Of a stretch of 38,431 nt of DNA, positions 1 through 38,431 are shown piece after piece. The translations under genes and the position numbers were made by a program. The number at the start of each line of letters is the position of its first letter. The first letter of the stretch is position 1. The DNA is from Synechococcus sp. 8F6 (GTDB lineage Bacteria; Cyanobacteriota; Cyanobacteriia; PCC-6307; Cyanobiaceae). The DNA is taken from NCBI RefSeq assembly GCF_002252665.1, contig NZ_NQKZ01000019.1, positions 1 through 38,431 on the forward strand, read 5' to 3'. Under the pieces are notes generated by a model, which worked only from the letters and a program-made list of their open reading frames with translations, had not been told where the DNA came from and searched no databases.

Positions 1-344
1 TCCCCTGGTCCCTGCGCATCGGCACCAGGCTCTCCAGCACTCACCCCACCGGCCAACGAGCTTGTCGCCGACCGGCCAACTTCATTGTCGGCAGACAGCA
101 TCACCGTGACCCGCAACTTGTTGCGGCCGTGGATGTCGACCAGCTGGGCGCTGAAGGCAATGCCCGAGGCAAAGGCTGGTCTGGCTGCTTCGACCACAGC
201 AGCTAGATCAAGTGATGGAACGGCCTGCACCTGCTCCTGAAAGGAGGCCAGGGCGACAGTGAGAGCTCGCTCGGCACTGCCCTTTTCGTCGAGCAGTTCA
301 AGAGCGTCGGTTGGCACGCCTGCGCGTGCGAGGGATTGGGTCAT
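1..344 (-). CDS. Unknown protein, partial (runs off window start)
   Basis: A minus-strand frame is open from an ATG at 342-344 to the window edge, at least 114 residues. The protein is acidic and Ala/Leu-rich at the N-terminus, with a more beta-like stretch around residues 65-90. No family is recognised. The frame also stays open upstream of the ATG back to about position 480, overlapping the end of the next gene, so the true start may be a non-ATG codon further upstream (for example TTG). It lies downstream of, and on the same strand as, the phage-type genes at 470-1762, so it probably belongs to that remnant. Function cannot be assigned. Confidence 0.5.
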   Translation of the reverse strand, partial: MTQSLARAGVPTDALELLDEKGSAERALTVALASFQEQVQAVPSLDLAAVVEAARPAFASGIAFSAQLVDIHGRNKLRVTVMLSADNEVGRSATSSLAGGVSAGEPGADAQGPG

Positions 345-469
345 GACATCAGAGAGCCGGGCTTGTGCCCGCTGGCCTGAACTTAGCGGCTTGCTAACGC
401 TAGGCGCAACTCCAGGCTCTGCTTGCAATCGTCTGGGTTGTCCCTGGCTGCGTCCGCCAGAGCGGCCGA

Positions 470-1165
470 TCAGGCACCCAGCGCTTTCTGCTCCCAGGCG
501 CCGATCCACTGCTCGGGAAGGAAATCCTCGCCATCAACCCAGAGCTGGGCCAGCTCAACCGAGCTGTAGTCGTCGATGGCCAGCACCTCTGAGAAACGCT
601 TCTGGTGCTCCTTCGGTGCACCCTTGACCAGCTGCTCCAGGGCTTGGGTGACGTCGAGACCGCCTTCCTTGATCACGCGGCGCACGTGCTGGCGCCATTT
701 CTGACAGATCTCCTCGGCGCGCTTCGAGGTCAGGGTCGGCGCTGGCGCTGCTTGAAAGGCCCTGGGCACCGGCACATAGCCGATGTAGCAGCTCCAGAAG
801 TCCACGGCATCCCAGAGCTTGCCGTCATCGCCGTGTAGGGGCTCCGCATCCTTCAACTGGTCCTTCAACCGCTGCGACTTGACCGGTCCCCAGTCCTTCT
901 CCTCCAGGCGACGGTTGAGCTCCTCGAGCTGGAAGAAGGCCTTCTGGCGCAGCTCACCGGCCTTGCCCTGCTCTATCACCGAGAGATTCCCGTAGGAGAT
1001 CACCTCAAACTCGGCTTCTGTGCCCCATTCACAGGCGGTGTACTGGGTCCAGCCGTTACGGCGCCGCCAGTTGAGAAGCATCTTCCCGAAGGCTCTGCGG
1101 GACTCGTCCTGCCAGTCAAGGACGGCCTGGTACGTGCGCTTTACGGGCTTCTTTGCTTGTGCCAT
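470..1165 (-). CDS. Hypothetical protein, phage/island associated
   Basis: A 231-residue soluble protein with an ATG start. The first 35 residues are basic (KKPVKRTYQ) and are followed by a segment resembling a helix-turn-helix-like N-terminus (residues about 22-65, with WRRRNGWTQYTACEWG). A charged helical middle includes an LEELNRRLEEKDWG stretch, and the C-terminus is rich in Trp and Glu. There is no signal peptide or membrane segment. It lies about 40 bases downstream of the 59-aa gene, and the gene order VRR-NUC, small protein, this gene, partial unknown is typical of a phage early operon. A DNA-binding role is possible but not shown. Confidence 0.6.
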   Translation of the reverse strand: MAQAKKPVKRTYQAVLDWQDESRRAFGKMLLNWRRRNGWTQYTACEWGTEAEFEVISYGNLSVIEQGKAGELRQKAFFQLEELNRRLEEKDWGPVKSQRLKDQLKDAEPLHGDDGKLWDAVDFWSCYIGYVPVPRAFQAAPAPTLTSKRAEEICQKWRQHVRRVIKEGGLDVTQALEQLVKGAPKEHQKRFSEVLAIDDYSSVELAQLWVDGEDFLPEQWIGAWEQKALGA

Positions 1166-1208
1166 AGCCCAATCTTAAACGCTGCTTGGCACTGCTAGCC
1201 ATAGCTTG

Positions 1209-1388
1209 TTACAGCTTGGCAGGCTGGTCTCGGTCATTTCCTGGCTCGGCCAAGAGCTGTTCGACCTGTTGAACGGTGAGAACCCGGCCCGTCTGGGCCT
1301 GGAAGCGGAGGACCAGCGTGTACGGGTGGATGCCGGGATAGCGACGGGCCAAGGCCTGCAGCTGCTTGCGGAGTTCGGGCCTGTTCAT
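1209..1388 (-). CDS. Small basic protein, 59 aa, coupled to VRR-NUC gene
   Basis: Starts at an ATG whose first bases overlap the stop of the upstream VRR-NUC gene (ATGA at 1385-1388), indicating translational coupling. The product is basic and helical, with motifs such as ELRKQLQALARRYPGIHPYT and VQQVEQLL. It has no recognised domain. The overlap and conserved strand make it a believable gene. It may accompany the nuclease, but no function can be given. Confidence 0.5.
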   Translation of the reverse strand: MNRPELRKQLQALARRYPGIHPYTLVLRFQAQTGRVLTVQQVEQLLAEPGNDRDQPAKL

Positions 1389-1762
1389 TGGACCGACCCG
1401 GCCATGGGATCCAGGTCCAGGACCGCTTGGGCCTCTGCAATCGAGCGGCAGACCCCGCCCAAGCCGCCCAGCTGCTGTACCAGCTGCAGAAAGGCCCGCT
1501 GCTCGGGACTGACGGTTCCGGAGCCCGTCTTGATCTCCAGGGCAACGAACTGGGCAATGCTCTGACCGACCAGCTCGGGCGTGATCTCCAGTGAGCGCAA
1601 CCCGATCAGGTCGCTGCTGCCCTTGCACAGCCCAAAGCGCACGAAGCGCCCCTGCTGGTCGACCAGGGCACCGGTGTTGTTACGCCAGAGCCGCACCACC
1701 CCTCGTCCGCAAGTCAGGCGGATGCGTTGCTGGATCTCGTGTTCAGACGGGGAGGAGGCCAT
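1385..1762 (-). CDS. VRR-NUC domain nuclease
   Basis: 125 residues matching the VRR-NUC fold of PD-(D/E)XK nucleases found in phages and in FAN1. The N-terminus has SEHEIQQRIRL. The catalytic core is seen as GSSDLIGL (the conserved Asp) followed by FVALEIKTGSG (the E-x-K pair) and then SPEQRAFLQLVQQLGG. Phage copies are thought to act on branched or recombining DNA. An AGGAGG run ends one base before the ATG, an unusually short Shine-Dalgarno spacing. It heads the minus-strand run ending at position 1 and faces the plus-strand hicAB genes across a control region with inverted repeats. Confidence 0.82.
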   Translation of the reverse strand: MASSPSEHEIQQRIRLTCGRGVVRLWRNNTGALVDQQGRFVRFGLCKGSSDLIGLRSLEITPELVGQSIAQFVALEIKTGSGTVSPEQRAFLQLVQQLGGLGGVCRSIAEAQAVLDLDPMAGSVQ

Positions 1763-1816
1763 GCCTCCTGTTGCCGGGCTGGGTGGTGGCCTGCGGCAGG
1801 CATTGGCGATTTGGCG

Positions 1817-1859
1817 AATACCTGCCAGGTATTGGCTGTAGCGGCCCGGCAGCCAATAC
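1817..1859. promoter_or_regulatory. Two overlapping perfect inverted repeats
   Basis: Bases 1817-1833 read AATACCTG-C-CAGGTATT, a perfect 8-bp palindrome around one base. Bases 1829-1838 (GTATTGGCTG) pair perfectly with 1850-1859 (CAGCCAATAC) across an 11-base loop. The two share GTATT, so only one can form at a time as a hairpin. They sit in the divergent gap between the VRR-NUC start (1762) and hicA (1930). An operator for a phage-type or toxin-antitoxin repressor is the simplest reading. Confidence 0.5.
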
Positions 1860-1900
1860 GACTCAAATCAGCCAGGCAACTGCAGCGCGACGACTTGGCA

Positions 1901-1929
1901 GCAGTACCAAAAAGCAGTACCGTTAGTAC
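1901..1929 (+). promoter_or_regulatory. Repeated GCAGTACC boxes before hicA
   Basis: GCAGTACC occurs at 1901-1908 and again at 1914-1921, 13 bases apart, and a shortened TAGTAC touches the hicA start at 1924-1929. HicB-type antitoxins commonly autoregulate from repeats at this position, so this is a candidate HicB operator. It is inferred from position and repetition only. Confidence 0.4.
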
Positions 1930-2184
1930 ATGAAGCGCAAGCACCAGCGCACCCTTGAGTTGATCTTCGTCAGGCCTGTCAGCGGCAGTGTTCCCTGGCG
2001 CGACGTGCTTGCCCTGTTTCAGGAGCTCGGCGCAGAGATCAGCGAACGGGAAGGCAGCCGCGTTGCGGTTGTTCTGTTCGACGAGGTGCGGGTGTTCCAC
2101 AGGCCCCACCCCTCGCCGAACACCGACAAGGGAGCTGTCGCTTCCATCCGCCGCTGGCTTGAACAACACGGAGTTACCCCATGA
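1930..2184 (+). CDS. hicA: HicA-family toxin
   Basis: 84 residues of the HicA mRNA-interferase family, which cleaves RNA through a small dsRBD-like fold. The pattern includes TLELIFVRPVSGSVPWRDV, LFQELGAEISEREGSRVAVV and VFHRPHP, then the DKGAVASIRRWLEQHGV C-terminus usual for this subfamily. The usual catalytic His of GSH-type HicA is Arg here (GSRV), as in other members of this branch as I recall them. The stop overlaps the hicB start (ATGA at 2181-2184), so toxin and antitoxin are co-translated, toxin first as is normal for hicAB. Confidence 0.82.
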   Translation: MKRKHQRTLELIFVRPVSGSVPWRDVLALFQELGAEISEREGSRVAVVLFDEVRVFHRPHPSPNTDKGAVASIRRWLEQHGVTP

Positions 2185-2525
2185 GCCTGATGACCCAGGG
2201 CGGTTTCCACGCCCGCATCGACTACGACGAAGACACTGATCTGTTTCGCGGCGAGATCCTTGGCCTCACTGGTGGGGCTGACTTCTATGGCTCCAGTCCC
2301 GAGGAGCTGCGCCGGGAGTTCCGCAAGTCGTTGGATGTCTTCCTGGAGATCTGCCGCGAGAAGGGGATCGAGCCGCGCCGGCAGTTCTCGGGCAAGTTCA
2401 ACCTGCGCATCTCACCGCAGCTGCATGAGCAGTTGGCCCTACGCGCTCAGGCCAGCGATCAAAGCCTCAATGCCTTTGCGCAGAAGGCCCTAGAGCGCTC
2501 TCTGGCGGCCGCCGGCAACGGATAG
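2181..2525 (+). CDS. hicB: HicB-family antitoxin
   Basis: 114 residues. The N-terminal partial RNase H-like HicB domain (about 8-70) has ARIDYDEDTDLFRGEILGL and SPEELRREFRKSLDVFLE. A C-terminal ribbon-helix-helix (about 75-110; FNLRISPQLHEQLALRA, then SLNAFAQKAL) would bind the operator. It neutralises HicA and is expected to repress its own promoter, probably at the repeats just upstream of hicA. Complete and without obvious defects. Confidence 0.85.
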   Translation: MSLMTQGGFHARIDYDEDTDLFRGEILGLTGGADFYGSSPEELRREFRKSLDVFLEICREKGIEPRRQFSGKFNLRISPQLHEQLALRAQASDQSLNAFAQKALERSLAAAGNG

Positions 2526-2610
2526 GCCCGTCGACTCGCACTGTTCAGATCATTCGCCGTTGGGATCTGAGATTGGCTCTAGCCCTGACACCAGCAAGAC
2601 GGACCTAGAA

Positions 2611-2862
2611 ATGGGGTCTCGATCGTTGGTTGTGGCCATCCGTGAGGTGACGGCAGCAGAAGCCAAGGCCAAGCTCTCGAGCCTGCTTGACGTGGTGGAA
2701 GCCGGTCAGTCGGTGGTGATCACCCGCCGCGGCAAGGCCATTGCTGAGCTGGTGCCGCGCCGAGCGGTACGCGACCTCTTGCCCCAGCTCCAGGCCCTGA
2801 GGAATTCCCTGCCCGAGCAGGCCTCCAGCGCGGTGGAGACCATCCAGACCATGCGGCTCTAG
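2611..2862 (+). CDS. Phd/YefM-type antitoxin, orphan
   Basis: 83 residues from the ATG at 2611; the frame is open further upstream, but the family alignment begins near here. The Phd/YefM core is clear: REVTAAEAKAKLSSLLDVVEAGQ, then VVITRRGKAIAELVPR, which is the DNA-binding fold. The C-terminal toxin-neutralising tail is short (LLPQLQALRNSLPEQASSAVE). No toxin gene follows. The next gene is fitB on the opposite strand, only 20 bases on, so this antitoxin is solitary. It may be a relic, an anti-addiction factor, or a cross-regulator of neighbouring pairs. Confidence 0.75.
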   Translation: MGSRSLVVAIREVTAAEAKAKLSSLLDVVEAGQSVVITRRGKAIAELVPRRAVRDLLPQLQALRNSLPEQASSAVETIQTMRL

Positions 2863-2881
2863 GCACAAAGGCCAGGGCGGG

Positions 2882-3304
2882 TCAGGGCACGTCCCAGGGG
2901 TTAATCAACTCCAGGACGATCTCCGCGAAGTCGGCCGTGTCTCTGGTGGCCAGGGGAACTCCATGGGCCAGCGCCGTGGCCGCGATCACTGCATCCGCTG
3001 TGGCCATCGGCCGGGCCAGCCGTTCGCGTCGCCGCAGCAGTTCGCCATACCAGTGGGCGGCCTCGCTGGTGAAGGGCCAAATCCGGCCCGCGAACAGATC
3101 GGTCGCCAGCGCATCCCAGCTCTGCTGCAGTTGTTGCTTACGGCGGCCATCCGGCAGCCGGGCCAGGCCGTGCAGGATTTCAGCCTCGTTCATGGCTGTG
3201 ATCGCCACCGACTCTGGATCGAGACCATCGGCCCAGGCCAGCACCCGTGGCTCTGGCTGCGGGCGCATCAGCTCCGAGATCACATTGGTGTCGAGCACGA
3301 TCAC
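2882..3304 (-). CDS. fitB: PIN-domain toxin, FitB/VapC type
   Basis: 140 residues. The GTG at 3304 is preferred over a TTG two codons upstream because a GGGGAGG run lies about 8 bases before the GTG. PIN-domain acidic residues are visible: LDTNVISELMRP at the N-terminus, the Glu of NEAEILHGLARLP, and DAVIAATALAHGVPLATRDTADF near the end. These toxins are Mg-dependent RNases. The family is the FitB/VapC subgroup paired with ribbon-helix-helix antitoxins, and the partner lies just upstream on the same strand. It converges on the orphan Phd gene. Confidence 0.85.
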   Translation of the reverse strand: MIVLDTNVISELMRPQPEPRVLAWADGLDPESVAITAMNEAEILHGLARLPDGRRKQQLQQSWDALATDLFAGRIWPFTSEAAHWYGELLRRRERLARPMATADAVIAATALAHGVPLATRDTADFAEIVLELINPWDVP

Positions 3305-3336
3305 GGCCAACCCTCCCCTTGCTGAAAGTGGTGTCC

Positions 3337-3609
3337 TCAGCGCGCAAGCTCCGCGTCGCTGTCGAATTCGGCTGGTGTCGGCAGGGAAGATCGCTCAGGC
3401 AGCTCCAGCTCCACGCCACCGAGCTGGGCAAAGTGCTCATGGATACGACTGCCAAGGCCCTTGCCACCAGCGACGGGCTGCCGGGCTTCGATGGCGGCGC
3501 GGAGGATCGTGCGCGCTTCCTCCTCCATGGAACGTCCATGGCGCGCGGCTTGAATGCGCAGCTGCGCTTTGGTGCGCTCGTCGAGGTTGCGGATCGTGAG
3601 CGTGGCCAT
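3337..3609 (-). CDS. fitA: FitA-type ribbon-helix-helix antitoxin
   Basis: 90 residues. The N-terminal Arc/MetJ-type motif (1-45; ATLTIRNLDERTKAQLRIQA and HGRSMEEEARTILR) is the signature of FitA-like antitoxins. The C-terminal part (50-90) would wrap the PIN toxin. It lies 32 bases upstream of fitB in the same direction, the normal antitoxin-first order. It should autoregulate from the 3610-3735 gap, but I see no clear operator there. Confidence 0.82.
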   Translation of the reverse strand: MATLTIRNLDERTKAQLRIQAARHGRSMEEEARTILRAAIEARQPVAGGKGLGSRIHEHFAQLGGVELELPERSSLPTPAEFDSDAELAR

Positions 3610-3735
3610 GGGCGACTCCCGCTTGCACTGAAAGCACTGCTGTCAACGCTAAGGCCACTGGCAGCTGCTCGCTTGCCCAGCGATTAAGTGCTGCGCTGCC
3701 GAGCGCCCCAGACGTGCCTGGCCCAGCCGCTCTTG

Positions 3736-4233
3736 CTAGCCGCGCCCCTGCTCCCGCTCCAGCAGCTCCTCGAAGGTCCGGCAGCCAGCTGCCGGGTGCG
3801 TGCGCCGGGGCCTCTGCTGCTGGTTGGGTTTGGGCCGGTGGCGGGCTTCGCCCGTGACTTCAACCAGTTCGCCCTCGAGCTGCTGGAGCCCACGGCGCTG
3901 CTCATCGCGTTCCTCGGTCAGGAACAAGTGGCCGCAGTCCGGGCAGACCTGCACAGCACTGGGGCAGCTGCAGAAGCAGACCGGGCAGTCCTTGATCGGA
4001 ATCGAGACCCCCTCCCGCCGGCGCCGACCGGCCAGGTGCCACTCGCGCTCATCGGTCGGCAGGCCATGGCGATGGGCATTGCCTACGTGATCGAGGATCA
4101 CGGCCTCCTGCTTCCCAGGTGCGGGCCGCAGGGCCCGGCCAACCATCTGCAAATAGAGGCTCAGGGAAGCGGTGGGGCGCATCAGGATCGCGCCGCCCAC
4201 AGAAGGGATGTCGGTGCCCTTAAAATCATTCAA
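3736..4233 (-). pseudogene. DEAD/DEAH helicase, C-terminal remnant
   Basis: Only the last part of a superfamily 2 helicase remains. The frame holds FKGTDIPSVGGAILMRPT (motif V area), then LYLQMVGRALRPAPGK (motif VI with the arginine fingers), and then a CPVCFCSCPS...CPDCGHLF zinc-binding knuckle. The ATPase lobe with motifs I-III is absent, and a TGA closes the frame just upstream of the TTG at 4233. The C-terminus also ends abruptly. Prophage helicases of this type usually sit in the same operon as VRR-NUC genes, which fits the nuclease at 1385-1762. The toxin-antitoxin genes now separate the two. Confidence 0.75.
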
Positions 4234-4340
4234 CCACTCCTTTTTTTTTATGACTCACCCCTTGATGATCACACTAGACGTGCCAAACATGAAATCCAGG
4301 ATTGACTTCGGTCAGCATGGATTAAAAGCTTTGCTAATCC

Positions 4341-4361
4341 AATCCTAGCGGCAGGATTTTC
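4341..4361. terminator. Weak hairpin followed by T-run
   Basis: AATCCT at 4341-4346 pairs with AGGATT at 4353-4358 across a six-base loop, followed by TTT. It lies in an AT-richer gap between the helicase remnant and the GGDEF remnant. The stem is short, so terminator function is only a suggestion. Nothing else is recognisable in 4234-4430. Confidence 0.25.
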
Positions 4362-4435
4362 AAATTAAGCTCCTCCTAGGGCAGCCGAGCGAGCCGAAGG
4401 CGCCATAGCTAGCGTTTGATTTCAGGAATACCGTC

Positions 4436-4977
4436 GTGAGGGTAGATCCCCGGATCCTGATGGCCAACAACACTTTTGCAAGCGGATGTGGGATGAGGTG
4501 CTGCACAAGGGCTTCTGGGAGGGCGACATCTGGAACCTGGTACTCAGCGGTGAGATCAGAAGCCATCACCTCAACATCTCCACGGTGCGCGACGAGAGCC
4601 TCGAGCCCCAGTACTACGTAGGCATGCTGCAGGCCGTGCACTTCATGGCCCAGCACGACAGCCTCACCGGGTTGGCAAACCGCTCGATGCTGATGGAGCA
4701 GCTGGAGCGCCATGGCCGCGGTGTCGCGCTGCTCTAGCTCGATCTCCACGGCTTCAAGTCTGTAAACGACCAGTTCGGCCACAACGTGGGCGACCAAGTA
4801 CTAAAGATCGTGGCGGATCTGTTTCGGAATGTGATCCGCGAGGGCGACCTGCTCTGCCGTCAGGGCGGCGATGAATTAGTGGTGCTCGTACCGGAAGCAG
4901 GCCAAGAGCAATCCTGTGCAGCTGAGTCGTGCCTCCCTTCATGCAGCCGCTGGCTCAGGCCTGCTCCAGGCGCTTGA
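4436..4977 (+). pseudogene. PAS-GGDEF diguanylate cyclase, decayed
   Basis: A PAS-domain start is readable in one frame near 4455-4480 (RILMANNTFAS). The protein then continues in another frame from 4486 (MWDEVLHKGFWEGDIWN), so part of the PAS domain is deleted and the frame shifted. The GGDEF domain begins (HDSLTGLANRSMLMEQLE), is interrupted by an in-frame TAG at 4735-4737, and resumes with [19 protein letters not shown] and [14 protein letters not shown]. The active-site loop is GGDEL rather than GGDEF. The end of the domain is lost after about 4930. Active copies make cyclic di-GMP; this one cannot be a full enzyme. Confidence 0.8.
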
Positions 4978-5035
4978 CGATCACGGCCATCAGGGCCAAG
5001 GAACCGGCCAGAGCAATCAACAAGGCGATGGTCAT
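4955..5035 (-). CDS. Possible 26-aa single-span membrane peptide
   Basis: An ATG at 5033-5035 opens a 26-residue frame that is almost entirely hydrophobic ([20 protein letters not shown]) and ends KRLEQA, the layout of a one-helix membrane peptide with a positive cytoplasmic tail. No Shine-Dalgarno sequence is visible, and it does not match the small photosystem or cytochrome b6f subunits I know. It partly overlaps the end of the GGDEF remnant. Weakly supported. Confidence 0.25.
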
Positions 5036-5198
5036 GGCTGACGCGTCTACTACTGCAACAATTATCGCCGCTGAAGGGTCAAAGCCATCCCTCTGCAGCC
5101 AATGGCGTTCAGCCCGAGGTGCGGAGAAGGCCAGCCTCTATCGCATTGCCGACATTCAAAGGCTCTGCCGCAACTCCTAAACCACCCAGCCCTAATAA

Positions 5199-5813
5199 AT
5201 GCCCCTGAAGCTCTACGGCGGCGCCCGCAGCCGCGCCTCCATGCCCCGCTGGTATCTGGAGGAGAAGGGGATTGCCTACGACTGGATTCAGCTCGACATG
5301 GAGGCAGGCGAGCACAAGGGAGACAACTTTTGTGCCATTAACCCCTTCGCCAAGGTGCCAGCGCTGGTGGATGAAACCCTGCAAGCACCAGGCGGCCAAC
5401 CGCTGCAGCTGTTTGAAAGCGGCGCAATTCTGCTGCACCTAGCCGATCACCACGCCAACGAATTCACTGGCACGGCAGCTGAGGTGGCGGCCCAGCGAGC
5501 CCTGGCAAACCAGTGGATCCTGTTTGCCAATGCCACCCTGGCGGTGGCGCTGTTTGTGCCTGCCAACCGGGAGCGGGAGTTCCCCCAGTTGCTGGGGGTG
5601 CTCGATGGGCTGCTGGCAGGCGGCCGCTCCCTACTGGCAGGGCCCTGGGGCGATCCAGCCTGGAGCGTTGCCGACTGCGCCGTAAATGCCTACCTGGCCT
5701 ATCTGCCGATCTTCTTCCCCCAGATCGATCTAACGCCCTACCCCAACGTGCAGGCCACGATCGCAGCCACCCAGGCCCGGCCGGCCTACCAACGCGCCAT
5801 GGGCAGGGCTTAG
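5199..5813 (+). CDS. Glutathione S-transferase family protein
   Basis: 204 residues. The N-terminal thioredoxin-like domain (1-85) carries LKLYGGARSRASMPRWYLEE and the cis-Pro glutathione-site segment INPFAKVPALVD, then LFESGAILLHLAD (the Glu-Ser that holds the glutathione gamma-glutamyl group). The helical C-terminal domain (95-204) contains PAWSVADCAVNAYLAYL, with the conserved N-capping-box Asp of GST domains. It probably conjugates or reduces electrophiles in the cytosol; the substrate is unknown. It converges with the pentapeptide gene, with only one base between the two stop codons. Confidence 0.88.
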   Translation: MPLKLYGGARSRASMPRWYLEEKGIAYDWIQLDMEAGEHKGDNFCAINPFAKVPALVDETLQAPGGQPLQLFESGAILLHLADHHANEFTGTAAEVAAQRALANQWILFANATLAVALFVPANREREFPQLLGVLDGLLAGGRSLLAGPWGDPAWSVADCAVNAYLAYLPIFFPQIDLTPYPNVQATIAATQARPAYQRAMGRA

Positions 5814-5814
5814 A

Positions 5815-6471
5815 TCAGGATCTTTGGGATTCCGCCAGAAGGGTCCCAGCCAAGCAGGCACCCTCCAGGTCGGCTCCCTGCAGCTGGGTATCGCGCAGGT
5901 CGCAACCACTTAGATCCGCCTGGCGCAGATTGCAGCTACGAAGATTGGCTCCATAGATGCAGCTGCCCTGCAAGTTGGCGCCCCGCAGATTGGCGCCCTC
6001 TAACAGGGCAAAACTGAGGTCAGCCTCCGCGAAATCAGCATGGCCAAGATCCGTGAGTTGGTCGAGTCCAGAGCGGAAATCGGCTTCAACCAACCGCGCT
6101 TGTTTCCAGCTGCTGCCAGCAGCCACAACGCCGCGTAGACAGCAGCGGTGCATCACGGCCCGATCAAAGTTCGATTCCTGAAGGCGGCAGCCAGAAAGGT
6201 CGGATTCGTGCCAGAAGGATCCCTGGGCTTGCATTGATGAGAGGTCTGCTCCCCACAGCAACGCCTGCTGAAAGCAGCAGTGTTGCACCTGCGCCCCCCG
6301 CAGGCGGGCATGGCCGAAACGTGCTTCCTTAAAACAACTGCCCTCCAGGTTGCAATCAGAGAGGTCGAGGTCGAGACCGTCGATACCACCGAGCCGCAGA
6401 CCCTGAAAATTGCGCTCGCCAGCCTCCAAGGCCGCACGGAGATATTGGCGACTGGTCTGCTCTTCTGCCAT
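5815..6471 (-). CDS. Pentapeptide-repeat protein
   Basis: 218 residues made almost wholly of A(D/N)LxX-type five-residue repeats (for example LEGANLRGANLQGSCIYGAN and QADLSGCDLRDTQLQGADLE), which fold as a right-handed square beta-helix. No signal peptide. It is unusually rich in Cys for the family. The start (ATG at 6469-6471) overlaps the stop of the ArsR-type regulator by one base, so the two are translationally coupled. Such proteins are abundant in cyanobacteria and mostly of unknown role. The coupling to the regulator suggests it belongs to the same response. Confidence 0.85.
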   Translation of the reverse strand: MAEEQTSRQYLRAALEAGERNFQGLRLGGIDGLDLDLSDCNLEGSCFKEARFGHARLRGAQVQHCCFQQALLWGADLSSMQAQGSFWHESDLSGCRLQESNFDRAVMHRCCLRGVVAAGSSWKQARLVEADFRSGLDQLTDLGHADFAEADLSFALLEGANLRGANLQGSCIYGANLRSCNLRQADLSGCDLRDTQLQGADLEGACLAGTLLAESQRS

Positions 6472-6776
6472 CAGAGAAAGGCGGCAAGGGCATCTAGTTG
6501 GTGGCGGCGAAAAGCAAGCAATAGCTTTTCAGCCTGGGCAATCAGTTTGAAGACCCCCTTGTCAGCCACCTCGTAATAAACGAGGGCTCCCTCTGGTCGG
6601 CGCTGCACCACCCCGGCAATGGTGAGCAGCTTGAGATGTTTCGACACCAGCGCCTGGCTTAGGCCGGTGCTGTCCACAACGGCAGTCACGTTGAGGGGGC
6701 CTGCCCGCAGGGCGTGGAGCACGGCAAGCCGATTCGGCTCTGAAAACACCTTGAAGTAGTCGGCCAGGGCTTCCAT
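6471..6776 (-). CDS. ArsR-type winged-helix regulator
   Basis: 101 residues from the ATG at 6776, preceded by GAGG about 7 bases away; a TTG start at 6812 would add 12 residues. The ArsR winged helix is clear: ALADYFKVFSEPNRLAVLHAL, then the recognition region STGLSQALVSKHLKLLTIAGVV and the wing RRPEGALVYYEV. There are no Cys residues and none of the His/Asp pairs used by metal-sensing ArsR members, so the signal is not a metal held at a known site. It is divergent from the hemerythrin-acsF-desF-ado run and is the obvious candidate to repress it, by binding the 6777-6891 gap. The known cyanobacterial activator of this regulon, ChlR, is MarR-type with an Fe-S cluster; this protein is different. 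Confidence 0.85.
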   Translation of the reverse strand: MEALADYFKVFSEPNRLAVLHALRAGPLNVTAVVDSTGLSQALVSKHLKLLTIAGVVQRRPEGALVYYEVADKGVFKLIAQAEKLLLAFRRHQLDALAAFL

Positions 6777-6863
6777 CGGGTCCTCGGGGAGGGAGGTGGC
6801 AAAAAAGACCAATCAAATCTTAACTCATCCTTGTGCTAGCGGATCACCACAAACTCTAGCTAC

Positions 6864-6891
6864 TGCGTAAATTGCGTAACATGATGCCGTT
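6864..6891. promoter_or_regulatory. Candidate operator before the hemerythrin-acsF run
   Basis: In the gap between the divergent regulator and hemerythrin genes, TGCGTAA is repeated at 6864-6870 and 6873-6879. TAAC at 6877-6880 is mirrored by GTTA at 6889-6892, eight bases on. Winged-helix regulators bind such inverted or repeated sites. No strong -35/-10 pair stands out. This is a suggestion from position and symmetry. Confidence 0.35.
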
Positions 6892-7395
6892 ATGACGTTA
6901 AGCTGTTGTCCTGTTGTTGCTGCGTCCATGTCGCCTGAGTCCCTCGCGCCTCCCCATCCCTTGCCCCCCGCCGCCGCACCGGCTATGTGGCCGCTGCAGT
7001 GGCCCCAGCAGGAGGGACTGTTGGAGCGCCAGCACGACCGTCTCGAAGCACTGCTTGACGATCTGGTCGATCGCCACTGCCTAGCCGACAAGGAGCGCAG
7101 TGCTCTGGAGCTGCTCGCTGATCGCCGCGACTGCCTCCTGCTGGTGAGGGGGCTGCGCCTGCACTTGCGGCTAGAGGAGCGCTGGCTCGCTCAGCGCGGC
7201 TGCCTTTGCCCTGGCCACCGGGCTGCCCACTGCGAGGCCGTCGCTGCCGCTGCTGCCGGCTGGGAGGTTGCCGAAACCCTGCGAGCCGCGCGGCTGCCCT
7301 GGCTGATGGAACTCCAGCAGTGGTTTCACGGCCATCGCCACGGGCCCGATGCCCTGGCCTACGCCCGCGCTGCCGCCCTCACCCCCTCCCTCTGA
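6892..7395 (+). CDS. Hemerythrin-like O2/diiron-binding protein
   Basis: 167 residues with a four-helix-bundle pattern. All seven canonical hemerythrin ligands can be placed: His48 (ERQHDRLEALLDDLV), His91 and Glu95 (HLRLE), His109 and His113 (HRAAH), His148 and Asp153 (HRHGPD). The spacings HxxxE, HxxxH and HxxxxD are exactly those of the family. The first 30 residues are Pro/Ala-rich and may be a spurious extension; the ATG at 6928 is an alternative start. Hemerythrins bind O2 reversibly, or sense or buffer it. The stop overlaps the acsF-type start (TGATG at 7393-7397), so it is co-translated with an O2-using diiron enzyme. This suggests O2 sensing, delivery or protection, which is inference. 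Confidence 0.8.
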   Translation: MTLSCCPVVAASMSPESLAPPHPLPPAAAPAMWPLQWPQQEGLLERQHDRLEALLDDLVDRHCLADKERSALELLADRRDCLLLVRGLRLHLRLEERWLAQRGCLCPGHRAAHCEAVAAAAAGWEVAETLRAARLPWLMELQQWFHGHRHGPDALAYARAAALTPSL

Positions 7396-8420
7396 TGACC
7401 ACCTCTGCTCCCCACCTGCGCGAAAACCTGCTCACCCCGCGCTTTTACACCACCGAAATCGACAAGGCCGCCAAGACCGATCTCGTGGGCCAGCGCGCTG
7501 CCTTCGAGGCGATGCTCAACGAGATGGAGGCCGATTACAACCGCGATCACTTCGATCGCAAGGCCCCCCTCGATCGGCTGCGGGCCCTGAATCCAGAGGA
7601 GAAAGTAGCCTACGAGAGCTATTTAGTGCGCAGCTGCGTGTCGGAATTCTCCGGCTTTCTGCTGTTCAAAGAGCTCTCGCGCCAGCTTCAAAAGGCAGGC
7701 CGCCCAGAGTTGAGCCGCCTCTTCAATTTGATGGCCCGTGATGAGGCTCGCCATGCCGGCTTTCTCAACCGGGCCCTGGTGGCCGAGGGTATTGAGATCG
7801 ATTTGCCGGCTTTGAGCGTCAAGCGGCCGATCACCTGGTTTCCGCTGAGTTGGGTGCTCTATTCGGTGTTTCTCTCCGAAAAGATCGGCTACTGGCGCTA
7901 CATCTTGATCGATCGGCACCTCAAAGCCCACCCAGAGAACGACTTCGCCCCCCTGTTTGATTTCTTTGAGCCCTGGTGTCAGGACGAGAACCGCCACGGC
8001 GACATCTTCAATATGCTTCTGCGCTGCTGGCCGGGGTTGCGGCAGGGACTGCGCGGCCGGTTACTGAGTCGCATCTTTCTGTGGAGTGTGTTTCTAACCC
8101 ACAGCCTGACGGTGTGTGAGCGGGGCAACTTTTACAAGCTGCTGGGCATGGATCCCAGTGGCTTCGATGAAGAGGTGATGCGCAACACCAACCGCACAGC
8201 CCGGCGTGCTTTTCCGGTGGTGTTCGATCTGGATGGCCGTGCCTATTTCGAGCTGCGCGATCAGCTGGTGGAGGTGTTCCGGGCTATCAAATCCAGCGCG
8301 GAGGAGCCCGCTAGCCCGGCACGGTTGCTGAAGTCTCTCGGCCTGAAGGCCCGCTTTGCAGGCTTGCTCTTGCGCCAGCTCAGCCAGCCGATGGTGCCAT
8401 CCTCTGGGGCAATCGCGTGA
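7395..8420 (+). CDS. acsF: Mg-protoporphyrin IX monomethyl ester (oxidative) cyclase
   Basis: 341 residues, the usual AcsF/ChlA length. It forms the isocyclic E ring of chlorophyll using O2 at a diiron site, at the thylakoid/plasma membrane. Diiron motifs are DEARH (in LFNLMARDEARHAGFLNRAL) and DENRH (in FFEPWCQDENRHGDIFN), with the earlier helix SYLVRSCVSEFSGFLLFKEL. The start is the ATG at 7395 overlapping the hemerythrin stop; the longer upstream frame is hemerythrin sequence in another phase. By context with desF, ho and hemN this is the low-oxygen isozyme (ChlA-II/AcsF2) rather than the aerobic one; that assignment is from gene order. Confidence 0.93.
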   Translation: MTTSAPHLRENLLTPRFYTTEIDKAAKTDLVGQRAAFEAMLNEMEADYNRDHFDRKAPLDRLRALNPEEKVAYESYLVRSCVSEFSGFLLFKELSRQLQKAGRPELSRLFNLMARDEARHAGFLNRALVAEGIEIDLPALSVKRPITWFPLSWVLYSVFLSEKIGYWRYILIDRHLKAHPENDFAPLFDFFEPWCQDENRHGDIFNMLLRCWPGLRQGLRGRLLSRIFLWSVFLTHSLTVCERGNFYKLLGMDPSGFDEEVMRNTNRTARRAFPVVFDLDGRAYFELRDQLVEVFRAIKSSAEEPASPARLLKSLGLKARFAGLLLRQLSQPMVPSSGAIA

Positions 8421-9301
8421 GGGCAGCGACTTCCCTGCCCGCCCTTAGGCAGGGGGTGAAGGTGGTGCCTGGACGCTTGCCGTTCAGCACCGGAACGGTG
8501 TTGTTCATGGTGGCGATCCATGCGCTGGCGTTGGTTGCTCTGTTGCCACGCTTCTGGAGCCCAACAGCACTGCTGGTCCTATTGGGGCTGTACTGGCTTA
8601 CCGCCTGTGTGGGGGTGACCCTGGGTTACCACCGTCTGTTGGCCCACAGAGCTTTTCAAGTGCCCAGGTGGCTTGAGCTGGTTATCGCTACCTGCGGTGC
8701 CCTCAGCTGCCAGCACGGTCCGATCGACTGGGTGGGCTTGCATCGCCATCACCACCTGCACTCCGACGATCCAGCTGACCACCACAACAGTCATCTCGGC
8801 TTCTGGTGGAGCCACTTCGCCTGGATGCTGCACACCGTGCCAGCCAAGCAGTTCGTGCGCCAACTCACCCCCGACCTGCAACAGATTCCCTACCACCGCT
8901 GGTTAAACCGCAACTTTCTGCTGCTGCAGTTGCCCCTGGCGGCCGCTCTCTATGGGCTGGGTCAGGCGACCGGAGCCGGTGGTTGGGCCCTTGTGCTCTG
9001 GGGCATTCCCCTCCGCATGGTGCTTGTCTATCACGCAACTTGGCTGGTCAATTCAGCCACCCATCGGTGGGGCTACGTGAGCCACAGGAGCGGTGATAGC
9101 TCCCGCAATAACTGGTGGGTGGCCCTGCTCACCTTCGGTGAGGGCTGGCATAACAACCATCACGCCTACCCCAGTAGTGCCCGCATGGGCTTTCGCTGGT
9201 GGGAGCTCGATCTCACCTGGTGGCACATCCAGATGCTGGGCCGACTTGGCCTGGCCCGTCGAATTCGCCTGGCCGCTCCTCTTCACGCCTCCTCCTCATG
9301 A
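8417..9301 (+). CDS. desF: Acyl-lipid/acyl-CoA-type fatty acid desaturase (DesF-like)
   Basis: 294-residue membrane desaturase with the three His boxes of the delta-9 type: HRLLAH (in GVTLGYHRLLAHRAF), HRHHH (in DWVGLHRHHHLHSDD) and HNNHH (in EGWHNNHHAYP). Hydrophobic pairs lie around residues 28-65 and 165-210. It introduces a double bond into a fatty acyl chain using O2 and electrons from ferredoxin. The GTG start overlaps the acsF stop (GTGA at 8417-8420). In Synechococcus sp. PCC 7002 a desaturase called desF lies with the low-oxygen tetrapyrrole genes; the symbol here rests on that context, and the double-bond position is not known. Confidence 0.85.
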   Translation: MRAATSLPALRQGVKVVPGRLPFSTGTVLFMVAIHALALVALLPRFWSPTALLVLLGLYWLTACVGVTLGYHRLLAHRAFQVPRWLELVIATCGALSCQHGPIDWVGLHRHHHLHSDDPADHHNSHLGFWWSHFAWMLHTVPAKQFVRQLTPDLQQIPYHRWLNRNFLLLQLPLAAALYGLGQATGAGGWALVLWGIPLRMVLVYHATWLVNSATHRWGYVSHRSGDSSRNNWWVALLTFGEGWHNNHHAYPSSARMGFRWWELDLTWWHIQMLGRLGLARRIRLAAPLHASSS

Positions 9302-10002
9302 CTTCCATGCCCTTTGCAGCCCTGCCCGACATCACCAACCCCGCCTACCGCGATGCTTACAGCCGCATCAACGGCATGGTGGTGGTGGGTGAAAATCTTG
9401 CCGGTCGTCACTTCCGACTGCTTGCCCGCGCCATTCCAAATGATCAGCAGGAACTGGAGCGACTTGCCGCCATGGAAGGGCGCCACGCCAGCGACTTCAT
9501 GGGCTGCGGTCGCAACCTTGGAATCAAGCCCGATCTAGGCCTAGCCCGTCTCCTATTCGCCCCACTGCACGAGCTGTTCCTGAGGTGCAACCAGCAGGGC
9601 GACCTACCGGGCTGCCTGGTGATTCAGGGCTTGATTGTGGAGTGTTTTGCCCTTTCGGCTTACCACGCCTACCTGCCGGTGGCCGACGCCTACGCCCAGC
9701 CAATCACAGCCGCTGTGATCAGCGATGAAGGAGAGCATCTGGGCTACGCGGAGCGCTGGTTGCAAGGCCATTTTGGTGCAGCGCAGGCATCCGCCGGCAC
9801 GGTCAGCCGCAAAGCCCTGCCGATCACTCTGGCCATCCTGCAGACCCTGGCTAAGGACCTGAAGGCGATCGGCATGGACCCGCACGAGGTGCTCGCAAAT
9901 TTCAGCGAGCTATTTCTTCAAGCCCTGAAAGCCAGCGGCTTTGATCAAACAGCAGCCAGACGCATCGTTACCGGAGGCCTGGCTGCTGCTGCAACTAGAT
10001 GA
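9298..10002 (+). CDS. ado: Aldehyde deformylating oxygenase (alkane synthase)
   Basis: 234 residues, matching cyanobacterial ADO in length and sequence (YRDAYSRIN near the start, CLVIQGLIVECFALSAYHAY in the core). The six diiron ligands align by number with the Synechococcus elongatus enzyme: Glu32, Glu60, His63, Glu115, Glu144, His147. The enzyme turns fatty aldehydes into alkanes and formate using O2 and reduced ferredoxin. The ATG overlaps the desF stop (ATGA at 9298-9301). Its usual partner, acyl-ACP reductase (aar), is normally adjacent but is not in this window, and placement in a low-oxygen tetrapyrrole cluster is atypical. It may be a second, specialised copy. Confidence 0.88.
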   Translation: MTSMPFAALPDITNPAYRDAYSRINGMVVVGENLAGRHFRLLARAIPNDQQELERLAAMEGRHASDFMGCGRNLGIKPDLGLARLLFAPLHELFLRCNQQGDLPGCLVIQGLIVECFALSAYHAYLPVADAYAQPITAAVISDEGEHLGYAERWLQGHFGAAQASAGTVSRKALPITLAILQTLAKDLKAIGMDPHEVLANFSELFLQALKASGFDQTAARRIVTGGLAAAATR

Positions 10003-10399
10003 TCCAGGCCAGGTCAGCGAGGGGCGCGGGGGAGGGTAGATCAATCGCTTCGCTCATCAGCCAGGCACTGCTGAGCAGCATGGGCCGTAAATCGCCACCC
10101 AACCGCAGCTGCAGCCAGACAGCGACGCTGGGATCCAGGATGACAATCCCCTCTGCTGGGACTGGTTGATCGATCCCGCTCCGCCGGCCAACCACACCCA
10201 GCATTGAGCTGAGATTCGGCGGGCAGTACCAGAGGCCCGCCTCGCCGATCCCCTGATGACGGCGTCGCTCGAGCATCAGTTCGCGCAGCTGGCCATCCCC
10301 GCTGAGCGCTGGGAACGGAGCCACTAGCAACTGCAGCTGGAGGAGATCCGTCAGCGGCGGGCCCGGCTGGGGCTCAAAGGGTATGGCCATGGGGAGCAT
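9995..10399 (-). CDS. Hypothetical protein between ado and ho
   Basis: 134 residues, ATG start, Pro/Leu-rich with no signal peptide or clear transmembrane helix. Segments such as LWYCPPNLSSMLGVVGRRSG and VPAEGIVILDPSVAVWLQLRLGG suggest a small globular alpha/beta protein. Its 3' end overlaps the end of ado by 8 bases (convergent), and its start faces the heme oxygenase across about 90 bases. The family is not recognised. It breaks the otherwise single-strand run of the cluster, so heme oxygenase needs its own promoter. Confidence 0.55.
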   Translation of the reverse strand: MLPMAIPFEPQPGPPLTDLLQLQLLVAPFPALSGDGQLRELMLERRRHQGIGEAGLWYCPPNLSSMLGVVGRRSGIDQPVPAEGIVILDPSVAVWLQLRLGGDLRPMLLSSAWLMSEAIDLPSPAPLADLAWII

Positions 10400-10487
10400 T
10401 GCAACGTTTTGGAAATCACGGAACAGTGTAACAACGGTAGTGGCATATCATTGATTGAGTTTACTCCGCCCGTCCTGGGCAGGTCCG

Positions 10488-11150
10488 ATGCTCTCCTCTC
10501 CTTCCCTGTCCACCACCTCGCAGCAGAGTCAAACCCTTGGTCCACGGTTGCGCAAACTGCATACCCATATCGGCAAGGCCCACCATCAGGCGGAGGGGAT
10601 GGAGTTTTCCAGGGCTCTGCTGGAAGGCAGAGCCACGCCGCTGCAGCTGGCAGGCCTGCTGAGGGCGCTGCTGCCGGCCTACACCCTGCTTGAGCAGGAG
10701 GCCCCCGATTTGGCCACCGCCCTTGGCGCAACGAACATGCCCTGGTCAGATCTGGCCCGCAGGCACGCCTTAGAGCACGACCTGAAGCAGCTCGCCGCAT
10801 TGCCAGCAACACCGGCATCAGCTGCAGCAGCCAGCTGGCTGGAGCAGATCAAGTTGCTGGCTCGCCAGGCACCCCACCGGCTGATGGCGCACGTTTATGT
10901 GCGCTACGGCGGGGATCTCTCCGGCGGACAGCAACTGGGGGGCCAGGCCAACGCCATCCTTAGCCGCCATGGCTTATCAGCACTGAAGTTTTGGTCATTT
11001 GAGCAAGAGATCCCTGCCCTAAAAAAAGCCCTGCATGACGGTTTTGAGCAGATGGATCTATCTGAAGCAGAGGAAGAAGAGTTGCTGGATGAAGCCGTAG
11101 CGGCCTTCAAGCTCACCCAGAAACTGCTAGCCGAGCTCGCCGAGATTTAA
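10488..11150 (+). CDS. ho2: Heme oxygenase (biliverdin-forming)
   Basis: 220 residues from the ATG at 10488; a TTG at 10455 is also in frame but less likely. The proximal heme ligand is His32 (HxxAE pattern within KAHHQAEGMEF), and the distal-helix signature AHVYVRYGGDLSGGQQL is near intact, with the glycines that let O2 bind. It opens heme to biliverdin IX-alpha using O2 and reduced ferredoxin, the first step to phycobilins. It is 41 bases upstream of hemN on the same strand, so probably one transcript. Its pairing with hemN and acsF marks it as the low-oxygen isozyme type (ho2), inferred from context. Confidence 0.93.
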   Translation: MLSSPSLSTTSQQSQTLGPRLRKLHTHIGKAHHQAEGMEFSRALLEGRATPLQLAGLLRALLPAYTLLEQEAPDLATALGATNMPWSDLARRHALEHDLKQLAALPATPASAAAASWLEQIKLLARQAPHRLMAHVYVRYGGDLSGGQQLGGQANAILSRHGLSALKFWSFEQEIPALKKALHDGFEQMDLSEAEEEELLDEAVAAFKLTQKLLAELAEI

Positions 11151-11191
11151 GGCAGCAACTCATCCCAACACCCACCCAACCCCTCACGCCC

Positions 11192-12550
11192 ATGCCCGCC
11201 ATCGCCCCTGCGCTCAGCCCGATCGAGCTGCTGCACAAGTACAACAAGCCCGTTCCCCGATATACCAGCTATCCCACCGCAGCAGCGTTTGAGATCGGAA
11301 TTAGAGCAGGGGAGCTCAGCCGGCAACTTGCCCAACCAACCAGCGCCCCACTTTCGCTCTATGTGCATGTGCCCTTCTGCCGCCATGCCTGCTGGTATTG
11401 CGGCTGCAACCGGGTGACCACCCAACTCGGCTCCAAGGTGGTGGAGCCATACCTGGCCTCATTGGGGATCGAGCTTGAGCTCCTCAGGGCCGTCATGCCA
11501 CAACGACGTCGGGTCGCCCAACTGCACTGGGGCGGTGGTACCCCCAACTACCTCAATCAGCAAGAATCCGCCCGGCTCTGGGGATTACTGGAGCAGCACT
11601 TCGAGCTCGATCCCAACCTCGATGCATCCATTGAAGTCAATCCAGAATTCCTCAGTCGTGATGACGTGCTGCATCTGCGGGGCCTGGGATTCAATCGCAT
11701 CAGCTTTGGCATTCAGGACGCCAATCCAGAAGTGCAGAAGGCTGTGAATCGAATCGTGCCAGCGGAGCAGTTGCTCCGGGTGATGGGCTGGCTACGGGAA
11801 GCGGATTTCAACAGCGTGAATGTGGATCTGATCTGCGGCCTGCCACTCCAGACACCGGAGCGCTTCCGCCAGACCCTGGCACTGGTGCTGCAGTTGCGCC
11901 CTGATCGGATCTCCCTGTTCTCCTTTGCCTACCTGCCGGAGCAGTTGCCACTGCAACGCAAAATTGCCGCCAGCGATCTACCCAACCAGCGCGACCGCTT
12001 GATGATGCTCGAAGACGCCAAGCAGCTGCTCTGCAGTTCTGGCTACGAGGCTGTTGGCATGGATCACTACGCCCTGAGCGGCGACAGCCTGGCAGAGGCC
12101 GCCCGAGCTGGGCTGCTGCATCGCAACTTTCAGGGGTACACAACCGGTGGGGAGCTGGAGCTACTGGGGGTGGGGCCCACCGCCATCAGCCAATTCCCGC
12201 ACCTATTCACCCAGAACGAACGGGACCTCAAGGCCTACACCCGGGCCCTCGAAGAGGGTCGCCTGCCCGTGGAGCGCGGTCTAGTGGTGAAGGATGCGGA
12301 GACCCTGGAGCGGCGCGAATTGATCCGTCAGGTGATGTGCGAATTCGCGGCAACCATCGACCTTGATCGCTTCAGTAGAGAGTGGCAAGAATTGCAGGAG
12401 CTGGCCAAAGATGGGTTAGTGAGACTGGAAACCAGCGGTCGGCTTGGCTTGCTCACAGTCACCACCTCGGGCCGCTGGCTGATCCGCAGCATCGCCGCGG
12501 TCTTTGACCCGCAACAGCAACAGCGCGCTTCTGGATCCCGCCTGGTTTAA
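11192..12550 (+). CDS. hemN: Oxygen-independent coproporphyrinogen III dehydrogenase
   Basis: 452 residues, full HemN length. The radical-SAM cluster motif is Cys63-x3-Cys67-x2-Cys70 (PFCRHACWYCGCN), with Tyr57 just before it as in true HemN. GGGTPNYL, SFGIQDANPEVQKAVNR and the C-terminal HemN domain (with NFQGYTTGGELELLGVG) are all present. This distinguishes it from HemW. It decarboxylates two propionates of coproporphyrinogen III to give protoporphyrinogen IX without O2, replacing HemF when oxygen is low. It ends with a 4-base overlap into the convergent polyferredoxin gene (12547-12550). Confidence 0.95.
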   Translation: MPAIAPALSPIELLHKYNKPVPRYTSYPTAAAFEIGIRAGELSRQLAQPTSAPLSLYVHVPFCRHACWYCGCNRVTTQLGSKVVEPYLASLGIELELLRAVMPQRRRVAQLHWGGGTPNYLNQQESARLWGLLEQHFELDPNLDASIEVNPEFLSRDDVLHLRGLGFNRISFGIQDANPEVQKAVNRIVPAEQLLRVMGWLREADFNSVNVDLICGLPLQTPERFRQTLALVLQLRPDRISLFSFAYLPEQLPLQRKIAASDLPNQRDRLMMLEDAKQLLCSSGYEAVGMDHYALSGDSLAEAARAGLLHRNFQGYTTGGELELLGVGPTAISQFPHLFTQNERDLKAYTRALEEGRLPVERGLVVKDAETLERRELIRQVMCEFAATIDLDRFSREWQELQELAKDGLVRLETSGRLGLLTVTTSGRWLIRSIAAVFDPQQQQRASGSRLV

Positions 12551-14637
12551 GCCGTCACCAACCAGCGTCCAGCCGCCGCCAGCGCCAGGACCAGAGCCAA
12601 TCCGCCCCAACGGCTCCAGCCGGCTGGCTGAAAACGGGGGATCAGCATGGCTGTGCCCCCCACTCCAACCAGCACGGCCGCGCTCTGGCAAAAAGCGATC
12701 ACGTGAGTGTCGGCCCTCCAGTGGGGCAAATCCGGCCAGCCGAAGCTCACCGGCAACAACAGTCCCGCCTCCTGGAGCCCCAGCGGCAGGTGCCGGGCCA
12801 CCAGCAAAGCCCAGAGCAATGGCAGCAGCAGGTAAAGGGTGCTGGTGGAGAGACCCAGCAGGCGGCGCAATGCCAGCCAGCCAAGGGACGGCAACGCCAG
12901 CGCCAGCAGGCCGATAGCAAGGCGCGCCAGCAATGGACCGGCCTGCAAACTCTCGGGCGCCAGCGGCAACCAGCCCAACAGCCGCTGCCAATGATGCAGG
13001 GTGACGCCGCCCGCCAGCACCAGGATCAGGCCCGCTTCTCCAGCGGGCAGATCCATCTCCCGCTGGAGATCGGCAGCCGGTGGCCTTAGGCGCAGCTGCA
13101 CCGAACGATGGGGGCAGGCAGCGGCGCAGGTGAAGCAGAGGACGCAGTTGCGGTTGTCGGTGAGGTGGGCTGGATGGGTGCCAAGTGGACAGCCGGCGGT
13201 AGCCAGTCCCTCCCCCACCGCAGGCCCTCCTTTGAAGCAGCCGTAGCTGCTGCAGCTGCCACTGCAGGTGCCCGATTGGGCCCGCAATTCAGTCATGGCG
13301 AGCTTGGCGAAAAGGCCATTCATGCCACCGACTGGGCAGAGAAAACGGCACCAGAAACGCTTCTCGTAGAGCAGGGAGCCCAGCACCGCACCGGCGGTGA
13401 TGCCCAGCAGCAGGCAACTGCTGAGCCAGGCGGTGTTCTCCAGATTTGCCAGCTCCTCCCAGAGAAGGATCCCAGCGAAGCCGGCAGCCAGCACGGGCGC
13501 GCCCCACTGGTCCAATTCACCCCGCGGCCAGGGCCTGGGCTGCCAACCCAACCGCCGGGCCAGCCCCTGGATGATCTCTCCCCAAACCATGAAGGGACAC
13601 ACCGCACACCAGAGTCGACCCACCAGGGGGTACGACAACAGAATCAGGGGCCACCACCAAGCCCAGAACAGGTTGAGAGCGCCGTTGTGGTCCCGAGACT
13701 GAGGCCCCAGCCACAGCCATAGGTTCACGGCCACAAACAACCAGCTCACCACCCCAAATTTGAGGACAGCCCAAAGCGAGGGCTGACGCAACAGCTGACG
13801 CAGGGGAGGGCGCCAACGCCAGAGATCGAATCTCAGCCGGTGCGGACGATTGGCTGTCCAGAACACATCCTCAGGCAGTAGCACCCCCTGGGGACTCTTT
13901 TTGTCACTGCCCTGGAGCCGCACCTGTTCCATGGCCCGAGCGATTAACCCATCCAGCTCGCGCAAGTTGTTGGGAAAGTCATAGTTCTGGAGTCGCCTCA
14001 CCACCGCATCACTGACCTGCGGCAGGACTTCCCAACCGGAGCTACGGGCCTGCTGGCGCAGCCCATAGCGCAACCATTCGCCCAGGTCCTGGCGCCGCAC
14101 CCGCAACGGCGGCACCCGAATCAGATCGCAGACCTGATCAAAAGCAGGCAGGGCGGCCTCGGCGGTGAAAAACACCCTGCCGCTGAACTGGCGCGGTCTG
14201 CTGCCCTCCCCCGGACTGCACCAATGCCCTGTGCGAGCCAGCTCCAGCAAGCTGAGCTGCAGTGACGACGGCACCTGGTCGAGCTTGTCGATCAGCAGCG
14301 CACCATTCCCGAGGCACTCCAGCAAAGACCCGTCGCCATCACTGCCTGACTGGCCGAACAGGTTGGCGCCATCAGCCCGCAGCGTGGACCCATCCAGGCG
14401 CACCAGCCACTGCCGGCGCGAGGCAGAGCCGAAGTGAATCAGGGCCGCGAGGTTGTCCTTCTCCAGCCCCGGCTCGCCGCTGATCAAAACGGCTCGCCCA
14501 GCGGGGTCAGCAGCAGCCTGGCGAATCTGCTCGCGCAGGCGCTGGGCATAGCGACTGCTGCCGACCACACCACGACGCACCCGACCCAGCAGGTACGGGG
14601 CCAGGGTCAACAGGTGATCGGATGAATCCTGTAGCAC
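12547..14637 (-). CDS. NtrC-type AAA+ domain fused to membrane NosR/NapH-like polyferredoxin
   Basis: 696 residues in two parts. Residues about 20-255 follow the sigma-54-activator AAA+ domain but are degenerate. The Walker A region reads GEPGLEKD (53-61), the Walker B region LLIDKLDQ (114-121), and there is no GAFTGA loop. The PPLRVRRQDL and NNLRELDGLI segments remain. There is no Fis-type DNA-binding helix. Residues about 290-696 form a membrane polyferredoxin: transmembrane helices with CxxCP (344-348) and CxxxCP (430-435), then a soluble Cys cluster (458, 462, 467, 483) and a ferredoxin motif (498, 501, 504, 508), then about four more helices. The start is GTG. Cyanobacteria lack sigma-54, so a role in transcription by that route is not expected. 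Redox sensing or electron transfer is plausible; the function is unknown. Confidence 0.85.
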   Translation of the reverse strand: MLQDSSDHLLTLAPYLLGRVRRGVVGSSRYAQRLREQIRQAAADPAGRAVLISGEPGLEKDNLAALIHFGSASRRQWLVRLDGSTLRADGANLFGQSGSDGDGSLLECLGNGALLIDKLDQVPSSLQLSLLELARTGHWCSPGEGSRPRQFSGRVFFTAEAALPAFDQVCDLIRVPPLRVRRQDLGEWLRYGLRQQARSSGWEVLPQVSDAVVRRLQNYDFPNNLRELDGLIARAMEQVRLQGSDKKSPQGVLLPEDVFWTANRPHRLRFDLWRWRPPLRQLLRQPSLWAVLKFGVVSWLFVAVNLWLWLGPQSRDHNGALNLFWAWWWPLILLSYPLVGRLWCAVCPFMVWGEIIQGLARRLGWQPRPWPRGELDQWGAPVLAAGFAGILLWEELANLENTAWLSSCLLLGITAGAVLGSLLYEKRFWCRFLCPVGGMNGLFAKLAMTELRAQSGTCSGSCSSYGCFKGGPAVGEGLATAGCPLGTHPAHLTDNRNCVLCFTCAAACPHRSVQLRLRPPAADLQREMDLPAGEAGLILVLAGGVTLHHWQRLLGWLPLAPESLQAGPLLARLAIGLLALALPSLGWLALRRLLGLSTSTLYLLLPLLWALLVARHLPLGLQEAGLLLPVSFGWPDLPHWRADTHVIAFCQSAAVLVGVGGTAMLIPRFQPAGWSRWGGLALVLALAAAGRWLVTA

Positions 14638-14677
14638 CAGCGTTACCGATGATGGCCCCTACACGCTCCCACGTCCG

Positions 14678-15379
14678 ATGCGCCAAGGGCATGGTGTGAA
14701 CGCAGACCGAAGCTCTGCTGCAGCAAGCGTCAGCTTTGAATGGCGGGACCAGCCGCTGCAGCTGCTTGGAGCCAAGGCGGCGTGGGACCCCCAGCGCCGG
14801 ACCTTATTAGTGGCGGATTTGCATCTGGGCAAGGTGGAAACCTTCCAGGCCCATGGCATTCCCCTGCCCAGTGATGGCGACGGCGCGACCCTCAATGGGC
14901 TCCTGGAGTTGGCCCATCAGCTGGAGCCCCAGCAGGTGGTGGTGCTGGGAGACCTGATCCACAGCCGCCTGGGGCTCACCGGCGAACTTCGCGCCAAGCT
15001 GGCTGCCCTACCGGAGCTGCTCGGCTGCAAGCTGCGCCTGATCGGCGGCAACCATGAGCAGGGCAGCTGGATCGAGGGGCTGCCGCAGGAGCCTTCCCAA
15101 GCCCTGGGACCCTGGTGGCTGAGCCACATTCCAGAGCCCCGGGCGGGCATGCTCAACCTCTGCGGCCACCTGCATCCAGTGGCGGTGGTGGGCCGGGGTG
15201 CCGATCGGCTGCGGCTGCCCTGCTTCAGCTACTGCAAAACCAGTGAGCGCCTAGCCCTACCCGCCTACGGCCGCCTGACCGGAGGCCATCCCTGCTCCCC
15301 AGGGGAACGGATCTGGCTGGTGGCAGAGGGGGCCATCGTTGATTGGCCTCAGAGCTCAAGGCAGCTAGCCCGGCCCTGA
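14678..15379 (+). CDS. PdeM-like calcineurin-type metallophosphoesterase
   Basis: 233 residues with a complete two-metal phosphoesterase site: LVADLHLGK (DxH), VVLGDLIHS (GDxxxS), IGGNHEQG (GNHE) and LCGHLHPVA (GHxHP). The length and the FEWRDQPLQLLGAKAAWDPQRRTLLVADLHLGK opening match the PdeM group, described as ligase-associated DNA-damage endonucleases. The partner ATP-ligase and helicase genes are not near, so the label PdeM-like is by sequence only. ATG at 14678 is used; a GTG at 14696 is an alternative. It is divergent from the polyferredoxin gene, 40 bases away. Confidence 0.85.
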   Translation: MRQGHGVNADRSSAAASVSFEWRDQPLQLLGAKAAWDPQRRTLLVADLHLGKVETFQAHGIPLPSDGDGATLNGLLELAHQLEPQQVVVLGDLIHSRLGLTGELRAKLAALPELLGCKLRLIGGNHEQGSWIEGLPQEPSQALGPWWLSHIPEPRAGMLNLCGHLHPVAVVGRGADRLRLPCFSYCKTSERLALPAYGRLTGGHPCSPGERIWLVAEGAIVDWPQSSRQLARP

Positions 15380-15397
15380 TCGGCTGATACTTCTGAT

Positions 15398-15862
15398 TTA
15401 GCCCGCAGCCGCCAACGCCCGCACCACATCGCCGCGGGTGAGCACACCCACCGGGCGGCGCTCGCCATCCAGGACGAACAGGCGTTGGGTGCTGCGCTCA
15501 TGCAGCAGGCCCGCGGCTGCCGGCAGGGGCAGCTCGGCGCTGCAGCTATGGGGGTGTTGGCCCATCACCTCGCCCACGGTGCTGCCCAGCACCTGATGCA
15601 CCTCCTTGTCCCAGTTGAGCGGGTTGCGCAGGTAAATCACCGCATCGAGCAGCATCACGTAGGGGCCGGGCTGGAAGCCGCTTTCGCGCACCATCAGGTC
15701 TTGCTCGCTGAGCTCGCCCACCAAGGCGCCAATGCCATCCACCACCGGCAAACCGCTGATGTGGTGCTCGCTCATCAGCTTCACAGCATCCTGCAGGGGG
15801 GAATCGCTCGTGACGCTCAGCACCGGGGTGCTCATCACGGCGGACAAGGGCTGTTGCACCAC
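15398..15862 (-). CDS. Tandem CBS-domain protein
   Basis: 154 residues consisting of two CBS motifs. The first is at about 8-70 (PVLSVTSDSPLQDAVKLMSEHHISGLPVVD), the second at about 92-152 (CSAELPLPAAAGLLHERSTQRLFVLDGERRPVGVLTRGDVVRAL). Such proteins bind adenosine nucleotides in a Bateman module, and stand-alone pairs act as energy sensors on partners. There is no attached enzyme domain. The start is GTG at 15862. It converges with the phosphoesterase, 18 bases between stops. Bases 15863-16051 upstream hold nothing I can recognise. Confidence 0.88.
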   Translation of the reverse strand: MVQQPLSAVMSTPVLSVTSDSPLQDAVKLMSEHHISGLPVVDGIGALVGELSEQDLMVRESGFQPGPYVMLLDAVIYLRNPLNWDKEVHQVLGSTVGEVMGQHPHSCSAELPLPAAAGLLHERSTQRLFVLDGERRPVGVLTRGDVVRALAAAG

Positions 15863-16051
15863 GGGCAGGGATTCGAGTCATTCCATTCTGCTGCGGCAGC
15901 GACCGCCTGGGGTAAGCCCGGTTCAGGAGCGCAACCTGCTCACCGTCTCCATCCTTGGTCCTCCGGAGCCTGGAGCGGTGGCCCTGATTCGTTGTTCCAA
16001 CCGATCTTGGAGGCCCTCAGCGGTTGTTGAACGGCGAGGGCTCTGCATTGA

Positions 16052-16620
16052 TCAGCGCAGGGCGACGATCAGAACCGAGCCAAGCAGGAAGACGATCCCC
16101 AGGATGGACATCACCTTGCGATCGTCTTTGCGAATCTCCAGGACCTCTGCATCAGAGGGGGTATAGGTCGTTGTATACGACTTGATGGCACGGATCATAA
16201 CCAAAAGGATCAGTGGATAAGCCAACAGATAAATTTTATCCATCAGCACCAAATAACCTAAATCCGGGATAGTATCTGAGTAGCTCTTTTGAAGAAAAAT
16301 AGCTGCTAATAGTGATCCAAGCGGCAGGGCCAAGCGGGCATCAAGTGACTGGGGATAGACAAGCAATGCCACGAGAGCAGACAAAACGACAACCACCAGA
16401 GGAAGCATCAACTTCCACAGGAAAAAGCTGGCAGGCCGCTTTACAACCATATCAAACTGAGCCACTGAATAGTTTGAGGCCAATTCGATATCACCAAAAT
16501 TTGAGCCATAGGAATGCTCAAGCGTCTCCGCCTTCCACCCTCCAAGCTTCCAGCCAGGGATTTGCAGTTTTTCACTAACCCCTTTAGAATCCCGATCTAT
16601 AATATAGCTCAGCTCATTAA
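16052..16620 (-). pseudogene. Pentameric ligand-gated ion channel, 5'-truncated
   Basis: The C-terminal part of a prokaryotic Cys-loop-type channel. The end of the extracellular domain is readable upstream of the first possible start (16483): LQIPGWKLGGWKAETLEH and FGDIELASNYSVAQFDMVVKRP, the final beta-strands. Four membrane spans then follow: FFLWKLMLPLVVVVLSALVAL (M1), an M2 segment with LALPLGSLLAAIFLQKSY, M3 with LGYLVLMDKIYLLAYPLILLVM, and M4 at the end (VMSILGIVFLLGSVLIVAL). The frame stays open to exactly where the IS end begins at 16621, so the first ~150 or more residues were removed by the insertion or a later deletion. The region is AT-richer than its surroundings. Confidence 0.8.
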
Positions 16621-17044
16621 GGGCACCTCGAAAAATCGCAAGACCGCTTGATAGCGACCGAATTTGAATTATACCAAGGCTCCAAGATTACATGCTTTCC
16701 ATGGGCCAGCGAGGTTTCTGGGACGAACAACAAAGAGTTGCAAAGCTCCAAGAGAGGAAGCCTGTTCTGACACGTCTTACTGAATCGATTCCTTGGGAAT
16801 CATTCCGCCCTTTGCTTGATAAGGGCTATAGCCAAGAGCGCAAAAGCAATGCTGGCCGCAAACGGATAGATCCACTGATTCTTTTCAAGATGCTGGTGCT
16901 CCAGCAGCTATTCAATTTAAGCGATGAAGAGGTCGAATTCCAAGTAAATGACCGTCGTTCCTTCGAGAAGTTTGTTGGCCTTGGAGTGATGAATGACATA
17001 CCAGATGCAACTACAGTGGCTTTCTTCAGAGAGCGCCTACGCAA
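16621..17044 (+). mobile_element. IS5-family element, left-end fragment with truncated transposase
   Basis: The left terminus (GGGCACCTCGAAAAATCGC) starts at 16621; the same end recurs at 38336. The transposase frame begins at 16692 and is intact for about 118 residues with the DUF772/IS5 N-terminus: TESIPWESFRPLLDKGY, GRKRIDPLILFKMLVLQQLF, NLSDEEVEFQVNDRRSFEKF, PDATTVAFFRERLRKAG. It is then cut near 17044, where P-type ATPase sequence takes over; residues after that are antisense ATPase. The catalytic DDE domain is missing, so this copy is inactive. Confidence 0.88.
16648..16675 (+). promoter_or_regulatory. Sigma-70-like promoter inside the IS end
   Basis: TTGATA (16648-16653) and TATACC (16670-16675) lie 16 bases apart, ahead of the transposase ATG at 16692. 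The other IS copy has TATACT at the same place (38385-38390), a better -10. Outward reading from this copy would run antisense into the ATPase remnant. Confidence 0.5.
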
Positions 17045-19324
17045 GGCTGGGCCGGTGGCCGCGGCGGTTGCTGCATCAATCCTGGGGGCCGCGGTTCGAA
17101 GGCCAGCGGCACCGACAGGCTCAGGGAGCAGACCATGTTCAGCCAGAGCACCTGCAGGGCTGTCACGGGCAGCTCAAGCCCGAAAACCGCCCCCAGCAGG
17201 ATGGTCATCGAGGCGCTGCCATTCACCGGCAGCACGAAGGCGAGAGCCTTGCGCAGGTTCAGGTACACGGCCCGCCCCTCCTCCACGGCGGCTTCGATCG
17301 AGGCGAAGTTGTCGTCGGTGAGCAGCATGTCGGCGGCTTCGCGGGCCACTTCCGTGCCCCCCTGGCCCATGGCGATGCCGATGTCGGCCTGTTTCAGGGC
17401 TGGGGCGTCGTTGACGCCGTCGCCGGTCATGGCCACTACCGCCCCATCAGCTTGCAGGGCTTTCACCAGCGACAGCTTTTGAGCCGGTGCCACCCGGGCG
17501 AAGACGTCGTGGTGGCGCGCGCAATCCACCAGGGCGTCGTCGGCCAGGGCAGCCAGGCTGCGGCCATCGATGGCTCTCACCGTCTCCCCCTGGCCCAGGC
17601 CGAGTTGCAGGGCAATCGAGCGGGCGGTTTCGAGGTGGTCGCCGGTGATCATCTTGACGGTGATGCCCGCGGCCTGGCAGGCGGCCACGGCTTCGATGGC
17701 CTCGGGACGCGGCGGATCGAGCATCCCCTGCAGGCCGAGAAAATCCAGCCCCTCCTCCAGCAGGCGTGGGTGCAGCTGGTGTTGGTTGGAGTCCGTGCTG
17801 CCGATGGCGAAGGCCAGCACCCGTTGGCCCCGCTTGGCCATGGCGGCCACCGCTGCGGTGATCGAGCTCCCGTCGAGGGGTTCGGGCTGGCCGGCGGCGC
17901 TGAGCTGGCGACTGCAGCGGGCGAGCACCGCTTCGACCGATCCCTTCATCAGCAGCCGATGGCTGCCATGCAGCGTGGCCATGTATTGCTGTTCCGATTC
18001 GAAGGGAATCGGCATCCCGGCGTGGGTGGGCATCGAGGGCCTCCTGGCGATCCAGGCCCACGTTCTGGGCAGCCTGCAGCAGGGCGGTTTCTGTGGGATC
18101 CCCTACCAGGCCCTCGCGCTGGCTCGGCCGGGCGTCGTTGCACAGCAGGCCTGCCAGCAGGGTTTCGCGCAGGGCCACATTGCTGGCCAGGGGATCGGTG
18201 CTGGCTAGTGAATCGGTTTCGTCACCCTCGTCTGGGCTTCCATTGCCCGGCCACAGCGCTTCGAGGGATACCAGTGCGCCGCCGGCATAGATCTCCTGCA
18301 CCGTCATCCGGTTCTGGGTGAGGGTGCCGGTTTTGTCGGAGCAGATCACTGTGGTGCTGCCGAGAGCTTCCACCGCCGGCAGTTTGCGGATAATCGCGTT
18401 GCGGCGGGCCATGCGATTCACGCCGATGGCCAGGGTGATCGTCACGATCGCCGGTAGCTCTTCCGGAATCGCTCCCACCGCCAGGGCCACCGCCCCGTCA
18501 AACATTTCGGCCGCGTCGCGACCGCGCAGCAGCCCCACCAGGAAGGTGAGGCCAGCCAGCACCAGCACCAGCTTCAGCAGGGTGTGGCTGAACCGGCGGA
18601 ACTTGCGCGTCAGCGGCGTGCTGAGGTTCACCTGCTGCTGCATCGAGCTGGAGATCTGCCCCACCTCGGTGGCTGCTCCGGTAGCCACCACCAGGCCCAG
18701 GCCCTGCCCGCTGGTGACGAAGCTGCCCGCATAGACCATGCCCAGGCGTTCAGCCAGGGCGGCGTCCCGCTCCACCGCCATGGTGTCCTTGGCCGCAGGT
18801 CGCGATTCGCCCGTGAGGCTGGATTCGTCAACCTTGAGGTTGCGCGCCTGGAGCAGGCGCAGGTCCGCCGGCACCTTGTTGCCCGCCTCCAGGCTCACCA
18901 GGTCGCCTGGCACCAGTTGTTCAGGCGGCAGGCGCTGGCGCAGGCCGTCACGGATCACCTCCACTTCGGTCCGCACCGAGCGGGCCAGGGCGGCAATCGC
19001 CGTTTCGGCTTTGCTTTCCTGCACATAGCCGATCAAGGCGTTGATCAAGGTGACGCTCCAGATCACCAGCGCTTCGCCGGGTTCGTGCAGCAGCGCCTTG
19101 ATCGCCCCCACCACCAACAACGTGTAGAGCAAGGGATCGTGGAATTGCCCCAGAAATCGCCGCCAGGCTGGGGTGCCGCCTCCCTCGCTGAAGGCGTTGG
19201 TTCTCCACAGTTTCCGGCGTTGCTCCGCTTCCGCGTGACTCAGGCCCCGGTCCAGGGGGGAGTCCAGGGCGGCGGCGACCTGGTCTCCCCGGAGGCTGTG
19301 GGCATCAACGGGCAGCTGGGGCAT
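17045..19324 (-). pseudogene. P-type cation ATPase (type II), frameshifted and C-terminally truncated
   Basis: Starts normally at ATG 19324 and reads through the actuator domain (LKVDESSLTGESRP), the membrane motif AIPEELPAIVTI and the phosphorylation site CSDKTGTL. It loses frame between about 18009 and 18040 and continues in another frame with PFESEQQYMATLHG, ITVKMITGDH and VAMTGDGVNDAPALKQADIG. It ends after PLAFEPRPPG at the IS junction near 17045, lacking the last membrane helices (M7-M10). Close to the intact ATPase at 28136-30862 across its whole length. Such pumps export or sequester cations (Ca2+ or Na+ type); this copy cannot be functional as one protein. Confidence 0.9.
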
Positions 19325-19342
19325 GGGCGCGCCTGGGGGGCG

Positions 19343-19600
19343 TCAGCCTTCGGGGAACAGCAGGCTGGCGAGTTCGTCGGCATCCACGTCATAGACGCGG
19401 GCGAGGCTGGTTTCGATGGCGCTGGTCACTTCGCCCGGCAGGAAGCGCATGGCGTTGAGGGCGTCGTCGGCGATCTCGTCGGTGAGCAGCTTCTCGTCGC
19501 CGCCCAGCTTCTCGTCGTTGATCACCGCCATCACCCAGCTCTGGTAGGCGTACACGAGATCGCCGAACTCCAGATCGGGGTCGTTGAAGTCGAGGGCCAT
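19343..19600 (-). CDS. Small acidic conserved protein, 85 aa
   Basis: 85 residues from the ATG at 19600. Strongly acidic, with FNDPDLEFGDLVYAYQSWVM and DEIADDALNAMRFLPGEVTSAIETSLARVYDVDADELASLLFPEG. As I recall it, this is a conserved picocyanobacterial small protein without assigned function. No membrane segment. It lies just upstream of the broken ATPase on the same strand, 18 bases apart, so they may once have shared a transcript, and it is divergent from the 19648 gene. Confidence 0.7.
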   Translation of the reverse strand: MALDFNDPDLEFGDLVYAYQSWVMAVINDEKLGGDEKLLTDEIADDALNAMRFLPGEVTSAIETSLARVYDVDADELASLLFPEG

Positions 19601-19647
19601 GGATGTGGTCGGCACATGCTTGTGCAGTCTGCCCGCCGCTGAGCAGG

Positions 19648-20109
19648 ATGGCAGGCATGAAGGCCACCAACCTGCAGGCAACGCTGTTCGATTTCGCCAT
19701 CGGTGAGCTGGTGCGGCAGCACCGCGAGAGCTTCCAGCCGCTCTGGAGCACGGAGAGCTGGGCCAAGCTGATGATCTGGCTCTCGCTCAACTGCGGTTGC
19801 AGCGGCGACCGCGAGGGCCTGGAGGCCTTTGCGGCCGCCCTGGGCCCGGTGGTGACCACTCGGATGCGGCGCCTGTTCTTTGAGCGAAGTCTGGAGGATC
19901 TGGATCTTCAGGTGATGGCCGACCCTGCCGAGCAGCAGGTGCTGGTGATGCCTTTAGGCCCGCCTGGGCCGTTGGATCCCGCCCGGGTGGCCCAGGCCCT
20001 GGAGCGGGTGGGTCTGCTGCCCGGGCTCGTGGCTGGGCCGGAGCGCTGGCAGGCGTTGGATGCCGTGGTGGCCATTCCCTGGCTCGCCCTCCCGCAGGAG
20101 TCCCCCTGA
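19648..20109 (+). CDS. Hypothetical protein upstream of 2OG oxygenase
   Basis: 153 residues from the ATG at 19648 (an ATG three codons on is equally possible). Helical and Leu/Trp-rich at the start (LFDFAIGELVRQHRESFQPLWSTESWAKLMIWLSLNCGC), with a later Pro/Gly-rich half. The family is not recognised. Its stop overlaps the start of the 2OG-Fe(II) oxygenase by one base (TGATG), so the two are co-translated and probably act together. Confidence 0.6.
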   Translation: MAGMKATNLQATLFDFAIGELVRQHRESFQPLWSTESWAKLMIWLSLNCGCSGDREGLEAFAAALGPVVTTRMRRLFFERSLEDLDLQVMADPAEQQVLVMPLGPPGPLDPARVAQALERVGLLPGLVAGPERWQALDAVVAIPWLALPQESP

Positions 20110-20753
20110 TGGACCTGATCGCGCCCTACCGGAACGCCGGTTTCGAAGCCCTCGCCGATGGGGTGATGGCCTTCTTCGAGCGCCGGCCCGATCTGCAGCG
20201 CCCCGGTGTGGCCTTTGGCCCGGAGGGCGCGGCCGGGGCCGGAGCAAGCGCTGAGCCGGCCAAGATCTCCACCGACATCAGCCTGGTGGCGATCGACCGC
20301 AGCGATCCCGAAGCCTTTGCCCTGGCCGAGGTGATCCTGCGCGGGGTGAATGCGGCCCTGGGCCAGTACCTCAAGGAGCGCCCCCTGTTTCGCGACTGCT
20401 GTCCGGAGCAGCAGTTGTTTGTGAATCCGATTTTCAACCTGCAACACTATGCACCGGGGGAGGGCTTCAAGCGCTGGCACTGCGACTGGACGATCAGCGA
20501 CGAGGCCACCGAACCGGTGCACCGGGTGCTGGCTTGGATCCTCTACTGCAACGACGTGCCCGAGGGCGGCACGGAGTTCCACTGGCAGGAGCACCACGAG
20601 GAGGCGGAGCGGGGCAAGCTCGTGATCTTTCCGGCGGGCCCCTCCCACATTCACCGCGGCCGCGTCAGCCACAGCCACACCAAAACGATCGCCACCGGCT
20701 GGATCAACGCCGGCAGCCGGGAGGACTACCTGCGTCGGCTGGCCAGGAGCTAG
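20109..20753 (+). CDS. 2-oxoglutarate/Fe(II) oxygenase (prolyl 4-hydroxylase-like)
   Basis: 214 residues. The iron facial triad is visible as HCD in FKRWHCDWT and the distal His in PSHIHRGRVSHSHTKTIATGW, where a basic residue for 2-oxoglutarate follows. The jelly-roll core includes LAWILYCNDVPEGGTEFHWQE, the usual strand after HxD. It would hydroxylate a protein or small-molecule target using O2. The substrate is unknown. Coupled to the upstream unknown gene; its stop overlaps the end of the convergent MscS gene by 4 bases. Confidence 0.85.
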   Translation: MDLIAPYRNAGFEALADGVMAFFERRPDLQRPGVAFGPEGAAGAGASAEPAKISTDISLVAIDRSDPEAFALAEVILRGVNAALGQYLKERPLFRDCCPEQQLFVNPIFNLQHYAPGEGFKRWHCDWTISDEATEPVHRVLAWILYCNDVPEGGTEFHWQEHHEEAERGKLVIFPAGPSHIHRGRVSHSHTKTIATGWINAGSREDYLRRLARS

Positions 20754-22006
20754 TGGTTGTCGACGTTGGGCCGGTGCTGCTCGGGCGGCCACACCATCGA
20801 ATACTCCACCTGCTGGGGGAAGGGGATTTCGATGCCCTGCTGTTTGAAGGCACGCCATATCTCCAGGTTCACGGCGCTGGAGATCACGGGGGCCTCGATC
20901 GGGTTGGCGATCCAGAAGCGCAGCCCGTAGTTGATCGCAAAGTCGCCATAGCTGAGCAACAGGCCCTTCGGCGCCGGCTCCGCCAGCACAGTGTCCACCC
21001 CTAGGGCCGTGGCCTCCAGCAGGGCGATCACCTGATGGGGGTCGTGGTGGTAGGCGGCGCCCACATCCACCTGGCAGCGGCGCATGCGGTCGCTGGCGGT
21101 GTAGCTAGTGGTCGCCTCCGTGAAGAAGGTCTGGTTGGGAATCAGCAGTTCGGCGTTGTCGCGGTCGCGCCAGAGCAGGGTGGCCCGCAGACCCAGTTTG
21201 CGCACTTCGCAGTGGTCGTCATCGAGCAGAAGCACCTCTCCGGGGCGCACCGAGCCCTCAAACAGCAGCCACAGGCCGCTCACGAAGTTGGAGAACACCT
21301 CCTTGATGCCGAAGCCAAGGCCCACCGACAGGCCGCCGGCCACGGCGATCAGGGCGGTGGTGTTGAGGCCCAGGTGCATCCCCACGCCCACCAGCCCCAA
21401 TCCCACAACGGTGTAACGCAGCATCAACTCCATGGCTTTGCGGCTGCTATCGCTGGTTGCCAGGGCCCGTTGCACCAGCCAGGCCACGCCCGCCGCCGGT
21501 GGCCCCGAGCCCACCAGCACCAGGTAGGTGATCAGCCCGGCATTGAACAGCTTGCCCGCATCGACGGGCACCCCCAGCACGCTGCCCAGGGGGGCTACGG
21601 CCAGATCCCTGATGCTGTCGAGGCTGCTGATCAGCATCAGGGCCGCCAGCAGCAGATAGGCGGGCCGCAGCAGGCGGCTATCCAATTGCCGCGCCGTTTC
21701 CGTGCCGAGGCGGCGTTGCAGCAGGGGCTGCAGCAGGTTGAGGGCGTACCAGCCCAGCCAGAGCATGCCCAGCTGGCCGCTGAGTCCGTAGGGCAGCCCC
21801 AGCAGGGCCAGCAGCAGGCAGCTGGCCGCCAGCACCACAAGGGCCAGGGGGGTGTAGGCCCGCGGCCGCAGCTGGCGTAGCCAGTTTCGGCGGGCTGCAA
21901 AGCGCCGCAACACCATTAGCCCGATCACCACAGCCAGTTGCAGCAGCACGGCGGGCCGCTCCAGATAGCCCAGCCAGCCCAGCACCTCCAGCAACAGCTC
22001 CCTCAT
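20750..22006 (-). CDS. mscS: MscS-family mechanosensitive channel
   Basis: 418 residues. Several N-terminal transmembrane helices (about 12-190) are followed by the MscS pore helix (about 205-240; GLNTTALIAVAGGLSVGLGFGIKEVFSNFVSGLWLL) and the cytosolic beta domain (GSVRPGEVLLLD, VRKLGLRATLLWRDRDNAELLIPN). The alpha-beta C-terminal domain ends around 400. It releases solutes under membrane tension. The ATG overlaps the stop of the solute-binding lipoprotein gene (ATGA at 22003-22006), an unusual partnership. Confidence 0.9.
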   Translation of the reverse strand: MRELLLEVLGWLGYLERPAVLLQLAVVIGLMVLRRFAARRNWLRQLRPRAYTPLALVVLAASCLLLALLGLPYGLSGQLGMLWLGWYALNLLQPLLQRRLGTETARQLDSRLLRPAYLLLAALMLISSLDSIRDLAVAPLGSVLGVPVDAGKLFNAGLITYLVLVGSGPPAAGVAWLVQRALATSDSSRKAMELMLRYTVVGLGLVGVGMHLGLNTTALIAVAGGLSVGLGFGIKEVFSNFVSGLWLLFEGSVRPGEVLLLDDDHCEVRKLGLRATLLWRDRDNAELLIPNQTFFTEATTSYTASDRMRRCQVDVGAAYHHDPHQVIALLEATALGVDTVLAEPAPKGLLLSYGDFAINYGLRFWIANPIEAPVISSAVNLEIWRAFKQQGIEIPFPQQVEYSMVWPPEQHRPNVDNH

Positions 22007-23286
22007 GGCCGGTTCCGCAGGATCGCCACCAGGCTCTGGCCTGCCTTGCTGGGCGGCACCTCCCCAAACACCAACGTGGTGAGCAGGGTCTGGATCTTGT
22101 CTAACCGGGGATCGTTGCTGTGAATGAGTTCCCCCAGGGTGTTGGTCTGGCTGCCCTGTTCGGTCGAGGTCACCATGGCGCGAAGCGTCGCCGAGCTGCT
22201 CACCGGCACCCTCACGAAGCGGTTGGCTGGCAGCACCACCTGGGAGCCCAGGGTGAGATTCCTCTGGCTCAGGGGGTTCACGCTGAAGCAGCTGAAGGCC
22301 AGGGCCCGCTCGCGGCTGCTGCGGCTGGCGTTGGTGCCGAGGGCCAACACCCGCAGCTTGTTGATTGGACTCGCATTACCCCCCTCGCCCCCCGGCAGGG
22401 GCGCCACCCCGAGCCCATCCCCCAGGGTTTTGCGCAGCCGGGGTATGGCCGAGCTGCGACAGGGGAACCAGTCGAGCCGGCCCGCCTGGAATTCCGCCTC
22501 TGCCGAGGAGTGACTGGCGTAAAAGGTCACCCGCAGTTGGTTGTTGGCGTTTTGCAGCCAGGTGAGCCAGCGCTCGATCGCCTGCTGCTGGGCCCCGCTG
22601 GGTTGCCTACCGGCAGCGGCTGTATCGATGGCGTCGATCGCACCAAGGCTGCCGACTGTCCAGAAGAGGTTGTAGGCCTCCATCGAGAGGCCCACGGGAT
22701 GGCCCTTGGCACTGGTGTCGAGCAGCTGCTCCAGGGTGGCTGGTGCCACTGGCAGTCGCCGGCGGTTGAAGCAGGCCAGCTGGGTCTGCACCAGCAATGG
22801 CAGCCCGGCCAGTTCTCCGGAGGAGTTGCGCAGCCGATCGAGCACCTGGGGATCGAACGGGTTGAGATCCACTTCAGTTCGCGGGAAGGGCGCGATCACA
22901 CCTGCATCCAACAGCTGCACGGCCATGTCCCCGTTGATCAGCAGCAGATCGGGGCCCAGCCCGGCCCGGTTGCGGCGTTGGATCGCCCAGGCCAGTTGCT
23001 GTTCGGGGTAGAGGCTGACCTGAAATCGGGTGTTGGGGTAAAGCTGCCTGTAGCCAGCTTCTAAATAACCCAGTCGCTGCCGGGTGTCGGCGAGCAGGTT
23101 GGCGTCGATCGTTTCATCGGGGTTCACCTCCACCCCGAGGTAAAGCACGTTGGGCAGCCCATCGCTTGCGCGGCAACCGAGCAGCAGTAGTGAGGCCAGC
23201 ACAGCTAGGCAGCGCCATGCCACGCGTCGTGTCGCCTGTGAGGGGGCCGGGGGATGCGGCATGGCCTTGTTCTGCGGACTCATCAT
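22003..23286 (-). CDS. Solute-binding lipoprotein (ABC sugar-binding protein family 1)
   Basis: 427 residues from the first ATG at 23286; the ATG at 23262 is an alternative. The signal peptide ends in a lipobox, LASLLLLGC, so it is a lipoprotein. The rest follows the two-lobe extracellular solute-binding fold, for example [68 protein letters not shown] and the hinge region with [12 protein letters not shown]. No ABC permease or ATPase is near. It is translationally coupled to the MscS channel, so it may gate or sense rather than import. The start lies only 26 bases from the divergent valS start. Confidence 0.8.
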
Positions 23287-23312
23287 CCCTGGCCTCGGCC
23301 CGTTTTGCGACC

Positions 23313-26189
23313 ATGGCCCGAGTGCCCGTGCCTGCCGCCGTGACCGAGCTGTCTGCCCCAGCCCCAGAAGCGGCCCTGCCCAAGACCGTCGCAGCCGAAG
23401 GGCTGCCCAAGACCTACGACCCGGCCGGCACCGAGAGCCGTTGGCAGCAGGCCTGGGAGAGCAGCGGTGCCTTTCACCCGGATCCTGCGGCGGAGGGAGA
23501 ACCCTTCTCTGTCGTGATTCCGCCGCCGAACGTGACCGGCAGCCTGCACATGGGCCACGCCTTCAACACGGCCCTGATCGACACGATCGTGCGCTTCCAG
23601 CGCCTGCGTGGCAAAAACGTGCTCTGCCTGCCCGGCACCGACCATGCCTCGATCGCCGTGCAGACGATCCTCGAGAAGCAGCTCAAGGCGGAGGGCAAAC
23701 GCAAGGAAGACCTGGGCCGCGAGGCCTTCCTGGAGCAGGCCTGGGAGTGGAAGGCCCAGAGCGGCGGCACGATCGTGGGCCAGCTTCGGCGCCTGGGTTA
23801 CTCGGTGGACTGGCAGCGCGAGCGCTTCACCCTCGATGCCGGTTGCAGCGCCGCGGTGATCGAGGCCTTCAACCGCCTGCATGAGCAGGGGCTGATCTAC
23901 CGGGGCGAATACCTGGTGAATTGGTGCCCCGCCTCGGGATCGGCGGTGAGCGATCTGGAGGTGGAGATGAAGGAGGTGGACGGTCACCTCTGGCACTTCC
24001 GCTATCCGCTCAGCAGCGGCGGGGGTTTCTTGGAAGTGGCCACCACCCGGCCCGAAACCCTGCTGGGCGATACGGCGGTGGCGGTGAACCCCAAAGACCC
24101 CCGCTACGCCGAGCTGGTGGGCCAGACCCTCACCCTGCCCCTGGTGGGGCGTGAGATCCCGATCGTGGCCGACGACCACGTGGATGCCGAGTTCGGCACG
24201 GGCTGCGTGAAGGTGACCCCCGCCCACGATCCCAACGACTTCGCCATCGGCCAGCGCCACGACCTGCCGCTGATCACGGTGATGGCCAAGGACGGCTCAA
24301 TGAACGAGGCCGCCGGCCGCTTCGCCGGGCTGGATCGCTTCGAGGCCCGCCAGGCGGTGGTGGCGGCGATGGAGGCGGAGGGTTTCCTCGTGAAGGTGGA
24401 GCCCTACCGCCACAGCGTGCCCTTTTCCGATCGCGGCAAGGTGCCGGTGGAGCCGCTGCTCTCCACCCAGTGGTTTGTGCGCACCGAGCCCCTGGCCGCC
24501 CGCTGCCGGGAGGCGCTGGATGCTGCTGCCACCGGCCCCGAACCCCGCTTCGTGCCGGAGCGCTGGAGCATGGTGTACCGCGACTGGCTCACCGACATCC
24601 GCGACTGGTGCATCTCCCGTCAGCTGTGGTGGGGCCACCGCATCCCGGCCTGGTTTGTGGTGAGCGAAACCGGCGGCCTCATCACCGACAGCACCCCCTA
24701 TGTGGTGGCGCGGGATGAGGTGGAAGCCATGGCGAAGGCCGAGGCGCAGTTTGGCGGCGGCACACATGCCCACCCGCTGGTGCTGGAGCAGGACCCCGAC
24801 GCCCTCGACACCTGGTTTTCCAGCGGTCTCTGGCCCTTCTCCACCCTCGGCTGGCCCGATGCCGATGCCGCCGATCTGGAGCGCTGGTATCCCACCAGCG
24901 TGCTGGTGACGGGCTTCGACATCATCTTTTTCTGGGTGGCCCGGATGACGATGATGGCCGGCGCCTTTACGGGTCGGATGCCCTTTCGGGATGTGTACAT
25001 CCACGGCCTGGTGCGGGATGAGCAGAACCGCAAGATGAGCAAATCGGCGGGCAACGGCATCGACCCGCTGCTGCTGATCGATCGCTACGGCGCCGATGCG
25101 CTGCGCTTCGCCCTGGTGCGGGAGGTGGCCGGTGCCGGCCAGGACATCCGCCTCGACTACGACCGCAAATCCGACACCTCCGCCACCGTGGAGGCCTCGC
25201 GCAACTTCGCCAACAAGCTCTGGAACGCCACCCGTTTCGCCCTGATGAACCTGGGCGGCGAGACGCCCGCTTCGCTGGGCGACCCGGATCCCGCCTCCCT
25301 GCAACTGGCCGACCGCTGGATCCTCTCGCGCCTGGCCCGCGTCAACCGTGAAACCGCCGAGCGCTACGAGGGCTACGGCCTGGGCGAGGCCGCCAAGGGG
25401 CTCTACGAGTTTGCCTGGAATGAGGTGTGCGACTGGTATCTGGAGCTGATCAAGCGTCGGTTGCAGGTGCCGGCGGATCTGGAAGGGGCTGCCCGCGAGG
25501 CGGCCCTGGCCGATCAGTGCACCGCCCGCCAGGTGTTGGCCAAGGTGTTGAACGCGCTGCTGGTGATGCTGCATCCGCTGATGCCGCACCTCAGCGAGGA
25601 GCTCTGGCATGGCCTCACCGGTGAGAGCGAGGCCACCTTCCTGGCCCTCCAACCCTGGCCGACGCTGGATGCCGCTTCGCTCAACGACCAGCTGGAGGCG
25701 AGCTTCGCCGAGCTGATCGAGGCGATTCGGGTGGTGCGCAACCTGCGGGCCGTGGCGGGCCTCAAGCCGGCCCAGCCGGCGCCGGTGCAGTTCGTCACCG
25801 GCCGCGGCGCGCTGGCCCAGCTGTTGCAGGAGGCCACCGCCGATATCACCACCCTCACCCGTGCCGAGAGCGTGGCGGTGCTCGATCCCGCCACCGCCGA
25901 GGCTGCCCGCGGGGGCGCTGCCGGTCAGCGGACCCTGGCCGGGGTGTGTGGCGAGCTCCAGGTGCTGCTGCCCATTGAGGGCCTGGTGGATCTCGATGCC
26001 CTGCGGGGCCGGCTGGAGAAGGATCTCGCCAAGGCCGAGAAGGAGATCGCCGGCCTGGCGGGCCGCCTGGCCAATCCCAACTTCGCCGGCAAGGCGCCGC
26101 CGGAGGTGGTGGTGGAGTGCAAGGCCAACCTGGCCGAAGCCCAGGCCCAGGCGGAACTGGCCCGCAAGCGCCTGGCGGAGCTGGGCTGA
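23313..26189 (+). CDS. valS: Valyl-tRNA synthetase
   Basis: 958 residues from the ATG at 23313; the upstream in-frame extension overlaps the divergent lipoprotein gene and is unlikely to be used. Class I synthetase signatures: HMGH in [16 protein letters not shown] in [13 protein letters not shown], the editing domain (about 230-400; [13 protein letters not shown] and [14 protein letters not shown]), an anticodon-binding helical domain, and a C-terminal coiled coil ([21 protein letters not shown] onwards). It charges tRNA-Val with valine in the cytosol. An essential single-copy gene in most bacteria. Confidence 0.97.
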
Positions 26190-26196
26190 ACGCTTA

Positions 26197-26214
26197 GGAT
26201 GTATGCGTACATCC
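26197..26214. promoter_or_regulatory. Palindromic operator before vapBC
   Basis: GGATGTA-TGCG-TACATCC, perfect 7-bp arms around four bases, 24 bases ahead of the vapB ATG. AbrB-like VapB antitoxins bind such palindromes to repress their own operon. It also lies just after the valS stop (26189) and may serve in the short intergenic region alone. Confidence 0.65.
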
Positions 26215-26238
26215 AGCTCAGCTTCCTTGGGTTCCGCC

Positions 26239-26475
26239 ATGGCCACCACCCGGCTGTTCCGTAATGGTCACTCCCAGGCCGTGCGTATCCCTGCAGAGCT
26301 GGCCTATGGGCGCAGTGATCTGGAGCTGGAGATCGAGAGGGTGGGAGACGAGTTGAGGATCCGGCCAGCCGGGCGTCCCATTCGCGGCGCCTTGGCCGCT
26401 CTCTCCCGGTTTTCAGCCGATTTCATGGCCGATGGCCGCGGCGATCAGGAGCAGGCCGATCGGGAGGCCCTGTGA
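26239..26475 (+). CDS. vapB: VapB-type (AbrB-fold) antitoxin
   Basis: 78 residues. The swapped-hairpin AbrB DNA-binding fold is clear at the N-terminus: TTRLFRNGHSQAVRIPAEL, then LELEIERVGDELRIRPAGRP. The acidic/helical tail (FSADFMADGRGDQEQADREAL) would bind and inhibit the PIN toxin. The stop overlaps the vapC GTG start (GTGA at 26472-26475). Expected to autorepress through the palindrome at 26197-26214. Confidence 0.88.
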   Translation: MATTRLFRNGHSQAVRIPAELAYGRSDLELEIERVGDELRIRPAGRPIRGALAALSRFSADFMADGRGDQEQADREAL

Positions 26476-26885
26476 CCATTCGGCCCCTCTATCTGCTCGA
26501 CACCAACATTTGTATCTATCTGATGAAGGATCAGCCGCCACAGGTGTCTGATCGCTTCGCTGCCTGCCGGGTGGGGGAGGTGGTGATCTCGGCCATTACG
26601 GCAGCGGAGCTGGAGTTCGGCGTGGTGGCCTCCGGCGCGGAGGCGGATCGCAACCGCCAGGCCCTGGAACAGTTTCTGCTGGAGGTGCCGGTGCTGCCCT
26701 TCGATCGCCAGGCGGCCCGCGCCTACGGCCCTGTGCGCTGGGCGACGCGGCTACGCCGCCGCGATGCTCTCGACAAGCTGATCGCCGCCCATGCGCTTGC
26801 GCTGGAGGTGGTGCTGGTCACCAACAATCCCTCGGATTTCCAGGGCTACCCGGATCTGGCGATTGAAAACTGGGTGGACAGCTGA
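26472..26885 (+). CDS. vapC: VapC PIN-domain toxin
   Basis: 137 residues, GTG start overlapping vapB. PIN acidic residues are visible: Asp10 in YLLDTNICIYLMKD, Glu in ISAITAAELEFGVV, Asp in RRRDALDKLIAAHALAL, and the NNPSDFQGYPDLAIENW ending typical of VapC that cleave initiator tRNA or similar RNAs. No defects seen, so this pair appears intact. Confidence 0.88.
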   Translation: MTIRPLYLLDTNICIYLMKDQPPQVSDRFAACRVGEVVISAITAAELEFGVVASGAEADRNRQALEQFLLEVPVLPFDRQAARAYGPVRWATRLRRRDALDKLIAAHALALEVVLVTNNPSDFQGYPDLAIENWVDS

Positions 26886-26941
26886 TCAACCACATCCAGC
26901 AGCCACCAGAGCTACACGTGGGTATCGAGGAGCACCCTCAC
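26886..26941 (-). pseudogene. PIN toxin 5' remnant, opposite strand
   Basis: On the minus strand a GTG at 26941 opens VRVLLDTHV, stop (TAG), LWWLLDV, which is the unmistakable N-terminus of the PIN toxins paired with Phd antitoxins (LLDTHxxLWWL), interrupted by an in-frame stop. The rest of the gene is gone; vapC occupies the space. Too short for a normal gene call. Confidence 0.65.
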
Positions 26942-27019
26942 TGCAGGGCTGAGAAGACCTGAGCATCCAGCACCGAGTTCCCTCGTTCAGCTCGAACCAA
27001 CCTGAGCCACGCAGGCCTA

Positions 27020-27142
27020 TCAAGGGGGGTGATCCGCTGGCGGCACGCCGATGCGGCTGATTTGCACCTCTTCTCCCCCGGCTTCCACTTGCCGGATCAG
27101 CTCCAGACAGTGGGCGCGGAACTGGGTGACCGAAACGTCCAT
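27020..27142 (-). pseudogene. Phd/YefM antitoxin remnant
   Basis: From an ATG at 27142: MDVSVTQFRAHCLELIRQVE, then EVQISRIGVPPADHPP and a stop. The Phd core (VSVTQFRAHCLELI and the ITRHGKP-like strand) is clear, but a frameshift near 27045 ends it after 40 residues. It lies upstream of, and on the same strand as, the PIN remnant at 26941, the right order and spacing for a former phd-PIN operon. Bases 27143-27226 show nothing further. Confidence 0.75.
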
Positions 27143-27277
27143 CAAATCAGCTTGATGGCCTTTTTGTGCCGTCACCAAGCGGTCGGCCTTGCACCAGCAT
27201 GGGGGCGTGTTGCCTGACGCATCGCGCTGACCCCAGACCTCCTTCCGCCGGCGTGGCTGCCACAGCTGCTTGAGGCG

Positions 27278-27856
27278 TTGCGCTCCCCCTGGGGGGCGGC
27301 GGCCTTCGTGCCGCTTTATGCCCTCTGGGTCACCCTTCTGCTTCCCGGGGTGTGGGCCTCGATGCTGGCCGGAGCCCTGTACGGACCCTGGTGGGGCAGC
27401 CTGATTGTGTTTGTGGGGGCTTGCCTCGGGGCGGAGGCGGCCTTCCTGCTCGGCCGCACCTGGCTGCGTGGCTGGGCCCGGCAGCGGCTGAGCGCTGTGC
27501 CCAAGCTTTTGGCGATCGAGCAGGCGGTGAGTCGGGAGGGCTTGAAGCTGGTGCTGCTCACCCGGCTCTCGCCTGTATTTCCCTTTTCCCTGCTCAACCT
27601 CGCCTACGGCCTCAGCGACGTGAGCCTGCGCGACTACTCGATTGGTCTGATCGGCATCGTGCCCGGCACGATTCTGTTCTGCGGCCTGGGGGCCCTGGCC
27701 GGCGATGTGGCCCGCTTTGGCGAGGTGCTCTCCGGCCAGGCTGATCCCGGCACCTGGGCCCTGCGGATTGTGGGGCTGCTGGCCACCGTGGTGGTGGTGT
27801 GGCTGGTGGGCCGGGCGGCTCAACGGGCGCTTCAGGAGCCCGGAGATTCGGGCTGA
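27278..27856 (+). CDS. TVP38/TMEM64 (VTT-domain, DedA-related) membrane protein
   Basis: At least 192 residues. Multi-span membrane protein with the VTT/SNARE-associated signature: ALYGPWWGSLIVFVGACLGAEAAFLLGR, then LVLLTRLSPVFPFSLLNLAYGLSDV and IGIVPGTILFCGLGALAGD. The re-entrant Gly/Pro motif FxPFxxLN-like is present. The family is thought to move lipids across or within membranes. The start is uncertain: TTG at 27278 is used here, but the frame is open back to 27218 and includes a plausible N-terminal helix (LPPAWLPQLLEALRSP), suggesting a non-ATG start near 27227. Confidence 0.85.
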   Translation: MRSPWGAAAFVPLYALWVTLLLPGVWASMLAGALYGPWWGSLIVFVGACLGAEAAFLLGRTWLRGWARQRLSAVPKLLAIEQAVSREGLKLVLLTRLSPVFPFSLLNLAYGLSDVSLRDYSIGLIGIVPGTILFCGLGALAGDVARFGEVLSGQADPGTWALRIVGLLATVVVVWLVGRAAQRALQEPGDSG

Positions 27857-28056
27857 TCTGCGCTCTCTGCCTGGTCCGGATCGGGCAGGTTCCAGTCGCG
27901 CAGGGCGGCGATCAGCACAAACCAGGCCAGCCTTAGCTTTGCCGGCAGCCCGGAGCGGTTCGCCAGCTCGGCATATTGGGCCCGGCCGCAGGGCGCCTTG
28001 ATCCAGCGATGGATCGACGGCCGTTCAGCGCCAGGCTCTGGGGTGGGCAGGGTCAT
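27832..28056 (-). CDS. Small hypothetical protein, 74 aa
   Basis: 74 residues from the ATG at 28056; an upstream ATG at 28137 overlaps the ATPase start and is less likely. The sequence has a conserved look: HRWIKAPCGRAQYAELANRSGLPAKLRLAWFVLIAAL, with an acidic Pro-rich tail. It lies convergent with, and overlapping by 25 bases, the end of the VTT gene, and divergent from the ATPase. Function unknown. Confidence 0.5.
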   Translation of the reverse strand: MTLPTPEPGAERPSIHRWIKAPCGRAQYAELANRSGLPAKLRLAWFVLIAALRDWNLPDPDQAESADQPESPGS

Positions 28057-28135
28057 GGCCGAAGCAGCGCCGGGGATCTGAGTCTGGCCACCCTGCCTAG
28101 GTTGCGAGGGTTGCTGCGCCGCTGCAAGCCAAACC

Positions 28136-30862
28136 ATGCTGGACGCCTCGCCTCATGCGCAGACCGCCGCTGCCGTGCTGCAGCAGCTCGGCAGTGACCC
28201 CGCTGAGGGCCTTGCTGCCGCCGAGGTGGCGCGGCGCTGTGAGCGCTATGGCCGCAACGAACTGGCCGAGCCGCCGACCCAGCCGGGATGGCTGAAGCTG
28301 CTGCTTCAGTTTCACCAGCCCCTGCTCTACATCCTGTTGGTGGCGGGTCTGATCAAGGCTCTGCTGGGCTCCTGGACCAACGCCCTGGTGATCTGGGCCG
28401 TCACGCTGATCAACGCCGTGATCGGCTACATCCAGGAGGCTCGGGCTGAGGGGGCGATTGCGGCCCTGGCCCGCTCGGTGAGCACGGAGACCACCGTGTT
28501 GCGCGACGGCCAGACCCTGCGCATCCCCTCCCGTGATCTGGTGCCGGGCGATGTGGTGCAGTTGGCCGCGGGCGACAAGGTGCCGGCGGACCTGCGGTTG
28601 GTGGAGGTGCGGGATCTGCAGGTCGATGAGTCGGGGCTCACGGGGGAATCGCTGCCGGTGCTGAAGGACCTGGCCCCCCTCCTATCCGATACGCCCCTGG
28701 CCGACCGTCGCTGCATGGTCCACGCCGGCAGCTTCGTGACCTCCGGTCAGGGGTTTGGGGTGGTGGTGGCCACCGGTGATGCCACCGAGATGGGGGCCAT
28801 CTCCCAGTCGTTGCAGCAGCGCAGCAGCTTGAGCACGCCGCTCACGCGCCGTTTTGCCCGCTTCAGTCGGGTGCTCCTTTATTTCATCCTGGCGGTGGCG
28901 GCTCTCACCCTGGCGATCGGCCTGGGCCGCGGCCAGCCCTTTGCCGAGGTGTTTGAGGCGGCGGTGGCTCTGGCGGTGAGTGCGATCCCCGAGGGCCTGC
29001 CGGCGGTGGTCACGATCACCCTGGCGATCGGCGTGAACCGGATGGCGGCCCGCCACGCCATCATCCGCAAGCTGCCGGCGGTGGAGGCCCTGGGCAGTGC
29101 CACGGTGATCTGCTCCGACAAGACCGGCACCCTCACCGAAAACCAGATGACGGTGCAGGTGGTGGAGGCCGGCGGCGTCAGCTATCGCGTCACCGGAGGC
29201 GGCTACAGCCCCCATGGCGACCTGCTCGATGCCAGTGGTGCGGTGGTGGATCCCCTGCCCGACCCCCTGGATCAGCTGCTGCGCTGCGGCGTGCTCTGCA
29301 ATGACGCCCGCCTGATGCAGGAGCACGGCAACTGGAGTTGCCAGGGGGATCCCACCGAGGGGGCCCTGTTGGCGTCGGCGGAGAAGGCTGGCCTCACCCG
29401 GGCAGGGCTGGAAGGTCACTGGCCGCGGCTGGACGTGCTTCCGTTCGCCTCCGACCACCAGTACATGGCCACCCTCCATGACGGGGACGACAGCGAGCGG
29501 CTGCTGCAGGTGAAGGGCTCGCTGGAGGCCCTGCTACCCCGCTGCGCCGGCATGCTCGCCGCCGATGGTGCGGTTGTGCCCGTGACGGTCGCGGCGATCC
29601 AGGAGCGGGTGGATGCACTGGCCGGCAAGGGACTTCGCCTGATCGCCTTCGCGGCCAAGCGCCTGCCCCACCACCGTCACGACCTCAGCCACGAGGATGT
29701 GGAGAGCGGTCTGGTGTTCCTCGGCCTGCAGGGCATGCTCGACCCGCCGCGGCCGGAGGCGATCGCGGCGGTGGCGGCCTGCCAGCGGGCCGGCATCTCG
29801 GTGCGGATGATCACCGGCGACCACGCCGCCACCGCCGCCGCCATCGCTGCCCGCATGGGCTTGGGGGGTTCGGAACCGGCCAGCCAAGCCAGCGAGGCTG
29901 AGCCCCTGCGGGCCTACACCGGCCGTGACCTGGCGGCGATGGATTCGGCCCAGCTGGCCGCCGCCGCTGCCGCTGGCCAGGTGTTTGCCCGGGTGGCCCC
30001 GGCTCAGAAGCTGGAGCTGGTGAAGGCGCTGCAGGCCCAGGGGGAGGTGGTGGCCATGACCGGAGATGGCGTCAACGACGCCCCGGCGCTCAAGCAGGCC
30101 GACATCGGCATCGCCATGGGTCAGGGCGGCACGGAGGTGGCCCGGGAGGCGTCCGACATGCTGCTCACCGACGACAACTTCGCCTCGATTGAGGCGGCGG
30201 TGGAGGAGGGGCGCACGGTGTATCGCAACCTGCGCAAGGCGATCGCCTTCCTGCTGCCGGTGAACGGCGGTGAGTCGATGACGATCCTGATCAGCGCCCT
30301 GCTGGCCCGCGATTTGCCGATCCTGGCCCTGCAGGTGCTGTGGCTCAACATGATCAACTCGATCACGATGACCGTGCCCCTGGCCTTTGAGCCCAAGGCG
30401 CCCGACACGATGATCCGGCCGCCGCGGGATCCCCATGAACCGCTGATCACGCCCCGGCTGCTGCGGCGCATCCTGGTGGTGTCCGCCTTCAACTGGGTGC
30501 TGATCTTCGGGGTGTTCGAGTGGGTGCGGATCGGCGGTGGCAGCCTGCAGCTGGCCCGCACGGCGGCGATTCAGGCGCTGGTGGCCGCCCGGATCATCTA
30601 CCTGCTCAGCATCAGCCAGCTGGGCCGCAGCCTGGCCGCGCGGCTGCTGGGCCAGGCCGGGTCGGTGGCCCGGGGCCCCCAGCTGCTGCTGGGGATCGGC
30701 CTGGCCGTGCTGCTGCAGGTGGTGTTCAGCCAGTGGCGGCCGATGAACAGCCTGTTCCAGACGGCGCCGATCGGGCTCACCGAGCTGGGGGCGTGTGGCT
30801 TGGCGATGGTGGCGATGCTGCCGGTGGCCTGGCTGGCCAACCGGCTCGATCCCAGCGCCTAA
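28136..30862 (+). CDS. P-type cation-transporting ATPase (type II)
   Basis: 908 residues, complete. N-terminal cation ATPase domain, actuator motif ESGLTGESLP, membrane motif AIPEGLPAVVTI (the PEGLP of Ca2+/Na+-type pumps), phosphorylation site CSDKTGTL with Asp328, then MITGDHAATAAAIA and VAMTGDGVNDAPALKQADIGIAMG, and six C-terminal helices ending with TAPIGLTELGACGLAMVAMLPVAWLANRLD. It couples ATP hydrolysis to export of a cation; sequence alone does not separate Ca2+ from Na+/H+ types. It resembles the broken copy at 17045-19324 along its length, so it may have taken over the role or be the original. Confidence 0.92.
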   Translation: MLDASPHAQTAAAVLQQLGSDPAEGLAAAEVARRCERYGRNELAEPPTQPGWLKLLLQFHQPLLYILLVAGLIKALLGSWTNALVIWAVTLINAVIGYIQEARAEGAIAALARSVSTETTVLRDGQTLRIPSRDLVPGDVVQLAAGDKVPADLRLVEVRDLQVDESGLTGESLPVLKDLAPLLSDTPLADRRCMVHAGSFVTSGQGFGVVVATGDATEMGAISQSLQQRSSLSTPLTRRFARFSRVLLYFILAVAALTLAIGLGRGQPFAEVFEAAVALAVSAIPEGLPAVVTITLAIGVNRMAARHAIIRKLPAVEALGSATVICSDKTGTLTENQMTVQVVEAGGVSYRVTGGGYSPHGDLLDASGAVVDPLPDPLDQLLRCGVLCNDARLMQEHGNWSCQGDPTEGALLASAEKAGLTRAGLEGHWPRLDVLPFASDHQYMATLHDGDDSERLLQVKGSLEALLPRCAGMLAADGAVVPVTVAAIQERVDALAGKGLRLIAFAAKRLPHHRHDLSHEDVESGLVFLGLQGMLDPPRPEAIAAVAACQRAGISVRMITGDHAATAAAIAARMGLGGSEPASQASEAEPLRAYTGRDLAAMDSAQLAAAAAAGQVFARVAPAQKLELVKALQAQGEVVAMTGDGVNDAPALKQADIGIAMGQGGTEVAREASDMLLTDDNFASIEAAVEEGRTVYRNLRKAIAFLLPVNGGESMTILISALLARDLPILALQVLWLNMINSITMTVPLAFEPKAPDTMIRPPRDPHEPLITPRLLRRILVVSAFNWVLIFGVFEWVRIGGGSLQLARTAAIQALVAARIIYLLSISQLGRSLAARLLGQAGSVARGPQLLLGIGLAVLLQVVFSQWRPMNSLFQTAPIGLTELGACGLAMVAMLPVAWLANRLDPSA

Positions 30863-30871
30863 TCGAGGGGG

Positions 30872-33404
<2,533 letters not shown>

Positions 33405-33457
33405 CTCGAAATAAATTGCGTTGACTGGGCCAGAGTCTGACTGACTGCCAAGCCGGC

Positions 33458-34003
33458 ATGCCCCTCGAGCCCCTGCTGCCGCTGTTTCACCGTCTGGATC
33501 GGGAGCACTTTGACGGCTCATTGGCGCCCGCTGGCCAGCGGCTGGTGGAGCTGCGTTGGAGCGACGGCCGCATGCGTTGCACGGCAGGGATGTATCGCTT
33601 CGGTCGGCACGCCGATGGACGGCGCCTCTGCGAGATCGTGCTGTCGAGGCCCCTGCTCGACCCCCTGCCCCGCGCGGCCACCCTCAGCACCCTCTGCCAC
33701 GAAATGATTCACGTTTGGGTGGATCGGGTGGTGGGCGCTCAGGAGGTGCATGGCCCCCAGTTCCGGGCCCGGATGGCCGCCATCAATGCGGCCCAGAGCG
33801 AGTTTCAGGTGAGCATCCGCCACCGCTATCCCCTGCCGGCCAGCGTCACGCCGCCCCGCTGGTTGGCCTGCTGTCCCACCTGCGGCGTGCAAGCGCCCTA
33901 CCGACGCCGGGTGAAGGGCCTGGCCTGCCGCTTGTGCTGCGAGCGCCTCCATGGCGGGCGCTGGCATGCCAGCTGCCTCTTGCACTTTGAGCAAGCGGCT
34001 TAG
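33458..34003 (+). CDS. SprT-like zinc metalloprotease-type protein
   Basis: 181 residues. Metal site HEMIH (His81-Glu82-His85) in LCHEMIHVWVDR, with the third ligand side carrying EVHGPQFRARM, the usual SprT follow-on (HGxxF). C-terminal zinc ribbon: CCPTCGVQAPYRRR...CRLCCERLHGG. The family includes the eukaryotic SPRTN protease for DNA-protein crosslinks; bacterial members are little studied. It may be joined to the small gene at 34027. Divergent from the ligA operon. Confidence 0.85.
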   Translation: MPLEPLLPLFHRLDREHFDGSLAPAGQRLVELRWSDGRMRCTAGMYRFGRHADGRRLCEIVLSRPLLDPLPRAATLSTLCHEMIHVWVDRVVGAQEVHGPQFRARMAAINAAQSEFQVSIRHRYPLPASVTPPRWLACCPTCGVQAPYRRRVKGLACRLCCERLHGGRWHASCLLHFEQAA

Positions 34004-34026
34004 GGTCACGCCAGCTCGGCATCGCC

Positions 34027-34122
34027 ATGGGCGTGTTTCTCTGGACCCTGGAATTTGGCGGGTTGACCATCGCCCTGGTTGGCCTGGGTCGCGAGCGCTG
34101 GTTGGCGGGCCGGCACCGCTAG
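34027..34122 (+). CDS. Possible 31-aa single-span membrane protein
   Basis: ATG at 34027 gives MGVFLWTLEFGGLTIALVGL then GRERWLAGRHR: one short hydrophobic stretch and a strongly basic tail. It lies 23 bases after the SprT-like stop and 33 before the next gene. Low length makes this uncertain. It does not match known photosystem small subunits. Confidence 0.4.
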   Translation: MGVFLWTLEFGGLTIALVGLGRERWLAGRHR

Positions 34123-34155
34123 CTCTAGCGCTAGCTGGATCCCTAACCTGGACCC

Positions 34156-34707
34156 ATGCCTGAGTTTTGGTCTGATCCGGTTGAGCAGCGTTTTGATCGG
34201 CTGGTGAGTGCGGGCCGGCAGCTGGTGGATGGGGTGTCCGGCGCACGGCCTGGCTCCCGCTCAGGTGCGCGCTCGGCGGCCCGCGGCGATGGGCGCCGTG
34301 CCCGGCTGGATGGTTTGGGTCGTTGGGTGGAAAACAAGCTCGATTGGATCCTCGAAGACGACGACGACTGGCGTGAGCCCTGGCAGGAGACGAGGCCGGA
34401 ACCCAAGTTCGAACCCCGACCCGAACCCCGACCCGAACCCCGACCCGAATCCAGGTCGCAAGCCAGTGCCGCTGGGCCCTCGCGTCGCCGCCCCCTCGAT
34501 GCCATTTCCCGTCGCACCACGGCTGCCCAGCCAGCTGATCCCTCCGAGTGGCCCGACGACGACACCTTCACGCTGCCCCGTTGGCAGCGGCAGGCCTCCA
34601 GCAGCCGATCGGCTTCCAGTGCCTCGCCCTCTGACGGCCGCCCTGCTGCAGGAGATGGTGCAACCCCTGGCCGGGCCCTGCCCCGCTCCACCCGGCGCCG
34701 GGCCTAG
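34156..34707 (+). CDS. Hypothetical protein with Pro-rich linker repeats
   Basis: 183 residues, ATG start. N-terminal helices (FWSDPVEQRFDRLVSAGRQLVDG), a middle with GLGRWVENKLDWILEDDDDWREPW, then three full copies and a partial of a 12-base repeat (34410-34445) that encode RPEP tetrapeptides, then a disordered Ser/Arg/Pro-rich tail. No recognised domain. The repeat probably varies in number between strains. Function unknown; the acidic helix (EDDDDWREPW) is the most distinctive part. Confidence 0.6.
   Translation: MPEFWSDPVEQRFDRLVSAGRQLVDGVSGARPGSRSGARSAARGDGRRARLDGLGRWVENKLDWILEDDDDWREPWQETRPEPKFEPRPEPRPEPRPESRSQASAAGPSRRRPLDAISRRTTAAQPADPSEWPDDDTFTLPRWQRQASSSRSASSASPSDGRPAAGDGATPGRALPRSTRRRA
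34410..34445 (+). repeat. 12-bp tandem repeat, three copies plus partial
   Basis: The unit CGAACCCCGACC is repeated three times without mismatch, followed by a degenerate start of a fourth (CGAATCC). In frame it codes for RPEP in a linker, so slippage changes linker length without frameshift. Confidence 0.85.
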
Positions 34708-34749
34708 CCAGGATTCCTCACTAGCCTTGCCTCAGTGGCAAACGGTGCG

Positions 34750-35271
34750 ATGGGCAGCCTGGTGGCGGTTGGGTTTCCCAAGGCCGAGGAGGCCGAGCAG
34801 GTGCGGCGGGAGCTGGTCGACATCCAGCGCGAGCAGCTGATCGCCCTCGAGGATGCGGTGGTGGTGGAGCACGACGGCGAGGGTCAGGTGCACCTGCGTC
34901 AGGCCATCAACCTGACGGCGGCGGGTGCCCTGGGTGGCGGCTTTTGGGGCACGCTCGTGGGCCTGCTGTTCCTCAACCCGTTGCTCGGTGCAGCGGTGGG
35001 TGCGGGCGTGGGTGCGGCGTCCGGCTCCCTCTCGGACATCGGCATCAACGATGGCTTCATGCGGGAGTTGGGCGAGACCCTGCCCCGCGGCAGTGCAGCC
35101 CTGTGTTTGTTGGTGCGCGAAGCGACGCCGGATCGGGTGATCGAGCGCCTGCGCGCCCATGCCCCCCACGCCAAGCTGCTGCGCACCAACCTCAGCCACA
35201 CCGACGAGGATCAGCTCCGCGAACTGCTGGAGCGGGCTCGCCTGCAGGCCGAGGCCCTGCGCTTGGGTTGA
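34750..35271 (+). CDS. DUF1269-like membrane protein
   Basis: 173 residues from the ATG at 34750 (a GTG at 34735 is possible). N-terminal SLVAVGFPKAEEAEQVRRELVDIQRE, then LEDAVVVEHDGEGQVHLRQ, then a hydrophobic stretch with Gly-rich helices (AAGALGGGFWGTLVGLLFLNPLLGAAVGAGVGAASGSLSD), and a soluble C-terminal region (LPRGSAALCLLVREATPDRVIERL). This is the DUF1269 pattern, small membrane proteins of unknown function. Its end overlaps the convergent gene by about 60 bases. Confidence 0.8.
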   Translation: MGSLVAVGFPKAEEAEQVRRELVDIQREQLIALEDAVVVEHDGEGQVHLRQAINLTAAGALGGGFWGTLVGLLFLNPLLGAAVGAGVGAASGSLSDIGINDGFMRELGETLPRGSAALCLLVREATPDRVIERLRAHAPHAKLLRTNLSHTDEDQLRELLERARLQAEALRLG

Positions 35272-35792
35272 GCGTGTCGGCTGGGAGTGCGGGCTCCCAC
35301 CTGAAAGCTGCAGCCCCGTTGCTGCAGTTCCAGGTTCACCGGCCGCACCAGCTCCTGGGGCAGGTCGCTTGCCATTTCGTCGGCGGAGGTGCTGATCGCG
35401 GGTGAGCCCTGCACCAGGGCCACCAGTAGGTCGGCCCACTGGCCCACCAACTGGTGTTCGGCCATGGGCCGTAGACCCTGCTCCTGCAGCAGTGGGCTGC
35501 AGCCCTGCGCGTTCCAAACAGCGCTGGGGTTGGGGGACTGGGGATGGTGTTGGTAGGCCAGGCCTTGGCGCAGGGCGCTGGGGCTGGGGGCACCGTTGCC
35601 CTGGCGCAGGCCGGCCTCGCTCAGCAGCCGGCCGCAATGCACGGCGGAAATGCCATAGATCCGGCCGAGGTCGGTCAGGCTCAACCAGTGGGCCTGCGCC
35701 GGATTGGTAGCAGGCGGGTTGGCAGTAGGCGGCGTGGGGGTGGTCTTGGTAGAGGTGATCATAGCCCGGTTTGCCGGCGCGAGTGCCCCCAT
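35211..35792 (-). CDS. Hypothetical protein with HTH-like segment
   Basis: 193 residues; ATG at 35792, with an alternative at 35762. The first 35 residues are Thr/Pro-rich and low complexity. LSLTDLGRIYGISAVHCGRLLSEAGLR is a helix-turn-helix-like segment of the kind seen in Rep/phage regulators, followed by QHHPQSPNPSAVWNAQGCSPLLQEQGL. The C-terminal tail (RRASACRRARSSSSRS) overlaps the DUF1269-like gene and may be over-extended. Could be a small DNA-binding protein; family not identified. Confidence 0.5.
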   Translation of the reverse strand: MGALAPANRAMITSTKTTPTPPTANPPATNPAQAHWLSLTDLGRIYGISAVHCGRLLSEAGLRQGNGAPSPSALRQGLAYQHHPQSPNPSAVWNAQGCSPLLQEQGLRPMAEHQLVGQWADLLVALVQGSPAISTSADEMASDLPQELVRPVNLELQQRGCSFQVGARTPSRHAQPKRRASACRRARSSSSRS

Positions 35793-35865
35793 GCTGCGAA
35801 GAGCATGACCAGCGTCAATCCGTCAAGCCCTTATTGCTGCAAGCCGTTACCGAGTTTGCAAACTG

Positions 35866-36498
35866 TTATGGCGTTGTGGTGCGGTTTGCAACGGGCCCCA
35901 GCCAGTGCTCCAGGGCCGGCGAAAACACTTCCCGGATCACGGTGAGCTCCTTGCCGCCGCGGAAAAAGCGGTAATGGCGGCTCCAGAAGGGGCCCACATG
36001 GCCAAAGCGCTCCTCCAGCCAGGGGGCATCCACGAGGGCCAGCCCATCCACCTCCCGAAATAGCTCAGCCCGATGGCTGGTGAGGCTGCGCCAGATCGGC
36101 TGCTCCCGCTGCTGGAGATAGGCATCGGCCTGCTGCTGATTCCACCAGCTCTCAGCCCAGGCCAGGGTCTGGTCGCCGCAGCGCAGCCACACCTGACGCC
36201 GCAGCAGTGGCCCATCCAGTTCGGCGATCTCCGGCGGTGGCGGGGCGCTCGTGGGCTGCTGGGCGCCACCCCCCGGAGGGTTGGTGGGTTCTGGCGCCAT
36301 GGCGATCAACTCGATCTCCACCGGCTCGCCCGTGAGCGACTCCAGGTGCCGGGTGGGGCTGCCATCCCCCAACAAGAGCAGCCGCCAGGGCCCGCTCAGG
36401 CGTTGATCACCGGCGGCTGTGCTGCCATCGCTGAGGTTCAGCTGCCAGCGGGGATGGGGAGAAGGCAGAAGCCCCATTTTGCCGCGACCGGTGTCCAT
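35866..36498 (-). CDS. Chorismate lyase-like protein (DUF98; 4-hydroxybenzoate synthase)
   Basis: 210 residues from the ATG at 36498; the ATG at 36477 is also possible. The DUF98/chorismate pyruvate-lyase pattern is visible: SGPWRLLLLGDGSPTRHLESLTGEPVEIELIAM, RRQVWLRCGDQTLAWAESWWN and IWRSLTSHRAELFREV. The cyanobacterial enzyme makes 4-hydroxybenzoate from chorismate for plastoquinone synthesis. The C-terminal HVGPFWSRHYRFFRGGKELTVIREVF also fits. Divergent from the glycosyltransferase, 63 bases apart. Confidence 0.8.
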   Translation of the reverse strand: MDTGRGKMGLLPSPHPRWQLNLSDGSTAAGDQRLSGPWRLLLLGDGSPTRHLESLTGEPVEIELIAMAPEPTNPPGGGAQQPTSAPPPPEIAELDGPLLRRQVWLRCGDQTLAWAESWWNQQQADAYLQQREQPIWRSLTSHRAELFREVDGLALVDAPWLEERFGHVGPFWSRHYRFFRGGKELTVIREVFSPALEHWLGPVANRTTTP

Positions 36499-36561
36499 CG
36501 GGTGATTCTGGCGGCGGGAGCCGGTCCGCTGTGCTGGCCCGGGTAGCGTTGAATCCCCTGG

Positions 36562-37614
36562 GTGCTGGCGGTGCTGGCGGATGTTGTCGTCACCAACCTG
36601 CACAGGCGCTTCACGGGCGTCTCCGCCACCGTGCAGGCGCTGGTGCCGTGGCAGCGGCATCAGCAGGAGCTGGTGGTGTGGGACTGGGGTCAGCTGGGCT
36701 TGGGGGGTGAGATCGGGTTCTGGTCGTTGCTGCGCTGGGGCTGGAGCCGGCCCCATCGGGGTCGCTGGCGCATTTGGCATGCTCGCCGTGACATCGAAAT
36801 TCTGATCGGCCTGTTGCTCCGTTCGCTGCTGCGGCAGCCCTGGCGGGTGGTGTTCACCTCGGCGGCCCCGAAACCCCCGGGTTGGTGGCTGGGCCAGCTG
36901 ATCCGGCGTTGCGATGCGGTGATCGCCACTTCTCCGCGCTCGGCTGCGTTTCTGGAGCACTGCGATGCGGTGATCTTTCACGGGGTGGATTGCCAGCTGT
37001 TTCACCCGCCTGCCGATCGCCAGGCGGCCCTGGCGGAGGTGGGCCTGGCTGGAAAGCAGGTGATCGCCAGCTTCGGGCGGATCCGCCCCAGCAAGGGCAC
37101 CGACCTGTTCGTGGAGGCCTTGATCCAACTGCTGCCCCACCATTCGGGTTGGATGGGTGTGGTCACCGGCCTGTGTCAACGCCGCGATCAGCCCTTCCTA
37201 GATTCCCTCAAACAGCGAATTGTGGCTGCTGGGCTCGAGCAGCGTATCTGGTTTGTGGGTGATCTGGAATCGACCGAGATCCGGCGCTGGTATCAACGCA
37301 CTTCCATCTGTGTGGCAGCCTCGCGTCGCGAGGGTTTTGGCCTGACCCCCCTAGAGGCGATGGCCAGTGGTTGTGTACCGGTCACTTCAACAGCAGGTGC
37401 CTGGCCATGGATCATTCACCATGACTTTGGTTGTGCCATCAATATGGGTCAGCCAGCAGCTCTGTTTGCTTGCCTGGATGCTCTGATGGGTGACGCAGTG
37501 CGACTTGATCAGATGGCATCTGCGGCGAAATCTAAAGCAGTTGCGGCCCATTCGATCGAGCATGAAGCTGATTGTATTCATCAGGTCTATAGCCAGATCA
37601 TGCGTTCCAACTAG
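36562..37614 (+). CDS. Glycosyltransferase, GT4 family
   Basis: 350 residues, GTG start. N-terminal Rossmann half begins VVVTNLHRRFTGVSATVQALVPWQ. The nucleotide-sugar half has FGRIRPSKGTDLFVEAL and the E-x7-E motif EGFGLTPLEAMASGCVPV (372 area of the fold). It transfers a sugar to lipopolysaccharide or another surface glycan; donor unknown. The next genes are an O-antigen ligase/polymerase remnant and IS fragments, so this is the edge of a polysaccharide region. Base use becomes AT-richer after 37450. Confidence 0.88.
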   Translation: MLAVLADVVVTNLHRRFTGVSATVQALVPWQRHQQELVVWDWGQLGLGGEIGFWSLLRWGWSRPHRGRWRIWHARRDIEILIGLLLRSLLRQPWRVVFTSAAPKPPGWWLGQLIRRCDAVIATSPRSAAFLEHCDAVIFHGVDCQLFHPPADRQAALAEVGLAGKQVIASFGRIRPSKGTDLFVEALIQLLPHHSGWMGVVTGLCQRRDQPFLDSLKQRIVAAGLEQRIWFVGDLESTEIRRWYQRTSICVAASRREGFGLTPLEAMASGCVPVTSTAGAWPWIIHHDFGCAINMGQPAALFACLDALMGDAVRLDQMASAAKSKAVAAHSIEHEADCIHQVYSQIMRSN

Positions 37615-37633
37615 GCGGTGGTCAACCAAGTCA

Positions 37634-37985
37634 TCAGTAAGCCTGGATCTGTTTGTCAGTCTTTTCAGGGCATGCCGAAAAGCCAATTGCCAGAAAATAA
37701 AAGGAGTAAAAGAGTTGCATTGATCCATAAACGTCATAATGGGTTCCAAGTGGGAACCACATCAATAGGAATGCCAGAGTTCCTGCCAGGCCTAAGCCCC
37801 TTTGGTCCTCCAAAAGACCACGATACACAAATAAATACCTGGCCATGTAAATATAATAAATCAGGAAGCAGGCCAGGCCAATGATGCCTGTGCCAAGAGC
37901 AACTTCGATCAACGCTTGATCCCCCGGTATCAGGAAAGATGTCACCCCTGTTGTCAGTACACCCGGGGGCTTGAGGACATGAGCA
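37634..37985 (-). pseudogene. O-antigen ligase/polymerase (Wzy/WaaL-type), C-terminal remnant
   Basis: The frame reads FLIPGDQALIEVALGTGIIGLACFLIYYIY, then LAGTLAFLLMWFPLG and LFYSFYFLAIGFSACPEK: two or three hydrophobic spans with the NxxLEVxxxxGxxGL-like loop of the O-antigen ligase family. The frame remains open upstream of the GTG at 37945 to the transposase fragment near 37985, so the N-terminal two thirds were removed. It would have joined or polymerised surface glycan units. AT-rich compared with the core of the window. Confidence 0.65.
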
Positions 37986-38125
37986 ATGCGTTGTTACAGC
38001 GAGGCCGTTAAGGCTGACGTCAGGAGGCGGAGGAGTCCGCCACGGCGGCAGAGCGTTTCCCAGATCTCAGCGGAGCTGAGCATTCACGTGGTGACCCTCT
38101 ACAACTGGAGGAAAGCCTGGCGGTT
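37986..38125 (+). mobile_element. IS3/IS911-type OrfA transposase, N-terminal fragment
   Basis: ATG at 37986 opens MRCYSEAVKADVRRR then SVSQISAELSIHVVTLYNWRKAWR, the helix-turn-helix N-terminus of IS3-family OrfA. Similarity stops around 38125; the following 80 codons of frame do not look like transposase. No inverted repeat was found. Bases 38126-38335 hold nothing recognisable. Confidence 0.7.
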
Positions 38126-38335
38126 CCATGCGCAGTCTTTGGTTCCATGCCTAAGTAGAACCTTGCTTGACAAAATGTGGAGCCGGTGGAGCACATTTTG
38201 ATTTTGAATACCAGGAGAATAGTTTTCGTACGTGAGGTAGATTATGCACAATGGGTGAGACGGATCGCAGCACAGTCTCTCTGAGTTGCCTCAAGTAGTC
38301 CACAGTTTTAAGTATTGACATCGGAACATACTATA

Positions 38336-38431
38336 GGGCACCTTGAAAAATCGCAAGACCGCTTGATAGCGACCGAATTTGAATTATACTAAGGCTCCAA
38401 GATTACATGCTTTCCATGGGCCAGCGAGGTT
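38336..38431 (+). mobile_element. IS5-family element, left end (continues past window)
   Basis: 96 bases match 16621-16716 with two differences (C to T at the ninth base and at 38390). It contains the terminus GGGCACCTTGAAAAATCGC, the promoter with TTGATA (38363) and TATACT (38385), and the transposase start (ATG 38407). Same orientation as the first copy. Whether this copy is complete cannot be seen. Confidence 0.9.

Follow-up and report, generated by a model that had tools for sequence, protein, structure and literature searches.

The question raised by this locus is whether a group of tetrapyrrole, lipid and alkane genes of Synechococcus sp. 8F6 forms a low-oxygen module, and what controls it. 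Picocyanobacteria persist in anoxic layers of stratified water, as reported in the available portions of studies on Ace Lake (PMC9716671) and the Black Sea (PMC6776005), and the module bears on how they sustain O2-dependent pathways there. In the known system, as far as the accessible part of the source describes it (PMC4500134), the acsFII-ho2-hemN-desF set of PCC 7002 is under ChlR, a regulator that acts at low O2; mutation of desF in PCC 7002 is conditionally lethal in a micro-oxic environment, and the counterpart in Synechocystis 6803 is chlAII-ho2-hemN. The original prediction, made for the same DNA, had equated the gene content with this micro-oxic set, and the match to that description bears it out. 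Judged from the sequences, the locus looks like a system that resembles the known one but is made of different parts, and that occurs in many small freshwater cyanobacteria.

The window, i.e., the whole stretch of DNA that was analysed, comprises 38,431 nucleotides. The features of the locus are as follows.

5815..6471, reverse strand: pentapeptide-repeat protein (HetL-like); Pfam PF00805 1.1e-38
6471..6776, reverse strand: ArsR-family regulator, 101 aa, without Cys; HTH_5 4.1e-9, NF033788 76.9 bits (cut-off 55)
6877..6894, no strand: operator-like palindrome TAACATGATGCCGTTATG, consensus ATMACG-N4-CGTKAT; 15 of 18 letters, PWM score 26.9
6928..7395, forward strand: single-domain hemerythrin-like protein; 7/7 ligands and fold, longest ORF from 6892
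7395..8420, forward strand: AcsF2, the second AcsF copy; passes the TIGR02029 equivalog cut-off (348.4 over 192.5 bits)
8417..9301, forward strand: acyl-lipid desaturase (DesC/DesF-like); PF00487 7.6e-22
9298..10002, forward strand: ADO2, a paralogue of aldehyde-deformylating oxygenase; PF11266 2.9e-59, 6/6 ligands
9995..10390, reverse strand: ORF between ado and ho, divergent from ho; ORF call
10430..10447, no strand: second, weak palindrome-like site between the divergent ORF and ho; PWM score 0.0
10488..11150, forward strand: heme oxygenase (HO) of a cluster-specific lineage; PF01126 3.6e-29
11192..12550, forward strand: HemN, O2-independent coproporphyrinogen III oxidase; TIGR00538 464 bits (cut-off 325)
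12547..14637, reverse strand: associated gene for a NapH-like membrane FeS protein that carries a sigma54-activator-like AAA+ domain at its N-terminus; Pfam/NCBIfam

The reverse arsR gene is divergent from the forward genes hemerythrin-acsF-desaturase-ado, and its start at 6776 matches that of most arsR homologues. The coordinates confirm the order of the forward genes and the overlaps of 1-4 bases that had been claimed for them: the hemerythrin stop (7393-7395) shares 1 base with the acsF ATG at 7395, and the acsF end (8420) and the desF GTG at 8417 overlap by 4 bases, as do the desF end (9301) and the ado ATG at 9298. The further claim that ho-hemN follows ado holds for the order but not for contiguity, as the reverse ORF 9995-10390 intervenes. 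At least two transcription units are expected because this ORF splits ado from ho-hemN. It has no Pfam or NCBIfam match, and turns up in 27 of the 30 hemerythrin loci that could be assessed and in 12 of 12 further assessable loci. The pentapeptide-repeat gene belongs to the set: it overlaps arsR by 1 base and lies near arsR in 34/38 assessable hemerythrin loci and in all 26 assessable AcsF-only loci. Its product reaches 148 bits for penta_HetL (NCBIfam), under the cut-off of 260. Loci whose contig stops short of the gene are omitted from the denominators of neighbour-gene counts, unless the gene was seen.

A survey of the neighbourhood beyond this genome had been named as a test that could refute the original prediction. 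The hemerythrin gene was found in 41 of 400 family genomes, a count that includes a match of only 31 residues (G221), one in two pieces (G082) and one with one stop (G273). In 37 of 40 loci acsF2 follows it immediately, and in 34 of 39 assessable loci arsR adjoins it; the hemerythrin-acsF2 neighbourhood spans ten genera and is thus conserved. The regulator, described earlier as private, occurs in 102 of the 400 family genomes, and a cluster private to one genome is ruled out by the hemerythrin and ArsR matches across the family. The locus comparison comprised 80 regions and covers part of the 102 ArsR genomes. Hemerythrin (41 genomes against 102 with ArsR) and the desaturase (15 of 36 loci) are optional members. 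Across cyanobacteria, the hemerythrin gene was met in 3 of 386 phylum-sample genomes, all of the same family, in one of them over 29 positions only.

The ligand motif of hemerythrins is H, H...E, H...H, H....D. The seven Fe ligands H48, H91, E95, H109, H113, H148 and D153 (P0001 numbering) are invariant in 23 aligned proteins, the one of the window included, as had been stated for the window protein. An AF2 model has a pLDDT of 88. In structure comparison hemerythrins fill all of the top 8 rows (Z 14.1-15.0, rmsd 1.9-2.4, 114-119 aligned) and the next unrelated row has Z 12.6; Foldseek alone gave nothing significant for the model (best E 0.29). The protein scores 14 bits for Pfam PF01814, under the gathering score of 25.3, and is therefore named hemerythrin-like; because NCBIfam gave no match either, the assignment rests on ligands and fold. 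It shares the four-helix bundle and the seven ligands with bacteriohemerythrin 4xpx, from Methylococcus, and with the DcrH-Hr domain 2awc, but identity to these is 18-19% only and, unlike them, it is linked to pigment, lipid and alkane genes. The start at 6928 is more likely than that at 6892, since the conserved palindrome 6877-6894 covers the 6892 ATG. A hemerythrin-domain gene of Nostoc punctiforme stands at 5.8 in an alkane-overproduction transcriptome table (PMC7660261), the accessible text of which makes no link to the present set.

The six di-iron ligands of ADO2 (E32, E60, H63, E115, E144, H147) are likewise invariant in 24 of 24 aligned proteins including that of the window, in agreement with the earlier observation; among 45 ADO2 rows the single departure is L070, in which the N-terminus is disturbed, position 32 is a gap and position 60 is R. 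The hemerythrin and ado genes thus appear intact with their ligands kept, and the expectation that they look functional stands. On sequence grounds ADO2 is a deep paralogue beside canonical ADO1: it forms one clade against ADO1 with support 100/100, and is 35-41% identical to family ADO1. It scores 202.4 bits for TIGR04059, under the NCBIfam cut-off of 222.65, and was therefore placed as a paralogous clade and not as ADO1. It has the six ligands and the fold (Z 32-37) in common with cyanobacterial ADO (TIGR04059), and differs by the nearly fixed changes E30V, N38H, Y39F, F82L, F86L, K135P and Y206F. The nearest solved structure is 5ux2 (Z 37.0, 61% identity), and its title, which claims ADO activity, is the one pointer that ADO2 may form alkane from aldehyde. 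No acyl-ACP reductase gene was seen among the genes at 5815-14637. A panel of 61 genomes was chosen by hemerythrin and ArsR presence. In this panel ADO2 is confined to genomes whose AcsF2 match reaches 73% or more (31/42, against 0/19 of the rest), and every genome with ADO2 also has ADO1. The 31 ADO2 matches include G048 (partial) and G209 and G324 (in-frame stop within the matched stretch); the 42 AcsF2 matches include G048 (stop) and G279 (truncated where the contig ends), and G023 (fragments) was counted as absent. In 146 class genomes the best ADO2 match outside the window was 44%, the level of ADO1.

Each O2-dependent enzyme of the set has paralogues elsewhere in this genome, namely AcsF1, ADO1, two HOs and two desaturases. 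AcsF2 is 43% identical to AcsF1 (at C22:51760) and forms a separate clade in a quick tree without bootstrap. A search of 22 cluster genomes recovered the cluster HO in 20. It shares 53-72% identity with its equivalents in 19 other genomes, 26-34% with the remaining HOs that were recovered and 25-30% with the HO of outgroup acsFII clusters. In the two remaining genomes (G214, G150) the contig ends before the cluster HO, and it was not found elsewhere in either. The desaturase is 66% and 58% identical to its own-genome paralogues against 48-53% to outgroup DesF; in a quick DesF tree without bootstrap, L100 and the two own desaturases stand on long branches, so the placement is unsure. The initial view of ho and desF as PCC 7002-type ho2 and desF is not supported by these identities to the outgroup enzymes and to their own lineages.

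ArsR was confirmed as a winged-helix HTH protein (Pfam HTH_5, NF033788). Its divergent orientation and lack of Cys were noted correctly before: the window protein and 33 homologues are all free of Cys, hence of a Cys-based metal site; the count omits L041 and L048, which have a different ArsR of about 40% identity. The recognition helix SQALVSKHLKLL is unchanged in 33/33 homologues. Each protein has 1 to 3 His. The absence of a recognised sensor site was counted against the low-O2 module reading.

A conserved, operator-like palindrome lies in two gaps, one separating arsR from the hemerythrin gene and one separating the divergent ORF from ho. Visual inspection of the arsR gaps gave the consensus. 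The site at 6877-6894 was equalled by 0 of 100 shuffles, and at least 13 of 18 letters were found in 51 of 66 arsR loci (15 were below 13). The PWM was built from these 51 sites without any ho promoter; its scores in arsR gaps are partly circular because it derives from them. Genes with fewer than 150 bases upstream were omitted from scoring. Scores of at least 10 were reached upstream of ho in 27 of 47 loci against 0 of 940 shuffles. The ho-side site of this genome scores 0.0 (shuffled median -9.4); this weak site and the 20/47 ho loci below 10 were, like the 15 arsR loci below 13 letters and the optional members, counted against the low-O2 module reading. At the same threshold there were no sites upstream of ado (0/42), hemN (0/51) or the pentapeptide gene (0/66), one upstream of the desaturase (1/20) and 18/65 upstream of acsF, as expected because some loci have no intervening hemerythrin gene. 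The proposed link between the two units rests on the palindrome common to both, besides the overlaps and gene order. Genome-wide, a loose form of the palindrome was seen at 11-26 places per genome against 1-13 in the reversed control (22 genomes), among the matches listed. A genome-wide regulon based on it was dropped; of the few places inspected, one, in ADO1 of G051, is coding sequence.

The preferred reading, with a probability of roughly two in three, sees in the locus a low-oxygen isozyme module that picocyanobacteria of fresh and brackish water carry and that ArsR would control via the palindrome, with hemerythrin as O2 buffer or supplier. The units hemerythrin-acsF2-desaturase-ado2 and ho-hemN would provide second versions of the O2-consuming cyclase, desaturase, alkane synthase and heme oxygenase, together with an O2-independent HemN and a hemerythrin predicted to bind O2. 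A dedicated ArsR-family dimer would bind ATMACG-N4-CGTKAT in both divergent gaps, most likely as a repressor in air that comes off the DNA as O2 drops; for the neighbouring di-iron oxygenases, hemerythrin is probably a buffer or source of O2. Control by low O2 is inferred by analogy with the ChlR regulon of PCC 7002 and Synechocystis 6803. As there, cyclase, heme oxygenase and HemN stand together (in PCC 7002 also a desaturase) as second copies of aerobic enzymes beside a small divergent winged-helix regulator. Unlike there, the regulator is a Cys-less ArsR and not an FeS-type ChlR, the HO is of another lineage, the desaturase is nearer to its own paralogues, AcsF2 is a separate clade, and the set comprises two units with a common palindrome; hemerythrin, ADO2, the pentapeptide protein and the reverse ORF are additions. 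No divergent ChlR (HxlR/MarR type, Cys-X4-6-Cys-Pro) was met at the locus, where ArsR stands instead, and G000 has no match to the 4Cys-type HxlR protein divergent from acsF in L252. Weaker HxlR relatives, identified by overall match and not by Cys, occur in 10 of 22 cluster genomes; the HxlR query misses 8/19 outgroup genomes, so a miss alone proves little. The module suggests repeated assembly of the low-O2 tetrapyrrole set under different regulators, and alkane synthesis would join the pathways kept by cyanobacteria in low-O2 form. No publication describing the set with hemerythrin or ADO was found in a search judged by titles, starts of abstracts and some passages, with subscription journals mostly outside. 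What can be put to the test is compact: a single regulator and a single palindrome, two gaps, and a hemerythrin next to three di-iron oxygenases.

Several other explanations were weighed. The palindrome might be bound by another regulator, with ArsR controlling only itself and the pentapeptide gene. Five loci (L036, L041, L045, L047, L048) keep the promoter motif without a conserved-type ArsR beside the hemerythrin gene, and in three genomes (G103, G128, G363; L047, L045, L044), all fragmentary, the motif is kept and no ArsR match was found; in such cases ArsR acts in trans, or another factor binds. In G037, G077 and G083 ArsR is located away from the hemerythrin gene, and no motif was seen near the relocated gene in the two loci examined (L101, L111). 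This explanation is nevertheless unlikely: 37 of 41 hemerythrin genomes are also in the ArsR list and the other four are fragmentary, most arsR loci have the motif in their divergent gap, and its two-fold symmetry and the unchanged recognition helix fit an ArsR dimer. That the order is mere inheritance, with no common control or function, was already disfavoured and is very improbable. The compared loci all come from one family and hence are non-independent, but the order is kept even where hemerythrin is down to 40% identity to the window, ADO2 to 51% and the ORF to about 35-40%; the overlaps, and a palindrome common to two gaps and absent at ado and hemN, argue the same way.

Other alternatives concern the signal and the part played by hemerythrin. 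The set could respond to iron or nitrosative stress and not to O2, with hemerythrin as iron or NO buffer. All six forward genes belong to families whose cofactors are di-iron, heme or FeS, and the co-occurring NapH-like protein hints at redox or N chemistry. Such a response is quite unlikely, as HemN avoids a step that needs O2 and the rest are additional copies of O2-using enzymes, as in the PCC 7002 low-O2 set, and more iron proteins would be disfavoured under iron starvation. Hemerythrin might otherwise sense or scavenge O2 and not supply it, thereby protecting HemN or serving in signalling; this is somewhat unlikely. The accessible part of one study reports bacteriohemerythrin neighbourhoods for both sensing and delivery (PMC12607906), and the set exists without hemerythrin at 27 AcsF-only loci; set against this, the protein is single-domain with no signalling part and is placed directly upstream of acsF2, and ADO2 is commoner in loci with hemerythrin (29/32 against 13/25, Fisher p 0.0019, relatedness ignored). 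A further-reaching form of the low-oxygen isozyme reading is doubtful: hemerythrin would feed scarce O2 directly to a cyclase, desaturase and ADO2 that form a private group of di-iron oxygenases, keeping the synthesis of chlorophyll, lipids and alkanes going near anoxia, ADO2 would be an alkane synthase of high O2 affinity, and the Cys-less ArsR would sense the state by a new route in which the pentapeptide protein may be its partner.

The NapH-like FeS-AAA gene at the end of the locus was rejected as a fixed neighbour, being usually located elsewhere despite its co-occurrence with ArsR. Cyanobacteria are not known to have sigma54. In the chosen panel the gene is present, mostly at other loci, in 47 of 49 genomes with ArsR against 2 of 12 without, 8 of these 12 being of one genus.

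The gene set of the window is genuine, wider than first described and more closely linked. Gene boundaries and unit structure were corrected as listed below, with families called from Pfam and NCBIfam profile matches.

Genes of the set and its convergent neighbor
5815-6471, minus strand: HetL-like pentapeptide-repeat gene, one-base overlap with arsR
6471-6776, minus strand: arsR
6928 or 6892 to 7395, plus strand: hemerythrin-like gene, below the Pfam cut-off
7395-8420, plus strand: acsF2, family by Pfam and NCBIfam
8417-9301, plus strand: desaturase gene, family by Pfam and NCBIfam
9298-10002, plus strand: ado2, below the TIGR04059 cut-off
9995-10390, minus strand: reverse ORF of unknown family, between ado2 and ho
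10488-11150, plus strand: ho, family by Pfam and NCBIfam
11192-12550, plus strand: hemN, family by Pfam and NCBIfam
12547-14637, minus strand: FeS-AAA gene convergent with hemN (NapH-like membrane FeS protein in fusion with a sigma54-activator-like AAA+ domain)

The hemerythrin-like gene, acsF2, the desaturase gene and ado2 overlap successively by 1 or 4 bases in the window sequence, as the original prediction had stated. The order of ho and hemN after ado also holds, except that the reverse ORF intervenes between ado2 and ho. The FeS-AAA gene was found in 47 of 49 panel genomes with ArsR vs 2 of 12 without, mostly distant from the cluster. Sigma54 is not known from cyanobacteria, so the AAA+ part of this protein may serve another role.

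The neighborhood is conserved beyond the source genome. Within the Cyanobiaceae, hemerythrin matches (E up to 1e-5) occur in 41 of 400 genomes and 10 of 59 genera (28/251 among good-quality genomes), and ArsR matches (E up to 1e-20) in 102 of 400 genomes and 22 of 59 genera. A phylum sample gave hemerythrin matches in 3 of 386 genomes, all inside the family. Loci were counted in 80 fetched regions plus the window: 40 with the hemerythrin gene, 27 with AcsF without hemerythrin, and 14 with ArsR but neither hemerythrin gene nor AcsF; denominators are the loci assessable for a given neighbor. AcsF lies directly downstream of the hemerythrin gene in 37 of 40 loci. The hemerythrin loci also contain an adjoining divergent ArsR (34/39), a pentapeptide gene close by (34/38), ADO (29/32), the reverse ORF (27/30), HO (29/30) and HemN (29/29), and the desaturase in only 15/36. 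In the AcsF-only loci ArsR adjoins AcsF in 26/26, with ADO in 13/25, HO in 18/18 and HemN in 22/22; three of them (L092, L095 and L107) appear decayed. A scan of named genomes yielded 34 loci, including Cyanobium sp. T1B-Tous (95%), Synechococcus sp. CS-1331, Synechococcus sp. SynAce01, Vulcanococcus limneticus LL, Synechococcus lacustris and two Lake Pavin MAGs. In locus L046, a decaying cluster with hemerythrin retained, a hemN piece comes after the hemerythrin gene, and acsF was not seen there.

The gap between arsR and the hemerythrin-like gene carries a palindrome, ATMACG-N4-CGTKAT. In 51 of 66 arsR loci the best match to TATCACGATGTCGTTATG agrees at 13 or more of the 18 letters; the window palindrome (6877-6894) matches 15 of 18, and 0 of 100 shuffles were as good. 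A matrix was built from the 51 arsR-gap sites, with ho promoters outside the training set. Upstream regions score at least 10 in 27 of 47 loci for ho (vs 0 of 940 shuffles), in 18/65 for acsF and in 1/20 for the desaturase, and in none for ado (0/42), hemN (0/51) or the pentapeptide gene (0/66). The ho-side palindrome of the source genome is weak (score 0.0). This second site is located in the gap that separates ho from the divergent reverse ORF and therefore may serve both. The pattern is consistent with a single factor acting at two control points, the first of which would serve acsF2, the desaturase gene and ado2.

The absence of Cys from ArsR, claimed earlier, extends to all 33 homologues inspected, and their recognition helix is identical (33/33). 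Five hemerythrin loci have no adjoining ArsR of the conserved type and nonetheless keep the motif, and no ArsR match was found in G103, G128 and G363, three genomes that carry the motif but are fragmentary; therefore either ArsR acts in trans or a different factor binds. The HetL-like pentapeptide gene is coupled to arsR in most loci, and its product may act together with the regulator as a partner. Two tandem ArsR copies (98% and about 80%) precede the hemerythrin gene in G214 (L055, 960-1805).

ADO was surveyed in a 61-genome panel, of which 27 carry hemerythrin, 22 have ArsR only and 12 lack ArsR. ADO2, at 52-100% identity, occurs in 31, always accompanied by canonical ADO1 (35-41%), and all 31 also have an AcsF2 match of 73% or more (31/42 panel genomes with such a match vs 0/19 of the others). 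Among 146 genomes of the class no ADO2-level match was found elsewhere, the best other match being 44%. A tree of 75 rows splits 45 ADO2 from 30 ADO1 with support 100/100. The six ADO ligands, already reported for the window, are conserved in 24 of 24 aligned ADO2 proteins; one of the 45 tree rows, with a disturbed N-terminus, deviates at two of them. At seven positions ADO2 shows a nearly fixed difference from ADO1, including N38H, Y39F and F86L. The ADO2 model (pLDDT 95.6) fits best to 5ux2 (Z 37.0, 0.8 A, 61% identity), whose title reads 'Protein 19 with aldehyde deformylating oxidase activity from Synechococcus'.

Besides AcsF1 the source genome has AcsF2 as an additional cyclase (43% identity). 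In a quick tree AcsF2 forms one clade, enclosing the only cyclase that G003 and G071 have, with outgroup AcsFII and all AcsFI rows opposite. The cluster HO was detected in 20 of 22 cluster genomes searched; those of 19 other genomes are 53-72% identical to the window HO, vs 26-34% for all other HOs found in the cluster genomes and in other cyanobacteria. The window desaturase is 66% and 58% identical to its own-genome paralogues vs 48-53% to outgroup DesF. In Synechococcus sp. PCC 7002, acsFII, ho2, hemN and desF are low-O2 forms controlled by the FeS activator ChlR, desF being required in micro-oxic conditions, and such genes also occur in some strains without chlR (as described in PMC4500134). 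The original prediction equated the window genes with this set. The likeness in function stands; given the separate AcsF2 clade, the HO lineage and the desaturase nearer its own paralogues, the set is not a copy. In outgroup locus L252 acsF is divergent from the gene of a 4Cys-type HxlR protein, taken for ChlR by its Cys-X6-Cys-Pro motif. As a query this protein had 0 matches in the source genome and matches of up to 48% in 10 of 22 cluster genomes, and it misses 8 of 19 outgroup genomes, so the lack of a match in the source genome counts for little. In three genomes (L259, L260 and G029:C36:84627-85595) the sole AcsF sits on the AcsF2 side, 65-66% identical to that of the window; there the low-O2 form may have taken over as the only cyclase, for which Prochlorococcus with chlAII only (Table 1 of PMC4500134) offers a comparison.

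By analogy with those ChlR-controlled forms, the present set would be a low-O2 isozyme module under ArsR control, into which the second ADO would bring alkane synthesis. The hemerythrin might deliver O2 to the neighboring di-iron oxygenases, much as a hemerythrin is proposed to supply methane monooxygenase (PMC12607906), the likeness being a hemerythrin beside di-iron oxygenases. The low-O2 response, ArsR binding to the palindrome, repression and O2 delivery are what we infer.

The seven hemerythrin ligands noted in the window protein proved invariant across 23 aligned proteins. Its predicted structure is a helical bundle (pLDDT 88). Each of the best eight VIA matches of the model is a hemerythrin (Z 14.1-15.0, rmsd 1.9-2.4, 114-119 residues), followed by unrelated bundles at Z 12.6; Foldseek alone gave non-significant E-values. 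In a profile search the DcrH hemerythrin came up as a weak match (E 0.018). Several cyanobacteria are listed in a survey of O2-binding hemerythrins (PMC4919030), and the words Synechococcus and Prochlorococcus are absent from its main text. The Nostoc punctiforme gene Npun_R0971, which encodes a hemerythrin domain, appears with an entry of 5.8 in an alkane-overproduction transcriptome (PMC7660261) and may be a second hint that alkanes and hemerythrin are linked.

A record titled as a Bifidobacterium breve MAG (L229) includes a contig matching the cyanobacterial hemerythrin of this set; the label or binning of the record looks wrong. G467, from outside the family, has a pentapeptide gene and an ArsR relative (51%) close to acsFII (L244, 7386-10527).
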